Assembly (NCBI RefSeq): GCF_013167955.1
Contig: NZ_BLWF01000004.1
Coordinates: forward strand, 292,587 to 356,586
DNA: 64,000 nucleotides
Direction: 5' to 3'
Source of the DNA: Thermanaeromonas sp. C210
GTDB lineage: Bacteria; Bacillota; DSM-521; Neomoorellales; Neomoorellaceae
Shown: in pieces, positions 1 to 64,000 of the stretch
Position numbering within the stretch: position 1 is the stretch's first letter
How the letters are laid out: the number at the start of each line of letters is the position of its first letter
Made by a program: the position numbers and the translations under genes
Notes under the pieces: model-generated
The model's database searches: none
What the model saw: the letters and a program-made list of their open reading frames with translations, nothing else
Told to the model about the DNA's origin: nothing

Positions 1-173
1 TAAAAGCACGCACCATCTTGTAATATAAAGCATCAGGAAGAAATATTTTCACCTTATGGTTTATTCTAGAGGAATTTGGGCTGATTCGTCGAATTATTAA
101 AGCATGAACACTGCTAAGTCTATAGCTCCGCCGTAACCTCCTGCAATTTAGTAAAAACCTATTACTAAACATA

Positions 174-220
174 AGAAGCCCCCCGGACCTGCAGTTAACC
201 CGCAGGCCCAGGGGCTTCTC
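174..220. terminator. Terminator-like long hairpin
   Basis: The arm AGAAGCCCC followed by a GGACCTGC segment pairs with a GCAGG segment followed by GGGGCTTCT, giving a stem of about 16 bp with one small internal mismatch around an 8-10 nt loop. Neither side has a clean T-run: the plus side continues TCTTATTTA and the minus side TTATGTTTAG. It may therefore act as a bidirectional terminator for genes outside the window on the left. The structure is clear but its direction is not. Confidence 0.55.
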
Positions 221-301
221 TTATTTAGGATAAGCAGTGTCCGTAGGTACCACCTCCGCTGCACCGTCCTCAACGAGATCCAAATTTAGATGTTAACACT
301 C

Positions 302-327
302 ACACTTCTCCGCCGGCCTCATACGAT
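302..327 (+). promoter_or_regulatory. Possible mother-cell sigma (E/K-like) promoter
   Basis: CATACGAT at 320-327 resembles the -10 element of sigma-E/sigma-K promoters (CATAnnnT). An AC dinucleotide at 302-303 sits 16 bp upstream, the spacing of a sigma-K -35. A start near 334 would leave a short leader with the ribosome-binding site of the ORF at 357. No sigma-A hexamers fit as well. The motif is short, so this is weak evidence, but it suits the spore-coat-like product. Confidence 0.35.
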
Positions 328-356
328 GTATTAAAAAATGAGAAAGGATGGTCTTT

Positions 357-440
357 ATGGACGGTATATTTGGTGGAAAAGGCAAATTTGCGTTTATACT
401 GTTCCTAATCCTCATCCTGCTCTTCTTTGGGGATGACTAA
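357..440 (+). CDS. 27-residue YjcZ-like small membrane protein (probable spore-associated)
   Basis: A short ORF starts at ATG 357 and ends at TAA 438, with AGAAAGGA at 341-348 placed 8 nt upstream and a strong terminator just downstream at 467-494. The peptide starts MDGIFGGKGKF, follows with about 14 hydrophobic residues (mostly I, L, F) and ends in GDD. A Gly-rich head with one transmembrane helix is the pattern of the YjcZ/YjcZ_2 small sporulation proteins of Firmicutes, which are coat- or spore-associated. Family assignment rests on overall pattern, because the peptide is too short for firm homology. The complete RBS-ORF-terminator unit strongly suggests a real gene. Confidence 0.65.
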   Translation: MDGIFGGKGKFAFILFLILILLFFGDD

Positions 441-466
441 AATCTGTTCAAAATTCCTATTCTTTT

Positions 467-494
467 AGCCCCCTGTTCGAGGGGGCTGTTTTTT
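467..494 (+). terminator. Rho-independent terminator of the small ORF
   Basis: The 7-bp stem AGCCCCC/GGGGGCT (467-473 and 481-487) closes a 7-nt loop and is followed by GTTTTTT. It lies 26 nt after the stop codon of the 27-residue ORF on the same strand. Confidence 0.85.
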
Positions 495-864
495 GTGTGA
501 TCAACAGAACATTTTTCTGAAGCCTGAAAGCCACTAATGGTACCCGAGACCTGGACTGACATTACGAGGCACCTCCAGCAAGAATAAGGCCACCTCATGG
601 CGGCCAAGACTTACGCCCCATGCCGGAGCCCTGGTATACCTTATGGTACTACTACTAGGAGTAAACCCATATATTATATATATTGTCCTGTGACGGCCAT
701 AAAGAAGAACGAGTCTTAATTTTGGTAATCCCCGACGTCTTAACTTCATGCTTCATAAGGCTAGGTAGTAAAGAAGGGGGTTACATAAGGTGGGAGGCAG
801 AACACTAACAAGAAGTCAAAAGGAGAGAAACAAAAACAAAAGGCTTAAAGGGAGGGACAAAGTC
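495..864. other. Intergenic DNA without recognisable genes
   Basis: No ORF with a ribosome-binding site or recognisable product was found on either strand. One 71-codon minus-strand frame (534-749) is open but has an Arg-rich, low-complexity start and no Shine-Dalgarno sequence, so it looks random. No riboswitch core or tRNA was recognised. Confidence 0.5.
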
Positions 865-1110
865 TTAGTTGAGAGAGCGCAACAGGGCCTTGTAGTGCTG
901 GGGATTGGCACAGATCTTTTCCACGGCCTTTTTCACGGCAGCGGTATCGTAGCCCAGGTATTCCGCTAAATCTTCAAACCATGCTGAATCAAAGAAGGTC
1001 TTAGCGCTATGCCAATACGGCGAACTTTCATCCTTGTATATTAAGTCGAGGACCGCTCGATAGATGATGCTGGCGGCTAACTGTCTAAGGGTTGCGGGGT
1101 CCATAATCAT
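865..1110 (-). CDS. Uncharacterised 81-residue protein
   Basis: I do not recognise this family. The start at 1110 (MIMDPATL) is chosen because GAGGTGG lies 5 nt upstream; a longer frame from 1158 has no such site and crosses the probable promoter. The protein looks soluble and helical. It has a central aromatic-rich patch (S-x-K-T-F-F-D-S-A-W-F-E-D-L) followed by a G-Y-D-T-A-A-V-K-K-A-V helix that resembles the end of a small helix-turn-helix or a phage-type accessory protein. It has its own promoter (1129-1158) and stands alone between lysE and gene-poor DNA. Function unknown. Confidence 0.6.
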   Translation of the reverse strand: MIMDPATLRQLAASIIYRAVLDLIYKDESSPYWHSAKTFFDSAWFEDLAEYLGYDTAAVKKAVEKICANPQHYKALLRSLN

Positions 1111-1128
1111 GACGACCACCTCTAAATA

Positions 1129-1158
1129 AATATAGCACAAGGGACGACATCCTTGCAA
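1129..1158 (-). promoter_or_regulatory. Sigma-A promoter of the 81-residue ORF
   Basis: On the minus strand TTGCAA (1153-1158), an 18-bp spacer and TATATT (1129-1134) form a vegetative promoter. The TG-C directly before the -10 makes it an extended -10. It sits about 20 bp upstream of the start at 1110. Confidence 0.5.
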
Positions 1159-1207
1159 TTTCTGCGGACCCCAGAAAGAATATTCCTTCCCGGAAAATTT
1201 AGGTATG

Positions 1208-1870
1208 TTACCCCCACACGCCCCAAAACGTAAAGGAGCCGCCCAGGAAAATCAGAAACAGGCCGCAAACTAACAGTATTCCCCGGTAAATCACAGGCGT
1301 CACCCAGTGCCGGCCTTTGGCTACGGCTACCGCTACCAGGCTGTACCAGGCCAGGTCGGATAAGATATGCCCGCTAAAGAAGCTTACCAGGCCGGGTACT
1401 CCCTGTTTTAAGGACAACACTATGTAACCCAAACCCACAGTCGCCCACCATAACGTCCAGTAGGGGTTGGAAAGACTGACTAGGACGCCGGCCAGGACCA
1501 GGTTCATGTACTTGCGAGGTGAGGAACTGGTTTCCTCTGGATTATCTGCCTGGGCAGGATCTACGTTTAGGGTCACTCGGTGATACCACGCATCACGAAA
1601 TATTCCCCAACCCATGTAAATCAAGAAGACCCCGCCAATCATGGCGATGACTCTGGCCACAGTATCCATGGCAAAGAAGGATCCCAGGCCCATAGCCAGT
1701 GCGACCACCAGTACGCCCTCCAGGATACCGTGACCCAGAACCAGGAGCGGCCCCGCTAGAAATCCACGCCGAGCCGCTTCCCCAATGGTCACCGTTAAAA
1801 GGGGGCCGGGCATCATGGCCCCGGAAAGTCCTACCGTAAAGGCCGTCAAAAAAATGGTTATTAATTGCAC
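1208..1870 (-). CDS. LysE/RhtB-family amino-acid exporter
   Basis: Probable inner-membrane efflux permease of the LysE superfamily (lysine, threonine or homoserine-type export); the substrate cannot be read from sequence. At 220 residues it has the usual family length. The N-terminus MQLITIFLTAFTVGLSGAMM is followed by PGPLLTVTIGEAARRG, the conserved PGP segment of the family. Five to six hydrophobic helices follow, with a short polar loop near residues 100-118. The GTG start at 1870 has GGAGGAG about 9 nt upstream. It follows metK on the same strand after 182 nt and may be expressed separately. Confidence 0.88.
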   Translation of the reverse strand: MQLITIFLTAFTVGLSGAMMPGPLLTVTIGEAARRGFLAGPLLVLGHGILEGVLVVALAMGLGSFFAMDTVARVIAMIGGVFLIYMGWGIFRDAWYHRVTLNVDPAQADNPEETSSSPRKYMNLVLAGVLVSLSNPYWTLWWATVGLGYIVLSLKQGVPGLVSFFSGHILSDLAWYSLVAVAVAKGRHWVTPVIYRGILLVCGLFLIFLGGSFTFWGVWG

Positions 1871-1910
1871 TGCTGAGTCTCCTCCCCCGCGGCCTCCGGA
1901 AAACTACAAC

Positions 1911-1956
1911 GGCCACGAAAACCTGCCTTCGTTACCTTCCCAAGGCCTTCGTGGCC
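1911..1956 (-). other. Inverted repeat between metK and lysE
   Basis: GGCCACGAA (1911-1919) and TTCGTGGCC (1948-1956) form a perfect 9-bp inverted repeat around a 28-nt loop, 97 nt past the metK stop. On the minus strand it is followed by GTTGTAGTTTT, so it might be a weak terminator. Alternatively it belongs to a GC-rich spacer element. Confidence 0.35.
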
Positions 1957-2052
1957 GCTCCCTTCCGCCGCCTCCCGTCCTACTTATTGCTAATACCAAT
2001 TACTTTGCCCCGCCGGGTAACCCGGGGCCCGGCGTATTTTCGCGCCGCCACC

Positions 2053-3240
2053 CTAAACTCCCGCCGCGGCGCGCAAGGCTTCCACCTTGTCCAGGCGCTC
2101 CCATGGAAGGTCCAAATCTTCCCGCCCGAAATGCCCGTACACCGAAACGGGCCGGTAAATAGGCCGACGTAAACCCAAATCGCGAATAATGGCCCCTGGC
2201 CTTAAGTCGAAGTGCTCCTTGATTATCTCCACCAACCGGTCGTCGGGCAGGATGCCAGTTCCGAAGGTGTCTATGCTTATGGAGACGGGGCGGGCTACCC
2301 CTATAGCATAGGCAACTTGAACCTCACAGCGGTCGGCCAACCCGGCGGCAACGATGTTCTTGGCCACATAACGGGCGGCATAGGCTCCGGACCGGTCCAC
2401 CTTAGTAGCGTCCTTTCCCGAGAGGGCTCCGCCGCCGTGCCGGGCCATACCACCGTAAGTATCCACAATGATTTTTCGCCCGGTAAGGCCGGTATCGCCC
2501 TGGGGCCCTCCTATCACAAAACGCCCTGTGGGGTTGATAAAGTACCTAGTCTTCTTATCCAGCATTTCTTCGGGAATGACCTTATAGATTACTTCATGCA
2601 GTATTCCTTCCCTCAAGTCTTCTAAATCTATATCCGGACGGTGTTGGGCAGAGATTACCACAGTGTCCACCCTTACGGGCTTGTCCCCTTCGTACTCCAC
2701 CGTAACCTGTGATTTCCCGTCCGGCCGCAAGTAGGGTAGGATGCGCTCCTTGCGCACCTCGGCCAGCCTGCGGGTCAACTTGTGGGCCAGGGAAATGGGA
2801 AGGGGCATCAACTCGGGAGTTTCTTTAGTAGCGTACCCGAACATCATCCCCTGGTCTCCAGCCCCCAGGGTTGCCGCTTCGTCATCCTCCAGGCCCGTCC
2901 GCTTTTCCCACGCCTGGTCAACTCCCATGGCAATGTCGGGCGACTGCTCGTCAATGGAAGTAACCACCGCACAGGTGTCACCGTCGAAGCCGAATTTCGC
3001 GCGGGTGTAGCCTATATCCCGTACCGTTTCCCGCACCACCCGGGGAATATCTACATAACAATCAGTAGTAATCTGTCCGGCCACCAAAACTAAACCCGTG
3101 CTTACCAGCACTTCGCAAGCCACGCGAGCCCAAGGGTCTTTCTCTAGAATGGCATCCAGAACCGTATCGGCAATGCGGTCCGCCATTTTATCAGGATGGC
3201 CCTCGGTGACGGACTCCGAAGTAAAAAGTCTGCGTCCCAA
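2053..3240 (-). CDS. metK: S-adenosylmethionine synthase
   Basis: Makes S-adenosylmethionine from methionine and ATP as a cytosolic tetramer. The 395 residues match the family length. Signatures seen are GHPDK near residues 14-18 (ATP and metal site), [12 protein letters not shown] at about 127-138 and the flexible Gly-rich loop [16 protein letters not shown] at about 269-284. The TTG start at 3240 has GGGAGGAG 7 nt upstream. It is the last gene of the run yicC-remA-gmk-rpoZ-coaBC-metK, 28 nt after coaBC. No S-box riboswitch precedes it, so its expression probably follows the operon. Confidence 0.97.
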
Positions 3241-3268
3241 GTTGTCACTCCTCCCTTTAAAATCCCGT

Positions 3269-4477
3269 TTACTCGGCCAATGCCGGCAAAGCCTTTATGG
3301 CGTCCAGAATTTGGTGGGCTACTTCCAATTTAGGCAGCAAGGGCAACTCCTCCCGGCGACCGTCGGGATAGAGTAAAGTAACCTGGTTGGTGTCGGTGCC
3401 GAAACCCGCTCCCTCCCGGGTAACATCGTTGACCACCATCAAGTCCACATTCTTGGCCTTCATCTTTTGAGCCCCGTGTTCCAGGGCTCGGTCGGTTTCC
3501 GCCGCGAAACCTACCAGGATCTGCTTCTCCTTCCTCTTGCCCAGTTCGGCCAGTATGTCCACCGTGGGCTCCAGGGTAACGGTGAGGAATTCTCGACCGC
3601 CCTTTTTTATCTTTTCCGGCACCGGCTGGGCCGGGCGGAAATCTGCTACCGCAGCCGCTTTGATGACCACGTCCACGTAGGGAAATAGCTCCAGCACCCG
3701 CTCGGCCATTTCGGCTGCCGTTTCCACCTGATAGATTTCGACTCCCCACGGGGGTTCCAGGCCTGGGGCCGCACTGACCAGAATGACCCGCGCTCCCCGC
3801 TCCCAGGCCGCCCGGGCCAAGGCATAGCCCATTTTGCCAGAGCTCCGGTTACTCAAGAATCGTACCGGATCCAGGGGTTCCCTCGTGCCCCCGGCCGTAA
3901 CCAGTATCCTGCGACCGGCAAAATCCTGGACGCTGAGGGTCCTGCGTACGGACGCCATGATCGCGGACAGGGAAGCCAGCCGACCTTTACCTTCGGCGCC
4001 GCAGGCCAAGATTCCCTCCTCCGGCTCGATTATCCCCCATCCCCTCTTTTGGAGGAGAGCCAGGTTTTCCTGTACCACGGCCTTGGCATACATATTTACA
4101 TTCATGGCCGGAGCGACCAAAGCGGGACAGGTGACCGCCAGGGCAGTAGTGGTGAGTAAATCGTCGGCTATGCCGGCGGCTAGCTTGCCAATGATATTGG
4201 CCGTCGCCGGGGCTATTAACAGCAAATCCGCCCCCTCCGCCACTTCGATATGGACCAGGGGGTTCCTATCCTCAGAATCAAAGGTGTCTGTAAGGACGGG
4301 GTTGCCAGACAAGGTGCTCAAGGTAAGGGGAGTGATAAATTCTCGGCCTGAACGCGTCATGATAACATGTACCCGGGCTCCCTCTTTTACCAGCAGCCTG
4401 CACAAATCGGCAGCCTTGTAAGCCGCTATCCCCCCGCAGACACCCAGGATGATCTTTTTTCCCTGGAGGACATTCAC
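3269..4477 (-). CDS. coaBC: Bifunctional phosphopantothenoylcysteine decarboxylase / phosphopantothenate-cysteine ligase
   Basis: Catalyses two successive steps of coenzyme A synthesis. The N-terminal CoaC half (about 1-185) is a flavodoxin-like decarboxylase with GGIAAYK at 15-21, the catalytic His in VHIEVA (about 76), PAMN at 123-126 and the redox Cys of ILACG (about 159). The CoaB half starts near residue 188 with [16 protein letters not shown]. The GTG start at 4477 overlaps the rpoZ stop (GTGA) and gives the family-typical start MNVLQGKKI; an ATG 18 nt upstream is also in frame but has a poorer site. Translational coupling to rpoZ is likely. Confidence 0.96.
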
Positions 4478-4677
4478 GATTTTTTCCGGCCCCATTCCAT
4501 CTTCAACTTGCCTTCAGCGATTTCTTGCAGGGCTACGGTTACCGCTTTAGTGCCCTTGGGGTAAAGATTCTCCAGCTTTTCCTGGGTAAGCATCCGTGCC
4601 CGCTTGGCGGCCAGGACAGCCAGGGCATATTTGCTATTTATTTGCCGCAGCAGTTCATCGATGGACGGGCGGTTCAC
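4474..4677 (-). CDS. rpoZ: RNA polymerase omega subunit
   Basis: Small subunit that helps assemble and stabilise RNA polymerase by binding the beta-prime subunit. With the GTG start at 4677 the protein is 67 residues and begins MNRPSIDELLRQINSKYALA, the conserved omega start; the later A-x-x-A-K-R-A-R stretch is also typical. TAAGGAGGCG upstream is a strong ribosome-binding site. The start lies inside the last codons of gmk and the stop overlaps the coaBC start, so the three genes are tightly coupled. A longer frame to 4767 is only the gmk overlap. Confidence 0.95.
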   Translation of the reverse strand: MNRPSIDELLRQINSKYALAVLAAKRARMLTQEKLENLYPKGTKAVTVALQEIAEGKLKMEWGRKKS

Positions 4678-5293
4678 CTGATCGCGCCTCCTTATGCCAG
4701 AAAGGCTGTTGCCAGTATGCCTTGAAGCGTGCCGTGCGGCACTTTTCCGCGGTGATAATAGCTTCAATCTTGGCTACGGCACTCTCCACAACATCGTTGA
4801 CCACCACGTAGTCATAGAGGTCCATTTGTTGTAGTTCATTTTCTACCCATCCCAGCCGGGTAGCGATAACCTCCGGGGTTTCCGTTCCCCGCCTCCTTAT
4901 CCGTTCCTCCAGCTCCTTGAAGGTGGGAGGAATGACGAAAATGAAGACGCCGTCGGGATAGTGTTTTTTAACCTGGGCTGCCCCCTGGGTATCGATCTCT
5001 AAAATAATATCTTGCCCCCCGGCCAGGGCTTCTTCCACCGGACGGCGCGGGGTCCCATAAAGGTTGCCGTAAACCTCCGCCCATTCTAAGAAGGCCCCCT
5101 CCTCAAGAAGGGCCAGGAACTCTTCGCGCTTGAGGAAGAAATAGTTTTCCCCATCCTTCTCTCCCGGCCTGGGCGGCCGCGTAGTGGCCGAAACGGAGTA
5201 GCCCAGGTGGGGCAACCTCTGGCGCAGGACCCGACAAACAGTCCCCTTCCCCGCGCCCGACGGCCCCGAAAGCACCAGTAGAAGTCCCCGCAT
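4655..5293 (-). CDS. gmk: Guanylate kinase
   Basis: Phosphorylates GMP to GDP with ATP in the cytosol. The P-loop GPSGAGKGT is at residues 9-17. The GMP-binding region includes SATTRPPRPGEKDGENYFF (about 35-53) and the EIDTQGAAQVK stretch lies near residue 100. The 212 residues are normal length. ATG 5293 abuts the TAA stop of remA. The 3' end overlaps the start of rpoZ by 23 nt. The neighbour order yicC-remA-gmk-rpoZ-coaBC is widely conserved in Firmicutes. Confidence 0.97.
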   Translation of the reverse strand: MRGLLLVLSGPSGAGKGTVCRVLRQRLPHLGYSVSATTRPPRPGEKDGENYFFLKREEFLALLEEGAFLEWAEVYGNLYGTPRRPVEEALAGGQDIILEIDTQGAAQVKKHYPDGVFIFVIPPTFKELEERIRRRGTETPEVIATRLGWVENELQQMDLYDYVVVNDVVESAVAKIEAIITAEKCRTARFKAYWQQPFWHKEARSGEPPVHR

Positions 5294-5566
5294 TTAGTCT
5301 TCGGACTCCTCCGCGGAGCCCGGGGATTCTCGGGAAGCCAGGCGGTGGGCCACTGTTTCGGGCTGAACGGCGGAAAGGATAATATGATCGCTGTCGGTAA
5401 TGATGACCGCGCGGGTGCGGCGGCCGTAAGTAGCATCGATCAACATTCCCCGGTCCCGGGCCTCCTGGATAATACGTTTTATGGGGGCCGATTCCGGGCT
5501 GACTATGGCGACGATACGCCTCGCCGAAACAATGTTGCCAAACCCAATGTTAATGAGTTTGTCCAT
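5294..5566 (-). CDS. remA: RemA-family extracellular-matrix regulator (DUF370)
   Basis: RemA is a small DNA-binding protein that in Bacillus activates biofilm-matrix and osmoprotection genes; here the role is inferred. The 90 residues include the conserved core [19 protein letters not shown] and a second block [19 protein letters not shown], which carries the basic residues implicated in DNA binding. The position between yicC and gmk is the family's usual one. TAA and the gmk ATG are adjacent, and yicC ends 18 nt upstream. Its C-terminal tail ([11 protein letters not shown]) is acidic and variable. Confidence 0.93.
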
Positions 5567-5584
5567 ATAGCCTCCTCCAGGATC

Positions 5585-6466
5585 TTATTCTACGTTCTGC
5601 ACCTGTTCCTTCATTTTCTCCAGCTCACCCTTGACGGCTATCACCATCCGGCTGATTTCCAGATCATTGGCTTTGGCGCCAATGGTGTTGATTTCCCGGA
5701 GCATTTCCTGCAGGAGAAAATCTAACCTCCGCCCTACTGCCCCTCGGCCCTCAAGTAACACCCCCCATTCCTCCAGGTGGCTTCTGAGCCTGACCAGCTC
5801 TTCGTGGATATCGCAGCGCTCGGCCAGCAGGGCGACCTCCATCTCTAGGCGGTCGGGATCTAACACATCTGTGCCCTGCACCAGCTGGGCGATTTTCTCC
5901 CGAAGCCGGACCGCATATTCTACGGGCACCTGGGGCGCCCGCCGGCCTATGGCTTCAATATACTGCTCCACCGTGCGGGCCCGCTGCTTCAGGTCCTCCT
6001 GCAGCCGGGCTCCTTCCGCTAGGCGGGCCGCTACCAGGCCACCAAGGGCTGTATCCAAAGCATGGTAAAGCACGGGCCATAAAGTATCTTCCTGGCAGGC
6101 AGGTCCGCCCATTATAAGGACATCAGGCAGGGTCAACAGCTGGGCGGCGGTAATATCCTCCGGTACACCCAAAATCTGTGCCAGTTCCTTCAAAGCACTA
6201 TAATAAGCCATTGCCCGACCCTTGTCAACGGATATGGGCTGTTTTTCGGGATTTTCTTCGCTAATGCTTACGAATACGTCAATATGCCCCCTGGCAAACC
6301 GCTTTTTGATTTCCGTCCGGATGGGATCCTCCAGGGCCAAATAGGCCCGGGGCAGGCGGATGTTTATGTCCAGAAATCGGCTGTTCACCGACTTGGCTTC
6401 CACTACTACCACTGTACCGGCTCCGGTGGCTTGACCCCGTCCGTATCCGGTCATACTGGCGATCAA
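5585..6466 (-). CDS. YicC/YloC-family endoribonuclease
   Basis: Member of the YicC (YloC in Bacillus) family, stress-related endoribonucleases acting on RNA in the cytosol. The chosen TTG start at 6466 gives MIASMTGYGRG, which matches the near-invariant family N-terminus, and GGGGTGA lies 5 nt upstream; a GTG at 6475 is in frame but has no spacing for a site. The conserved C-terminal block KANDLEISRMVIAVKGELEK, with RREINTIGAKA-like residues before it, is the DUF1732 part. The stop is 18 nt before remA. Length 293 is typical. Confidence 0.92.
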   Translation of the reverse strand: MIASMTGYGRGQATGAGTVVVVEAKSVNSRFLDINIRLPRAYLALEDPIRTEIKKRFARGHIDVFVSISEENPEKQPISVDKGRAMAYYSALKELAQILGVPEDITAAQLLTLPDVLIMGGPACQEDTLWPVLYHALDTALGGLVAARLAEGARLQEDLKQRARTVEQYIEAIGRRAPQVPVEYAVRLREKIAQLVQGTDVLDPDRLEMEVALLAERCDIHEELVRLRSHLEEWGVLLEGRGAVGRRLDFLLQEMLREINTIGAKANDLEISRMVIAVKGELEKMKEQVQNVE

Positions 6467-6478
6467 GAACTTCACCCC

Positions 6479-7654
6479 TCAATCGAACCTGACCTGCCCC
6501 AGGGCCCTGCGCAGCCTGACGAAGGCCTCCTTAATACGCTCCTTATCGATGGTCAAGGCGATGCGGAAGTATCCTTCCCCGTGCCTCCCGTAGCCGTTCC
6601 CCGGAGTCACAATTACTCCCGCCTTTTCCAAGACGGTTTCGGCAAAGCTCTCTGAGGTGTAGCCTGCCGGTACCGGAGCCCACACGTAAAAAGTGCCTAA
6701 GGGCTTGGACAAACGCCAGCCCATGGAGTTCAGCCCGTCCACCACCAGGTCCCGGCGTTCCTGGTAAACGCGGCAGACTTCGCGCAGACCGTCCTGCGGT
6801 CCGGTTAAGGCCTCAATCCCGGCGTACTGGACGGCCTGGAACACACCGGAGTCAATATTAGATTTGAGGCGGCCCAGGGCTTCTATCACATCGGCACGTC
6901 CACAGGCCCATCCCAGGCGCCATCCCGTCATGTTGTAGGGCTTAGAAAGGGAGTTAAATTCAATACCTACATCCTTGGCACCCGGGGTAGCCAGGAAAGA
7001 CGGGGCCCGATAACCGTCATAGGTTATTTCGCTGTAGGCCGCATCATGGCAAACGATGATGTCATAACTCTTGGCGAACTCCACCACTTCGTGGAAGAAC
7101 TTGTCCCGGACCACTGCCCCGGTGGGATTGTTGGGATAGTTGAGGAACATAAGCTTGGCGCGCCGGGCTACCTCGGAGGGAATGGCCGCGAGATCCGGCA
7201 GGTAACCCCTCTCCTCCTTTAGGGGCATGAGGTAGGGTTCTCCCCCGGCCAGGAGGGTACCGATGCCGTAAACGGGATAGCCGGGATCGGGCACCAAATT
7301 TACATCTCCCGGATCAACATAGCAAAAGGAAATATGGGCAATGCCTTCTTTGGAACCGATCAGGGTGACCACTTCCGACCGCGGATCCAGTTCAACTCCG
7401 TACCGCTCCCGGTACCAGCCGGCTATGGCCTGTCGAAAGGACAGCAGGCCCACAGAGGTAGGATAGCGGTGATTTTCAGGATTTTGGGCTTCTTCCTTTA
7501 ACTTGGCTATAACGTGGGAAGGGGTGGGCATATCGGGGTCCCCGATCCCTAAACTTATAATGTCCACTCCCCTTTCCCGGGCCTCTTCGATTTTTTTCTC
7601 AATGCGGGCAAACAGGTAAGGGGGCAACTTTTGAATGCGCTGGGCTTGTTCCAT
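6479..7654 (-). CDS. dapL: LL-diaminopimelate aminotransferase
   Basis: Converts tetrahydrodipicolinate directly to LL-diaminopimelate using glutamate and PLP, bypassing the succinylase, acetylase and dehydrogenase branches. It is a fold-type I aminotransferase of 391 residues. It shows [11 protein letters not shown] near 35-45, NYPNNPTGA at about 172-180, the PLP lysine in [12 protein letters not shown] (K238) and an Arg-rich end. Substrate specificity is inferred from DapL-like sequence features and above all from the neighbour dapF, 17 nt upstream, which uses its product. It runs into yicC after 12 nt. Confidence 0.93.
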
Positions 7655-7671
7655 GATAGAACCAACCTCCT

Positions 7672-8511
7672 CTAACTTTCCTGCCGGTAGACACCGTCGA
7701 AAACCCGGACGGCCGGGCCGGTCATGAACACCCGGTTATCGGGCGCCCATTCAATGGCTAAGTCGCCGGCTGCCAGGTGTACCGTCACGTGACGGCCGGT
7801 CCGCCCGGTTAAGGCCGCCGCCACCACGGCGGCACAGGCGCCGGTACCGCAAGCCATGGTTTCCCCTGCACCCCGCTCCCAGACCCTCATCTTAACTTCT
7901 GCCGGGTTCAATATTTCTATAAATTCTACGTTGGTTCGCTGGGGAAACAAGGGGTGGTTTTCGAGGAAGGGGCCCCAGGTGCTCACCGGAGCGGTGTCAA
8001 CATCGGGGACAAAAAGCACGCAGTGGGGATTGCCCATGGAAACGCAGGTGGCCTTAACAATTTCCCCCTCCACTTCTAGGGGTATGTCGATGGCCTTTTC
8101 TCCTTCCCCCGACATAGGAATGTCTCGGCGGTCCAGGCGGGGTTCCCCCATATCCACCCGTACCCCCAAGACCCGGCCTCCTTCTAGAATCAATTGGGGC
8201 ACTATGATTCCCGCCAGGGTTTCCACCCGGATGCCCGGCCCCGGCACCAGACCTTCTTCGTAGGCAAAACGCGCCAGGCAGCGTATGCCGTTGCCGCACA
8301 TTTCGGCTTCGCTGCCGTCAGGGTTGAAGATGCGCATCTTGAGTTCGGCCACCTGGGAGGGCAAGAGAAAAATAAGGCCATCGGCACCCACCCCAAAACG
8401 CCGGTGGCAGACACGGCGGGCCACCTCCCCGGGATCCCCGGGTAACCTCTCCTGGAAGCAGTTCACCAGCACAAAATCATTACCCAGACCGTGCATCTTG
8501 GTAAAATGCAA
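7672..8511 (-). CDS. dapF: Diaminopimelate epimerase
   Basis: Cofactor-independent epimerase turning LL-DAP into meso-DAP for lysine and peptidoglycan synthesis. The two catalytic cysteines are visible in EMCGNGIRC (about residue 75) and [11 protein letters not shown] (about 220). A TTG start at 8511 gives [13 protein letters not shown], the family N-terminus; the frame is open to a GTG at 8526 that would add five residues. The 279-residue length is normal. With dapL it forms a two-gene DAP module, and MurE at 56042 carries the meso-DAP signature. Confidence 0.95.
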
Positions 8512-8603
8512 GGAAACCCACCACACCTTTCCTGGCCTCGTTTTTCTATTTTAACACCCCTCAGGCTATTTTACCATGGATTTTCGACGAGGGGGCAGGA
8601 TTT

Positions 8604-11354
8604 TCACCGGAAATACAACCACACCACCCGCCGTAACGGCCGGAGGAAATAATGTTCTATTCCTTGGAGATAGGTCCTCCAGCCCGCAGCCAGCAACACC
8701 AGAGCCCAGTGAAAAAGGTTAAGCGGTGCCGTGTGGAAAACCCTCTGTAGGGGAGGCCAGTAGATCACCAAAACCTGCATGACGGCCGAGCAGGCGGTGG
8801 CCAGTACCAGATGTTTGTTGCTGAAATAGCCCACAGCAAAGGGCGACGCGTCTTCGGAGCGACATTCGTAGACGGCAAAGAGCTGGGCAAAGACCAGGGT
8901 GGTGAAGGCCAGGGTGCGGGCCGTGGCCAGATCGCCGTCGCCTAAAGCCAGCCCGGCCAGGAACACCAATACGGTAACCAGGCCGATCTGGAGGCCAAGG
9001 GAGATTATCCGCCAGCCCAGACCCCGGGCAAAAATACCCTCACCCGACCTATAGGGAGGCCGGGCCATTAAATCCGGCTCCCCGGGATCCATGCCCAGGG
9101 CCAGGGCGGGCAGTCCGTCGGTGACCAAGTTTATCCATAAAATCTGGATGGGAAGGAGCGGCAGGGGCAGGCCGGTTACCGCCGTTACAAACATGGTTAA
9201 TACTTCGCCCACGTTGCAGGAGAGAAGATAGCGGATAAACTTGCGAATGTTGCTGTAGATGCCCCGGCCCTCTTCTACGGCCGCCACAATGGTCGCGAAA
9301 TTATCGTCGGCGAGAATCATCGATGCGGCTTCTTTGGCCACATCGGTACCACTCCGGCCCATGGCAATGCCTATATCGGCTTCCTTGATGGCCGGCGCGT
9401 CATTCACCCCGTCCCCCGTCATGGCTACCACATGGCCGATCTTCTTTAAGGCCCGGACAATGCGCAGTTTTTGCAAGGGCGACGTCCGGGCATAAACCGC
9501 GACTTCTCCGGCCCGGACGGCCAATTCCTTGTCGGTTAACGCCTCGAGCTCCGTCCCCGTCATTACATTGTTCTCTTCGGCCGGGAGGCCCAGCTCCCGG
9601 GCTATGGCCTGGGCCGTTAAACGGTGATCGCCGGTAATCATCACTACTTCGATGCCAGCCCGCCGGCAGACCTCTATGGCCTCCCGGGCCTCGGTCCGTG
9701 GGGGATCGCTCATGCCGGCCAGGCCGATAAAGGTTAAATTCTCCTCCACGGCCTCGGGTGTCAGAGGAAGGGAAGGCGGAAGGTCCCGGTAGGCCAGGGC
9801 CAGGACCCGCAGAGCCCTCCGGGCCATAACCTCGTTTTGGGCCTGAATCTTGCGGCGCCACGGGGAGGTTAAGGGTACGGGCCCTCCTTCCAGGAGGAGG
9901 GAACTGCACCGGTTTAACAGCACATCGGGAGCGCCTTTGACGTAAACCCTGCGCCTGCCGCGGCTCTCATACACCACGCTCATACGCTTGCGTTCGGAAT
10001 CAAAGGGGATCTCTATCAGCCTGCGACCGTTCTTCTCCAGTTGTTCCCGCCAGATCCCCCCCTTAGCAGCCATTACCAGTAGGGCCCCCTCCGTCGGATC
10101 GCCGCTTATCTTCCAGTCCCTATTCCTTTTGCGGCCCCCCCTAAACCATCCTCCGACGGTCAAACCATTCCTCTCCAGAAGGGCGTTGTTGCACAGGGCA
10201 GCAGCTTTTAATAAGAGTTCCAGGGGGCCGTCTACCGGTGCTTTGTGCCCGTCTAGTAAGATATCTCCGTGGGGAGTATACCCCGTACCCGTTACCTCAT
10301 ACACCGTGTCATTAACGCATATCTGGCGGACCGTCATTTGGTTGGTCGTCAAAGTACCTGTTTTATCGGTGCAGATGACGGTGGCACAGCCCAAGGTTTC
10401 TACGGCCGGCAACTTCCGTACAATGGCCCGGCGGCGGGCCATCCTCTGGACCCCCATGGCCAGGCACACCGTCACCACGGCAGGTAAGCCTTCCGGAATG
10501 GCCGCCACCGCCAGGCTAACCCCCACCAGGAACATGCGGTAGGGGTCTTCACCCCTGCCCAGCCCGATAACCACCATCAGTCCGCAGATGACCAGACAGG
10601 CCAGCACCAGCCAGCTCCCCACCTGAGCCAGCCTTTTTTGCAGGGGAGTTTCTTCCTCCTTAACCTCCTGGATCATGCCGGCAATGTTTCCAATTTCGGT
10701 GGCCATCCCGGTGGCTACCACCAGGGCCTTAGCCCGGCCCCGGGTGACCACCGTACCCATGTACAGCATATTGCGGCGGTCTGCCAGGGATACTTCCCCA
10801 GGCAAAGGGCCAGGCTCCTTAGCCACCGGCTGGGATTCCCCCGTTAGAGGGGCTTCTTCTACCTCCAAATTGCTGGACGACAGCAACAGGGCATCGGCCG
10901 GCACCCGGTCCCCGCCTTCCACCAGGATGATATCTCCCGGCACCAGGTCCCGGGCCGGGATTCGCTGGACCTGAGCATCGCGGATAACGCGGGCAAAGGG
11001 AGCGGCCATTTCCCGCAAGGCTTCCAGGGATCGTTCTGCTCGGTATTCCTGGATTATACCCAGAAAGGCGTTAAGGAGGACAATGGCAATAATGGTAACG
11101 GCGTCCGCCACTTCACCTAAGAAAAGGGAGATCACCGTGGCCCCCAGAAGAACCCACACCATGAAATCGCTGAATTGCCGGAGGAAAAGCTGCCATGGAG
11201 AAACACCGGATTTCCCGCGAAGCTGGTTGAAACCCGTTTCCTTCAGGCGTCGCCGGGCCTCTTCGCCCGTCAAACCGTATTCCCCGTTGCTCCGCAAAGC
11301 CTGAAGGGCCTGGGAAGGCTCCATCTGGTACCACCGGCTGCTCTTGACGTGCAT
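8604..11354 (-). CDS. P-type ATPase, calcium-pump (P2A/SERCA-like) class
   Basis: Cation-exporting P-type ATPase of 916 residues. In order: a cation-ATPase N-terminal segment (1-70), helices M1-M2 (about 62-103), actuator domain with TGES at 171-174, M4 with IPEGL at 286-290, phosphorylation motif DKTGTLT starting at Asp330, the hinge motif TGDGVNDAPA near 635, and four C-terminal helices that include WINLVTDGLPALALG. The PEGL and NLVTDG motifs favour Ca2+ (or Mn2+) over Na+/K+ transport, but the ion is inferred. ATG 11354 has GAGAGG 5 nt upstream. It is divergent from rqcH. Confidence 0.93.
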   Translation of the reverse strand: MHVKSSRWYQMEPSQALQALRSNGEYGLTGEEARRRLKETGFNQLRGKSGVSPWQLFLRQFSDFMVWVLLGATVISLFLGEVADAVTIIAIVLLNAFLGIIQEYRAERSLEALREMAAPFARVIRDAQVQRIPARDLVPGDIILVEGGDRVPADALLLSSSNLEVEEAPLTGESQPVAKEPGPLPGEVSLADRRNMLYMGTVVTRGRAKALVVATGMATEIGNIAGMIQEVKEEETPLQKRLAQVGSWLVLACLVICGLMVVIGLGRGEDPYRMFLVGVSLAVAAIPEGLPAVVTVCLAMGVQRMARRRAIVRKLPAVETLGCATVICTDKTGTLTTNQMTVRQICVNDTVYEVTGTGYTPHGDILLDGHKAPVDGPLELLLKAAALCNNALLERNGLTVGGWFRGGRKRNRDWKISGDPTEGALLVMAAKGGIWREQLEKNGRRLIEIPFDSERKRMSVVYESRGRRRVYVKGAPDVLLNRCSSLLLEGGPVPLTSPWRRKIQAQNEVMARRALRVLALAYRDLPPSLPLTPEAVEENLTFIGLAGMSDPPRTEAREAIEVCRRAGIEVVMITGDHRLTAQAIARELGLPAEENNVMTGTELEALTDKELAVRAGEVAVYARTSPLQKLRIVRALKKIGHVVAMTGDGVNDAPAIKEADIGIAMGRSGTDVAKEAASMILADDNFATIVAAVEEGRGIYSNIRKFIRYLLSCNVGEVLTMFVTAVTGLPLPLLPIQILWINLVTDGLPALALGMDPGEPDLMARPPYRSGEGIFARGLGWRIISLGLQIGLVTVLVFLAGLALGDGDLATARTLAFTTLVFAQLFAVYECRSEDASPFAVGYFSNKHLVLATACSAVMQVLVIYWPPLQRVFHTAPLNLFHWALVLLAAGWRTYLQGIEHYFLRPLRRVVWLYFR

Positions 11355-11448
11355 ATGTCCTCTCGCCCCTTTAACTGCTAAGGCTGGTCCACGTTAATCT
11401 TTATGCCTGTCCTTCAGGGAAAAGAACTAGGTGAAAGGAAGGGCTTCG

Positions 11449-11457
11449 TGCTATACT
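11449..11457 (+). promoter_or_regulatory. Extended -10 promoter for rqcH
   Basis: TGCTATACT at 11449-11457 is an extended -10 element (TGn plus a 5/6 match to TATAAT). No good -35 hexamer is seen. It would start a leader of about 100 nt before the GTG at 11566. Confidence 0.5.
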
Positions 11458-11463
11458 CGGTAA

Positions 11464-11550
11464 AAGAGGGCGCTGGTTCGCCGAGGGTCGGGAACGGGCC
11501 TCAGCCGGCAACCCGCTCCCGACGGCAACCGCGATTCTCCGGGAGTAACG
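11464..11550 (+). promoter_or_regulatory. Structured GC-rich leader of rqcH
   Basis: The leader can fold into several hairpins. GGCG/CGCC closes a short loop near 11472-11485, and GTCGGGA pairs with TCCCGAC with an inner CGGG/CCCG stem around a loop containing GCCGGCAA. A second GGCAACC follows near 11523-11530. I could not match it to a known riboswitch. The fold was judged by eye only. Confidence 0.35.
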
Positions 11551-11565
11551 AAAGGAGCAATTACC

Positions 11566-13386
11566 GTGGCTGTGGACGGCCTTTTCTTGAGCTCGGTTAC
11601 GGCAGAACTCTCCCCCTGGGTGGGTAGTCGTGTGGACCGGGTATATCAGCCGGATAAAGATACTATTATCCTTCACCTGCGCCGGGGGCGGGAGACTAAA
11701 AGACTCCTAATGTCTGCCCATGCGGAGTATTGCCGCCTCCATTTTACCGACGCCAACCCGCCCAATCCCCCCCAACCTCCCCTGTTTTGCATGGTCCTGC
11801 GCAAGCACGTGCAGGGTGGTCTCCTTACCGCCATACAACAGGTTGGGCTGGAGAGGGTAATAGAACTGCACTTCTCCTCGACTGATGAGGTGGGCCGCAG
11901 CGTACAACGCATCCTGGTGGTGGAGATCATGGGCAAGCATTCCAACATCATCCTCCTGGAACCGGGCGGCACCATCATCGACGCCCTGCGTCGGTACACC
12001 CATGCCGTGAGCCGCTACCGGGAAGTACTCCCGGGCCGGCCCTACGTGCCTCCCCCGCCCCAGGGCAAGAGGGACCCCCGGAGCCTGGATCCGGAAGAAT
12101 TTAGCCGAATAATCTTCCAGGGCTCTTGGGAAAAGTCCTTAAAATCCCTTCTAGTAAAATCCCTCGACGGCATAGGCCTCCAGACTGCGGTGGAAATCCT
12201 TCACCGGGCTGGTTTGTCGCCGGACACAACCGCCGAGGTCTGCGGCGAGCACGAAATAGCCCGCCTCTGGCAGGCCCTCCAGGAGGTGCTGGTGTCCGTG
12301 CAGCCCTCGAACTGGCAGCCGACGGTCGTCAGAAACCGGGATAGAACCGCGGTGGCCTTTGCCGCCTTTAATCTTCTACAGTTCGGGGACTTGGCCCGCG
12401 AATTTTTTCCGTCCCCTTCCCAGGCCTGCGAAGTTTTTTACGAGGAGAAAAGAAGGGAAAATCTCTTCATCGGTCGCAGGCGTTCTTTGTCCGGCCTTAT
12501 CGAGCGAGAGCTAAGGCGCTGCTTAAAAAAAGAGGCCCTCCAGGCCGAAACCGTAGCGGCTGCTGCCGGAGCCGAACAATGGCGGCTTTACGGAGAACTC
12601 ATTGCTGCCAATATGTACCGCCTCAAGAAGGGGATGGATTCCTTCACAGCCGAAAATTTTTACGACCCGGGAGTCCCGGAGTTAACTATCGAGCTTGACC
12701 CCTCCCTTACCCCTGCAGAGAATGCCGAACGCTATTTTAGCCGCTATCATAAGGTTAAGAACGCGGCCCTCCAGGCCGCCCTCCAGCTTGAACAAACGCG
12801 GGAGGAGATGGCCTATCTTAATTCGGTGGCCCAGGCGCTGGAGATGGCTGAAACCCTGGAAGACCTGGAGGAGATCGGCCAGGAACTGGTCCGGGCGGGC
12901 TATCTGCCGCCCGAGGAAAAAGACAAAAAACCCTCTGGGAAAACCAAAGAAAAGGAGCGCGCGGGTCTTTCCCGTCCCCTGCAGCTCCTTTCCGGCGACG
13001 GTTTTACCATCCTCGTGGGTAAGAATAACCGGCAGAACGATTATTTAAGTTTAAAGCTCGCTAAGGGGGAGGATATCTGGCTCCACGCCAAGGATGTCCC
13101 GGGATCCCATGTCCTCATCCGCACCAGGGGACGGCCGGTCCCCGACCGCACCCTGGAGGAAGCAGCGGGCCTCGCTGCTTACTTCAGCCGGGCCCGCCAA
13201 GCCAAGCGAGTGGCAGTAGACTACACCCTAGCCAAGTATGTTCGCAAACCGCCGGGTGCCAGGCCAGGTATGGTGATCTACGACCATCACCACACTGTCT
13301 ATGTGGCGCCCATTTCCCCCAGTATGCTGACAGCGGCCTCCACCGGGTCGGGGGCCGAAATTACCGGACGTCCCACCACCAGGTAG
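11566..13386 (+). CDS. rqcH: Ribosome-quality-control factor RqcH (NFACT/FbpA family)
   Basis: RqcH binds 50S subunits with a stalled peptidyl-tRNA and adds C-terminal alanine tails that target the chain for degradation; older annotations call it fibronectin-binding protein A. The 606 residues contain an NFACT-N domain (starting MAVDGLFLSSVTAEL, with EIMGKHSNIILLE near 125), a helix-hairpin-helix and coiled-coil middle and an NFACT-R domain from about 480 (ILVGKNNRQNDYL, WLHAKDVPGSHV). GTG 11566 has AAAGGAG 8 nt upstream. After the usual end (VIYDHHHTVYVAP) it runs on about 24 residues antisense to pyrF. Confidence 0.94.
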   Translation: MAVDGLFLSSVTAELSPWVGSRVDRVYQPDKDTIILHLRRGRETKRLLMSAHAEYCRLHFTDANPPNPPQPPLFCMVLRKHVQGGLLTAIQQVGLERVIELHFSSTDEVGRSVQRILVVEIMGKHSNIILLEPGGTIIDALRRYTHAVSRYREVLPGRPYVPPPPQGKRDPRSLDPEEFSRIIFQGSWEKSLKSLLVKSLDGIGLQTAVEILHRAGLSPDTTAEVCGEHEIARLWQALQEVLVSVQPSNWQPTVVRNRDRTAVAFAAFNLLQFGDLAREFFPSPSQACEVFYEEKRRENLFIGRRRSLSGLIERELRRCLKKEALQAETVAAAAGAEQWRLYGELIAANMYRLKKGMDSFTAENFYDPGVPELTIELDPSLTPAENAERYFSRYHKVKNAALQAALQLEQTREEMAYLNSVAQALEMAETLEDLEEIGQELVRAGYLPPEEKDKKPSGKTKEKERAGLSRPLQLLSGDGFTILVGKNNRQNDYLSLKLAKGEDIWLHAKDVPGSHVLIRTRGRPVPDRTLEEAAGLAAYFSRARQAKRVAVDYTLAKYVRKPPGARPGMVIYDHHHTVYVAPISPSMLTAASTGSGAEITGRPTTR

Positions 13387-14018
13387 GAGGCGCCCCGGCG
13401 TACGGCCTCTCCCGGCGTCAGCACCCGGCTCTGGTCGTCACTCCGGCTGCCCTGGGGCCGGATTCCCGGGGTAACGATGACCCAATCCGGCCCGCAGGCC
13501 CTGCGAATGGCTTCCAGCTCGAGGGCCGAAGCCACCACCCCGTCCAGGCCGCATTCCCGGGCCAGGCGGGCCCAGAACACTACCTGCTCCACCAGGCCCC
13601 GGCGAACCCCCACCTCCTCCCGGAGGCCGGCTTCGTCCAGGCTGGTAAGCACCGTCACGGCAATGAGGAGGGGAGCCCGTCTCCCCTGCCCGTCCGCCTC
13701 GTCCTTCACGGCCTCTACCGCTGCCCGCAGCATTTGGCTGCCGCCTGCAGCGTGGACGTTCAGCATATCCACCCCATGGCGCACCAGGGCCCGCGCGGCC
13801 CGGGCAACGGTGTTGGGTATGTCGTGGAGCTTTAAGTCGGCAAAAACCCGCCCGCCCCGTTCCTTGATCATGTGGACGGCCGCCGGGCCCGCCGCCGTAT
13901 AAAGTTCCAAACCCACCTTAAACATGCCTACATAAGGGGCGAGCTTGGCCACCAGTTTCTCTGCCGCCCCCAAGTCGGCTACGTCTAAAGCGACAATCAG
14001 TTTATCCCGGTTTGACAA
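13299..14018 (-). CDS. pyrF: Orotidine 5'-phosphate decarboxylase
   Basis: Last step of UMP synthesis, decarboxylating OMP. The 239-residue TIM-barrel protein has the catalytic Asp-Lys-x-x-Asp signature in ADLKLHDIPNTV (about 60-71) and the phosphate-binding end TPGIRPQGSRSDDQSR near 180-195. The TTG start at 14018 has GGGAGG about 9 nt upstream. It follows carB after 24 nt and is the last gene of the pyr operon. Its last 88 nt overlap rqcH in convergent orientation, leaving no room for a terminator between them. Confidence 0.96.
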   Translation of the reverse strand: MSNRDKLIVALDVADLGAAEKLVAKLAPYVGMFKVGLELYTAAGPAAVHMIKERGGRVFADLKLHDIPNTVARAARALVRHGVDMLNVHAAGGSQMLRAAVEAVKDEADGQGRRAPLLIAVTVLTSLDEAGLREEVGVRRGLVEQVVFWARLARECGLDGVVASALELEAIRRACGPDWVIVTPGIRPQGSRSDDQSRVLTPGEAVRRGASYLVVGRPVISAPDPVEAAVSILGEMGAT

Positions 14019-14042
14019 AGGTCCGTACCTCCCGTTTTCTGT

Positions 14043-17000
14043 TTATTCGCGCGACCGGACATACTCCTGCAAGGGCTTTACTGACACTGCGCGGCCGCGG
14101 CGCAGGGCCTGCAGGAGGGCGCGGGCCGTGTCCAGGGAGGTGAGGCAGGGAAGCCCCATCTCCGCCGCCGCCCGCCGGATTTTGAACCCGTCCCGCTCCG
14201 GCATCCTCCCCCGGGTAAGGGTGTTAATGATGAGGTGAACCCGGTTGCTGCGAATGTAGTCCAGGATATTGGGCGAGCCCTCCCTGATCTTACCCACCCG
14301 CTCTACAAAGAGGCCGGCGGCAGCCAGGGCGCCCGCCGTGCCCGCTGTGGCCACGATCTTAAATCCCAGCTGCGCAAATTCCCTGAGCAAGGGGACCGCC
14401 TCGGCCTTATCCTTGTCCGCAATAGTAGCCAGTAACGTACCCCTTTCCGGAACGGCATACCCCGCGGCCACCAGCCCTTTATAGAGGGCGATCTCAAAAC
14501 ACGGATCGATGCCCAACACTTCCCCCGTGGATTTCATTTCCGGCCCCAAAAAGGTGTCCACCTGCCACAGCTTACCGAAGGAGAAGACCGGCACTTTAAC
14601 GGCCGTATAACCGCCTGTAGGCCACAGCCCTCCCCGATAACCCTGTTCCTTTAAGGTGCGGCCCAGCATAATGTTGACGGCCAGGGCCACCATGGGCACC
14701 CCCGTAACCTTGCTGAGATAAGGCACCGTCCGGCTCGAACGGGGGTTCACTTCCAAAACGTACAACTCTCCCCGGTGGAGGACGAACTGGATGTTGAGCA
14801 ATCCTTTTATCCGCAGAGCCCGGGCCAATTTCAGGGTATAGGCTGTCACTTTTTCTTCCCATTCCGGGGTTAAAGAGCGGGCCGGGTAGATGGCAATACT
14901 GTCGCCGGAATGGACCCCCGCCCGCTCCACGTGTTCCATAATACCGGGGATCAGCACTTCTTCCCCGTCGCTCACGGCATCCACCTCTAATTCGAGGCCC
15001 GGCAGGTACTTATCCACCAGCACCGGATGCTCCGGCGCTACCCTTATAGCCGTGGTAGCATATTCTAGGAGCTCCCCTTCATGGTGGACGATCTCCATGG
15101 CCCGGCCGCCCAGCACATAAGAAGGCCGCACCAGCAAGGGAAAGCCCAGCTCTTTGGCCAGCCTGGTCACCTGCTCCAGTGAGACGGCCGTGCCTCCCGG
15201 GGGTCGCGGGATTTGTAATTCTTCTAGAAGAGCATCGAACTTCTGCCGGTCTTCGGCCCGATCGATATCCTCCACCGACGTCCCCAGGATTTTGAAGCCC
15301 GCGGCCTCTACGGCGCGCGCCAGGTTAAGGGCCGTCTGGCCGCCGAACTGCACCACCACTCCCTGGGGTTGCTCCTTGCGCAATACATTGACAACCTCTT
15401 CCGGAGTGAGGGGCTCGAAGTAAAGGCGGTCGGAGGTATCGAAGTCGGTGCTCACGGTTTCAGGATTATTATTTATCATGATAGAGGTGACGCCGGCCCG
15501 GCGCAGGGCCCAGGCTGCATGTACGCAGCTGTAGTCGAACTCGATACCCTGGCCTATCCGGATGGGCCCGGAACCCAGTACCGCCACCTTGGGTCCTGGC
15601 GCGGCTTCTCCTTCGTCTTCCCCGCCGCCATAGGTGGAATAAAAATAAGGCGTATCGGCTTCAAATTCAGCGGCACAGGTATCCACCGTCTTGTAGGCCG
15701 GTTGTAAATTGTTCTGCTCCCTCCGGCGCCGCACTTCGGCCTCCTCCAGGCCCGCCAGGCGGGCCACCCGGGCATCGCTCAAGCCCCTTTCCTTGGCCCG
15801 GCGCAGAAGCTCCGCCGTCAAGGCGGGTCCCGCCTCCCTCAATCTAACTTCCAGTTGAACGATGTTCCTGATTTTGGCCAGGAAAAAGGGATCTATGCCT
15901 GTTAGGGAGTTTAGCTCTTCGATACTCCAGCCGCGGCGCAAGCCCTCCGCTATGGCCCAGAGCCGTTCGTCGTCAGCCTCGGCAATCTTTTGCCTCAGGC
16001 ACTCGTCGTTGAAGCGGGCCCAATTCTCCAGCCACAGGCCGTCGACTTTGAGATCCAGGGACCGGATGGCCTTGAGGAGGGCTCCTTCAAAGGAACGGTC
16101 AATGGCCATTACTTCCCCGGTGGCCTTCATCTGGCTGCCCAAGGTCCTGTCGGCGCCAGCAAATTTATCGAAGGGGAACCGGGGAAGCTTGATCACGCAG
16201 TAGTCCAGGGCCGGCTCGAAGCAGGCGGTGGTCTGCCGGGTAACGGCGTTAGGTATCTCGTCTAAGGTGTAACCCAGGGCCACCTTGGCCGCCACGCGGG
16301 CAATGGGATAACCGGTAGCCTTGGAAGCCAGGGCACTAGAACGGCTGACCCGGGGATTAACTTCGATAACGTAATATTGACGGCTTTGGGGATCCAGGGC
16401 AAATTGGGTGTTGCAGCCGCCCTCTATTCCCAGGGCCCGAATGATTTTTAAAGCCGCCGCACGCAGCATGTGATATTCCTTATCGGATAAGGTCTGGGAG
16501 GGAGCCACCACCATGCTGTCCCCGGTATGGATGCCCACCGGGTCGATGTTTTCCATATTGCAGACGGTAATACAGTTGTCGGCTCCGTCCCGCATGACCT
16601 CGTACTCTATCTCTTTCCACCCGGCCACCGACTGTTCCACCAGCACCTGGTGGATGAGGCTCAGGTGCAAACCCTTGGTGACAATCGCTTTTAATTCTTC
16701 CTCATCGCGGGCCACGCCGCCACCGGTCCCGCCCAGGGTATAGGCCGGCCTTACAATGAGGGGATAACCGTTTTGAGCGGCAAATTCCAAAGCCTCTTCC
16801 CAGCGGGTAACAATGCGGCTGGCGGGAACAGGCTCGCCGATGGCCTCCATGAGTGCCTTAAACTGCTGCCGATCTTCGGCCCGCCGGATGGCCTCCAGCG
16901 GGGTACCCAGGAGGCGAGTACCTGCTTCCTCCAGGACGCCCGCCTCGGCCAGTTGCAGGGCTAAATTCAAACCCACCTGGCCCCCCAGGGTGGGCAGAAG

Positions 17001-17255
17001 GCCGTCCGGGCGCTCCCGCCGAATAATTTGGGCTACGAAATCTAGATTTAGGGGTTCGAGGTACACCCGGTCGGCCATTTGAGCGTCGGTCATAATGGTG
17101 GCCGGGTTGGAATTCACCAGGACTACTTCCATACCTTCTTCCTTGAGGGCGCGGCAGGCCTGGGTCCCGGCATAATCAAACTCCGCTGCCTGGCCGATGA
17201 CGATGGGCCCTGAGCCGATGACCAAGATTTTCCGCAGGTCTTTCCGTAAAGGCAT
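14043..17255 (-). CDS. carB: Carbamoyl-phosphate synthase large subunit
   Basis: Makes carbamoyl phosphate from bicarbonate, ammonia (from CarA) and two ATP. The 1070 residues hold the two homologous ATP-grasp halves: the first starts [20 protein letters not shown], the second near 560 with [20 protein letters not shown]. The C-terminal MGS-type allosteric domain has the conserved ATAGTAGAL near residue 960. Length is full. ATG 17255 directly follows the TAG of carA. The pair serves pyrimidine synthesis in this PyrR-controlled operon, although arginine synthesis may also draw on it. Confidence 0.97.
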
Positions 17256-18338
17256 CTAAACCACCTCCCGCCCGCCGGTGACCAGGTCTAAAAACCTTTG
17301 CAGTATATGGGCGCTGTCCGAAGGTCCGGGGGCAGCCTCGGGGTGATACTGGACGGAAAAAACGGGCAGGTAGCGGTGGCCGAGGCCCTCCACGGTGCCG
17401 TCGTTAAGATTAATATGGGAAATATAGACTTCCGGGGGCAGGGAATCGGCCCGGATGGCGTACCCGTGGTTTTGAGCTGTGATGTACACGCGTCCGCTGG
17501 TCAACTCTTTCACGGGATGGTTGACCCCCCGGTGTCCGAAGGAAAGCTTGTAGGTATCTCCACCCAGGGCGAGGGCGATCAATTGGTGGCCCAGGCAAAT
17601 CCCCAGCAGGGGCACTCGACCCAGCAAATCCCGTACCGTTTGGACACCGTAGGGCACATCTTTAGGGTTTCCCGGGCCGTTGGAGATCACCACTCCGTGG
17701 GGCCTCATGGCCAAAATATCCGCCGCCGTACTGCGGGCCGGCATTACTATTACCGTGCAGCCCCGCCGCTGGAACCACCGCAAGATACTCCTTTTTACCC
17801 CCAGGTTGTAAACCGCGATACGGGGGGAACCCCCCGTCAGGACATAAGTTTCGGTATTGGTTACTGCGGGTACCAGTTGATCGCCGTGTAAGGGAGGAAC
17901 TTGAGGGGCGAGAAGCTTTAACTCTTCCAGGTCCGCTCCCCCACAGGCCAGGATACCGCGCATGGTACCCCGGTTACGCAGGTGGCGGGTAAGGGCCCTG
18001 GTATCCACCCCCTGGATGGCCGGGAGGCGGTGGCGTTGCAGGTAGGAGGCCAGGTCCTCCGCGGCCCGCCAGTGGCTCGGCTCCGGGCAGGCCTCGTGGA
18101 CCACTAGTCCTAGAGCGTTAGGCCTGTCTGCTTCTTCGTCCTCGGGGTTCAGGCCGTAATTGCCGATTAGAGGATAGGTCAGGACCACTATTTGTCCGCA
18201 ATATGACGGGTCAGTCAGTACTTCCTGGTAGCCGGTCATACCGGTGGCAAAAACCACTTCTCCGTGGCACGAGGAGCTGTAACCTATAGCCTCCCCCCTG
18301 AATATCGTCCCGTCTTCCAGAACCAGATACCCTTCCAT
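17256..18338 (-). CDS. carA: Carbamoyl-phosphate synthase small subunit
   Basis: Glutaminase subunit that channels ammonia to CarB. The N-terminal half (about 1-140) has LVLEDGTIFRGEAIGY and TGMTGYQEVLTDPSYCGQ. The C-terminal class I amidotransferase domain has the nucleophile Cys in LGICLGHQL (about 245) and the catalytic His in FSVQYHPEA (about 330). The 360 residues are the normal length. The gene lies between pyrC and carB, with its stop touching the carB start. Confidence 0.97.
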   Translation of the reverse strand: MEGYLVLEDGTIFRGEAIGYSSSCHGEVVFATGMTGYQEVLTDPSYCGQIVVLTYPLIGNYGLNPEDEEADRPNALGLVVHEACPEPSHWRAAEDLASYLQRHRLPAIQGVDTRALTRHLRNRGTMRGILACGGADLEELKLLAPQVPPLHGDQLVPAVTNTETYVLTGGSPRIAVYNLGVKRSILRWFQRRGCTVIVMPARSTAADILAMRPHGVVISNGPGNPKDVPYGVQTVRDLLGRVPLLGICLGHQLIALALGGDTYKLSFGHRGVNHPVKELTSGRVYITAQNHGYAIRADSLPPEVYISHINLNDGTVEGLGHRYLPVFSVQYHPEAAPGPSDSAHILQRFLDLVTGGREVV

Positions 18339-18396
18339 TTTGGCTTCTCACCCCTTGGGCCTATGATTGAAGGTCGCGCTACCCTGCAGCCGGAAC

Positions 18397-19689
18397 CTAA
18401 AGCAGGACTTTCCCCTGTTCCATAACCAGGCGTCCGCCCACCACCGTGGCCACTGGCCAGCCCTGGAGTTTCCACCCATGAAAGGGGGAGTTCTTCCCCA
18501 GGGAGTAAAAACGGTTTACATCGACTTCCCGTTCGAGTTCGGGATTGATCACGGTTATGTCGGCTACACTGCCCACCGCCAGGGTTCCCCCGGGAACCTT
18601 GAGGATTCGGGCGGGATTGAGGCTAAAGGCCTCCACCAGGCGCCGCCAAGAAAGCCGCCCGGTCTTGACCAGTTTGGTCACCACCAGGGGAACGGCCGTT
18701 TCCAGCCCCACCAAACCGAAGGGAGCCAGGTCGTACTCCACGTCCTTTTCCTCCTCGGCATGGGGCGCGTGGTCCGTGGCCAGGGCATCGATGACGCCCC
18801 CCGCCAACCCCTCCGCCAGAGCCGCCCTGTGCTCTTCATCCCGGAGGGGCGGATTGACCTTGGTGCTGGTATCATATCCCGCTACCGCCTCGTCCGTCAG
18901 GCAGAGGTGATGGGGCGTTACTTCGGCCGTAACCTTAAGGCCCCGGTCCTTGGCCTGCCTGACCATCTGCACCGAGGCCGCGCTGCTCAAATGGGCCAGG
19001 TGCAACCTTCCCCCCGTAAGCCCGGCCAGGATCAAATCCCGGGCCACCATCACTTCCTCGGCTGCGGCCGGGATACCGCGCAGTCCCAGCACGGTGGACA
19101 TTAGTCCTTCGTGCATCACACCATCGGCCACCAGGTGCAAATCCTCGCAGTGGGAAATCACCGGGATATCAAAAAGGCGGGAGTATTCCAGGGCCCTGCG
19201 CATGACTTCCGCATTCATAACCGGACGGCCGTCATCCGAGATGGCTACCGCCCCGGCTTCTACCAGGTCCCTGATTTCGGCCAGTTCTTCGCCCCGGGAG
19301 CCTTTGGACAGGGCGCCGATGGGGTACACCCGTACCACTCCTGACGTCCGTGCACGTTCTTTGATATAGGCTATGACGGCGCCGCTGTCAGCTACCGGCT
19401 GGGTATTGGGCATGCAGGCCACCGCCGTAAACCCACCGGCCGCCGCCGCGCGGGTGCCGGTGGCTATAGTTTCCTTTTGCTCATACCCGGGTTCCCTCAG
19501 GTGTACGTGCATATCGATGAAGCCCGGCGCTACGATGCAATCCTTAACGTCTAGAACCTTGGTTTCTCCATCGGGCTCTATGGTCTTTTCCAAGGCCGCC
19601 ACCCGGCCGTCCACCACCAACAGGTCGCAAGTATCTTCCAGATTTTGGGCCGGATCGATAACCCGGCCACCGCGGAGCAAGATTTTCAT
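18397..19689 (-). CDS. pyrC: Dihydroorotase
   Basis: Zinc amidohydrolase closing carbamoyl aspartate to dihydroorotate. The 430 residues are of the class I (Bacillus-type) length. Metal ligands are seen in FIDMHVHLREPG (about 58-69) and ALATDHAPHA (about 304-313); other ligand regions include VISHCEDL and LHLAHLSS. The ATG overlaps the pyrB stop by one base (TAATG), so translation is coupled. The 58-nt gap to carA shows no terminator. Confidence 0.96.
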   Translation of the reverse strand: MKILLRGGRVIDPAQNLEDTCDLLVVDGRVAALEKTIEPDGETKVLDVKDCIVAPGFIDMHVHLREPGYEQKETIATGTRAAAAGGFTAVACMPNTQPVADSGAVIAYIKERARTSGVVRVYPIGALSKGSRGEELAEIRDLVEAGAVAISDDGRPVMNAEVMRRALEYSRLFDIPVISHCEDLHLVADGVMHEGLMSTVLGLRGIPAAAEEVMVARDLILAGLTGGRLHLAHLSSAASVQMVRQAKDRGLKVTAEVTPHHLCLTDEAVAGYDTSTKVNPPLRDEEHRAALAEGLAGGVIDALATDHAPHAEEEKDVEYDLAPFGLVGLETAVPLVVTKLVKTGRLSWRRLVEAFSLNPARILKVPGGTLAVGSVADITVINPELEREVDVNRFYSLGKNSPFHGWKLQGWPVATVVGGRLVMEQGKVLL

Positions 19690-20612
19690 TACTGGCTGCC
19701 ACCTCCGATAAGCAGGTATAACAGGGCCATGCGGATGGCCACACCGTTAGTAACTTGCTCCCGCACAGCTGACTGCAGGCTGTCGGCTACAGCCGGAGCA
19801 ATCTCCACCCCTCGGTTCATGGGACCGGGGTGAAGGACCAAGGCGTCCGGCTTGGCAAGCCGGAGGCGCTCGGGAGTAAGCTCGTACAGTAGGGCATACT
19901 CCCTCAGGGAGGGAAAGAGGCCCCTCTTCTGCCTTTCCCTCTGGATGCGCAGAACATTAATTACGTCGACCCCCTGCAGGGCATCTTCCACGCGATAAAA
20001 AACCTTTACTCCTAGCTTTTCGATGCCCGGCGGTATGAGGGTAGGCGGCCCCGCCACCCTGACTTCCGCCCCCAGCTTGGTCAACCCCCAGATGTTGGAA
20101 CGCGCCACCCGGCTGTGGAGGATGTCCCCCAGGATGGCCACCTTAAGGCCCTTAATGGTTCCCCGTTTTTCTTTGATGGTGAAGAGGTCCAGAAGGGCCT
20201 GGGTGGGGTGCTCATGCATGCCGTCCCCGCCGTTGATGACCGAGGCCTGGATGTATCGCGTCAAGAGCAGCGGGCTCCCCGCCGCGCTGTGGCGGATTAT
20301 CACCGCATCGGTTCCCATGGCGGCCAGGGTTTCGGCCGTATCCCTTAGGGATTCGCCCTTGGTAACACTGCTGGTGGCCGTGGCGATACTCGCCGTATCG
20401 GCACCCATGTATTTGGCCGCCAGTTCAAAGGAGGTGCGAGTACGGGTACTGGGTTCGTAGAAAAGGGTCACCACCAGTTTGCCTCGCAGGGTCGGGACCT
20501 TTTTAATATCCCGCTGGATAATCTCCTTCATAGGGGCCGCTGTATCGAGGATCAGCTCGATCTCCTCGGCCGTCAGGTCTTTAAGGCCTAAAAGATGTTT
20601 GCTCTTCAGCAT
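19689..20612 (-). CDS. pyrB: Aspartate carbamoyltransferase catalytic subunit
   Basis: Joins carbamoyl phosphate and aspartate, the committed pyrimidine step. At 307 residues it has the carbamoyl-phosphate site [15 protein letters not shown] (about 52-66), [11 protein letters not shown] (about 138) and [12 protein letters not shown] near 260. There is no pyrI regulatory-subunit gene beside it, as in Bacillus-type enzymes. It is preceded by its own PyrR attenuator (20654-20733), so it is regulated separately from pyrR. Confidence 0.97.
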
Positions 20613-20653
20613 CGCTTTTCATCCCCCATTTCCCCATTAAGCCCATATATAAT

Positions 20654-20691
20654 AAAAAACTCCTTATTGCCCATGCCAGGCTAATAAGGAG
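20654..20691 (-). terminator. Attenuator terminator before pyrB
   Basis: Minus-strand CTCCTTATT pairs perfectly with AATAAGGAG (20683-20691 and 20660-20668), with an inner GCC/GGC stem, and is followed by TTTTTT. Its 5' arm is also part of CCTTATTAGCC (20679-20689), which can pair instead with GGCTAATAAGG at 20709-20719, giving a competing antiterminator. Confidence 0.9.
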
Positions 20692-20704
20692 GGTGAAGGC
20701 CTTG

Positions 20705-20733
20705 CCGTCCTTATTAGCCTCACAGGACTAATT
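20705..20733 (-). promoter_or_regulatory. PyrR-binding anti-antiterminator in the pyrR-pyrB gap
   Basis: The minus strand reads AGTCCTGTGAGGCTAATAAG, matching the PyrR RNA-recognition loop (ARUCCNGNGAGGYU). UMP- or UTP-bound PyrR would hold this loop, free the downstream terminator and stop transcription before pyrB. The mutually exclusive pairing with the terminator arm is visible over 11 perfect base pairs. Confidence 0.9.
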
Positions 20734-21303
<570 letters not shown>

Positions 21304-21322
21304 TCACCCTTTCTACCGGCAT

Positions 21323-21353
21323 AAAAAAACCCACGCTCATCCGGCGCAGGTTT
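21323..21353 (-). terminator. Attenuator terminator before pyrR
   Basis: On the minus strand AAACCTGCGC pairs with GCGTGGGTTT (10 bp, two G-T wobbles) around a 7-nt loop, followed by a run of seven T. It lies 23 nt before pyrR and downstream of the PyrR loop at 21381-21405. Confidence 0.85.
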
Positions 21354-21380
21354 AGCATGCCCTCATCAGGCCTATTAGTA

Positions 21381-21405
21381 TCCCTTGCTAGCCTCACCGG
21401 ACTAA
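21381..21405 (-). promoter_or_regulatory. PyrR-binding anti-antiterminator in the pyr leader
   Basis: The minus strand reads AGTCCGGTGAGGCTAGCAAG, an exact match to the PyrR recognition loop core. It lies between the promoter (21430-21458) and the terminator (21323-21353), the classic Bacillus-type arrangement. Confidence 0.9.
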
Positions 21406-21429
21406 CTTAAAAGGATTATTACCGTGATA

Positions 21430-21458
21430 ACTTTAGCCCAATATGTCCTCCCTGTCAA
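21430..21458 (-). promoter_or_regulatory. Sigma-A promoter of the pyr operon
   Basis: On the minus strand a consensus -35 TTGACA (21453-21458) is separated by 17 bp from TAAAGT (21430-21435). Transcription would start near 21423, giving a leader of about 120 nt that contains the PyrR loop and terminator. Confidence 0.8.
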
Positions 21459-21481
21459 GCATTATTTTATTTATTGTTACC

Positions 21482-21526
21482 GGACAGTGATAATGTCATA
21501 GTGTAAGCGGACTGAGAAAATGTCAT
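21482..21526 (+). repeat. Two direct repeats at the left end of the decayed IS
   Basis: GGACAGTGATAATGTCAT (21482-21499) and GGACTGAGAAAATGTCAT (21509-21526) are two copies of an 18-nt motif with a 27-bp period and three mismatches. They sit just upstream of the transposase start and probably are the transposase-binding end of the element. No matching right end was found. Confidence 0.55.
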
Positions 21527-21527
21527 T

Positions 21528-22011
21528 ATGAGGGGAGAAACATTTTTGAGCGAAAAAGAAGCTAAAAGGGTTTACGTCGTGGAACAGGTCCTCGCCGGGA
21601 AAATCACTGTCCGGCAGGCAGCAGAACTTTTGGAGTTTCCGCCTTAAGGGAGGAATGAAAAAAGAAGGTGTTGCGGCCCTGGCCCATAAAAATCGTGGTC
21701 GAAAACCTAATCATGCCGTCCCTCAAGAAGTTCGTAGCTTGGTAGTTTCTCTAGCTGCAGGGCCATTTCAGGAGGCTAGTTGTCAACATATGTCGGAGCT
21801 GCTGGCTGAATTCCATAATATCTCTTTATCTCCTAAAAACTATTAGCCGTATCCTCGCCCAGGCCGGTATCTATAACCCCCATTCCCATAAGGCTGCCCG
21901 TAGAAGACGCTCCCGCAGCCGTATGCCTAAAGAAGGTATGTTGGTCCAGATGGATGCCCGTCCCTTTGCCTGGCTGGAAGAGAGAGGCCCTAAAATGACC
22001 CTCCACGGCTC
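21528..22011 (+). pseudogene. Decayed ISNCY-type transposase (frameshifted, 3' truncated)
   Basis: Remnant of an insertion-sequence transposase. Frame 1 starts at ATG 21528 (MRGETFLSEKEAKRVYVVEQ, with QAAELLEF) and stops at 21645. The reading continues in another frame as MKKEGVAALAHKNRGRKPNH after a small deletion, and then shifts again at the A-run near 21838, where one extra A gives a stop. It resumes as ISRILAQAGIYNPHSHKAAR and PKEGMLVQMDARPFAWLEER and breaks off after MTLHG at about 22011, where the DDE catalytic domain should continue. The HTH part and the KNRGRKP motif suggest the ISNCY/ISL3-like group; exact family is inferred. Confidence 0.8.
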
Positions 22012-22064
22012 GGTGTCACCTCGCTCAATTGGTCTTCCATACCTTGTAGGCGGTAGGGGTTCGG

Positions 22065-22093
22065 TTGCGAGGAGTAACCGACAAGGCTATAAT
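22065..22093 (+). promoter_or_regulatory. Sigma-A promoter of the ABC exporter
   Basis: TTGCGA (22065-22070), a 17-bp spacer and a perfect TATAAT (22088-22093). CGGTT (22063-22067) and AACCG (22076-22080) form a short inverted repeat over the -35, a possible operator. The promoter lies about 50 bp past the last recognisable IS sequence. Confidence 0.75.
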
Positions 22094-22165
22094 TATTGTT
22101 GGTCAGCACTATGCAGCCTTGCCCTCCCCGGAGGGCCTTTTAGTTGTAGGGGAGTTTCACTAAAG

Positions 22166-23092
22166 ATGAGGGATGAAATAATTATAAGGGCCGAAAAGCT
22201 GGTAAAGCGCTATAACGGTTTTACGGCGGTCAAGGGCATCGATTTTACCGTCCGCACGCGGGAATGCTTGGGATTCCTGGGTCCCAACGGCGCAGGAAAG
22301 ACCACCACTGTAAGGATGATCTACTGCTTTACCCCCATCTCGGAGGGTAAGCTGTCGGTGTTGGGGCTGGATGTCCGCCGGCATCCCCGCGCCATTAAGG
22401 CTCAATTAGGGGTAGTGCCCCAGGAGGACACCCTGGACCCCGAGCTTACCGTGGAGGAAAATTTGCTCCTCTATGCCAGTTATTTTGATCTCCCGCCCAG
22501 GGTAGCCCGGCAGAGGGCCGAGGAGTTAATGGAGTTCACCGATCTGCAGGATAAAGCCCATACTTCGGTAGAGCATCTCTCCGGAGGCATGAAGCGGCGG
22601 CTGGCCATAGCCAGGGCCCTGATTAACAATCCCAAACTGCTGATAATGGACGAGCCCACCACCGGCCTCGATCCCGAAGCCCGGCGCTTAATATGGGAAA
22701 AACTCCGCCAGCTTAGGGAAAAAGGGATAACCGTGCTCCTGACCACCCACTACATGGAGGAAGCGGCCTATCTCTGTGACAGGGTACTGGTCATGAACGA
22801 GGGCCGCATTTTGGCAGAAGGGGCACCAGAAGACCTCGTACGCTGCCAGGTCGGTCAAGAAGTAATCGAGCTGGCTCCCTTTCCCAACCACCGGCCCGGC
22901 GAATTTTTAACAGGCCTCGACGGTCAAATCAGGGGTTACCAGCTCGTGGGAGAGACTTTATTCCTCTATACGGACCGCGGCCACGACCTCTGGCCGCGGC
23001 TACAGGACCGGGCTTTCCGGCACAAAATGCTGCGCCCGGCTACCCTGGAAGACGTCTTCCTAAAGCTGGCAGGGAGGGGGTTGACGCAATGA
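22166..23092 (+). CDS. ABC transporter ATP-binding protein, NodI/drug-efflux type
   Basis: ATPase subunit of an ABC-2 type exporter. ATG 22166 is the first start after the promoter, with GGGGAG about 12 nt upstream; the open frame to 21923 is only the IS remnant read through. In the 308 residues: Walker A GPNGAGKTTT (about 41), Q-loop VVPQEDTLDP, ABC signature LSGGMKRRLAIARAL (about 139), Walker B LLIMDEPTTGLDPEA and the H-loop His in LLTTHYMEEA. The last about 90 residues are the variable DUF4162-like region. Its stop overlaps the permease start (ATGA). Substrate unknown. Confidence 0.92.
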   Translation: MRDEIIIRAEKLVKRYNGFTAVKGIDFTVRTRECLGFLGPNGAGKTTTVRMIYCFTPISEGKLSVLGLDVRRHPRAIKAQLGVVPQEDTLDPELTVEENLLLYASYFDLPPRVARQRAEELMEFTDLQDKAHTSVEHLSGGMKRRLAIARALINNPKLLIMDEPTTGLDPEARRLIWEKLRQLREKGITVLLTTHYMEEAAYLCDRVLVMNEGRILAEGAPEDLVRCQVGQEVIELAPFPNHRPGEFLTGLDGQIRGYQLVGETLFLYTDRGHDLWPRLQDRAFRHKMLRPATLEDVFLKLAGRGLTQ

Positions 23093-23856
23093 GCCCGCAG
23101 CTCTCCCGCCGTACCTGGAAGGTCTTCTGGCGTAACTTCATCGTTTTCCGCAAAACCTGGCTTGCCAATATCATGTTTAATTTTGTGGAGCCCCTCCTCT
23201 ATCTAGGGGCCATGGGTTGGGGGCTGGGTAGCTATATCCCTGCCATCCAGGGGATGAGCTATCTCCAGTTCCTGGCCCCGGGGCTCATCGCTTCTTCGGC
23301 CATGTGGGCCACGGCCTCGGAATGCACCTATGATAGTTTCGTCCGCATGCGCTACCAGAAAATTTATTATGCCCTGGCGGTCACCCCCCTGAGTATAGAG
23401 GAAATCGTGCTGGGGGAAATGCTCTTTGGGGCCTTCAAAGGGCTGCTTTACGGGAGCGTGATTCTCCTGGTGATCTTCGTGCTAGGGCTGGTTCCCTCTC
23501 CCTGGGCCCTCCTCATTCCCCCGGTCCTGGTACTCTGCGGCCTGGCCTTTGCCGAGTTAAGCATGATCTGGACCGGCCTGGTACCCAAAATCGATACCTT
23601 CAGCTATTATTTCACTTTGATAATTACCCCCATGTTCCTGTTTTCAGGCATCTTTTTTCCCCTGGGCGATCTGCCACCCCTGGCCCAACAGCTGGCATGG
23701 TTCCTCCCCCTGTACCACGTAGTGGAGCTCCTGCGGGCCCTTACCCTCGGGCATATAGGGGGGCACCTGTGGCTTCACGTAGTATGGCTGCTGGCCTTTA
23801 TCGCTCTGTTCCTATACCCTCCCATCCATCTTCTGCGCCAGCGTCTCGTGGGTTAG
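23089..23856 (+). CDS. ABC-2 type permease, NodJ family
   Basis: Membrane subunit of the exporter, 255 residues with about six transmembrane helices. The stretch ANIMFNFVEPLLYLGAMGWG near residue 24 and the LFSGIFFPLGDLPPLAQ loop near 185 are typical of NodJ-like ABC-2 permeases (YadH/NodJ), which export polysaccharides, lipo-oligosaccharides or drugs. The ATG overlaps the ATPase stop by 4 nt, so the two are translated together. It ends 8 nt before the convergent HARE-HTH-like gene. Confidence 0.92.
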   Translation: MSPQLSRRTWKVFWRNFIVFRKTWLANIMFNFVEPLLYLGAMGWGLGSYIPAIQGMSYLQFLAPGLIASSAMWATASECTYDSFVRMRYQKIYYALAVTPLSIEEIVLGEMLFGAFKGLLYGSVILLVIFVLGLVPSPWALLIPPVLVLCGLAFAELSMIWTGLVPKIDTFSYYFTLIITPMFLFSGIFFPLGDLPPLAQQLAWFLPLYHVVELLRALTLGHIGGHLWLHVVWLLAFIALFLYPPIHLLRQRLVG

Positions 23857-23864
23857 TAAAATCA

Positions 23865-25061
23865 TCATAAGGTAAGGCGGGGACGCTGCCGGGAATACGT
23901 CAGACCCAGGAGAGAAGCTATTTTTAATGCCAGGCGGACCGGCCAAAGGGATAAGTAACGTTTTAACTCCTGTTTTTCCCGCTGGAGTTCGGCTACTGCC
24001 TGTTCCAGGTCCTCGTTGGCAATCAACGTGGTCTGCAAGCGATATTCCTGTTCCCGGAGCTGCTGTTTAAGCCGTGCCTGCTCGGCCTGGGCATCGGCCA
24101 CTGTTTTGTTTAAGGTACCCTGGAGCTGCATGAGCCTGGTTTCCAGGTGGTGAACCCTTTTCTTTAGGGCGTCGCGTTCCACCCTTAGACTGACCAGTTG
24201 TTCTTCCACCTGGGTTAGCTCCTGCCGTAGCTCTTCCTTCCGTTGATGAAGCTTTTCCAGATCGGCCAGGAGGTTTTGGTTCTCCTTGCGCAAGTCTTCC
24301 ACCTCCTGGCGCAGCTCTGCCAGTTCCCGGTTTTCAGCGACCTTCTCCCCCGGTGGCATGGTCTTGCCGCCGTTGATTAGGCTGAGCTCCGGACCCGTAT
24401 TGAGGATCAAGGTAGCCGCCTCCGCCCCGGCCGCCACTTCTTGCCAGGCGGCAGCGCCATCGGCCGGATTGGTAGAGGACTCCAGGGGAAAGAGCTTGTC
24501 CCAGAAGTCCTTTTCTTTTTCGGGTTCCGGCAGGTGTTCCGCAGCAGCAGGGGCGGTGGTCTCTTCCATCGTCGCCGCGGCCGGTTGCTTATCCTCTTCC
24601 GGGTCGCGGTAGGACCAGTGGATCAGGCCCCACCTCCCGTCCTTAAGCCTTAAGAAACGGCCATCATGCACCAGCTTCTGTTCACCAGGCACTTCCGGCT
24701 TACCGCTCTCCCGCAGCTCGCTGTTAATATCGCTTAACCGCATGGCCATCCCCTTGGTCTGCAAGAGCCGGTGCGCCGGGTCGTTGTCCTTCAGGCCATC
24801 CAGGCGCAGGCACCAGAACCCCTTTCCTTCATTCCTGAAGCAGGGGTTCTTGCTGAGGCACCGGTTCACGTTCTTCTGCACCTTGGCCGTGGATTGGTTG
24901 GGCAGGAGCTCTTTCTGGGCAGCGGCAACGAGCTCGCTCACGGATTGGGGAGAATATTCGAACAGACGAAGTTTAAGCAGGTCGGTAAGGGAGTCTAAAC
25001 GCCCGGTCACCTGAATTTTAGCTACCTTGGGTAAGGGGGCAATTTTCGATTTCTTAGCCAT
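23865..25061 (-). CDS. Coiled-coil protein with tandem HARE-HTH-like N-terminal domains
   Basis: Not a family I can name with certainty. ATG 25061 (MAKKSKIAPL) is chosen because AGAGGTGA lies 5 nt upstream. Residues about 20-90 (SPQSVSELVAAAQKELL to KGFWCLRLDG) and about 95-145 (AMRLSDINSELRESG to LKDGRWGLIHW) each look like a winged-helix HARE-HTH/RpoE-delta domain ending in a G-x-W-x-L strand. A low-complexity linker (145-250) follows, then a coiled coil of about 115 residues (255-370) and a short hydrophobic end with a basic tail. The layout suggests a nucleic-acid-binding scaffold. It is a lone gene, convergent with the ABC exporter. Confidence 0.75.
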   Translation of the reverse strand: MAKKSKIAPLPKVAKIQVTGRLDSLTDLLKLRLFEYSPQSVSELVAAAQKELLPNQSTAKVQKNVNRCLSKNPCFRNEGKGFWCLRLDGLKDNDPAHRLLQTKGMAMRLSDINSELRESGKPEVPGEQKLVHDGRFLRLKDGRWGLIHWSYRDPEEDKQPAAATMEETTAPAAAEHLPEPEKEKDFWDKLFPLESSTNPADGAAAWQEVAAGAEAATLILNTGPELSLINGGKTMPPGEKVAENRELAELRQEVEDLRKENQNLLADLEKLHQRKEELRQELTQVEEQLVSLRVERDALKKRVHHLETRLMQLQGTLNKTVADAQAEQARLKQQLREQEYRLQTTLIANEDLEQAVAELQREKQELKRYLSLWPVRLALKIASLLGLTYSRQRPRLTL

Positions 25062-25233
25062 CGATGTCACCTCTTTGGGTACTTCCTGTTTCCCAGGAAA
25101 TATTTGACATCAATGGCTCAAACTCCTTCGGGAAAAAGGAAAGGTTATGTCATTTTATGGTAAGATAAAGCCCCGAAAAATAGCGAAGACTGTAGCCCTG
25201 GTCCTCCCCTCCGACCGTATATCCGTACTGAAC

Positions 25234-25452
25234 TCACCCGCGGTGTTCCTCTAAAATTTCCCGTGCCTGGGCCGCTTTCCCTTCGGGCACCAGGACCTCT
25301 ACCTCGCCCAGGGGGCCGAGATTTAGACCGTATAACCTCCCTATGGCCTCACCGCGCAGCCGTACAGGTATACCAGCTGATTCCAGGAGGCCCTTCATCA
25401 GGGAGGCCTCTACCGGCAAAGTGGCTGCTACTACTACCCATCTTTCTCCCAT
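25234..25452 (-). CDS. DUF2007-type small protein
   Basis: A 72-residue protein beginning MGERWVVVAATLPVEASLMK, the pattern of DUF2007 (putative signal-transducing, ferredoxin-like alpha-beta fold), with a conserved LLESAGIPVRL turn and a final VLVPEGKAAQAREIL. ATG 25452 lies within the end of rluD, so the two are coupled; an in-frame GTG two codons upstream is an alternative. Its biochemical role is unknown. It ends the lspA-rluD run. Confidence 0.75.
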   Translation of the reverse strand: MGERWVVVAATLPVEASLMKGLLESAGIPVRLRGEAIGRLYGLNLGPLGEVEVLVPEGKAAQAREILEEHRG

Positions 25453-26399
25453 GGGCACCCGTCCTCTCCACAGGTCCGTTCTTTACGCCTGCGCAACTCT
25501 TCCAGTACGCGACCGAAGGCTTCCGGCAGGGGCGCGCTGAATTCCAGATACTCCCCAGTGCGGGGATGAGTCAAACCGAGGTGGGCAGCATGGAGGAGCT
25601 GCCCCGGCACGGCGAAGGGCTGTCGGCGCAAACCGTACTTGGGGTCTCCTACCACCGGATGGCCCACATAGGCCATGTGCACTCGTATCTGGTGGGTACG
25701 GCCGGTTTCCAGGGTAGCTTCCACGAGGGTATAGCCGGGAAAGCGCTCCCGAACGCGGTAATGGGTAACCGCCGGCCGCGAATTCTTGAGGGTTACGGCC
25801 ATTCGCTGGCGGTCAACGGGGTGACGGCCGATGGGGGCTTCAATGCGGCCCGAGGATTCCGTGATTTCTCCGTGCACCAAAGCCAGGTACACCCGTTTGA
25901 CCTGGCGAGCTTTGATCTGGGCCACCAGAGAGCGATGGGCCGCATCATTTTTAGCGGCTACCAGCAGCCCGGAGGTGTCTTTGTCCAGGCGGTGGACGAT
26001 GCCCGGCCGTAGAACACCGTTGATCCCGGACAGGTTCCTGCAGTGGTAGAGAAGGGCGTTTACCAGGGTGCCCCTTTCGTTTCCCGGGGCAGGATGGACT
26101 ACCATTCCCTGGGGCTTGTTTACGACGATAATATCCTCATCTTCATAGACCACATCCAGTTCAAGGGGCTCCGGCCTGGCCTCTAGGCGCCGCGGCAGCG
26201 GTATATGGCCCGATATCCGGTCCCCCGGCCGGACCTTGTAATGGGCCTTGACCGGCCGGCCTTCCACCGAGATTAAGCCCTCCTCTATCAGCCCTTGCAC
26301 GCGGCTCCGGGATATATTCGGGAGGTGGCGGGCCAGCCATACGTCCAGGCGTACCCCGGCGTCCTCCTGGCCTACTACGAAGGAAAAAGAACCCGTCAC
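25434..26399 (-). CDS. rluD: RluA/RluD-family 23S rRNA pseudouridine synthase
   Basis: Isomerises uridines to pseudouridine in large-subunit rRNA. The GTG start at 26399 overlaps the lspA stop (GTGA), giving 321 residues; the open frame further upstream is only lspA in another frame. An S4 RNA-binding domain (DVWLARHLPNISRSRVQGLI, about 16-60) precedes the catalytic domain, with the active Asp in GIVHRLDKDTSGLLV (about 138) and RTHQIRVHM near 230. It resembles YlyB, the usual partner of lspA in Firmicutes. Confidence 0.92.
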   Translation of the reverse strand: MTGSFSFVVGQEDAGVRLDVWLARHLPNISRSRVQGLIEEGLISVEGRPVKAHYKVRPGDRISGHIPLPRRLEARPEPLELDVVYEDEDIIVVNKPQGMVVHPAPGNERGTLVNALLYHCRNLSGINGVLRPGIVHRLDKDTSGLLVAAKNDAAHRSLVAQIKARQVKRVYLALVHGEITESSGRIEAPIGRHPVDRQRMAVTLKNSRPAVTHYRVRERFPGYTLVEATLETGRTHQIRVHMAYVGHPVVGDPKYGLRRQPFAVPGQLLHAAHLGLTHPRTGEYLEFSAPLPEAFGRVLEELRRRKERTCGEDGCPWEKDG

Positions 26400-26851
26400 T
26401 CCCTCTCCCTTTCCCCTTCCCCACCCCGGCGCCACAACTGCCATACAAGCAGACTTGCGCCCCCCACAATGGCCACATCTGCCAGGTTGAAGACAGGCCA
26501 TATGCGGAAATCTAAAAAGTCCACCACGTAGCCGAAGCGCAAGCGGTCCAGGAGGTTGCCTAAAGCTCCCCCCAGCTGGAGGGCCAGGGCCAGCTGAAAG
26601 TAAAAGCCGCCGTTTCTAAACTGGCGATAAGCAATAATTATGAGTCCGGTAACAATTATGCCGGTGGCTATAAAAAAGGAGGTCCTGTGGGCCAGCAGCC
26701 CAAAGGCCGCTCCGGGATTGTTTACATGGGTAAGGTGAAAGATGTTGTCGAGGACGGGGACGGTCTCGTTGGGCGCCAGAGTACGGCGCACCACCATCTT
26801 GGTCAGTTGGTCACCCGCCACGATTGCCAGGACCAACAACGGGAACAGCAA
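26396..26851 (-). CDS. lspA: Lipoprotein signal peptidase (SPase II)
   Basis: Inner-membrane aspartyl protease that cuts lipoprotein signal peptides after diacylglyceryl modification. The 151 residues form four transmembrane helices. The two catalytic aspartates are in GNLLDRLRFG (about 106-115) and FNLADVAI (about 131-138); the conserved N-x-P-G-A-A-F-G loop (about 44-51) is present. The TTG start at 26851 has GGGGG about 8 nt upstream, just past the thiD stop. The C-terminus (RRGGEGERERE) is unusually charged. Confidence 0.95.
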   Translation of the reverse strand: MLFPLLVLAIVAGDQLTKMVVRRTLAPNETVPVLDNIFHLTHVNNPGAAFGLLAHRTSFFIATGIIVTGLIIIAYRQFRNGGFYFQLALALQLGGALGNLLDRLRFGYVVDFLDFRIWPVFNLADVAIVGGASLLVWQLWRRGGEGERERE

Positions 26852-26854
26852 AGG

Positions 26855-27652
26855 TTAATCCCCCCAGGTGTAATAACCTGCCAGGTGGTGGACCGTACCG
26901 TAACCCCGGCCTACAGGCCGACCGGCTGCCAGGGCCCGCCCCAGATACTCCTTGGCCTGGCGCGCTGCGTCGGGTACCTCTAGCCCCCTGGCTAGGAATG
27001 CGGTCACGGCGGCGGCAAAGGTACACCCGGTACCATGGGTGTTGTTGGTATTTATACGCGGTCCAGCAAAGCGGTATATCTTGCGGCCGTCGAAGAGGAT
27101 GTCTATCACTTCTTCACCCGGCAGGTGTCCACCCTTCACGATTACAAAGGGTACTCCCCAGTCGCGGATCTGTCGGGCGGCTTCCTCCATGTCCCGCTCT
27201 TCCTTTATGGGGCGGCCCGTAAGCGCGGCAGCTTCTTCCGCGTTGGGGGTCACTACCAGGGCCAGGGGCATGAGCTCCTTAACCACAACCTCACAGGCCT
27301 CGGGCGCCAGGAGGGCATGTCCGCTCTTGGACACCATAACGGGGTCCACTACCAATTTTTTTACTCCATATTCCTTGATTTTACGGGCCACGACCCTCAC
27401 AATATCGGCGTTGGCCAGCATACCGGTCTTAGCCGCATCGGTTCCGATATCCTTTAACACCGCGTCCATCTGGAGAGCCACGAAGTCCGCGGGCAGGTCA
27501 TAAGTCCCCAGAACTCCACAGGTATTCTGGGCCGTGACCGAAGTAATCACGCTGGTACCGTAAACCTGTAAAGCCGCAAAGGTTTTCAGGTCGGCCTGAA
27601 TCCCGGCCCCTCCTCCGGAGTCCGAACCGGCAATGGTTAAAGCTTTGTACAT
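26855..27652 (-). CDS. thiD: Hydroxymethylpyrimidine / phosphomethylpyrimidine kinase
   Basis: Phosphorylates HMP and HMP-P for thiamine synthesis or salvage. The 265-residue ribokinase-fold protein has IAGSDSGGGAGIQADLKTF near residue 7, AQNTCGV near 41, VVDPVMVSKSGHALL near 104 and the anion-hole motif NNTHGTGCTFAAAV near 207. No TPP riboswitch is visible in the leader, and no other thi gene is adjacent. A promoter lies at 27746-27774. lspA follows after 3 nt. Confidence 0.95.
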   Translation of the reverse strand: MYKALTIAGSDSGGGAGIQADLKTFAALQVYGTSVITSVTAQNTCGVLGTYDLPADFVALQMDAVLKDIGTDAAKTGMLANADIVRVVARKIKEYGVKKLVVDPVMVSKSGHALLAPEACEVVVKELMPLALVVTPNAEEAAALTGRPIKEERDMEEAARQIRDWGVPFVIVKGGHLPGEEVIDILFDGRKIYRFAGPRINTNNTHGTGCTFAAAVTAFLARGLEVPDAARQAKEYLGRALAAGRPVGRGYGTVHHLAGYYTWGD

Positions 27653-27745
27653 TTCCTCCCCTCCCTGCCTCGAAATTTAACCAAAGGCCTCCGTTTTCGG
27701 CACCTTAATTCCCAACCTTACAACTTTACCTTTAGCCCTCACCCT

Positions 27746-27774
27746 ATAATATCACTACTGTTCCTAAGGGTAAA
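27746..27774 (-). promoter_or_regulatory. Sigma-A promoter of thiD-lspA-rluD
   Basis: Minus strand TTTACC (27769-27774), a 17-bp spacer and TATTAT (27746-27751). It lies about 95 bp upstream of thiD in a 191-nt gap and probably drives thiD, lspA, rluD and the DUF2007 gene. Confidence 0.6.
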
Positions 27775-27843
27775 CAACCTTCCTTTGGCCGGCGAAACCC
27801 TGGGGGATTCCCTGCCGAGAAGGTTTTTCTCCCGGCGGCCCGG

Positions 27844-28566
27844 CTAATCTTCGCGTTTATCCCAGCCTTCATTCCCGATCAACGGCGCACGCGGGTAGCC
27901 TTCGTCGTCGATATAGGCCCCCACATCCTCGTAAAACATTCCATCGGCTCCCTTAAAGTAGGGAATACCTTCCACCGGATCTACATAACCGTGATCCTCA
28001 TCAAGGTCCATAGGGCCGTAATATGAACCGCTACCCGCCTCGGAGGCATGCTCCGTTGTTTGGGCCAACATCTGCCAGACGTCTTCCCCTCCGTCTATCA
28101 TCCTATCCCCTGTCTCTTCATCCCCGGGAAGGCCCCCAAAAGGAAGAGGAACCACCTCTTCCTCTATGGGGCGCCTGCGCTGCGTCACGCGAGGCTCCTC
28201 TGCCGCGCGGCGGCATTCCAAACAGAGGGTGGTTTCCGGGACAGCCTCTAGACGCTCGAGGGGTATTTCCTGACCACACCGCTGGCAGCGGCCGTATGTC
28301 CCTTCCTTGATACTTTCCAGGGCGTCCTGAATCTTTTGGAGCTGAAGCATGGCATTATCCCGCAGGGCCAGGTCCTTACTTCGCTCAAAGAGCTCGCTCC
28401 CCAGATCACCTGGATGGTTATCATAACTGGAAAGCTCCTGGATAGAGTCCTGCATAGCCTCGTTTAAACCCTTCAGGCCAAAGGAGCGCATCTGCTCCTC
28501 GTAAGCGGCCCGGAGGGCAAGTAATTTCCGGCGAAAATATTCCAACTTTTGTTGCTCCAAACCCAT
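27844..28566 (-). CDS. TraR/DksA-type zinc-finger protein (YteA-like)
   Basis: A 240-residue cytosolic protein. It begins with a helical hairpin (MGLEQQKLEYFRRKLLALRA to about 90) and has a C4 zinc finger CQRCGQEIPLERL...CLEC (about 97-121), the TraR/DksA pattern seen in Firmicute YteA proteins. It has a long acidic C-terminal tail ending NEGWDKRED. DksA relatives bind the RNA-polymerase secondary channel; whether this one does is unknown. ATG 28566 is used, with a close AAGGAG; TTG 28560 would have better spacing. The open frame upstream to 28797 overlaps the DUF5665 gene and is not coding. Confidence 0.85.
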   Translation of the reverse strand: MGLEQQKLEYFRRKLLALRAAYEEQMRSFGLKGLNEAMQDSIQELSSYDNHPGDLGSELFERSKDLALRDNAMLQLQKIQDALESIKEGTYGRCQRCGQEIPLERLEAVPETTLCLECRRAAEEPRVTQRRRPIEEEVVPLPFGGLPGDEETGDRMIDGGEDVWQMLAQTTEHASEAGSGSYYGPMDLDEDHGYVDPVEGIPYFKGADGMFYEDVGAYIDDEGYPRAPLIGNEGWDKRED

Positions 28567-28586
28567 CTCTCCTTGTCCGCTTTTCT

Positions 28587-28883
28587 TTAATAGTAAATCT
28601 CCTTCTGGACCACCCGGACGATTTCGGCAATGAGTTTCCCGATAACCGGGAGGTTCTGCAGGGCCAACTCGCGAACCAGATAAAGCACAACGGTACCCAG
28701 AATGGTGACGCCTACCGCAACACCCAGCCCCCTGGCCAGGCCGGCCAGGAAATTTAAGTAGAGCAGCCGGAGGGGGCGGCGGTAGAGCTCTATCCATTCG
28801 GCCAGGTTAGCCTTTTCCAAAGTTAGAATCAGAGCCTCAATCTTTTCGCTCAGAGAGCCGTCTTCCCGTCGGCGCTCCACCAC
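28587..28883 (-). CDS. DUF5665 small membrane protein
   Basis: A 98-residue protein with a hydrophilic N-terminus (about 1-35, including LEKANLAEWIELYRRPLRLL), a Gly-rich hydrophobic region (about 40-72) that could form one or two membrane helices, and the end IVRVVQKEIYY. This matches the small DUF5665 family of spore-forming Firmicutes. Function is unknown. Two adjacent GTG starts (28883, 28880) follow GGGAGAG. It lies 20 nt before the zinc-finger gene, so the pair is probably an operon. Confidence 0.75.
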   Translation of the reverse strand: MVERRREDGSLSEKIEALILTLEKANLAEWIELYRRPLRLLYLNFLAGLARGLGVAVGVTILGTVVLYLVRELALQNLPVIGKLIAEIVRVVQKEIYY

Positions 28884-28963
28884 TTTCTTCTCTCCCGTTC
28901 CTTAATAAAATATATTGCCCTTAACCGCCATGCTTAAAACCTTATCTCCCGTAGGGCTCCTAC

Positions 28964-28989
28964 AAAAAAATCCTGCTTAAGGCCGCAGG
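28964..28989 (-). terminator. Terminator overlapping the pduL stop codon
   Basis: CCTGC and GCAGG close an 8-nt loop that contains the TAA of pduL, followed by ATTTTTTT on the minus strand. It separates pduL from the DUF5665 gene. Confidence 0.85.
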
Positions 28990-29570
28990 ATGTGAACGAC
29001 GTCTCCATTCTTGAGCATGGCCGCATTGGCTTCGTCAGTGTCCAAGTGCAGTTCCAGCCGGGCTACCGGGCTTACCCGGACAATGACATTGTGCAAAATC
29101 AAACCCCTCTCCCCCGGCACCAAAACCCTCACCCGCTGCCCGTCCTTCAATCCCCACTTGCGAGCGTTGGCCTCATCCATGTGTATGTGACGGGCCGCTA
29201 CGATTACGCCCCGGGGGAGGTTAAGGGCGCCTCGCGGGCCGACCACCGCGATACCGGGCGTCCCCTCCAGGTCGCCCGATTCCCTTACTGGCGCCCTAAT
29301 CCCCAGCCGGTAGGTGTCGGTTACGGCGAGCTCTATCTGGGAGTGTTCCCGCGGCGGGCCGAGGAGCCTCAAGCCCTCGATAACCCCCCGCGGTCCTACT
29401 ATGGTCACCGTTTCTTCCGCCGCATACTCCCCGGGTTGGCTGAGCTCCCGATAGGGCTTTAACCGGTACCCGGGGCCGAACAGCGATTCTAAGTCAGCCT
29501 GACTAACATGCATGTGGCGATTGGAAACCCCTACCGGCACGGCCAGCGGCAGCACTTCCCCCTTCATCAC
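28977..29570 (-). CDS. pduL: Phosphate propanoyltransferase, PduL-type phosphotransacylase
   Basis: Interconverts acyl-CoA and acyl-phosphate (acetyl- or propanoyl-). In Moorella, PduL enzymes replace Pta in acetate formation, so an energy-conserving role is plausible. The 197 residues show the two PduL beta-barrel modules with zinc-ligand histidines in VSNRHMHVS (about 15-23) and VAARHIHM (about 124-131). No N-terminal encapsulation peptide and no shell-protein genes are near, so it is probably a free cytosolic enzyme. GTG 29570 or ATG 29567 start, after GGGAGGG. It is alone, with its own terminator. Confidence 0.92.
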   Translation of the reverse strand: MMKGEVLPLAVPVGVSNRHMHVSQADLESLFGPGYRLKPYRELSQPGEYAAEETVTIVGPRGVIEGLRLLGPPREHSQIELAVTDTYRLGIRAPVRESGDLEGTPGIAVVGPRGALNLPRGVIVAARHIHMDEANARKWGLKDGQRVRVLVPGERGLILHNVIVRVSPVARLELHLDTDEANAAMLKNGDVVHILRP

Positions 29571-29621
29571 GATGAAGGCCCTCCCTTTAGGCCCCTAGCT
29601 GCAAAAGGCCACCCCTATCTA

Positions 29622-32408
29622 TTATCCCGCCTGGATTTCCTTTAATACCGCCACACAGTGGGAACAGAGTTCCGGTTCGTCTTCGTGTTGGCCCACAGTT
29701 TCGCTGACCTTCCAGCAGCGTTCGCACTTCTTTCCCGGAGCAGGCGCAATACGGATCGTTAACCCGGGAAAGGCCACACCTTTTACTCCCTCTTCCGGCA
29801 CCGGTTCAGAAGGGGGCCATACCCGCACACCGGATACGATGAAGAACGCCGGAAGCTCTTCCTCTACAGCCTTTAAAAACTCATAAAGCTCCCCGTCCGG
29901 GTAAAGGTGCACAAAAGCGTTTAATGAGTTTCCTAAACCCTGCTCGCGACGGGCCAGTTCCAGGGCCCGGTTGACCTCTTCGCGAACCTGCAGCAGTTTA
30001 TCCCACTTGGCCTCCAAATCCCGGTCCCACCATTCATCCTGTACCCTCGGCCAGGGGGCCAGCTGCACACTCCAGGCCTTGCCGGCTGCCGGCAGGTGCT
30101 GCCATACCTCCTCGGTAGTAAAGGCCAGAATGGGGGCCAGAAGCCGTACCAGTACGTGGAGAATCTCATAAAGGGCCGCCTGGGCGGAACGGCGGCCCCG
30201 GGAGGCAGCCGACCAAGTGTAGAGGCGGTCCTTGAGGATATCCAAGTAAGCCGCGCTCAAATAGTTTACACAAAAACTGTGCACGGCATGATAGACTACA
30301 TGGAATTCGTAGTCCTCGTAAGCCCGGGTAACCTTGTCCACCAGGCGCTGCAGTTTGGCCAGGGCCCAACGGTCTATCTCCAACATTTCCCCGTAGGGTA
30401 CCCGGTCCCGGGCCGGGTCAAAGTCATATAAGTTGCCCAGGAGGAAGCGGAAGGTGTTACGTATTTTCCGGTAGGCCTCGGCCAGTTGCTGCAGGATGTT
30501 GGGAGAAGCCGCTACATCCCGGCGGTAGTCGGCGGAGGCCACCCACAGCCGTAAAATATCGGCTCCCATTTCCCGGATGACGTCGGCCGGGTCAATACCG
30601 TTGCCCAGGGATTTCGACATCTTGCGGCCTTCTTCGTCTACCAGAAAACCATGGGTGAGGACGGCCCGGTAAGGCGCCTGGCCCTCGGTGGCCACCGAAG
30701 TGCACAATGAAGAGTTGAACCATCCCCTGTGCTGGTCGCTCCCCTCCAGATACAGATCGGCCGGCCAGGAAAGCTCAGGCCTCGTTCGCAGTACCGCCGC
30801 ATGGCTGGAGCCGGAATCGAACCACACATCCATGGTATCGGTTTCTTTGCGGAACCGCTGGCTCCCGCAGGCCGGGCAAGTAAGGCCGGGAGGTACCAGT
30901 TCACTCGCTTCCCGGGCAAACCAAACGTCCGAGCCGTGGAGGCGGAACAAATCCTGGAGGTGCTTGATGGTGGCATCGTTGATGATCTCTTTGCCGCATT
31001 CCGCACAGTAGAAAATGGGAATAGGTACTCCCCAGGTACGCTGGCGGGATATGCACCAGTCCCCCCGCTCGGCTATCATGTTATAGATCCTCTCTTCTCC
31101 CCAGGCCGGTATCCACTGGACCTGGCGCACGGCGGCCAAGGCTTCCCGGCGGAAGCCGTCAATGGAAGCAAACCACTGTTCTGTGGCGCGGAAAATAACG
31201 GGGTGCTTGCACCGCCAGCAGTGGGGATACTGGTGGGTTATGATACTGGCATGCTGGAGCGCTCCCCGCTTCTCCAGTTCCTTGATAATCTCCTGATTAG
31301 CATCCCCCACGAAAAGGCCCTGGAACGGACCTGCCTCGGCCGTAAACCGGCCCTGGTCGTCCACGGGAGAAAGGACGGGAAGGCCGTAGCGCTGGCCGAT
31401 TTCAAAGTCTTCCAGGCCGTGCCCTGGAGCGGTGTGGACGCAGCCGGTACCCTGGTCCATGGTTACGTGCTCACCCACCACTACCACCGAAGGCCGGTCC
31501 ATGAGGGGATTGCGGCAGACCACACCGTCCAGTTCCGCGCCCCGGAAGTGGGCTAATATGCGATAGTCCTCCACCTGCCAGAGTTCCAGGACATCCCGGT
31601 AGAGTTCCTCGGCCAACAACAGCTTCTCGCCCCCTGCCTCTATCAACACGTAAGACGCCTCGGGATGGAGGGCGATGGCCACGTTGGCGGGCAGGGTCCA
31701 TGGTGTAGTGGTCCAGATGACCACATAGCTGTTCTGGGGTTCCCATAAGCCCCCGGCATCCGTCACCGGGAACTTAACGTAGATGGATGGCGACTGCTTT
31801 TCCTCGTATTCGACCTCTGCCTCGGCCAGGGCGGTCTCACAATCCGTACACCAGTAAACGGGCTTACGGCCTTTGTAAATATACCCCTTCTTGGCCATCT
31901 CGCCGAAAATGCCGATTTCTACCGCTTCGTACTCGGGCTCCAGGGTAAGATAAGGGTGTTCCCAATCTCCCCGCACACCCAAGCGTTTAAACTGTTCCCG
32001 CTGGATGTTGACGTATTTTAAGGCGTACTCTTTGCAGCGCCGCCGGAATTCCAGTACGTCCACCTCCCGGCGGTTGAGCCCCAGGTTCTTGATAACCTGT
32101 TGCTCAATGGGCAAACCGTGGGTATCCCAACCGGGGACATAGGGGGCGTCGTAGCCGGACATGGAGCGGTATTTGACAATTATATCCTTGAGGATTTTAT
32201 TGAGGGTATGGCCCAGGTGAATATCCCCGTTGGCATAGGGCGGGCCGTCGTGGAGGATAAATTTGGGTTTCCCTTTATTCGCTTCCTGCACAGCATGGTA
32301 AAGGCGGTTTTCCTCCCAGAATTTGAGGATCTGGGGTTCCCGCTGGGGTAAATTGGCCCTCATGGGGAAATCCGTTCGCGGCAGATTCAAGGTTTTACTG
32401 TAGTCCAC
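29622..32408 (-). CDS. ileS: Isoleucyl-tRNA synthetase
   Basis: Class I synthetase charging tRNA-Ile. The 928 residues have [18 protein letters not shown] with the HIGH-type motif HLGH at 64-67, the CP1 editing domain (about 190-390, with [13 protein letters not shown]), KMSKSLGNG near 595 and a C-terminal zinc site KKCERCWK...CSHC. This is the bacterial (eubacterial-clade) type. GTG 32408 has GGGAGTG upstream. It is expressed from a good promoter with a leader of only about 50 nt, so there is no T-box, unlike many Firmicute ileS genes. Confidence 0.97.
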
Positions 32409-32460
32409 TTTTTGCCGTCACTCCCACACTCCGGTAGGAATATTAAAAGTATCTTTGTCT

Positions 32461-32490
32461 AGTATACGCCTGTGAGTACAAACCCGTCAA
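32461..32490 (-). promoter_or_regulatory. Sigma-A promoter of ileS
   Basis: Minus strand TTGACG (32485-32490), an 18-bp spacer and TATACT (32461-32466), each a 5/6 match. It lies in the 93-nt gap between divIVA and ileS. Confidence 0.75.
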
Positions 32491-32501
32491 ACGCATCTTA
32501 A

Positions 32502-33041
32502 TTATTCGCCGGGGCTCGCCTCCCCGTCCCCGCGCTCCCCGCCCCCGGCGACGGCCCCTTCACCCGGTTCGGCCGCCACCTCCTCCGCCGGAGCCGCCTG
32601 GTCTTCAGCTTCCAGAAGCTCCAGTTGGGCCAATAGGAAAGAGCGCCAGCGGGACTTAAAGCTGCGCACCCGGGCTTCCAATGCTGCCTGGTATCGTTCT
32701 ATTTCGGCCACTTTGTTCTGGGCCTGGGCTATCATGCTCTGGGCCTGGGCCTCCGCCTGCTTTAAAAGGGTTTCGGCCTCCTGCCTGGCATTTTCCCTGG
32801 CTTCTTCTGCCGCCTTCTGGGCCATAACCAGGGTTTCCTTGAGGGTATTTTCCAGCCGTCCAAAGCGTCCCAATTCTTCTTCCAGATGCAATACCCTTTC
32901 CCGCAGCTCCTGATTTTCCCGGAATACCTGGGTGTAGTCCTTCAACAGCTGGGCCAAAAACTCATCTACTTCTTCGCAGGAGTATCCCCGTAAGCTCCGT
33001 CTGAATTCCTTTTTATTTATATCCAGCGGCGTCAGCACCAT
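32502..33041 (-). CDS. divIVA: DivIVA-domain cell-division protein
   Basis: Coiled-coil protein that senses curved membrane at poles and septa. ATG 33041 (MVLTPLDINKKEFRRSLRGY) has GGGGGAG 8 nt upstream and gives the classic DivIVA N-terminus: a G-Y-x-x-x-E-V-D-x-F-L membrane-binding segment (about 19-29), then a long coiled coil (about 30-145). The 179-residue protein ends in a low-complexity acidic/Gly tail (AAEPGEGAVAGGGERG). It is the last gene of the ylm cluster, as in Bacillus. Confidence 0.93.
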   Translation of the reverse strand: MVLTPLDINKKEFRRSLRGYSCEEVDEFLAQLLKDYTQVFRENQELRERVLHLEEELGRFGRLENTLKETLVMAQKAAEEARENARQEAETLLKQAEAQAQSMIAQAQNKVAEIERYQAALEARVRSFKSRWRSFLLAQLELLEAEDQAAPAEEVAAEPGEGAVAGGGERGDGEASPGE

Positions 33042-33107
33042 AACCCTCACTCCCCCGAAGGTGTCGCCCGGAAAACTCCGTCATTAACCGGCGCAGAAAT
33101 GGAATTC

Positions 33108-33127
33108 GCCCGGTAACGTCACCGGGC
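33108..33127 (-). other. Strong hairpin between yggT and divIVA
   Basis: GCCCGGT and ACCGGGC pair perfectly around a 6-nt loop. No T-run follows on either strand, so this is more likely an RNA processing or stability element than a terminator. Confidence 0.45.
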
Positions 33128-33154
33128 CCTTGCATCTCTGCTGCCCCGGGATGC

Positions 33155-33421
33155 TCAACCGAGCCGGAGCAAAAAATTAATCACCAGGCGCTCTATTACT
33201 TCCAAGGCAATAATGGCCACTAAAGGTGAAAAATCCAAGGGTAGAGAAGTACGCGGTAAGAGGCGGCGGAAGAAGCCGAGAACAGGCTCCGTGCTTTCGT
33301 AAACGAACCGGCACACGGGATGATAAGCATTGTGAGGAATGAAGGACAGTATCACCCGCGCTATTATAAGCCACTCGAAAACCCTAAAGGCCACTTCTAT
33401 TAAAGTAATGGCCAGAATCAT
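33155..33421 (-). CDS. ylmG: YggT-family membrane protein (YlmG)
   Basis: An 88-residue protein with two membrane helices (about 3-27 and 66-86) and the conserved YESTEPVLGFFRRLLPRTSL loop between them. YggT/YlmG proteins are linked to division and, in plastids, to nucleoid and membrane organisation; mechanism is unclear. Its ATG overlaps the proC stop by 4 nt (ATGA). It is part of the conserved pgeF-yggS-sepF-yggT-divIVA cluster. Confidence 0.9.
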   Translation of the reverse strand: MILAITLIEVAFRVFEWLIIARVILSFIPHNAYHPVCRFVYESTEPVLGFFRRLLPRTSLPLDFSPLVAIIALEVIERLVINFLLRLG

Positions 33422-34230
33422 GCGCCTTGCCCCTCACTTAAGGCCCGGGCCCTTCGGGCCGCCGTTTTGACGGCCTCCATCAGGGCGCCCCTTAAGGCCC
33501 TGTTTTCCAAAATGTCCAGGCCGGCGATGGTCGTTCCCCCCGGTGAGGTCACCTGCGACTTCAGCACCGCCGGGTGCTCTCCGGTGTTCAATACCATGCG
33601 CGCCGCTCCCACCACCGTCTGGGCAGCAAGCTTAAGGGCTGTATCCCTCCCCAGGCCGCATAGCACTCCGCCGTCGGCCAGGGCTTCTATAAAAAGATAC
33701 ACGTAGGCCGGGCCGCTCCCGCTTAAACCAGTGACCGCGTCCAACTGGTCCTCCGGCAGGAGCAAGGCCTCGCCCACAGAAGCAAAGATGTCCAGGGCAA
33801 CCTTTTCGTGCTCCGGGGTAACCAGCGGGTTGCCCGCCAGGACGGTAATGCCCTCCCGGACGAGGGCAGGGGTGTTGGGAACCGCCCGCATAATAGGAAC
33901 ACCGGGCCCTATCCACCCCTCCAGCTGCTTAAGGGTGATGCCGGCGGCCACGGAGATGACCAGATGGGAGGCCTTAAACGATAGGGTCTTTAAAGCTTCC
34001 GCCATGGACTGGGGCTTCACGGCCACTATTATTATATCTGCCTGTTCCAGCACTTGCCCTCCGCCGGTAGCAGGGCGCAAGCCGTGTTTCCGGGCGAGCT
34101 CTTCTAGACGCTCCCGGGATGTATCGAAGGCCACGATCCTTGCGGGAGGCACCAACTGCGAAGCAAGTAACCCTTCTATCAGGGCACCACCCATAGCCCC
34201 GGCGCCGATAAAGCCTATAGTCTTATTCAT
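33418..34230 (-). CDS. proC: Pyrroline-5-carboxylate reductase
   Basis: Last step of proline synthesis, reducing pyrroline-5-carboxylate with NAD(P)H. The Rossmann start is KTIGFIGAGAMGGALIEGLL. Family signatures include IIVAVKPQSM near 71, MRAVPNTPALVREG near 113 and the C-terminal GLSGSGPAYVYLFIEALADGG and VTSPGGTTIAGL. The 270 residues are full length. It sits between sepF and yggT, a frequent insertion point for proC in Firmicute ylm clusters. GAAGGT precedes ATG 34230. Confidence 0.96.
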   Translation of the reverse strand: MNKTIGFIGAGAMGGALIEGLLASQLVPPARIVAFDTSRERLEELARKHGLRPATGGGQVLEQADIIIVAVKPQSMAEALKTLSFKASHLVISVAAGITLKQLEGWIGPGVPIMRAVPNTPALVREGITVLAGNPLVTPEHEKVALDIFASVGEALLLPEDQLDAVTGLSGSGPAYVYLFIEALADGGVLCGLGRDTALKLAAQTVVGAARMVLNTGEHPAVLKSQVTSPGGTTIAGLDILENRALRGALMEAVKTAARRARALSEGQGA

Positions 34231-34233
34231 GGG

Positions 34234-34677
34234 CTACCTTCTTCCTGTCTGAGAATAAATATCCGGCCAGGCCAGCCCTCCGCCTGCAGACTTAAACTCC
34301 AAATCACCACTGAGATCAATATTGCTGGGCGTGAAGACAAAAATGGCCTGGCCCACTCTGCTAACCTGGCCGCCCAGGGCAAAGACGGCCCCGCTCAGGA
34401 AATCTAAAAGCCTCCTGGCCTCCTCCGGCGGCATCTTCTCCAGGTTGACTATGACCGGCCGGTAACTCTTCAGATTCTCTGCCAGTACAGCTCCTTGTTC
34501 GTAAGACTGGGGATGGGCTACCATGAGGCGCATGGCTCCCCGGGCCGTAGGCAGACTCACCAGCTTGCCCTGCTGTTTGGTCCCTTGCGGTACGATCGTT
34601 TCTGCGGTACTGCGTCCTTCCTCTTCTTCCGGGCCGTAGCCCAACCAGTTGAGGAAAGCTTCCCAGACTCCAGCCAT
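34234..34677 (-). CDS. sepF: Cell-division protein SepF
   Basis: Membrane-bound FtsZ partner that bundles and anchors protofilaments. ATG 34677 ([20 protein letters not shown]) is chosen: GGGAGG lies 7 nt upstream and the amphipathic N-terminal helix is the family's membrane anchor. The frame upstream to 34752 is the yggS overlap. The C-terminal SepF/DUF552 domain (about 60-140) has [12 protein letters not shown] and [20 protein letters not shown]. The 147-residue length is typical. It ends 4 nt before proC. Confidence 0.95.
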
Positions 34678-34693
34678 CAGCCTGCCTCCCTGT

Positions 34694-35386
34694 TCATTGG
34701 CGGGGACCAAAAATGGCCGTTCCAATGCGGACCATATTGGACCCTTCTTCAACAGCTACTTCAAAATCATTGGTCATACCCATGGACAAATATCGCATTT
34801 CTACTCCCGGTAAGGCCAGGGCCTCTATTTCCCCGGCCAGCTCGCGCAGGCGCCGAAACACCGGGCGTACTTCTTCAGGGTCGTTAACAAAAGGGGCTAC
34901 CGTCATTAAACCGAGGACCTCGAGGCTCTTAAAACCGGTTAGTTCCTTAAGGAAGCCGGGTACGGCCTCCACTGGAAGGCCGAACTTGCTGCTCTCCCCG
35001 GCCACATTCACTTCTACCAAGACCTTTATTCTTTCTCCTGCCGGAGCCGCCCTCTTTTCTAGCTCCCTGGCCAGCTGCAAGCTGTCCAGGGAATGGATCA
35101 GCCGGACCCGGTTCCACACATATTTGACTTTATTGCGCTGGAGGTGACCGATCAAGTGCCAGGAGATATCCTCTTCCGCCAGGCCCGCCTGTTTTTCCAG
35201 CAGCTCCTGGACGCGGTTCTCTCCCAGCTCTTTAATCCCGGCGTCCACGGCCTCTTTTATTCTTTCCACCGGCACATTTTTGGTAACCGCTATCAGGGTA
35301 ATTTCCTCCGGCTGCCGGCCCACTTTTCGCGCCGCCCGGGCAATGCGTTCCCGGACCTCGGCAACATTCTCTCTGATTCCGCCCAC
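34694..35386 (-). CDS. ylmE: PLP-homeostasis protein, YggS/YlmE family
   Basis: Binds pyridoxal phosphate without catalysing a known reaction and buffers PLP and amino-acid pools. The 230-residue alanine-racemase-like TIM barrel has the PLP lysine in LIAVTKNVP (about 36), [11 protein letters not shown] near 55, [11 protein letters not shown] near 77 and the phosphate-binding [28 protein letters not shown] end. GTG 35386 has AAAGGAG 8 nt upstream. It lies in its usual position before sepF. Confidence 0.95.
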
Positions 35387-35445
35387 CGGTTCACTCCTTT
35401 CCTAAATTCGTTCTACAAATCCGGCGCAAATCCTGCCGGTTCTGG

Positions 35446-36420
35446 TCAACTTTTCCCCCCAAGGAAGCGCACCCAGTAAGGATTGACCACCACTTCGCTT
35501 CCTTCCTTTAATCCCCGGACGGCAGCCCTTTCCTCCACGGCGCCCACTATTTCTACTTGCTGGAATTTAGCTTCTCGGCCCACCAGACAATAAACCCCAA
35601 CAGAACCGTCTTCTAAGGTCACCAGTGCCGTCTGGGGAACCACAACGCCGTCGTAACTTTCTGCAATCGCCTCTACAGTGACCACCCGCCGGTGCAGCCA
35701 CCAGCTCCCCCACTTGTCTATTCTTAACACCAGTACGTAGTCGTCCCCCAGGGAATAAAGCCGATCTACTTTGGCCGACAATGAGTCTTCCTGCCCCGGG
35801 CTGCGCAGAATAACCCTTTTTTTCTCCTGCCAGGCAGGGGGGACTTCGGGCAACATGGCATATAAGAACAAAGGCTGCAAATTATTGACCAGGCGAACCA
35901 CTGGGGTTCCGGCCCTGACCCCCCTTTCTTCTCCCGCGGGGCGGGCCCGGCGGGCTAGGGAAATCACCTCCGGGGGATCGAACTTTTCCAGCATCGCGGG
36001 CTGCAGAACCTTCTCCAGCCCATCGGGATGATAGCATACCTGACTGGCAAAGGGGGCCTTAAGGTCCCTTACCCCCGCATCACCCACCGCCACTCCCGCT
36101 AACTCCACTTGGGCAATAGTTCCCCCCGCCGCTACCCTTTCCCCTTCGGGGATCAGCCTTATTAAAGTGCCATCGGCCGGAGCCGCCAGAAGGGTTTCCT
36201 CCCGGACAACCACCGTTTCTAGGGAGATAGTTTTTTCCAGGATCCCGGCCGTCACCTGGCGGGTCTCAAGGGCCTGCCAAGCTATAAAGAACAGCAGCCG
36301 GCTTGCTCCTTGGTACAGGAGAAAAAGGAGAATACCTCCCCAAAACAAGCCCCTGATTAGCTTCTTTGTGCGGGACCCGCGCCTTTTTCGGGGGAGGCCA
36401 GAGGAGGGCAGGGCCGCCAC
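35446..36420 (-). CDS. HlyD-like membrane-fusion protein of the ylm cluster
   Basis: A 324-residue single-pass membrane protein with a basic N-terminus (GLPRKRRGSRTKKLIRG), one transmembrane helix (about 26-46) and an extracellular part. The latter has a lipoyl-like half-motif (APADGTLIRLIPEGERVAAGGTI, about 82-104) and a final SH3-like/barrel region with VVPQTALVTLEDGSVGVYCL near 263. This resembles HlyD/RND periplasmic adaptors, yet no transporter subunit is adjacent, so the function is open. GTG 36420 directly follows the TAG of pgeF. Confidence 0.75.
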   Translation of the reverse strand: MAALPSSGLPRKRRGSRTKKLIRGLFWGGILLFLLYQGASRLLFFIAWQALETRQVTAGILEKTISLETVVVREETLLAAPADGTLIRLIPEGERVAAGGTIAQVELAGVAVGDAGVRDLKAPFASQVCYHPDGLEKVLQPAMLEKFDPPEVISLARRARPAGEERGVRAGTPVVRLVNNLQPLFLYAMLPEVPPAWQEKKRVILRSPGQEDSLSAKVDRLYSLGDDYVLVLRIDKWGSWWLHRRVVTVEAIAESYDGVVVPQTALVTLEDGSVGVYCLVGREAKFQQVEIVGAVEERAAVRGLKEGSEVVVNPYWVRFLGGKS

Positions 36421-37236
36421 CTAGCCTTCCCTCCTGCCTAGGACGGCGGCCATTCGCCCTGTCCGGCCCCCATCCCGGCGGTACGAGTAAAAAAGCTCCT
36501 GGTGACAGGCCGTACAAAGCCCGGCTACGGCTATTCGCTCCGGATGCAAACCCGCGTCGACCAGAGCAAGGCGGTTGGCTTCCCACAGATCCAGGTACCA
36601 GCTCCCTTCCCCACCCGGTCTTAACACCGCCTCTCCCCAGGGCAGCTGCTTTCTAAAGGCTTCTGCTACCTCGTCACCCACGCGGTAGCAGCAGGGCCCG
36701 ATGGCCGGGCCTATGACTGCCCGGCACTCGGCAGTCCGAACATTAAAGACTTCTGCCAGGCAATCTACTGCTGCCCCGGCCACCCGGCTCAACGTCCCTT
36801 TCCACCCGGCATGGATCAAGGCCATAGCCCTTCCGTCGGCGCTTACAACATAGACCGGTACACAGTCGGCAAATAAGGCTACCAGGGTGATGCCCGGCTC
36901 AGCGGTAACCAGAGCATCTACACCTGGAACACAAGTCTCCAGAGTATCCGCCCCTCTCCCCCTATCCTTCTTTCCGGCCACGGCCACACGGGATCCGTGG
37001 ACCTGCTCTCCCACTACCCAAGTTGCTAGAGGCAACCCTGTAGCCTCGGCGAAGAGGCGGCGGTTAGTCAACACAAGGTCGGGCTCATCACCGACATGGA
37101 AGCCCAGGTTAAGACTTCTGAAAACCCCCGGGCTTACTCCCCCTTGCCGGGTACTGAAGGCAGCCCTGACAGGAGCCTGCTCCTCCAAGGAGGAAAGGCG
37201 AAAATAGGGAACGGATCCTGGAACCAATTCTAACAC
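36421..37236 (-). CDS. pgeF: Purine nucleoside phosphorylase / laccase-domain protein (PgeF, YlmD)
   Basis: Member of the DUF152/LACC1 family: zinc-dependent purine nucleoside phosphorylase and adenosine deaminase activities are described, and E. coli YfiH/PgeF edits peptidoglycan precursors. The Zn ligands are visible in GEQVHGSRV (about 77-85), FADCVPVYV (about 122) and IHAGWKGTLSRV (about 140); AVIGPAIGPCCYRVGDEV follows near 170. The 271 residues are full length. GTG 37236 is used; the ribosome-binding site GGAGGG is rather far (about 13 nt). It starts the ylm run. Confidence 0.93.
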   Translation of the reverse strand: MLELVPGSVPYFRLSSLEEQAPVRAAFSTRQGGVSPGVFRSLNLGFHVGDEPDLVLTNRRLFAEATGLPLATWVVGEQVHGSRVAVAGKKDRGRGADTLETCVPGVDALVTAEPGITLVALFADCVPVYVVSADGRAMALIHAGWKGTLSRVAGAAVDCLAEVFNVRTAECRAVIGPAIGPCCYRVGDEVAEAFRKQLPWGEAVLRPGGEGSWYLDLWEANRLALVDAGLHPERIAVAGLCTACHQELFYSYRRDGGRTGRMAAVLGRREG

Positions 37237-37294
37237 CGTTGGGAAGATCCCTCCTAGGTATCGGTGGCCGGAGGCCGGCGCGGGAAGTTCTTCT

Positions 37295-37315
37295 GGGTGT
37301 TATTATATAACACCC
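37295..37315. promoter_or_regulatory. 21-bp perfect palindrome over a -10 element (operator candidate)
   Basis: GGGTGTTAT (37295-37303), the centre TAT and ATAACACCC (37307-37315) are a perfect inverted repeat. On the minus strand it contains TATAAT (37302-37307), the probable -10 of the pgeF cluster, 66 bp before its start; TTAACT at 37326-37331 is a possible -35 (18-bp spacer). A dimeric repressor bound here would block the promoter. It also lies upstream of capA. Confidence 0.55.
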
Positions 37316-37334
37316 CGGCCCATTTAGTTAAGAG

Positions 37335-37365
37335 AAAAGGCAGGAGTTTTTCCTGCCTGCCTTTT
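37335..37365. terminator. Bidirectional hairpin in the divergent pgeF-capA gap
   Basis: AAAGGCAGGA pairs with TCCTGCC, or alternatively AAAAGGCAG with CTGCCTTTT, around a T-rich loop, and the plus side ends in CCTTTTG. It lies between divergent genes, where a terminator is unexpected. It could stop antisense transcription or belong to the control region. Confidence 0.45.
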
Positions 37366-37417
37366 GTTGCTCCATGGCCTTTTTTGACGCCAATTTTCGC
37401 CTCGTTCAGGCCTCTCG

Positions 37418-37445
37418 TTGCCGTTTATGTGTTAAAATTAATAAT
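37418..37445 (+). promoter_or_regulatory. Possible sigma-A promoter of capA
   Basis: TTGCCG (37418-37423), a 16-bp spacer and AATAAT (37440-37445) precede the start at 37489 by about 43 bp. A small CCCC/GGGG hairpin follows near 37449-37463. The match is modest. Confidence 0.35.
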
Positions 37446-37488
37446 AATCCCCCTCCTCAGGGGAACCGATTTATGGGAGAGGTACTGG

Positions 37489-38610
37489 GTGAGACTAAGG
37501 ACCAAAAGAATTATATGGGCGCTGGCTCTTTTCCTCTTGGCCGGTCTCCTCTGGCGGCCATGGGCGGCCAACCGGGAAACGCCGCCCCTGCCGAGCGAAC
37601 CTCCATCCTCTACACCGCCGCCCCCGCCTGCCGAGCCTTTAACCCTGGCCGCCGTCGGAGACGTCATGTTGGCCCGCAAAGTGGACCGCCTCATGCAATC
37701 CCAGGGACTGGGTTACCCCCTGGCCGAGCTGGGACCCCTGCTGCGGTCAGCCGACCTCACCTTCGGGAATCTGGAGTCCCCCCTCTCCGATACCGGAAAG
37801 CCCATCCCGGGTAAAGGTATCTGGTTCCGCGCACGACCGGAGGCCCTTCAAGTCTTGCAACAGGGGGGCTTTGACATCCTCAACATCGCCAACAACCACA
37901 TCCTGGACTATGATACACCGGCCTTTCTCCAAACGATGGAACTGCTGGACAAAGCGGGTATACGTTACTTCGGTGGGGGACAAAACATCCAGGAGGCGCG
38001 CCGGCCGGTCCTCCTGGAAGAGAAGGGCATTCGTTTGGGCTTCCTCGGCTACAGCGACATGGCCGACATTTTCTGGAGCTACGATTATCCCCGGTCTTTT
38101 AAAGCCACCGCCGATCGCCCCGGCATCGCCCCCCTGGAGATAGAAGCTATGTGCCAGGACGTCGAGCTCCTCAAGGCCCAGACCGATATCGCCGTTGTCT
38201 CCCTCCACTGGGGCACCGAGTACCAGCGCCGCCCGTCGTCCGAGCAACGCCAAATAGCCCATCGCCTGGTGGAGGCCGGGGCCGATATAATTCTGGGCCA
38301 TCATCCCCACGTCTTCCAGGGAATTGAGGTCTATAAAGGAAGTATCATCCTTTACAGCCTGGGTAATTTCATTATGGACCAGAACTGGTCCCGGGAAACC
38401 TGCGAGGGATTGCTGGTGATGCTTACCCTGACCCAAGCCGGTTGGCAGCAGGCGGAAATCCTTCCCGTCCAAATCGTGGAGGAACAACCCCAACGAGCAA
38501 CAGGAACGCGCGCCGGGAAAATCCTGGCGGAGCTCCGGGATTTGAGCCGGGACTTAGACACCGCAGTAGAGATCAGCGGAAACCGAGCTATAGTCCACCA
38601 ACAGCCTTAA
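37489..38610 (+). CDS. CapA-family poly-gamma-glutamate-type metallophosphatase
   Basis: Exported or membrane-anchored calcineurin-like phosphoesterase of the PGA_cap family, related to CapA/PgsA but here without other capsule genes. GTG 37489 is chosen for GGAGAGG 6 nt upstream; it gives MRLRTKRIIWALALFLLAGL, a signal anchor (about 7-22). A Pro-rich linker (SEPPSSTPPPPP) follows, then the catalytic domain: LAAVGDVMLARKV, FGNLESPLS, NIANNHILDY, SLHWGTEYQ, ILGHHPHVFQG and YSLGNFIMD, all metal-binding motifs of the family. 373 residues. It is convergent with ymxH, 4 nt apart. Confidence 0.88.
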   Translation: MRLRTKRIIWALALFLLAGLLWRPWAANRETPPLPSEPPSSTPPPPPAEPLTLAAVGDVMLARKVDRLMQSQGLGYPLAELGPLLRSADLTFGNLESPLSDTGKPIPGKGIWFRARPEALQVLQQGGFDILNIANNHILDYDTPAFLQTMELLDKAGIRYFGGGQNIQEARRPVLLEEKGIRLGFLGYSDMADIFWSYDYPRSFKATADRPGIAPLEIEAMCQDVELLKAQTDIAVVSLHWGTEYQRRPSSEQRQIAHRLVEAGADIILGHHPHVFQGIEVYKGSIILYSLGNFIMDQNWSRETCEGLLVMLTLTQAGWQQAEILPVQIVEEQPQRATGTRAGKILAELRDLSRDLDTAVEISGNRAIVHQQP

Positions 38611-38614
38611 AGTG

Positions 38615-38879
38615 CTATTTCTTGTGCTGGGGAGCGACGAAGCTAGGATTTTCTACCAGAATAACGTCTACTCCGACTTTAACAACCTTTTCCCAGGGTA
38701 TAATCATATCCTCGTTATGTCCAAAAAAAAAACAAGAACTTCCCGGTCTGGCCGGGTAAGATCAAAGCTTTGATCCGTCCTTCTTCCACGTCGATCTCCA
38801 CGTCTTTGATGAGGCCAAGCCGGCGGCCGTCCACTACATTGATGACGTCCCGCAGGCGGAGCTCCGAAACCCTGACCAC
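38615..38879 (-). pseudogene. ymxH: YlmC/YmxH PRC-barrel sporulation protein, frameshifted at a T10 run
   Basis: GTG 38879 begins VVRVSELRLRDVINVVDGRR, the conserved YlmC/YmxH (PRC-barrel) start. The zero frame runs into ten T on the minus strand (38723-38732) and stops at 38715 after 54 residues. If one T is dropped, reading continues as GHNEDMIIPWEKVVKVGVDV and ends at TAG 38615, giving a normal protein of about 87 residues. So this is an authentic +1 indel, a sequencing error, or a gene decoded by polymerase slippage or frameshifting at the T-run. It follows sigG and spoIIR. Confidence 0.85.
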
Positions 38880-38940
38880 CCCCGCCACCCCCAAGTATTT
38901 ATATCCTTAGGCTTAACATCATTATATGCGGCGGGGGTGG
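38876..38940 (-). promoter_or_regulatory. 11-bp inverted repeat masking the ymxH start
   Basis: GGCGGGGGTGG and CCACCCCCGCC (38876-38886 and 38930-38940) are perfect complements 43 nt apart. The downstream arm holds the GTG start codon and part of the ribosome-binding region of ymxH. The loop contains a TATAAT (38921-38926). It may be an mRNA hairpin that hides the start in read-through transcripts, or a DNA operator around an internal promoter. Confidence 0.5.
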
Positions 38941-38953
38941 AGGAGTTTATCGG

Positions 38954-39604
38954 TCAGAAGGGGCTGGCGGCTAGGAGGGAGGCCAGGCGCTCTTTAGAAG
39001 CCTGCAGTACCTCTATAATCTTGAACCGCAGCTCTACCCGGCGCTCCTGGGGGTAGGATTCACCGGCAAGGGGTGCTACCACCGCCCGGGTTTCCCCGCC
39101 GTCCGCCACATCCACCAGGCACAGGGGAGGGAACAAGACACACCACCAGTTTTCCCCCTTCCCTTCGCCGATGATTAAGCGTACGGCCTCATAGCGGCCT
39201 TGGGGGAGGACGAGGGAGCCGTATGTTCGGGTAGGAAAGTCAAAGTCGCCCCACTGGGCTTTAACGGGATAAGGGCTCCCTTCGGCAGAAAGCTTTTCTT
39301 CGGCCGCCCGGGTCAAGGTGGCCAGATTTTGGGCCAGCCAGTGCCGGGCTTCCTCTACATCCCTCGCGTCCTTTAACTGCTTGCTCGCCTCCGCCAGGAC
39401 AACATTCCGGACCTCCATCTTCAACTGCTGGTCGCGGTCGGTATCACTGGGAGCGACTACGTGGAGCCGGATGAGATTGTCAGGGTTGTAGGCCGGTACC
39501 GCGGGAGAATCCGGAAGACTTCCCCGACCGGCAGCCAGGCCCGCAAGGACCAGTAATAATGCACCAATTCCGACAGCTATGCCGTAACGCCGATATGAGA
39601 ACAT
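38954..39604 (-). CDS. spoIIR: Stage II sporulation protein R
   Basis: Signal protein made in the forespore and secreted into the intermembrane space, where it activates SpoIIGA to process pro-sigma-E. The 216 residues start with a signal or anchor helix (about 8-27). The family hallmarks are LIRLHVVAPSDTDRDQQLK near 45 and NWWCVLFPPLCLVD near 152. It starts 11 nt after sigG, so it is probably co-transcribed from the sigma-F-like promoter at 40431-40460, which would give forespore expression. Confidence 0.95.
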   Translation of the reverse strand: MFSYRRYGIAVGIGALLLVLAGLAAGRGSLPDSPAVPAYNPDNLIRLHVVAPSDTDRDQQLKMEVRNVVLAEASKQLKDARDVEEARHWLAQNLATLTRAAEEKLSAEGSPYPVKAQWGDFDFPTRTYGSLVLPQGRYEAVRLIIGEGKGENWWCVLFPPLCLVDVADGGETRAVVAPLAGESYPQERRVELRFKIIEVLQASKERLASLLAASPF

Positions 39605-39615
39605 CTTGCCTCCTC

Positions 39616-40389
39616 CTACATGTACTTGCGCATGTGATTCAAAGCCGCTTTTTCCAGGCGGGAAACCTGGGCCTGAGAAATGCCTATCTCCTCGGCCACC
39701 TCCATCTGGGTCTTCCCTTCAAAGAAGCGCAGGGAAAGGATGAGCCTCTCCCTTTCATTGAGCTTGCCGAGGGCTTCCCGCACGGCAATGCTCTCCAACC
39801 AAGCACCGTCCTGGTTCTTTTCGTCTCCGATCTGGTCCATTACATAGATGGGATCGCCCCCATCATTATAAATGGGCTCAAAAAGAGAAACCGGCTCCTG
39901 GATGGCATCCAGGGCAAAGATTACCTCTTCCTGGGGCATATTGAGCTCCCGGGCTATCTCCGCCACCGAGGGCTCCCGGCCATACCGGCTTACCAGGGCA
40001 TCCCTCACCTGCAGGGCGCGGTAGGCCACGTCTCGCAGGGAGCGGCTGACCCTTATGGGATTATTATCCCGCAAGTAGCGCCGGATCTCTCCGATAATCA
40101 TGGGCACGGCGTAGGTGGAAAATTTAACATTTTGGGCCAGATCGAAATTATCTATGGCCTTCATAAGGCCAATGCAGCCCACTTGGAACAGATCATCCAC
40201 GAACTCTCCCCGGTTAGTGAAGCGCTGGATAACGCTCAAGACCAGCCTCAAATTGCCGCGGATAAGCTTCTCCCGGGCACTCTGATCGCCGGCCTGCATC
40301 GCCTGAAACAACTCGCGCATCTCTTCATTGCTCAGGAGGGGGAGCTTGGAGGTATTTACTCCGCAAATCTCCACTTTGTTGAGGGTCAC
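39616..40389 (-). CDS. sigG: RNA polymerase sigma-G (late forespore)
   Basis: Late forespore-specific sigma factor. GTG 40389 (MTLNKVEICGVNTSKLPLLS) has GGGAGG about 10 nt upstream and matches the SigG N-terminus (NKVEICGVxTSKLP). Region 2 reads RRFTNRGEFVDDLFQVGCIG-like (about 60-80) with KFSTYAVPMIIGEIRRYLRD, and the region 4 helix-turn-helix is QMEVAEEIGISQAQVSRLEK near the end. The 257-residue length is normal. It has its own promoter and is separated from sigE by a terminator. Confidence 0.96.
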   Translation of the reverse strand: MTLNKVEICGVNTSKLPLLSNEEMRELFQAMQAGDQSAREKLIRGNLRLVLSVIQRFTNRGEFVDDLFQVGCIGLMKAIDNFDLAQNVKFSTYAVPMIIGEIRRYLRDNNPIRVSRSLRDVAYRALQVRDALVSRYGREPSVAEIARELNMPQEEVIFALDAIQEPVSLFEPIYNDGGDPIYVMDQIGDEKNQDGAWLESIAVREALGKLNERERLILSLRFFEGKTQMEVAEEIGISQAQVSRLEKAALNHMRKYM

Positions 40390-40430
40390 CGGCGCAAAAC
40401 CTCCCATCCCCACTATTTGCCCGGTAATTT

Positions 40431-40460
40431 AATTATTACCACCCGGCTCTACTTTTATAC
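40431..40460 (-). promoter_or_regulatory. Sigma-F-type promoter of sigG-spoIIR
   Basis: On the minus strand GTATA (40456-40460) and GGTAATAATT (40431-40440) are separated by 15 bp, a full match to the sigma-F consensus as I know it (GYATA, N15-16, GGnrAnAnTw). It lies 42 bp upstream of sigG and just after the sigE terminator. sigG is sigma-F-dependent in Bacillus subtilis. Confidence 0.7.
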
Positions 40461-40461
40461 G

Positions 40462-40492
40462 AAAATAAAAGACCCGCATTATTCCATGCGGG
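40462..40492 (-). terminator. Terminator overlapping the sigE stop codon
   Basis: CCCGCAT and ATGCGGG form a perfect 7-bp stem with the sigE TAA in the loop, followed by TCTTTTATTTT on the minus strand. It isolates spoIIGA-sigE from sigG. Confidence 0.85.
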
Positions 40493-41207
40493 CGATTTCC
40501 TTTCGCAGCCGTTTTATTATTCTTTTTTCCAGGCGGGATATATATGATTGGGAGATGCCTAGAATGTCCGCCACTTCCTTTTGGGTTTTTTCCACCCCAT
40601 CGATGAGGCCAAAGCGAAATTCCATGATCTTCCTCTCCCGCGGCGTCAACTTGCGCATGGCCGCGTGTAATAGCTTGCGATCTATCTCCTCCTCAATGGA
40701 CTTATATATAATATCGGTGTCCGTGCCCAGAACATCAGACAAAAGAAGTTCATTACCGTCCCAATCGATGTTTAAGGGCTCATCAAAGGATACTTCTACC
40801 CTGGTCTTATTGTTGCGGCGCAGGTGCATCAAAATTTCATTTTCAATGCACCGCGAAGCATAAGTAGCCAGTTTGATGCGCTTCTTGGGATCGAAGGTAT
40901 TGACGGCTTTGATAAGGCCGATGGTCCCGATGGAAACCAGATCTTCAATGCCTATCCCGGTATTTTCGAATTTGCGGGCGATATAGACCACCAGCCGTAG
41001 ATTGCGCTCAATGAGGGTGGTTTTTACTCCTGCATCGCCGTCTTCCAGGCGGTTCAGTAAGTAGTTTTCCTCATCGCTGGAAAGGGGCGGGGGCAATGCC
41101 TCGCTGCCGCTTACGTAAAAAAGCTCTCCCAGCCGGTGGACGACTGCTAACAGCCGCCCGGCAGCCAGTTTAAGCTTCAATTTCCATAGCGTCCAGCTTC
41201 CGGCCAC
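40479..41207 (-). CDS. sigE: Pro-sigma-E (early mother-cell sigma factor)
   Basis: Mother-cell sigma factor made as an inactive precursor. GTG 41207 gives [14 protein letters not shown] with GGGGGA 8 nt upstream; an ATG three codons before has no room for a site. The pro-region (about 1-30) is amphipathic, and the conserved cleavage area reads [14 protein letters not shown]. Region 2 has [22 protein letters not shown] and [20 protein letters not shown]; region 4 has [20 protein letters not shown]. 242 residues. It lies 27 nt after its protease gene spoIIGA. Confidence 0.96.
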
Positions 41208-41234
41208 ATGTCCCATCCCCCTTCATCCCTGAAC

Positions 41235-42158
41235 TCAGACCTGCAAAAGATCCGGGTGCAGCAGGGCCCGGTAACCGCCTTCTAGGTTGAGGCGTTGCCA
41301 GCAGAGGCCTATTACCACATCTTTCACTCTGATTAAGCGGTCTTCCCACAAAACAACCACCTCATCGGGCTTGAAGCCCAGCAACAAACCGTGCTCCCGG
41401 CCCAGGGAATGGAAGGGAATGACTCGAATGCGCGCCGCCCAGGGTGTCCCATGGAGGGAGGACACCAGTTTTTCCAGTTCTGGCTCCCCGGGTACGGTTA
41501 AGTCTAACTGCAGTTCGGGAGGCAACAGGGGACGCAGGGCTCCGTACTCGGCCACGATGACCGGACGACCTGTAAAGGGATCCCGCAAGTTGTTGCCGGT
41601 ATCGACGAGGGCTTTCAGGGCCAGCCGCTTCCCGTTAAAACCGATAACGATGGGCAGGCGCAGCAGGCTCTGCCAAAAATTTCGCTTAATAAAGAGGCTC
41701 CCCCAGTAGACTAAGAACAGGGCAGCCCCTACGGCCATGGCCAGCCCTCCATAGGGCAAAGGGCCTATAACTACTCCTCCGCCTGTGAAGGCCTGGGCGG
41801 TCAAGGCATCGGCCAGGTACAGGGCGCCCAGCACCGCTCCGCCCATGACGAAGGAAACTAAATAAAAATACCCCACCCCTTGCAGGAACTTATGCCAGCT
41901 CACGGGGAAAAAGGCCAGGGACACCATGAGCAGAGACACCAGGATCTTGACGGCAAACCACATCCACGGCCCGCCGGCGGGGGAAAAAATGGTCAGGGAA
42001 TAAAGGGAGCCCAGGGCTGCCCCGCCCAACAAGCGCCAGGGGCTAGTTGCGGCCTGGGACAGCCTGGCCGTCGCCCAGAGGATAATATAATCCATAAACA
42101 AATTAACGAGCAAAACTACGTCCAAATAAATAATATGAGTCCCCGCCACCCCGCCCAT
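41235..42158 (-). CDS. spoIIGA: Sporulation sigma-E processing protease SpoIIGA
   Basis: Membrane aspartic protease that cleaves pro-sigma-E in the septum of sporulating cells after SpoIIR signalling. The first about 165 residues form five membrane helices (THIIYLDVVLLVNLFMDYII first). The catalytic half has the Asp motif KALVDTGNNLRDPFTGRPVI and the end ends in WQRLNLEGGYRALLHPDLL. The start is uncertain: ATG 42158 is used, a GTG four codons in is possible, and the frame is open to 42188. It forms the spoIIG operon with sigE. Confidence 0.94.
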   Translation of the reverse strand: MGGVAGTHIIYLDVVLLVNLFMDYIILWATARLSQAATSPWRLLGGAALGSLYSLTIFSPAGGPWMWFAVKILVSLLMVSLAFFPVSWHKFLQGVGYFYLVSFVMGGAVLGALYLADALTAQAFTGGGVVIGPLPYGGLAMAVGAALFLVYWGSLFIKRNFWQSLLRLPIVIGFNGKRLALKALVDTGNNLRDPFTGRPVIVAEYGALRPLLPPELQLDLTVPGEPELEKLVSSLHGTPWAARIRVIPFHSLGREHGLLLGFKPDEVVVLWEDRLIRVKDVVIGLCWQRLNLEGGYRALLHPDLLQV

Positions 42159-42231
42159 CACTCCGGCACCCGCCCTAATTATTACCATGATATGAGCTTA
42201 ATGGCATTTTAAGACCTGCTTGCCATTAAAC

Positions 42232-42277
42232 ATTATATAAGACGGGCCCAAAAAAATATGTCAGGTGGTGGCGACAA
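42232..42277 (-). promoter_or_regulatory. Spo0A-activated spoIIG-type promoter
   Basis: Minus strand: a perfect -10 TATAAT (42232-42237) lies 21 bp from CTGACA (42259-42264), an abnormally long spacer like the 22 bp of the Bacillus spoIIG promoter. TTGTCG (42272-42277) and TGACATA are degenerate 0A boxes around the -35. It is placed about 75 bp before spoIIGA. Confidence 0.6.
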
Positions 42278-42307
42278 AAATAAAAGGCTGCTTTGACAAA
42301 CAGCCTT
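42276..42307 (-). terminator. Terminator of the dcw operon after ftsZ
   Basis: AAGGCTG and CAGCCTT close a 10-nt loop (42284-42307), followed by TTATTTTT on the minus strand, 7 nt after the ftsZ stop. The 3' end touches the 0A-box region of spoIIG. Confidence 0.85.
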
Positions 42308-42313
42308 GACTCT

Positions 42314-43378
42314 TTACCTCCGACGAAGGAAGGCAGGTATGTCCAGATCGTCCAGATCAAAGTTCTTGATGTCCATTTCCCGGGTGGCCGCTGCCTGTTT
42401 GGCGGCGCTTTCTCGTCGCTGGCCTTCAAAACCGGTAGCAATTACCGTCACCCTGATCTCGTCCTTTAGGTTTTCATCGATGACGGCACCGAAGATGATG
42501 TTGGCGTCGGGGTCCGCCGATGCCGCAATGATTTCCGCCGCTTCGTTGACTTCAAAGAGGCCCAGGTTAGGTCCACCGGTGATGTTCAACAGTATGCCCC
42601 GGGCTCCCTCAATGGAGGTTTCCAGTAGAGGGCTGGAGACAGCCATCTTGGCCGCCTCTACCGCCCGCTTTTCCCCGGTAGCGCGGCCTATCCCCATCAG
42701 GGCGGAGCCGGCGTCGGTCATAATGGTCTTAACATCGGCAAAGTCCAGGTTGATCAAGCCGGGAACGGTAATAAGGTCGGAAATACCCTGGACTCCCTGA
42801 CGGAGTACGTCGTCGGCGATGCGAAAAGCCTCCGTAATGGTGGTCTGCTTATCGGCCACCTGCAGCAGCCGATCATTGGGGATCACAATCAAAGTATCCA
42901 CTTTGGTGCGCAGCTCGGCAATACCGCTTTCAGCCTGGAGGGCCCGCTTACGCCCTTCGAAAGTAAAGGGACGGGTAACCACCGCTACCGTAAGGGCACC
43001 TACCTCTTTGGCTATCTGCGCGACCACCGGGGCAGCCCCGGTGCCCGTCCCGCCGCCCATGCCGGCCGTAATGAAAACCATATCCGCTCCCTGGAGACGC
43101 TGGGCCAGCTCTTCCCGGCTTTCTTCAGCGGCTTTCTTCCCTATTTCGGGATTGGCGCCCGCCCCCAAGCCTTTGGTGAGCTTGGCGCCTATCTGGATTT
43201 TCTGTTCTGCCTGGCACAGGCGCAGGGCCTGAGCATCGGTGTTCACGCTGATAAATTCGACGCCCTTCAGGCTGGCGGCTATCATGCGATTGACGGCGTT
43301 ATTCCCTCCGCCCCCCACACCCACCACTTTAATAACTGCAAACTGGTGGTTGAGGTCCCCATCATCAAATTCCAGCAC
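42314..43378 (-). CDS. ftsZ: Cell-division GTPase FtsZ
   Basis: Tubulin-like GTPase that forms the division ring. The 354 residues show [15 protein letters not shown] near 18, the tubulin signature [10 protein letters not shown] near 108, the T7 region [11 protein letters not shown] near 210 and the C-terminal conserved peptide [10 protein letters not shown], which binds FtsA and SepF. GTG 43378 has AGGGAGGA upstream. It is the last gene of the dcw run, 23 nt after ftsA, and both FtsZ anchors (FtsA and SepF) are encoded in the window. Confidence 0.98.
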
Positions 43379-43401
43379 CCGTTATTCCTCCCTTTGCTAG
43401 C

Positions 43402-44637
43402 TTACTGAAATAGTTCACGCAGCCACCCTTTAAGATAAGTCCATAGGTTGCACCACACAGGCTCACGGCCGGCAGCCGCCTGAGCCCTGCCCAGACTTCG
43501 AGCCCCGTAGATCAGCAGGCCCACGCTGGTAGCGTAAGCCGGCGTGGATACCATATCGGCCAGGCCCCCTAGCCGGCACGGCGCCCCTACCCTCACCGGC
43601 AACTGGAGTATCTCCCCCGCCAGCTCGGCCATCCCGGGCAGGAGGGAGCCCCCGCCGGTCAATACTGCGCCCCCCGGAAGGAGCCCCTTAAACTCTGCTC
43701 GTCCTATTTCCCGGTGCACCAGGGTTAAGATCTCCTCTACCCGGGGCTGTATAACGGAAGCCAGCATCTTCTTGGAAACCGTATGCTCCCCGTGGCCTCC
43801 CACATTGGGTACGGGCAGAAGCTCGTTATCGGGTACTGTGCCCACCGGGATAGCCGCCCATTCCTTCTTAATTTTCTCGGCCTGGCTCAGGGGGGTACGC
43901 AAGCCCACCGCTATGTCGCTGGTAATATGATCTCCGCCTACTGGAAGAACCGAAGCGAACCATAGCCCGCCCTGGGCCACCACTGCTATCTCGGTCGTCC
44001 CTCCGCCCACATCCACCACTACAGCACCCAGTTCCTTTTCCGCCGGCTGGAGGACGGCTTCCGCCGAGGCCAGGGGATTCAGAACCAACTGTTCAACTTC
44101 GAGGCCGGCCCGTTGTACACTTTTGAGTAAATTCTGCACCGCCGCACCAGCCGCGGTGACAATGTGGGTTTCCACCTCTAACCGCGATCCGGTCATCCCT
44201 ACAGGATCGATTATCCCGTCGTAGCCGTCCACTATGTACTGGCGGGGCAAAACATGGACAATCTGCCGTTCCGCTGCCAGGGGTATTACCCTCGCCGCCT
44301 GCAGGACGCGTTTTACATCCTCCGGCTCGATTTCCCTGTTCTCCCCCGCCACGGCCACCACACCCCGGTTGTTGAGGGACTGAATGTGGGACCCCGTAAT
44401 ACCCACATAAGCCGAACGTATCCGGTACCCGCTCATCCTTTCCGCCATAGCCGCCGCCCGAGCAACGGCCTGGGCCGTATGTTCAATGTCCACGATGATG
44501 CCCTTCCGGAGGCCCGCCGAAGGAACCTCGCCCAGGCCGATAATATTAAGGCGTCCTTCCTCTTCCACCTCGGCTACGGCCATCACGACTTTGGTCGTCC
44601 CTATGTCCAGTCCGGCTACCACTTCATCCTTGGGCAA
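43402..44637 (-). CDS. ftsA: Cell-division protein FtsA
   Basis: Actin-like ATPase that tethers FtsZ to the membrane. The phosphate-1 motif VAGLDIGTTKVVMAVAEV is at the N-terminus and VVDVGGGTTEIAVV near 205. The adenosine motif is AVLTGGGSLLPGM. The amphipathic C-terminus LWTYLKGWLRELFQ is the membrane anchor. TTG 44637 is preferred because GGAGGTG lies 6 nt upstream and the protein then starts at the usual distance from the nucleotide site; the frame is open to 44688. 411 residues. Confidence 0.95.
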   Translation of the reverse strand: MPKDEVVAGLDIGTTKVVMAVAEVEEEGRLNIIGLGEVPSAGLRKGIIVDIEHTAQAVARAAAMAERMSGYRIRSAYVGITGSHIQSLNNRGVVAVAGENREIEPEDVKRVLQAARVIPLAAERQIVHVLPRQYIVDGYDGIIDPVGMTGSRLEVETHIVTAAGAAVQNLLKSVQRAGLEVEQLVLNPLASAEAVLQPAEKELGAVVVDVGGGTTEIAVVAQGGLWFASVLPVGGDHITSDIAVGLRTPLSQAEKIKKEWAAIPVGTVPDNELLPVPNVGGHGEHTVSKKMLASVIQPRVEEILTLVHREIGRAEFKGLLPGGAVLTGGGSLLPGMAELAGEILQLPVRVGAPCRLGGLADMVSTPAYATSVGLLIYGARSLGRAQAAAGREPVWCNLWTYLKGWLRELFQ

Positions 44638-44748
44638 ACCCGGCACCTCCGGCAACCAAGGCCTTGCTAGGGCCTCTGTCCCTATCAAGAAAAATTCAAC
44701 ACAACTGCGGCCTTTCCTTTTTTTATCCCCGAGAAATTATGGTCCCGG

Positions 44749-45087
44749 CTAAGTTCTCTTGCGCTTTAGAAGGTGGCGGCGGATAATGCCTAAATTCTGG
44801 AATATCCGGGCCCCGAATACTACCACCGCGGCCAAATACAGCTCTACGCCCAACTGGTCGCCTATATAGGCTAGGAAACCGGCCAGCAGGGTGTTGGAAA
44901 AAAATCCGGTAAGGAAGATCGCGTGGTCGAAATTATCCTCCTGGGTAGCCCGCAAGCCTCCAAAAACCGAATCCAGAGCGGCGAGTACCGCCACCGACAT
45001 ATATTTGGCATAGGCCACCGGGATCTTCACAGGGAGAAGCAATCCCAAGACGATGCCGAAGAGCAAGCCCAAAAGGGGAAGCCACAT
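44749..45087 (-). CDS. sbp: Small basic protein Sbp (DUF1290)
   Basis: A 112-residue membrane protein with three helices (about 1-20, 30-50, 58-80) and a basic end IIRRHLLKRKRT. The conserved LAALDSVFGGLRATQED segment near 36-52 is the DUF1290 hallmark. In Bacillus it is located beside ftsA and has no settled role. ATG 45087 has AGGTGA 7 nt upstream; ftsQ ends 7 nt before. Confidence 0.92.
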   Translation of the reverse strand: MWLPLLGLLFGIVLGLLLPVKIPVAYAKYMSVAVLAALDSVFGGLRATQEDNFDHAIFLTGFFSNTLLAGFLAYIGDQLGVELYLAAVVVFGARIFQNLGIIRRHLLKRKRT

Positions 45088-45094
45088 GATGCCA

Positions 45095-45844
45095 TCACCT
45101 TTCTTGCCGGACCTTGATTACCGGAGGCCCCGCAAAACTTACATCGATGTATTCCAAGGACCCTAAAGGGCCGGCACCCTGTAGGGCCTCCTTTAATCTC
45201 TGCCACTTTTCCTCCGCGCCACCGCTATCGCCAAACTTAACTTTAACCTGTCCCTGCAAATAAAGCAACAGGTTGTCGGCCTCCCCCGCTTCTATCTCCA
45301 TTATTTGCTGACGATCTTGGGGAGAGAGCTCCTTCAAGACCGTCAGGGCCGCCTTAAGGCCTTCGTCACGCAAACAAACGCCGGGCCCTAAGTCTTCCCC
45401 TAACTCCAGGCCTGAAATCAACGGCAGCTCCCGCTGGCGTAGACTGGAAGTCCCTTCCATAACGTACCCCTGGCCATCCACTACCCAGAACCCCTCCTGG
45501 GCCGGCAGAAGGGCTAGGGCCTCTCGCTCGCGCAGGGTGATCACGAGGGTGTGGGGCCAGCGGCGCTCCACCTGCACCTCTTCGATTAAAGGATGCACCC
45601 TCACGCGTTCGGCCACGGCCCTGACATCCAGCTGCCAGAGGTTCAGGCCGGGCTCCACGGCGGCCAGGCGAAGAACCTCCCCCTCCGGCACCCTGACGTT
45701 GCCTCTAACCTCCACCGCCTGCAAACTGAAGATACCCGAATGAAGGAAAAAAAATAAGGACGTGATGATTAACAAACTGAAGACAAGGCCCTTCAGGCGC
45801 CTTCTTTTCTGCCGGCGGGAGCGCCTCCTCATATTCAACGCCAT
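45095..45844 (-). CDS. ftsQ: Cell-division protein FtsQ/DivIB
   Basis: Bitopic divisome protein that links FtsL and septal synthases. ATG 45844 (MALNMRRRSRRQKRRRLKGL) begins a strongly basic cytosolic tail. One membrane helix (about 21-40), a POTRA domain starting LQAVEVRGNVRVPEGEVLRL and the beta domain with HTLVITLREREALALLP follow. The frame upstream to 45964 overlaps murA and is not used. 249 residues. The order murA-ftsQ-sbp-ftsA-ftsZ is conserved. Confidence 0.93.
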   Translation of the reverse strand: MALNMRRRSRRQKRRRLKGLVFSLLIITSLFFFLHSGIFSLQAVEVRGNVRVPEGEVLRLAAVEPGLNLWQLDVRAVAERVRVHPLIEEVQVERRWPHTLVITLREREALALLPAQEGFWVVDGQGYVMEGTSSLRQRELPLISGLELGEDLGPGVCLRDEGLKAALTVLKELSPQDRQQIMEIEAGEADNLLLYLQGQVKVKFGDSGGAEEKWQRLKEALQGAGPLGSLEYIDVSFAGPPVIKVRQER

Positions 45845-45893
45845 TATATCAGAATCCCCGGACTTGTCCAAGATGTTGCCAAAAAATGGAGGG

Positions 45894-47150
45894 CTAACCC
45901 TCTCTCTCCCTGGTGAGCTGGGCGCCCAAGCTCTGGAACTTGCTTTCCATTCTCTCATAACCACGGTCCAGGTGGTGCACCCCTTCTACGTAAGTTACTC
46001 CTTCAGCCATCAGCCCCGCCACTACCAGGGCTGCTCCTGCCCGCAAATCGGTGGCCTCCACCACCGCCCCGCTTAACTTAGAAACCCCATTAATAACCGC
46101 AATCTTCCCCTCTATCTTTACATCGGCACCCATGCGCTTGAGTTCTGCTGCATGGCGAAAGCGGTTTTCAAAAATGCTCTCGCACAGGATACTCGTGCCT
46201 TTCGCCGTGGTCATTAACGCCATTATTTGGGGCTGCATGTCGGTAGGGAAGCCGGGATATGGCAGGGTTCGGCAGTCCACCGCTTTGAGCCGTCCTTCTG
46301 CTTCCAGGCGGATCCCCGCCGGATCTTCCTCTACCCGGGCACCCATCTCCCGCAATTTGGCTATGACCGCCGCCATATGGTCGTACCGGGCCCCCCGCAA
46401 GAATACCTTGCCCTTAGTACCGGCCACAGCCGCCAGATAAGTTCCCGCCTCAATGCGGTCCGGAATGACCCGATGGCTGGCCCCTGTTAGCTCCTTGACG
46501 CCCTCTATGCGGATCACATCTTGGCCGGCACCTTGAATACGAGCACCCAGCTTATTAAGAAAATTTTGTAAGTCCACGATTTCGGGCTCACGGGCCGCGT
46601 TCCGGATCAAGGTAACTCCCTCGGCAAGCACCGCGGCCATCATAATATTCTCCGTTGCCCCCACACTGGGAAAATCAAGAAGGATATCCGCCCCTCGCAG
46701 CCTGGAGGCCTTAGCTTCAATAAATCCCTGTTTTTCTACTATAGAGGCCCCCATGGCCACAAAACCCTTTAAGTGCAGGTCCATGGGGCGCGAGCCTATG
46801 GCGCAGCCGCCGGGATAGGCTACTTTAAAGTAATGCCAGCGTCCCAAAAGAGGCCCCATGACCAGATTAGAAGCCCGGAGGCGCCGCATCAGCGGTGGTA
46901 GAATTTCGCGGGATGCCGCGCCGGCCGGATGAATGTACAGGCTTTCCCCCTCCTTCTTGACCTCAGCTCCCAAAAAGCTGGCTACTTCCATCATAACAGC
47001 AACGTCCCGCAGGTCGGGTACTCCCTCCAGGACACAAGGTTTCCGCGTCAATAAAGTAGCTGCTATGAGGGGAAGTACGGCGTTTTTGGCCCCGCTTACA
47101 CGCAGCTCTCCTTCCAGGCGGTTGCCGCCCACAATAACCAGACGTTCCAT
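45894..47150 (-). CDS. murA: UDP-N-acetylglucosamine 1-carboxyvinyltransferase
   Basis: First committed step of peptidoglycan synthesis, adding enolpyruvate to UDP-GlcNAc. The 418-residue protein has the fosfomycin-target Cys in PGGCAIGSRPMDLHL (about 115-129), the N-terminal RLEGELRVSGAKNAVLPLIA and the catalytic-loop region. Near the end, FENRFRHAAELKRMGAD (about 325) is conserved. Full length. It lies between murB and ftsQ. Whether a second MurA exists cannot be seen here. Confidence 0.97.
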   Translation of the reverse strand: MERLVIVGGNRLEGELRVSGAKNAVLPLIAATLLTRKPCVLEGVPDLRDVAVMMEVASFLGAEVKKEGESLYIHPAGAASREILPPLMRRLRASNLVMGPLLGRWHYFKVAYPGGCAIGSRPMDLHLKGFVAMGASIVEKQGFIEAKASRLRGADILLDFPSVGATENIMMAAVLAEGVTLIRNAAREPEIVDLQNFLNKLGARIQGAGQDVIRIEGVKELTGASHRVIPDRIEAGTYLAAVAGTKGKVFLRGARYDHMAAVIAKLREMGARVEEDPAGIRLEAEGRLKAVDCRTLPYPGFPTDMQPQIMALMTTAKGTSILCESIFENRFRHAAELKRMGADVKIEGKIAVINGVSKLSGAVVEATDLRAGAALVVAGLMAEGVTYVEGVHHLDRGYERMESKFQSLGAQLTREREG

Positions 47151-47167
47151 CCCCTACCCTCCCCTGT

Positions 47168-48064
47168 TCAGGGGCCCTCTCCCCATACCTCTATCTCCGT
47201 TTCCAGGAAAATGCCGAATTTGTCGGCCACGGCCTGCTGGATCCTGGCCACCAGGTGCAGTACGTCCGAAGCCGTGGCCCTGCCGCGGTTAACAATGAAA
47301 TTGGCATGCACGGATGATACTTCCGCATCTCCCTGGCGCCATCCTTTGGCTCCCACCTGTTCGATAAGCCATCCGGCATAATGGCCTGGCGGGTTCTTGA
47401 AAATGCTTCCGGCATTAGGCCAATTTAAGGGCTGCTTGCGACGCCTCAAGGCCAGGTTGCGGGCTATGGCCTCTACAATTTCCTTTTCGTCTCCTGCATT
47501 TAGGGAAAGCGCGGCCGCGACGACTACCAGGCCCGCCCCTTTTAACTTGCTCTCCCGGTACTTAAAATCCAGTTCGTCACCACCAAGGGTTAGGGCTTTG
47601 CCGTCCCGGTCCAGCACTTCCACTTTTTCCACCAGCCGCCCTATCGACCCCTCCGGAGTACCGGCGTTCATGACCACGGCACCCCCTACAGAAGCCGGGA
47701 TACCGGCGGCAAATTCCAGACCCGTTAGGCGGGCCCGGCGTGCCTCGGCCAGAACCAGGGGCAAAGGAGCCCCCCCTTCCGCCCACACAGTCCGGTCCCG
47801 CACCTCAACCCGGCCGAGCCCCGCCATCTTAATCACCAGCCCCCGCACCCCCTCATCCCGCACGAGAAGGTTGGACCCGTTCCCCATGACATAGAGGGGC
47901 AGACCCTTCTGCCGGGCAAAGGTGAGGCAAATCTCCAGGTCGGTACGGTCGGCGGGCAAGGCCAGGAACTCTGCCGGGCCGCCTATGCGAAAAGTAGTAT
48001 GCCTGGCCAGGGGCTCCTCGGGGAGCACCCGGCCCTTGATCCGGCCTTGAAGCTCAGTTGCCAA
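47168..48064 (-). CDS. murB: UDP-N-acetylenolpyruvoylglucosamine reductase
   Basis: FAD/NADPH enzyme that forms UDP-MurNAc. It is a type II (short) MurB. HTTFRIGGPAEFLALP is near the start, MGNGSNLLVRDEGVRGLVI near 53-71 and NAGSIFKNPPGHYAGWLIE near 215. TTG 48064 is preferred because AAGGGG lies 6 nt upstream; GTG 48079 adds five residues but has no room for a site. 298 residues. It follows murC after 18 nt. Confidence 0.95.
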   Translation of the reverse strand: MATELQGRIKGRVLPEEPLARHTTFRIGGPAEFLALPADRTDLEICLTFARQKGLPLYVMGNGSNLLVRDEGVRGLVIKMAGLGRVEVRDRTVWAEGGAPLPLVLAEARRARLTGLEFAAGIPASVGGAVVMNAGTPEGSIGRLVEKVEVLDRDGKALTLGGDELDFKYRESKLKGAGLVVVAAALSLNAGDEKEIVEAIARNLALRRRKQPLNWPNAGSIFKNPPGHYAGWLIEQVGAKGWRQGDAEVSSVHANFIVNRGRATASDVLHLVARIQQAVADKFGIFLETEIEVWGEGP

Positions 48065-48082
48065 GCTCTGCCCCTTCACCCT

Positions 48083-49483
48083 CTAGCCCTCCGCCCCGCC
48101 TCTACCCGGCCCAGAACCGTTGAGGTAGCAGACCAGCTCTTCTCCTACCCGGTTCACATCGCCGGCGCCTAAAGTTAACACCAGATCACCAGGCCGGCAG
48201 TTCTTCTGCAAAAACTCCAGGGTTTCGCCAGCCGTAGGCAGATAGTAGACGGCGGAATGGCCTGCCTCCAGGAGGGAGTTTACGATTAACTCCGCGGTAA
48301 CGCCCGGCATAGGTTTTTCCCCGGCAGAATATATTTCATTAATGATTACCAGGTCCGCCTGGCAGAGGGACTGGCCCAGTTGCCGGTGCAGGTGAAGGGT
48401 GCGGGTGTAGCGGTGGGGCTGGAAGACCACCACCACCCGCCGGGCCCCAACCTGCCTGGCCGCCGCCAGGGTGGCCCTGACCTCCGTGGGATGATGGGCA
48501 TAATCATCCACCACCCAAATACTGCCCTTGCCTTCTAAAATTTGAAACCGGCGCTCTACACCACGGAAGCCAACCAGGCCGGCCTGTATGGTGGAGAAGG
48601 GCAACCCGAGACTATGGCCCACGGCTACGGCCGCCAGGGCGTTAACGACGTTGTGCTTGCCGGGAACGTTGAGCTCCAGGCTCCCCAGAAACCGTGAGCC
48701 GCAATATACTTTAGCCGTGCTTCCCAATCCCTTTAGATTAATTTCCCTGGCTTGAAACCGGGCCCCTTCCCCCAGGCCGTAGGTGATGCCATTTTTTGTA
48801 AGCCTAGCGGCTATCCCTGCTAAAGAGGGATCGTCTGCGCAAATAACCGCCTCCCCTCCCGGCTTTACGTTGCCTAGAAAGGTGGCGAAGGCCTTAATTA
48901 TGGCTTCCAGGCTACCGTAGTAGTCAAGGTGATCGTCTTCTATGTTGGTGGCTACCGCTATCTCCGGCCTTAACCAGAGAAAGGAACCGTCGCTCTCATC
49001 GGCCTCGGCCACGAAAAAGGGACCGGCCCCCCGCCGGGCGTTACTTCCCAGTTCCGGAACATATCCTCCCACCACTGCCGTGGGATCCAATCCGCCCTCC
49101 AGCAGGGTGAGGGTGATCATGGCCGTGGTCGTCGTCTTGCCGTGAGCCCCCGCTACCGCAATACCCCTTTGCCGCTCCATGAGTTCGGCCAGGAGCTGCC
49201 CCCTTTTGATTATCGGGAGGCCCCTCTCCTGCGCCTCCCGGACTTCGGGATTATCCGGGGATACGGCGGAAGATATAACGACTCGCTCCACACCTGCTGC
49301 TATATGGTCGGCACAGTGGCCGCGGTAAATGAGGGCCCCGCGCTGGGCCAGCAAGCGCGTAAACCTGTTCTCCCTCAGGTCGGATCCGGATACCAACTGG
49401 CCTTCGGCCACCAGGATCTGGGCTAGCCCGCTCATGCCCACTCCGCCGATGCCGATAAAATGGGTCCAACCCTTACCCGACAA
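48083..49483 (-). CDS. murC: UDP-N-acetylmuramate-L-alanine ligase
   Basis: Adds L-Ala to UDP-MurNAc with ATP. The TTG start at 49483 ([20 protein letters not shown]) has AAAGGAG 8 nt upstream and yields the family start; the frame is open to 49522. The ATP loop [14 protein letters not shown] is near 107, [12 protein letters not shown] near 160 and [14 protein letters not shown] near 325. 466 residues. It lies between murG and murB. Confidence 0.96.
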
Positions 49484-49577
49484 TCTTTCATCTCCTTTCC
49501 TCGGAATACCAGCCCCCGGCATCAGCAGCGTCCTGAGTACACTTGCATCATATGCAGGGCAGACTCCAGGGGTGACG

Positions 49578-50693
49578 TCAGGGCCGGTGGGCTACCGCCA
49601 GGATACGTTCCACAATTCGCTCCAGGGCGTCCGGTCGTCCCAGGCGCAGGCTGGCCTCCGCCATGGCCTTGAGCCTTGAGGGCTGGGCCAACAAGGACTG
49701 CAGGGTGGTAAGCAGTCTCCCGCTTTTAAGCTCGTGATCCCGGATTACCACCGCCGCCCCTCTGTGGGCTACCGCACGGGCGTTATACTCCTGGTGATTA
49801 CCGGCCGCGTAGGGGTAAGGTATGAGAACGGCCGGAAGCCCCCGGACCAGAACTTCGGCCAAAAAGGAGGCACCTGCCCGCCCGACCACTAAATCCGCTG
49901 CTGCCAGGGCAACATCCATTTCATATAAATAGGGTGTAATGGTAATGTTGCCATTTTTGTCCATATCTATGCCGAGACTTTGGGCTTCTTCCTTCAGGAC
50001 TTCATACCCTTGGCGTCCCGCCACATGGAGAATACGCACGGATGGTTGTCCACGATAAAACTGCAGTACAGGTAATATGGCCCGGTTTAAACTCCGGGCG
50101 CCCTGGCTACCGCCCACGCTCAGAATGAAGGTATCCCCGCGACCTATCCCCAGCCGTTCCCGGGCCTCTGCCCGTTGGGCCCGCAAGATCTCCGGCCGCA
50201 CCGGCAACCCGGTAGTCACCAGTTCTGCACCCCGGGGAAAGAATTTCGCCGCCTCCGGAAAGGTAAGGCAGACGGTATGGGCCACCCGGGCCAGCCAGCG
50301 ATTGGTCATGCCTGGGAAGGCATTCTGCTCGTGCAGGACCACCGGGATCCCGAGGACGGCGGCTACCAGGCATACCGGGCCGCAGACATAACCGCCGGTG
50401 CCCACCACCACGTCAGGTCGGAAGCGCCGAACTATAAGGTAGGCTTCAGCCAACCCCCGACCCAGGCGGGCCAGGGCCCAAAAATTTCTCCATATCCTCC
50501 GGCGCTCCAGCCCCTGTACGGTAATGGTCGCCAGGGGGAGCCCGGCCCGGGGAACTACATCCGCTTCCAGACCCCGGCGCGTACCGATATAGAGAATCTC
50601 GGCCTCCGGCTCAGCCTGCTTCAGCCCCTGGGCAATGGCCAGGGCCGGATAAACATGGCCGCCGGTTCCACCGCCCGTAATAACCACCCGCAA
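49578..50693 (-). CDS. murG: UDP-GlcNAc:lipid I GlcNAc transferase
   Basis: Peripheral membrane GT-B glycosyltransferase that turns lipid I into lipid II. It begins [20 protein letters not shown], with the second Gly loop [15 protein letters not shown] near 180 and the donor-binding region [20 protein letters not shown] near 266. The TTG start at 50693 follows a GGGGTG and a 139-nt spacer with a T-box-like core. 371 residues. Confidence 0.96.
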
Positions 50694-50722
50694 AGGAACA
50701 GCACCCCGTTTCCCATGATTAT

Positions 50723-50734
50723 CGCGGTCCCACC
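50723..50734 (-). other. T-box-like core in the ftsW-murG spacer
   Basis: The minus strand reads GGTGGGACCGCG, an exact match to the T-box antiterminator core GGUGGNACCGCG. The 139-nt spacer (50694-50832) has neither the long specifier stem nor a terminator, so a working T-box is unlikely. A GGGTCG/CGACCC hairpin lies upstream near 50769-50784. Confidence 0.4.
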
Positions 50735-50832
50735 GGGGAAAGACGTCAATCTAACCGTCCTCGCCCCTCGGGTCGCCTCCGACCCTTTAGTTGTTCCCGG
50801 TCCAAGCCGGGCAACCGGAGGGTTGGCGGCCC

Positions 50833-51930
50833 CTAATTATGGGCATAGCGAGAAACATTGAGCAGAATCCCTATCCCGGCCAGGGTAAAAATTAAGGAGG
50901 AACCCCCGTAGCTCACCAGGGGCAGAGTTATCCCCGTTACCGGCAGGAGCCCCGTCACTACACCCATATTGATGAGGGCCTGCAGGACGACCATAGTAGT
51001 TATGCCTGCGGCCAGCAAACTCCCGAAAGCATCGGGCGCATTGAGGGCCGTGCGAAAGCCCCGCCACAAGAAGATGAAAAAGGCCGTAACCACCAGGGCC
51101 GCGCCCACAAAGCCCAGCTCTTCACCTAAAATAGCCATGATAAAGTCGGTATGCTTTTCCGGTACATAATAAAGCTTTTGCCGCCCTTGCCCCAGGCCGC
51201 TGCCAAAGGCCCCCCCCGAGCCCAGGGCCAGCAAGGACTGGATAGTCTGGTACCCGTGTCCCTGGGGATCGGCCCAGGGGTTTAGAAAAGCGGTGAATCG
51301 CGCCATGCGGTAGGGAGCCAGGGCAATGGCGGCGACCACTAAGGCCAGCCCTCCCAAGAACAGGATCATTAAGTGATTACGGTTGGCTCCTCCGGCCGCC
51401 AGCATGAGGTAGGTACTTCCGGCCAGCGCCACTGCTGTTCCCAGGTCCGGCTGGGCCAGGATCAAGCCACATACTCCTCCTATCAAAAGGAGATAAGGCC
51501 CCAAGCCCCGGACGAAGGAGTCCCCCAGCCCCCGGTTATTATCGGCCAGGCTGGCAGCCAAAAAAATCACCATGGTCAGCTTCATTAGCTCGGAGGGCTG
51601 GAAGGACAGAGAACCTACACCCAGCCACCGGCTGGATCCCTTGGCCGTTATCCCTATCATTAGAACCAGAATGAGCAGGAATACGGATATCCCCAGCAGG
51701 GGCGCCGCCAGCCGCCGCCAGTGGGAATAGGGAAAGCCCATTAAAGCCACCATGCCGACCAGACCCAAACCGGCCCACGTCAGCTGGCGCTTAAGGTAGT
51801 AAAAGGCATCCCCCATACTGTAGGCCGAAGTTACGGCACTGGAACTGAAAACCATGACGATGCCCATCGCAAGCAATACCAGGGTGGATAGAAAAATGCC
51901 GAAGTCAACAGGTCCGGCCCGCCTCGGCAT
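50833..51930 (-). CDS. ftsW: SEDS glycosyltransferase FtsW/SpoVE
   Basis: Polytopic peptidoglycan polymerase of the divisome. ATG 51930 ([20 protein letters not shown]) follows a CGGAGAG; the longer open frame overlaps murD. About ten helices are visible. The conserved Asp-containing loop is [11 protein letters not shown] near 178, [12 protein letters not shown] near 245 and [18 protein letters not shown] near 285. 365 residues. It is the only SEDS gene in the cluster, so it may serve both vegetative division and spore-cortex synthesis (SpoVE role). It overlaps the murD end by 26 nt. Confidence 0.95.
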
Positions 51931-53299
51931 AGCTCTCTCCGCCCTCCCCCAGGGAACGGACGAGGCGCTTAAACAGCTCCCCTCGCTCCTCGTAATTCTT
52001 AAACATATCCCAGCTGGCACAAGCAGGGGACAAGAGTACCACGTCACCGGGTTCGGCCAGATTGTAGGCCCGGTTCACGGCTTCCACTAAATCTCTTACC
52101 ACCAAAATAGAAGCCACTCCCTCCCTTTGGGCCGCCTCTTTCAGGGCCGGAGCCGCTTCCCCCAGAAGTATGAGGTGTTTTACCCTCTCCCGCATTTTCC
52201 GGGCCAGGCAGGTGAAATCGCTTCCCTTGTTCTTGCCCCCGGCAATTAGAATCAGCGGCTGGGCATAGGCGTCCAGGGCCTTGAGGGTGGCTTCGGGGTT
52301 AGTGCCCTTGGAGTCGTTTATGTACTGGACGCCCTTAATCTCGGCCACGAATTCTAAGCGGTGGGGGACTCCCGGAAAAGTCTTTAAGGTGTGGGCAATA
52401 CGGGAGGCGGACACACCCAGAATGCCGGCCGCCGCGGCGGCTGCCAGGGCATTTTCCAAATTATGGGCTCCCTTCAAAGCCAGCTCCTCCACGCGGCACA
52501 AGTACCGGGCACCGTCTCCTAAATCCAGGCAAAGCCGGCCCTCCTGCACAAAGGCCCCCCTTTCCGGCCGTCGCTCGCGGCTGAAAAAGAGCACCTGCCC
52601 CTTGGCCTTATTCTTTAGTTCCCGCACTACAGGGTCATCGAAATTGAGAACCGCAAAGTCGTCCTTCTCCTGGGACGCCAGAAGCCGCGCCTTGCAACGG
52701 ACGTATTCCTCCCAGGTAAGGTGGCGGTCCAGGTGATCAGGCGTGATGTTTAAGATGACCGCCACCCGGGGACGAAAGAGCTCGACGGTTTCCAGCTGAA
52801 AACTGCTCACTTCGCACACAAAGTACCATCCTGGCCAAGCCTTGACCGCTTCCGCTACCAGGGGAGTACCTATGTTACCACCTATCTTCACCGCGTAGCC
52901 GGCATCCTGGAGCATCTGCCCTACGAGGGCCGTGGTGGTGGTTTTTCCATTGGTGCCGGTTATCCCTATCACCGTGCTCCGGGGCGGCAAAAGCCGGTAG
53001 GCCAGCTCCAATTCTCCCCACACAGGGATGCCCAGTTCCCGGGCCATCCTTAGAGGAGGTTCCCAGGAGGGTACCCCGGGGCTGGTCACTACCAGGTGGG
53101 GTTTCCAGGTAGCAAGGTCCGGGTAAGATCCCAGTATCAGCCGCACCCCCTTATCCCGGAGTTCTCGTACCTCCTCCTCCCCTTTAACGTCTTTATCGCA
53201 AGCGACCACTACGGCGCCCAGGTCGGCCAAGACCCCGGCCGCCGCCGTCCCACTCTTACCCAGTCCTACCACCAGAACTTTGGAACCCTTCCAGTCCAT
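51905..53299 (-). CDS. murD: UDP-N-acetylmuramoylalanine-D-glutamate ligase
   Basis: Adds D-Glu to UDP-MurNAc-L-Ala. ATG 53299 ([20 protein letters not shown]) has AAGAGG about 10 nt upstream; the frame is open to 53404 without support. [19 protein letters not shown] near 113 is the ATP loop, and [20 protein letters not shown] near 310 and [16 protein letters not shown] near 330 are MurD-specific. 464 residues. It lies between mraY and ftsW with a 130-nt gap upstream. Confidence 0.96.
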
Positions 53300-53429
53300 T
53301 CTGCGCGCCTCTTTTCCAGTCTGTAAGAATTCCCCCGACCCTGCCGGCATCCCGTCAGGAAGACCCTCGATCGCGGGCACCGGAGCCCTAAAACCCAGTT
53401 CCAAGCGGGGCCAAAGCTACCGGTGCCCC

Positions 53430-54389
53430 TCACAGGGTTAAGCTGAAAAGGCCCAAGCCGGCCATAACGGCGGCGATGGCCCAAAAAAATAAAACTACCC
53501 TTGTTTCCGGCCAGCCCAAAAGCTCAAAGTGGTGGTGCAGGGGGCTCATGCGAAAGAGCCGGCGCCCGGTGAGGCGGAAAAAAAATACTTGGAGAATGAC
53601 GGAAAGGGCTTCCAACACGTAAACCCCGCCTATAATGGGAAGCACCAGTTCCGTCCGCGTCATAATACTGAGCAGCCCCACGGCCGCCCCCAGGGCCAGG
53701 GATCCCGTATCTCCCATAAAAACTCGGGCCGGATAGAAATTATACACCAAAAAGCCCAGACATCCTCCTGCCAGGGCCCCGGCAAGGATTGCCAGACCCA
53801 CCTCGCCAGCCGCCAGGGAAAGGAGCAAATAGGCCAGGGCTACCCAGAAGGTGACTCCCGCCGCCAGCCCGTCCAGCCCGTCCGTCAAGTTCACGGCATT
53901 GGTAGTAGATACCAGGAGGAGTGCTGCCAGCAAAGGGTAGTACCATCCCAAATCCCACCGCCAGGAGGTGAAGGGGATGGCCACCTCCGTGCCCCTGCCG
54001 AGAAACCCCATAGCCAGCAGCCCCGCAGCCAGGCCCAGTAACACCTGTCCTCCCAGTTTTTGCCTGGCCAGCAATCCCAGGGGCCGCCGCCATACGACCT
54101 TAAGGGCATCGTCGGCGAGCCCCAAAAGGGCGTAACCCCAGGTGAGGCCCAAAAGGGTAAGAGTCAACCCATCGGCCGGCGCGAGCACCACGATGGCTAC
54201 CGTCATGGCCGCCAAGAAAATAATTCCGCCCATGGTTGGAGTACCCGACTTGCCCAGATGAGTCCGGGGCCCATCGCGCCGGACTACCTGACCGGCCCGC
54301 AAACTTTGCAACAGCTTGATCACAGGCGGTCCTAAAATCACACTGATGATAAAGGCCAGAAAACCCGCCCATAAACCCTGCTCCATCAT
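53430..54389 (-). CDS. mraY: Phospho-MurNAc-pentapeptide translocase
   Basis: Integral membrane enzyme that makes lipid I from undecaprenyl phosphate and UDP-MurNAc-pentapeptide. The 319 residues form about ten helices. Catalytic motifs seen are GLADDALKVV near 90, STTNAVNLTDGLDGLAAG near 160 and the His cluster SPLHHHFELLGWPETRVV near 279. The ATG overlaps the murF stop (ATGA). Confidence 0.97.
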   Translation of the reverse strand: MMEQGLWAGFLAFIISVILGPPVIKLLQSLRAGQVVRRDGPRTHLGKSGTPTMGGIIFLAAMTVAIVVLAPADGLTLTLLGLTWGYALLGLADDALKVVWRRPLGLLARQKLGGQVLLGLAAGLLAMGFLGRGTEVAIPFTSWRWDLGWYYPLLAALLLVSTTNAVNLTDGLDGLAAGVTFWVALAYLLLSLAAGEVGLAILAGALAGGCLGFLVYNFYPARVFMGDTGSLALGAAVGLLSIMTRTELVLPIIGGVYVLEALSVILQVFFFRLTGRRLFRMSPLHHHFELLGWPETRVVLFFWAIAAVMAGLGLFSLTL

Positions 54390-55762
54390 TCCACCTCTTC
54401 CAGTACCTCTAAAACCTGCTCCATACCCACAGCCCTCGAACCTTTCAGGAGGACGACATCTCCCGGGGCCAGATGGCGGGCCAGGAAGGCACCGGCTTCC
54501 CGGGGACCGCTAAAGGAAAATACCCTATCGGGGGCCATACCTGCCTCCCTTGCGCCCCGGGCAATCTCCCTCGCCAGTTCTCCCACCGTCAGCAGGAGAC
54601 TTACTCCGGCTTCGGCAGCCGCCCTGCCTATCCGCCGGTGGAATTCAGGCGCCCGGTCTCCCAGTTCCAGCATGTCCCCCAAGACGGCCACCTTGCGCCC
54701 CGGCAATTGGGCCACGACCTCCAGGGCCGCTGCAGTGGATTCGGGGTTGGCATTATAAGCATCGTTATATATATACGAACTCCGGGGACCGGGCAAAAAT
54801 TCCTGCCGCATACTTTCTCGAGGCCAGGAGGCCAGACGTAGGGCCATGTCCTCCGGGTCTACACCCAGGCAGTACCCTGTGGCCATGGCGGCCAGGCTGT
54901 TCAGCACATTGTGGAGGCCCGGTACCGGAAGGCGAACCATCACTTCTCCCCGGGGAAAGACGGCCCGAAATTCCGTCCCTTCCCTGCCCAGCGCCTTGAT
55001 ATCCCTAGCCTGCACGGCCGCTGTTTCCCCGATCCCGTAGAAAACAACCCTGGCCCGGGTATTCTGGGCCAGCCGGCGACACCACGGGTCATCACCGTTC
55101 AGAACGGCCAGGCCCTCTGGCGGTAGGGCTTCCACAAGCTCTCCTTTGGCCCGGGCAATATTGGCAATGGACCCCAGTCTGCCCAGGTGGGCAGTCCCGA
55201 TATTGGTGATTATCCCCACCGTAGGTCGGGACAGCCGGCATAAGGCTGCGATCTCCCCCAATCCCCGCATAGCCATTTCTACTACCGCCATCTGGTGCTG
55301 CGGCGTCAACTGCAACAGAGTAAGGGGAAGGCCGATCTCATTATTAAGGTTGCCCGGCGTCTTGCAAACTCTAAACTTAGCCTCCAGTACTTGAGCCACC
55401 AGGTTCTTGGTGGTCGTCTTGCCGCTGGAGCCGGTCACCCCTATAAGCTCACCCCGGAAAATCCTCTGCCGGTGGTAGGCGGCCAGGGCTTGAAGGGCCT
55501 CTAAGGTATCGGGAACCTTAAGGAGGGGTCCCTTCACCGCCGAGGGTAACCGGGCCACCACAGCCGCCACGGCGCCCCGGGCCAGGGCTTCTTCCACGTA
55601 GTCGTGGCCGTCAAAACGTTCCCCTTTAAGGGCAAAGAACACTTCTCCCCCGCAGACCCGGCGGCTGTCGGTGCTCACGCCCTTAATCTCCCTGCCAGGG
55701 TCCCCCTGTATCAATTCGGCCCCTAAAATCCGACAGAGTTCTCCCAGGGTTAATGCAATCAC
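54386..55762 (-). CDS. murF: UDP-MurNAc-tripeptide-D-Ala-D-Ala ligase
   Basis: Adds D-Ala-D-Ala to complete the pentapeptide precursor. GTG 55762 (MIALTLGELCRILGAEL) has GGGAGG about 6 nt upstream and matches family starts; the frame stays open to 55870 through the odd spacer, and the extra 36 residues look non-native. The ATP loop is IGVTGSSGKTTTKNL near 107, YNDAYNANPESTAAAL near 322 and VLGDMLELG near 347. 458 residues. Confidence 0.96.
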   Translation of the reverse strand: MIALTLGELCRILGAELIQGDPGREIKGVSTDSRRVCGGEVFFALKGERFDGHDYVEEALARGAVAAVVARLPSAVKGPLLKVPDTLEALQALAAYHRQRIFRGELIGVTGSSGKTTTKNLVAQVLEAKFRVCKTPGNLNNEIGLPLTLLQLTPQHQMAVVEMAMRGLGEIAALCRLSRPTVGIITNIGTAHLGRLGSIANIARAKGELVEALPPEGLAVLNGDDPWCRRLAQNTRARVVFYGIGETAAVQARDIKALGREGTEFRAVFPRGEVMVRLPVPGLHNVLNSLAAMATGYCLGVDPEDMALRLASWPRESMRQEFLPGPRSSYIYNDAYNANPESTAAALEVVAQLPGRKVAVLGDMLELGDRAPEFHRRIGRAAAEAGVSLLLTVGELAREIARGAREAGMAPDRVFSFSGPREAGAFLARHLAPGDVVLLKGSRAVGMEQVLEVLEEVE

Positions 55763-56041
55763 CTGTTTCCTCCCACCGTTTCCCTGACGTATCCCCATTT
55801 CGAGCATAGGTCTGCTTGGCTTTCGCTCGCAAAGGCCTCCCTCGCGGGCCAAACTATTACTCAGCTTCAAGCTCCGGCGGATTTCCCGGCCAATTCGACA
55901 TCCTATCTCCGTTGCTGGCCTCGGCCTTCCATGGCCTCGGGTCCGCCTCCGTTTTTCGTCTTCGTGAAGTTTGGCAGCCGCTCGGGTTAGTCCCTCGCTT
56001 TCAAGCCAGAGCAGGCCTCTACCCCCAAAAGTGCGGATAAC
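55763..56041. other. 279-nt unusual spacer inside the mur operon
   Basis: A gap with no gene between murE and murF, in a cluster where most gaps are under 140 nt. It contains an 8-nt direct repeat GGCCTCGG (55917-55924, 55933-55940) and a short AGCTT/AAGCT palindrome (55863-55873). The minus strand has a GGAGGCGGACCCGAGG segment that resembles GGAGGCGACCCGAGGGG in the ftsW-murG spacer. It reads through into murF as an open frame, which is why a longer murF seems possible. Probably an inserted repeat element. Confidence 0.5.
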
Positions 56042-57538
56042 TCAGACCCTTTCCCTATACCCCAGACGTTCCAATTCTTCGGCGGCTACTTTTCGGTCGT
56101 CAAAGGGCAGCACCTGACCCTTCACGAGCTGATAGTTTTCGTGCCCTTTGCCGGCGATGACCACAGTATCCCCCGGCTCGGCCATACCCAGGGCCCGGGC
56201 AATGGCCCGCCGACGGTCTACCTCTATCTCATAGTTTTTAGTTCTCACCCTCCGTACCCCCGGCTCTATCTCGGCGATAATATCTTCCGGTTCCTCGCTG
56301 CGGGGGTTATCCGAAGTTATTATACAATAATCGCTCCACCGGGCCGCCGCTTCGCCCATAAGGGGACGCTTCTTACGATCCCGGTCCCCGCCGCAACCGA
56401 AGACGACGATAAGCCGTCCCTCCGTCAGTTGCCGGGCCGCCCGGAGGGCGTTCTCCAGACCGTCCGGGGTGTGGGCATAATCTACAATAACGGCAAAATC
56501 CTGTCCCTTCTCCACCCTTTCAAACCGCCCGGGCGCCCCCGTTACCCGGCCCAAGGCATCGGCTACTTGGTGAAGATCCAGCCCCTCCTGCCAGGCCACG
56601 GCCCAGGCGGCCAGGGCGTTGTAGACATTGAATTGGCCGAGGAGCCTTAGTCTCAAGGGAATGCGGAAGCCCGGACCCACAACCACCAGGCTCGAACCGC
56701 TCCTATCCATCCGCAGGCCCTCCCCCCGGATTACGGCCTGGGGGCCGAGGCCGTAGGTGACCACCGGAACCTTCACCAGCGGTATTAATCGTTCTGCCCA
56801 GGGATCGTCGGCATTTACCACGCCGTACTTGAGCCCGCCCTTGTACCCGCGCCCTAACTCCTCAAATAATTTGGCTTTGCTCGCAAAGTAGCTCTCCATG
56901 TCAGGGTGAAAGTCCAGATGATCCTGGGTCAAATTGGTGAAAACGGCCACGTCGAACTCCGTCCCCCGCACCCTCTCGAGGGCCAGGGCATGGGAAGAAA
57001 CCTCCATAGCCACCGCCCGGGCGCCGGCTTCCAACATCTCCGCGAGCAAGGCCTGCAGGTCGAGGGATTCGGGAGTAGTATGCTCGGCAGGCCACACCCG
57101 GCTACCCAACCGGTTAGCGATGGTTCCCACCAGTCCGGCAGGGCAGCCGGCCTGCTGGAGGATCTCCTGGATGAGATAGGTGGTGGTCGTCTTCCCATTG
57201 GTGCCCGTTACCCCGAAAAGGCGTAGGCGGCGGGAAGGGTAACCGTAGTAGCAGGCCGCCAGGTCGGCCAGGGCCCGGCGGCTATCCTCAACCTTTAACC
57301 AGGCCACTTCCGGGGGCAAAGGCACATCCTTCTGGACGACTACGGCCACGGCTCCGCGCCGGAAGGCTTCTTGGACATAAAGATGGCCGTCGGTCCGCAA
57401 ACCCGGCACGGCCACAAAAAGAAAGCCCGGTTCAATCCGGCGAGAATTGTAGTGTATTCCTCGGATCTCGATATCCCGGGGACCGCCCTGGGCCAGTACT
57501 CCTGCGACAGCCCCCGCCAGTTTAGCCAGGGTAAGCAT
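56042..57538 (-). CDS. murE: UDP-MurNAc-L-Ala-D-Glu:meso-DAP ligase
   Basis: Adds the third stem residue. The ATP loop [18 protein letters not shown] is near 110. The diamino-acid signature IITSDNPRSEEPEDI near 405 has DNPR, which marks meso-diaminopimelate enzymes rather than lysine enzymes; this agrees with dapL and dapF in the window. IVDYAHTPDGLENAL near 350 is conserved. 498 residues, ATG 57538 with AAGGGG upstream. A 163-nt gap separates it from spoVD. Confidence 0.96.
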   Translation of the reverse strand: MLTLAKLAGAVAGVLAQGGPRDIEIRGIHYNSRRIEPGFLFVAVPGLRTDGHLYVQEAFRRGAVAVVVQKDVPLPPEVAWLKVEDSRRALADLAACYYGYPSRRLRLFGVTGTNGKTTTTYLIQEILQQAGCPAGLVGTIANRLGSRVWPAEHTTPESLDLQALLAEMLEAGARAVAMEVSSHALALERVRGTEFDVAVFTNLTQDHLDFHPDMESYFASKAKLFEELGRGYKGGLKYGVVNADDPWAERLIPLVKVPVVTYGLGPQAVIRGEGLRMDRSGSSLVVVGPGFRIPLRLRLLGQFNVYNALAAWAVAWQEGLDLHQVADALGRVTGAPGRFERVEKGQDFAVIVDYAHTPDGLENALRAARQLTEGRLIVVFGCGGDRDRKKRPLMGEAAARWSDYCIITSDNPRSEEPEDIIAEIEPGVRRVRTKNYEIEVDRRRAIARALGMAEPGDTVVIAGKGHENYQLVKGQVLPFDDRKVAAEELERLGYRERV

Positions 57539-57701
57539 AACCCCTTCTGCCCCCTTCCGGCTGTACCTTCCACAGACTTTCTATATTTCTATTTTTAACC
57601 ACCAGAACCCGTTCTTACACCTTCCTTGGATGGGCAGGGCCCGCAGGGCCAGGGAAAGTCGAAGGGAACCTGGCCAAAAACCGGGAATAGCCTAGCTCCC
57701 C

Positions 57702-59822
57702 TTATGGTCCCAAGGCCGGCCGGGAAGGTTCGTAGAACCTCACCTGCACCCGGGTGCCCGGAGCAACCTCCGTACCCGGTACCGGACTCTGCTCGGCTGC
57801 CTGGCCGCTACCCTCGGGTACCAGGGTCAGCCCGTAAGCCTCCAGTACTTCGGCCGCCTCGGGGATACGGAGGCCCGTCACATCGGGAACCTGCGGTTTA
57901 CCGGGTTCTCCCTGAAGGTAGAGGATCACCCTGGTGCCCTGAGATACCACCACCCCGGCCTTGGGTACCTGGGCCACCACCACGCCGCCCTCTCCTTCTA
58001 CCCGGCTGTCCAGTCCGGCGGCCTGCAGCCGGGACTTGGCCTCTTCCAAGGTCAGCCCCACCAGTTCGGGCACTTCCACGGCCTTCTTTTCTTCCGCCTG
58101 CTCCGAAGAGGAATACTGGGGGGCCACCTCGAGATAGCGCAAAGTATCGGCCACTACCCTCTGGAAGATAGGCGCGGCCACCGTCCCCCCATAGTAAGGA
58201 TAGCCCTGGGGTTCGTCCACTACCACCAGCGCCAGAACCCGGGGATTGTCGGCCGGCGCAAAGCCGACAAAGGAAGCCACATAGCGCCCTTCCATGTAGC
58301 CGCCCGGGCCCGCCTTCTGGGCCGTTCCCGTCTTGCCGGCCACCCGGTAGCCGGGTATGTAGGCATTCCGCCCGGTCCCTTCACTTACCACTCCCTCCAG
58401 AAGCTTCCTCAGGGTTTCGGCCGTGCCCGGAGAGATCACCTGGCGCTCCACCTTGGGCTCCTGGCGCCATACGGTGTTACCTTCGGAATCCAAAACTTCC
58501 TTAACCAGATAAGGCCGGACCAGCTTACCGCCGTTGGCCACCGCCGCCACCGCGGTAGCCAGTTGGATAGGAGTGACGGCTATACCTTGACCCATGCTAA
58601 TAGTAGCCACGTTAATGGGCTTTAACTCCTCCCGGGGGATTAAAATCCCCGTCGCCTCTCCCGTAAGATCGATACCCGTCGGGCTGCCGAAGCCGAAGGC
58701 CTCTATATAATCATAAAAAGTACCCGGCTTCTTCTCCTCCAGGCGCAGCGCGATGCTTACAAAAACAGGATTGCAGGAATTCTTTACCCCCTCCGCAAAA
58801 GTTTCACTGCCGTGGCCCATGGGCCAGGCCCAGCACCGGACCGTGTCCGGGCCCACCTTTATATATCCCGGATCATAGAACTTCTCCTCAGTCCGGACGA
58901 CTCCCTCCTCCAGGGCAGCGGCGGCCGTAATGATTTTGAAGGTGGATCCCGGTTCATAGGCGTCCCGCACCAGCGGGTTGCCCCACGTCTCCTGGGGGTA
59001 AGCCGCAAAATTATTGGGATCAAAGGCCGGGCGGCTGGCCATAGCCAGGATTTCCCCGCTCTGGGGATCCATAAGCAAGATGCTTGCCTTGCGGGGGCTG
59101 GTAGGACTCGCCATTAGCTGGTCCAGTTCACGTTCGGCCATAAACTGGATGGTCTGGTCGATGGTCAAAACAAGGCTATGACCGTCTTGGGGTGGTACAT
59201 ACCGGTGAGTAGCCTGGGGAATCTCGTGGCCCAGGGCATCGAATTCCCGTACGATCTGACCGCGAATCCCGCTCAATTCCTTATCGTACATGGCCTCCAG
59301 CCCTTCGAGGCCCTGGTTATCAACGCCGGCAAAGCCCAGAACGTGGGCCGCCAGCAAACCGTGGGGATAATAACGGCGGTTCTCCGGTACGACTACTATG
59401 CCGGGCAGCTTCAGCTCCCTGATCTTTTGCGCCCGGGCAAAGTCCACCTTGCGGGCAATATATTCAAACCCCGTAGGGCGATTAAGCTTCTCCAGGATAT
59501 CTTCCACCGGAAGGCCCAAGATTGAAGCCAGCTGGTGAGCAACCTCTTCCTGACGGCCCGAATCCCTTACTTCGGGTGGAAAGGCTCCTATGTAGTCGGC
59601 CGTTATATTTACGGCCAGCTCCCGTCTATTACGGTCATAAATTATACCCCGCTGGGCCGGTACCGGCACCGGTGCCAGCCTGTTTTCCAAAGCCTTTTGC
59701 TGCAGCTCCTCTCCTCGTACCAGCTGTAGCCAGGCCAGCCTGAAAAGGATAACGCCCAGCCCGGCCGACAAGATTAAAAAGATCAATACCAGCCTCTTTT
59801 TAATATTAATATTGCCGTACAT
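57702..59822 (-). CDS. spoVD: Class B penicillin-binding protein with PASTA domains (SpoVD/PBP2 type)
   Basis: Septal transpeptidase, partner of FtsW. The 706 residues have a short cytosolic tail and one membrane helix (about 10-30), a dimerisation domain (about 50-200) and a transpeptidase domain with the active-site Ser293 in EPGSTFKI, SCN at 349-351 and KTGT near 497. Two C-terminal PASTA repeats follow (VPELVGLTLEEAKSRLQ, about 573, and VPDVTGLRIPEAAEVLE, about 643). It is the only class B PBP in the cluster, so it probably combines FtsI and SpoVD functions. Confidence 0.94.
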   Translation of the reverse strand: MYGNINIKKRLVLIFLILSAGLGVILFRLAWLQLVRGEELQQKALENRLAPVPVPAQRGIIYDRNRRELAVNITADYIGAFPPEVRDSGRQEEVAHQLASILGLPVEDILEKLNRPTGFEYIARKVDFARAQKIRELKLPGIVVVPENRRYYPHGLLAAHVLGFAGVDNQGLEGLEAMYDKELSGIRGQIVREFDALGHEIPQATHRYVPPQDGHSLVLTIDQTIQFMAERELDQLMASPTSPRKASILLMDPQSGEILAMASRPAFDPNNFAAYPQETWGNPLVRDAYEPGSTFKIITAAAALEEGVVRTEEKFYDPGYIKVGPDTVRCWAWPMGHGSETFAEGVKNSCNPVFVSIALRLEEKKPGTFYDYIEAFGFGSPTGIDLTGEATGILIPREELKPINVATISMGQGIAVTPIQLATAVAAVANGGKLVRPYLVKEVLDSEGNTVWRQEPKVERQVISPGTAETLRKLLEGVVSEGTGRNAYIPGYRVAGKTGTAQKAGPGGYMEGRYVASFVGFAPADNPRVLALVVVDEPQGYPYYGGTVAAPIFQRVVADTLRYLEVAPQYSSSEQAEEKKAVEVPELVGLTLEEAKSRLQAAGLDSRVEGEGGVVVAQVPKAGVVVSQGTRVILYLQGEPGKPQVPDVTGLRIPEAAEVLEAYGLTLVPEGSGQAAEQSPVPGTEVAPGTRVQVRFYEPSRPALGP

Positions 59823-60009
59823 GCCTTCCGCCCCTCGGTAGGTACCACGGTACCACCCGCTTATCTGCCGGAAGCGGCCCCCTTCAAGCCCCCCTTACCT
59901 GAACCACCATCCCCACGTTTTAGCTAGGCGTCATTGAGGTCCCCCTCGGCTCAAGTCGCTCCTTTACGAGCTAAGTCGCCCTCTTAAAAAGGGGGATACA
60001 TCGGCCCCC
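59823..60009. other. Spacer between ftsL and spoVD with a T-box-like motif
   Basis: A 187-nt gap. On the minus strand, GGGTGGTACCG (59848-59858) resembles the T-box antiterminator core, and the related palindrome GGTACCACGGTACC overlaps it at 59841-59854. GCGACTTAGC and GCGACTTGAGC are imperfect direct repeats near 59945-59975, followed by CCGAGGGGGACC. A complete T-box (specifier stem, terminator) is not seen. Function unknown. Confidence 0.4.
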
Positions 60010-60501
60010 TTACCGCTGGGCAGCTTGGGCCGGGTTGATTCCCAGCCAGTGCTGGATGGCCTGGGCGACTCCACGCCACAGAGGATGGTGATTCACGGAA
60101 GGTTCTGGAGGAGCCTGGTGCTCCTGGGCTACTTGGAGGGGCTCCTCCTCACTAGACGGCAAGAACCGGATGTCCTGAGAGGTGGGCTTGACCATCCCTA
60201 GTCTGGTGGTGGCCACTTGGGCCACGTGCTCCGGAGACTTGAGCCGGGCTACCTCTAATTGTAATCTTTCATTGGCCTGTTGCAAAGTGCTTATCTCTTT
60301 TTTCAGCCGGTTCAACTCGTATCCCTTTAAAACCAGGCCGATGGACTGGGACGTCCACAAAAGGCCGAGGACAAAGGCCGCCAGGATCAGCGATACGGTA
60401 ACCACCTTGCCGCGCCTTAAGGCCTTCTTCCTTTTCGGCCGAGTTTCCGGCGCCGTGGGCTGAGGGGGCAAGTAAAGCTTTTCCCTCGCTTCTACTATCA
60501 C
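60010..60501 (-). CDS. ftsL: Cell-division protein FtsL
   Basis: Bitopic divisome protein that pairs with FtsQ/DivIC. The 163 residues have a basic cytosolic tail (PKRKKALRRGK), a membrane helix (about 33-50, VTVSLILAAFVLGLLW) and an extracellular coiled coil (about 58-92, GYELNRLKKEISTLQQANER), followed by LGMVKPTSQDIRFLP, a DivIC/FtsL signature. The C-terminal extension of about 40 residues is unusual. The position rsmH-ftsL-spoVD is the usual one, and the gene ends 3 nt before nothing but the 187-nt spacer. Confidence 0.92.
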   Translation of the reverse strand: MIVEAREKLYLPPQPTAPETRPKRKKALRRGKVVTVSLILAAFVLGLLWTSQSIGLVLKGYELNRLKKEISTLQQANERLQLEVARLKSPEHVAQVATTRLGMVKPTSQDIRFLPSSEEEPLQVAQEHQAPPEPSVNHHPLWRGVAQAIQHWLGINPAQAAQR

Positions 60502-60504
60502 AGC

Positions 60505-61413
60505 TTATTCACCCACCCTTTCTTTTAGAACCCGCCGGGCAGCCCGTAACTTGGCGCTCCGAGCCCTCGGATTCCGGGCTATCTCTTCCGGGGCCGCCAC
60601 CACCGGTTTGGGCGTCAAAATTTCCAGCACCTGAGGACTTAAACTCTTGAAGGCTTCCTTTACCAGCCGGTCTTCCAGTGAATGAAAAGATATAACCGCC
60701 ACCCGTCCCCCGGGCCGCAGTACCTTCGGCAGCCGGGACAGAAGGCGCTGCAACTCTCCGAGTTCATCATTGATAGCAATCCGGAGCGCTTGGAAGGTCC
60801 GCTTGGCGGGATGGGGTCCGGACCTCCTCGCCCTGGCCGGAATTGCATCCTTAATTATCTCAACGAGCTCTCCCGTAGAAGTTATGGGCCCGCGCCTGCG
60901 GGCTCTGATTATGAAGCGGGCGATACGAAAAGCCCAACGCTCTTCACCGTACTCCCTTATAATGCGGGCCAGTTCCTCTTCAGGCCAGGTGTTGACGATG
61001 TCAGCCGCCGTTAAGCCTTCCTCCCGGCTCATACGCATGTCCAGGGGCCCGTCCACCTGATAGCTGAAGCCGCGTTCGGGGTTTTCCAACTGGTAAGAGG
61101 ACACTCCCAGATCCAGGAGGAGGCCGTCTATTCCCTCTAATCCCTCTTGAGCCAGAAGGTCGGGAAGCCGGCTGAAGGAGGCCCGGACGAGCTTTACCGC
61201 CGCCCCGAAAGGCCGGAGTCTCCAGGCAGCAGCCGCCAGGGCCTCCTCGTCCCGGTCCAAACCCAGCAGCAGGCCGCCCGGCAGCAACCTTTCCAGGAGG
61301 GCAAAGGCATGCCCTCCTCCGCCTACCGTGCCGTCGGCAAAAACCTCACCTGGTTTGGGGTCCAGGAACTCCACTACCTGGGGTAAAAGGACCGGTTCGT
61401 GTTGAAATTCCAA
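60505..61413 (-). CDS. rsmH: 16S rRNA (cytosine1402-N4)-methyltransferase
   Basis: Methylates C1402 of 16S rRNA (older name MraW). TTG 61413 gives [20 protein letters not shown] with GAGGTG about 7 nt upstream; the GTG at 61422 adds three residues. The SAM-binding motif [20 protein letters not shown] is near 23-42. [20 protein letters not shown] near 103 and [14 protein letters not shown] near 240 are RsmH-specific. 302 residues. It starts 15 nt after mraZ. Confidence 0.96.
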
Positions 61414-61428
61414 AGGAGGCACCTCGGT

Positions 61429-61860
61429 CTAGATGTTGAGATCCACCATTTTCTCGGCCAGCGCCTCGTATTCCGCGGCCGTTGCAGCCAAGTACTGCTC
61501 CCAGAGTTCCCGGCTCCAGATCTCTACCCGGGAAGAAACGCCGGCAATGACCACATCCTTTTCCAGCCGGGCATATTCCCTTAAATTGGCCGGCACCAGT
61601 ATTCTCCCCTGGCGGTCCAGCTCACATTCCGTAGCTCCGGAAAAGAAAAAGCGCACGAAGGCGCGGACATCGGCCCGGGTAAAGGGCAGGCTCTTCAGTT
61701 TTTGTTCCATCTCTTCCCAACCACGGAGGGGGTAGACAAAGAGGCAGTTATCCAGGCCCCTGGTAACGATGAACCTTTCTCCCAGTTCCTCCCGGAAGCG
61801 GGCCGGCATAATGAGGCGACCCTTATCATCAATGACATGGTGGTATTCTCCGATAAACAA
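61429..61860 (-). CDS. mraZ: Transcriptional regulator MraZ
   Basis: DNA-binding regulator that binds repeats upstream of its own operon; first gene of the dcw cluster. The 143 residues contain two AbrB-like DxxGR repeats ([18 protein letters not shown] near 9-26 and [20 protein letters not shown] near 78-97). The TTG start at 61860 has a poor Shine-Dalgarno, which may limit expression. Directly upstream is a decameric repeat array that fits a MraZ operator. Confidence 0.95.
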
Positions 61861-61870
61861 CGGGCCCTGG

Positions 61871-61920
61871 CCCCACTTTCTACCCCTTATGTACCACTAT
61901 TCACCACTTCCTACCACCAT
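61871..61920 (-). promoter_or_regulatory. MraZ operator: five phased decamers
   Basis: On the minus strand five consecutive 10-mers (ATGGTGGTAG, GAAGTGGTGA, ATAGTGGTAC, ATAAGGGGTA, GAAAGTGGGG) carry a GTGG/GGGG core at nearly the same phase, one per helical turn. MraZ is known to bind such G-rich repeats upstream of mraZ. It ends 11 bp before the TTG start. Confidence 0.75.
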
Positions 61921-61956
61921 ATATTCTCCGTGGGAGATAAAATTCCTGCTATATAC

Positions 61957-61990
61957 AAAAGAAACTCCTCCCTTTTCGGGGAGGAGTTTC
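61957..61990 (-). terminator. Terminator after the MetE-like gene
   Basis: A perfect 12-bp stem, GAAACTCCTCCC with GGGAGGAGTTTC (61961-61972, 61979-61990), with a 6-nt loop and followed by TTTT on the minus strand. It separates the upstream gene from the mraZ control region. Confidence 0.9.
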
Positions 61991-62015
61991 CTCCGGGTGC
62001 TAATCAGTTGGCGCC

Positions 62016-63110
62016 TCAGACGATCTGTTGCATATTTGCGGCCACTTCCGCCGTCAGGCGGTATATATGTTTTGCCAGGGGCTCCGCCAGGGTTCCGGTG
62101 CCGCAGGAGGGAGTTACCAGGCCCTGGCGATAGAGTCGCTCCCGGTCTACTCCCCTCCGGACCATCTCCTCAAGACAGCCTTGCAACCGGTCCCGTAGGC
62201 TACTGCCCGTCTCCTGCCATGCTCCCTCATAGGTCGGGACGATGCCCCAGGCCAGTATCCCTCCCCCGGCCAGGAATTCGTCTACTTCTCGGGGGAATAC
62301 CTGGAGAGAAGTAAAGTAATTGTAAGCATCGAAACTCACCACCCGGAAACCCGCCTCAAAGAAAATGGGCCATTCCACCCCGCTGCAGGAGTGGGCTCCG
62401 GGGATACCGCCTTCCTTCTCTATCTCCTCGGCCACCGCGGCCAGGGCCTCTACCACTGCCTCCCGCCCGAGGGCCACATGGGCCGAACTTCCATAGGCGG
62501 ACGCGGCAGGGTCGTCCACGAAAATCATCACGGGAAGACCGAAGCTGCCCAAAACCCGGGCCTGCCAGCGGGCCTGCAAGGCCGTAGTCTTTACAATTAG
62601 ATCCCTCAGTTGGGGTTCGTAAAAGGCGTAATGTCCCGCCGCGTCCGTCAAATAAAGACCGGCCGTCAAGGGGCCTGCTACCTGCCCCTTGAGAAAGCGG
62701 GCCCCACCCGCCCCCCCTTCCTCCAGCCAGCCCTTAAAGGCGTAAAACCCCACGCCGGCTTCGGGAGGGATGGCGAAGGCTGCGAGGGCCTCCCCTTCAC
62801 CTTCCGCCGCCCGTAAAAACAGGGTATAAAAGGCGGTCAGCTTCTCCGCCCAGTCCGGCGAATCGGTGGCAAAATAGGCCGTAGCACCGGGTGGTTCCTG
62901 GATGAGCCCCAGCTTTACCAGGGGAACCAGGCTCTGGTAGAGAAAGTGTTCCACGTGTCCCCGCCGGGGCAGCTGGGGCCAGTGGGGTATCTGGGGCAGC
63001 GTGGCGACAATGAGTTCCAAGGCCGCCTGCGGGTCCAAGTGGGGTAGGCTGCCGATACCGCAGGCCAAGAAGTTGCCCGGCAACTGTACTTGTGTACGGT
63101 CTCCCGTCAC
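62016..63110 (-). CDS. MetE-core/UROD-fold protein (possible methionine synthase or methyltransferase)
   Basis: A 364-residue TIM-barrel protein of the cobalamin-independent methionine synthase (MetE C-terminal)/uroporphyrinogen decarboxylase superfamily. Likely zinc ligands are the His and Cys in AHSCSGVEWP (about 243-252), with the later TPSCGTGTLAEPL (about 337-349) supplying a Cys near the end, a MetE-type arrangement. It lacks the MetE N-terminal half, as in the short core-MetE proteins of anaerobes that take methyl groups from a corrinoid protein. Methyl donor and acceptor are inferred. GTG 63110 with GGAGAGGAG upstream. Confidence 0.75.
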   Translation of the reverse strand: MTGDRTQVQLPGNFLACGIGSLPHLDPQAALELIVATLPQIPHWPQLPRRGHVEHFLYQSLVPLVKLGLIQEPPGATAYFATDSPDWAEKLTAFYTLFLRAAEGEGEALAAFAIPPEAGVGFYAFKGWLEEGGAGGARFLKGQVAGPLTAGLYLTDAAGHYAFYEPQLRDLIVKTTALQARWQARVLGSFGLPVMIFVDDPAASAYGSSAHVALGREAVVEALAAVAEEIEKEGGIPGAHSCSGVEWPIFFEAGFRVVSFDAYNYFTSLQVFPREVDEFLAGGGILAWGIVPTYEGAWQETGSSLRDRLQGCLEEMVRRGVDRERLYRQGLVTPSCGTGTLAEPLAKHIYRLTAEVAANMQQIV

Positions 63111-63170
63111 TTATCCAACTCCTCTCCGGTAAACATTAAAGGCACCTCGGCCAAGACACCTCAGCCGGAG

Positions 63171-64000
63171 TCAGGCCCCTGGAGGGTGCAGGGCCGAATA
63201 GGCCGCCCCTATAAATCCGGCATCGTTGCCCAGTTGGGCCGCCAGGATGGGTACGGGGTTAACCTGCCAGGCCCCCAGGGCTTCGGCGAAAGCCTCCCGG
63301 ATAGGTGTCAGTACGACGTCACCGGCTTGGGCCACCCCGCCTCCTATTATGATAACGGCCGGCCCCACCAGGAGGGCAGCGTTGGCCAGGGCCGTCCCCA
63401 AATAGTGAGCTGCCGCATTCAAAACCTCCCGGCTCAAAACATCTCCTTTAGCCGCCCCTTCCACAATCTCCCTGGCCTCCAGACGCGTGCGGCCCGACAA
63501 TAGGGAGGGATATCCCCTCTCCAGTTCGCATCCGGCCAGGCTTACCATAGCCGTAGCCGAGGCCAGGGTTTCGAGGCATCCGCGGCCTCCGCAGCGGCAA
63601 AGGGGTCCGTCTTTTAGCACCTTTACATGTCCCATTTCAGCCCCGTAGCCGAAAACGCCGCGGTGTACAGCGCCGTTGAGGATCAGAGCCGATCCAATGC
63701 CCGTACCCAGGGTAATCATAAGTATATCCCGGTATCCCCTGCCAGCCCCCTGCCACATTTCTCCCAGGGCGGCCATATGGGCATCGTTATCGACGATCAC
63801 CGGCACCTTAAGGAGATCTTGCAATTTCTCCCGCAGGGGAACATCCCTCCACCCTAGGTTGGGTGCCAGGCGCACGAGCCCCCGGTCCACCTCCACCGAC
63901 CCCGGTACGCCTACCCCCGCGGCGGCCAGCGGCAGGCCGTCCGGGCCAGCCTGGGACCTGAGGGCGTCCACCAACTTCGTTACACGGTCCAGTACACCGG
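63171..64000 (-). CDS. ROK-family sugar kinase (glucokinase-like), 5' end beyond the window
   Basis: C-terminal part (about 276 residues) of a ROK kinase; the frame is open to the window edge and the N-terminal D-x-G-G-T ATP loop is outside. Seen are AAAGVGVPGSVEVDRG, the catalytic Asp in VIVDNDAHMAALGE, LITLGTGIGSALI-like residues, the His of YGAEMGHVKV and the zinc motif CRCGGRGCLETLAS. These match bacterial glucokinases; specificity for glucose is not certain. It is 60 nt upstream of the MetE-like gene, in the same direction. Confidence 0.9.
   Translation of the reverse strand, partial: GVLDRVTKLVDALRSQAGPDGLPLAAAGVGVPGSVEVDRGLVRLAPNLGWRDVPLREKLQDLLKVPVIVDNDAHMAALGEMWQGAGRGYRDILMITLGTGIGSALILNGAVHRGVFGYGAEMGHVKVLKDGPLCRCGGRGCLETLASATAMVSLAGCELERGYPSLLSGRTRLEAREIVEGAAKGDVLSREVLNAAAHYLGTALANAALLVGPAVIIIGGGVAQAGDVVLTPIREAFAEALGAWQVNPVPILAAQLGNDAGFIGAAYSALHPPGA

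Follow-up and report, generated by a model that had tools for sequence, protein, structure and literature searches.

A frame-breaking run of ten T in ylmC of Thermanaeromonas sp. C210, most likely an ordinary one-base length variant

The ylmC locus and its broken frame

The window (the whole 64-kb stretch of DNA that was analysed) contains on its minus strand a YlmC/YmxH-family gene whose reading frame is broken at a run of ten T residues. The features of the locus are listed below.

36421..37236, minus strand: pgeF/ylmD, downstream neighbour in the ylm gene order (TIGR00726, PF02578)
38615..38879, minus strand: ylmC, YlmC/YmxH family, PRC-barrel, frame-broken (TIGR02888, PF05239; gene order as in the relatives G007 and G004)
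38715..38717, minus strand: TAA that ends frame 0 shortly after the run (sequence)
38723..38732, minus strand: T10 run (sequence; longest A/T run of the genome)
38736..38763, minus strand: predicted RNA hairpin of -12.1 kcal/mol with its core stem at 38742-38756; 3 nt separate its end from U10
38954..39604, minus strand: spoIIR, upstream neighbour of ylmC (TIGR02837)
39616..40413, minus strand: sigG, upstream neighbour (TIGR02850)

The gene is predicted to start with GTG at 38879; a longer version starting with TTG at 38894 is possible. On the minus strand, the run stands in the context GGGAAGTTCTTG-T10-GGACATAACGAGGATATG and amounts to three Phe codons with a surplus T. Frame 0 read across it gives ...GKFLFFFWT* and ends at the TAA, so both the T10 and the stop lie where the sequence-only reading had placed them. 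When the run is read as T9, translation continues as ...GKFLFFFGHNEDMIIPWEKVVKVGVDVILVENPSFVAPQHKK* to the end at 38615, and the frame is likewise restored by the addition of two T. The product of the T9 reading (87 aa) has 84% identity to the corresponding protein of G007, the nearest relative, and scores 90.8 bits against TIGR02888, versus 57.9 bits for the truncated form. Both values exceed the curated cut-off of 44.2 bits, which places both forms in the YlmC/YmxH family, and the PRC-barrel domain (PF05239) is matched by both. The earlier claim that removal of a single T restores a family protein is thus borne out. The third frame past the run reads DITRI*, with its stop shortly downstream; programmed -1 ribosomal frameshifting was rejected, since it would lead into this frame and not to the family C-terminus. 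With near-equal use of TTT and TTC (613 vs 586), three consecutive TTT codons in ylmC are unremarkable.

The sequence-only reading named the gene ymxH. Judged by gene order, it is ylmC: it lies in a spoIIGA-sigE-sigG-spoIIR-ylmC-ylmD cluster, and G007 and G004 have in common with it the order spoIIGA-sigE-sigG-spoIIR-ylmC-ylmD-hlyD-like-ylmE-sepF. The true ymxH is found elsewhere in the genome, intact, at G000:C4:108017-108358, with pnp, a YlxY/PdaB-like deacetylase gene, an M16 peptidase gene and dpaA as neighbours. These are the surroundings of ymxH in B. subtilis as well.

The gene resembles B. subtilis ylmC (TIGR02888 family) in family match and size and in its placement after sigG in the spoIIG-ylm order. 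It differs from it in the extra T that breaks the frame, in the presence of spoIIR between sigG and ylmC and in the separation of ylmC from ylmD by a convergent PGA_cap (PF09587) gene. This PGA_cap gene (37264-38610, plus strand), whose stop is a few bases from the ylmC end, has no match in the corresponding stretches of G007 and G004, where ylmC and ylmD are adjacent. In B. subtilis, sporulation is unaffected by single disruption of ylmC or ymxH, and in C. perfringens loss of ylmC leads to fewer spores (PMC9332280). Since the ymxH paralog is intact here, loss of ylmC would be tolerable.

Relatives, divergence and long runs in the genome

A protein search of the strain's own genome and 60 relatives, each species represented by one genome and none of the relatives belonging to the same genus, retrieved matches in 55 of the 61 genomes, and only in the strain's own genome was the best match split over two frames. 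One relative (G019) has a TAG within the matched stretch, which may be the natural end of the gene, and some of the weak matches in relatives may be to the paralog rather than to ylmC. In the 30 relatives read at the DNA level, no T run of nine or more and no such frame break were present at the site. The longest T run there was eight, and the codons were TTT/TTC mixtures or specified other residues. The peptide FLFFFG is common to near relatives; the unbroken T run is peculiar to the genome under study. Programmed slippage would be expected to keep both the run and the break in relatives, and 0 of the 30 carry at least nine T. A plain, intact gene without a long homopolymer is therefore what the relatives have, and this is the very observation that had been named beforehand as refuting the earlier interpretation. 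The genome-contig scan gave two loci, neither of them from a second strain of the same species.

Comparison with G007 revealed, at codon positions 1, 2 and 3, respectively, 9, 4 and 29 changes over the 48 codons that precede the run and 7, 0 and 20 over the 33 codons that follow it. Since the bias of divergence towards position 3 continues downstream, the break must be very recent, artefactual or bypassed; by this comparison, the part of ylmC beyond the break was maintained as protein-coding sequence up to the very recent past, if not to the present.

By composition, T9 is not rare: dinucleotide shuffles give an expectation of 0.71 per 64 kb. The whole 2.68 Mb genome contains only seven T9 matches, at six loci, from which it follows that long T runs are depleted. 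Counting A as well, runs of at least nine occur at six loci. Errors were sampled by pattern search and from stretches of the genome. At the loci fetched, a hexamer-based heuristic scored the frame on both sides of each run of at least eight, with visual inspection of doubtful cases. Some 20 coding runs of 8-9 bases, A9, G9 and C9 among them, leave the frame undisturbed. Two flagged G/C runs and several T8 cases turned out by eye to be gene starts or junctions and not breaks. Among the fetched runs of at least eight, just two break a frame, namely the T10 of ylmC and the T9 of a polysaccharide flippase gene.

When the window and 20 kb on each side were compared with relatives' ORFs, ylmC was the only sense-strand break in the about 78 kb covered; two-frame matches near 34.5, 40.2, 45.0 and 49.3 kb lie on the opposite strand or across gene ends and were judged to be shadows. 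A generally homopolymer-prone assembly was rejected on the strength of the in-frame coding runs of 8-9 bases. These argue against a general tendency of this kind but are still compatible with one wrong call at the longest T run.

The flippase T9 (G000:C3:525021-525029) breaks a gene at C3:524107-525620 that matches PF01943 over its first part and adjoins rfbD-, rfbA-, rfbC- and rfbB-like sugar genes. Its counterpart in G020 is 71% identical, intact and free of a long run. Alignment shows the flippase run to lack one T and the ylmC run to have one too many, and the flippase frame would be restored by adding one T or removing two.

Origin of the extra T

Overall, the locus most likely holds an ordinary one-base length variant of a redundant gene, which either arose recently in the DNA or is technical. 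To the first of these, a very recent and unselected replication slip in an otherwise ordinary ylmC of the sequenced strain or culture, we give a probability of roughly 0.5; this share and those expressed in words below are judgements, not computed values. In such a course of events, three Phe codons would happen to have become TTT TTT TTT in this lineage, giving T9; replication slippage would then have added one T very recently, leaving the sequenced strain or culture with an allele whose frame is broken; and the break would have been tolerated, without being selected, owing to the intact ymxH paralog. We infer that the T10 is present in the DNA and is recent, and that RNA polymerase slippage on U10 would still yield a portion of in-frame mRNA (U9 or U12). 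The sequence comparisons fit this: relatives have no run of at least nine T, the position-3 bias extends downstream, coding runs elsewhere are in frame and ymxH is intact. Since the ylmC and flippase runs are off by one in opposite directions, random slippage fits better than a one-sided platform bias. Against a recent slip stands the fact that an error in calling the longest T run of the genome would give an identical picture, and also that both breaks coincide with the longest T runs, the very places where technical errors would be expected.

A sequencing or assembly error, with a true run of T9 and an intact ylmC, is a serious competitor, which we hold at somewhat under even odds. The unbroken frames of relatives and the protein-level constraint up to the end of the gene are just what it predicts, and the longest A/T run in the assembly is where miscalls are most likely. 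It has to be set against the in-frame coding runs of 8-9 bases, whichever base they consist of, the lack of any other sense-strand break in the region compared and the opposite deviations of the two broken T runs.

Far less probable is lineage-specific recoding, according to which the T10 would be real and fixed and hairpin-assisted RNA polymerase slippage would set a low dose of full-length YlmC. The predicted hairpin and the U10 that follows it are laid out like an intrinsic terminator. The layout also resembles that of stem-loops reported beside the sites of slippage in IS1447 and Roseiflexus IS630 (PMC6211511, PMC5009743). The hairpin has z = -2.84 for a chosen stretch of 34 nt that was picked after being seen; in relatives, it is mostly weaker or placed differently, and pairing is partly imposed by coding. 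Post hoc choice and coding-imposed pairing leave the hairpin with modest weight. No RNA structure beyond chance was detected downstream of the run (z 0.66). Over 38736-38763 and at the same place in relatives, the sequence coding for the conserved peptide LPGxxGGKFLFFF tends to form a G+C-rich hairpin with U-rich sequence behind it, which amounts to a terminator-like signal within ylmC.

The premise that polymerase slips at A/T runs of nine or more, put forward in the sequence-only reading, is established (PMC1088944), and in E. coli, slippage of RNA polymerase at T8 led to deletion-type rescue of about 10% (PMC6260861). Leaky rescue of the T10 allele by such slippage would therefore be plausible, whereas selection for it finds no support. 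However, recoding needs a net -1 or +2, and genome-wide insertions are more frequent than deletions at homopolymers (PMC5574713); besides, both the run and the break lack conservation. In C. rodentium tssM (A11), Shigella mxiE and endosymbiont poly(A) genes, a long A/T run likewise precedes a premature stop and slippage-changed run length restores the frame (PMC4256274, PMC1088944, PMC5009743). Unlike these rescued genes, ylmC requires a net -1 or +2, shares its run with no relative and is known here from DNA alone. IS1447 comes from Clostridium thermocellum, a thermophilic Firmicute, and has an A9 behind an mRNA stem-loop, with slippage of about 16% in each direction (PMC6211511); it is a transposase gene whose arrangement is kept across the element family, whereas ylmC is a single unshared case. 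Should slippage rescue be true, a cellular sporulation gene would join the short list of bacterial genes so expressed.

Least likely of all is a selected phase-variation switch, in which reversible slippage of the DNA would turn the gene on and off, for although T9-T10 runs can change length often and a T9 breaks the frame of a flippase gene in this genome too, no relative has kept a long run, ylmC is redundant with ymxH and long T runs are depleted in the genome. In Neisseria-type phase variation of surface genes, run length sets the frame (PMC3786947, PMC5084427); ylmC, in contrast, is a housekeeping-like sporulation gene and was read in one genome only. Of the earlier interpretation, the frame break, the one-base repair and the list of candidate causes stand, while the gene name has to be changed and an on/off or dosage switch, selected or conserved, finds no support in relatives that are intact without a homopolymer or in a genome with an intact paralog. 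A lone over-long homopolymer should be called neither a switch nor a dead gene without recourse to relatives and reads.

Other long runs

Judged from the sequence, phase variation or slippage would be a better fit for the flippase gene than for ylmC. No homopolymer seen in the genome is longer than a C14/G14 run (positions 1501-1514 of locus L079; G000:C2:384415-384428), which has no clear coding frame on either side. Another T9 (locus L034, G000:C1, around 296484) lies within a spacer of a CRISPR-like array with a repeat similar to GTTTCCAGCCTACCTACGAGGGATTGAA.
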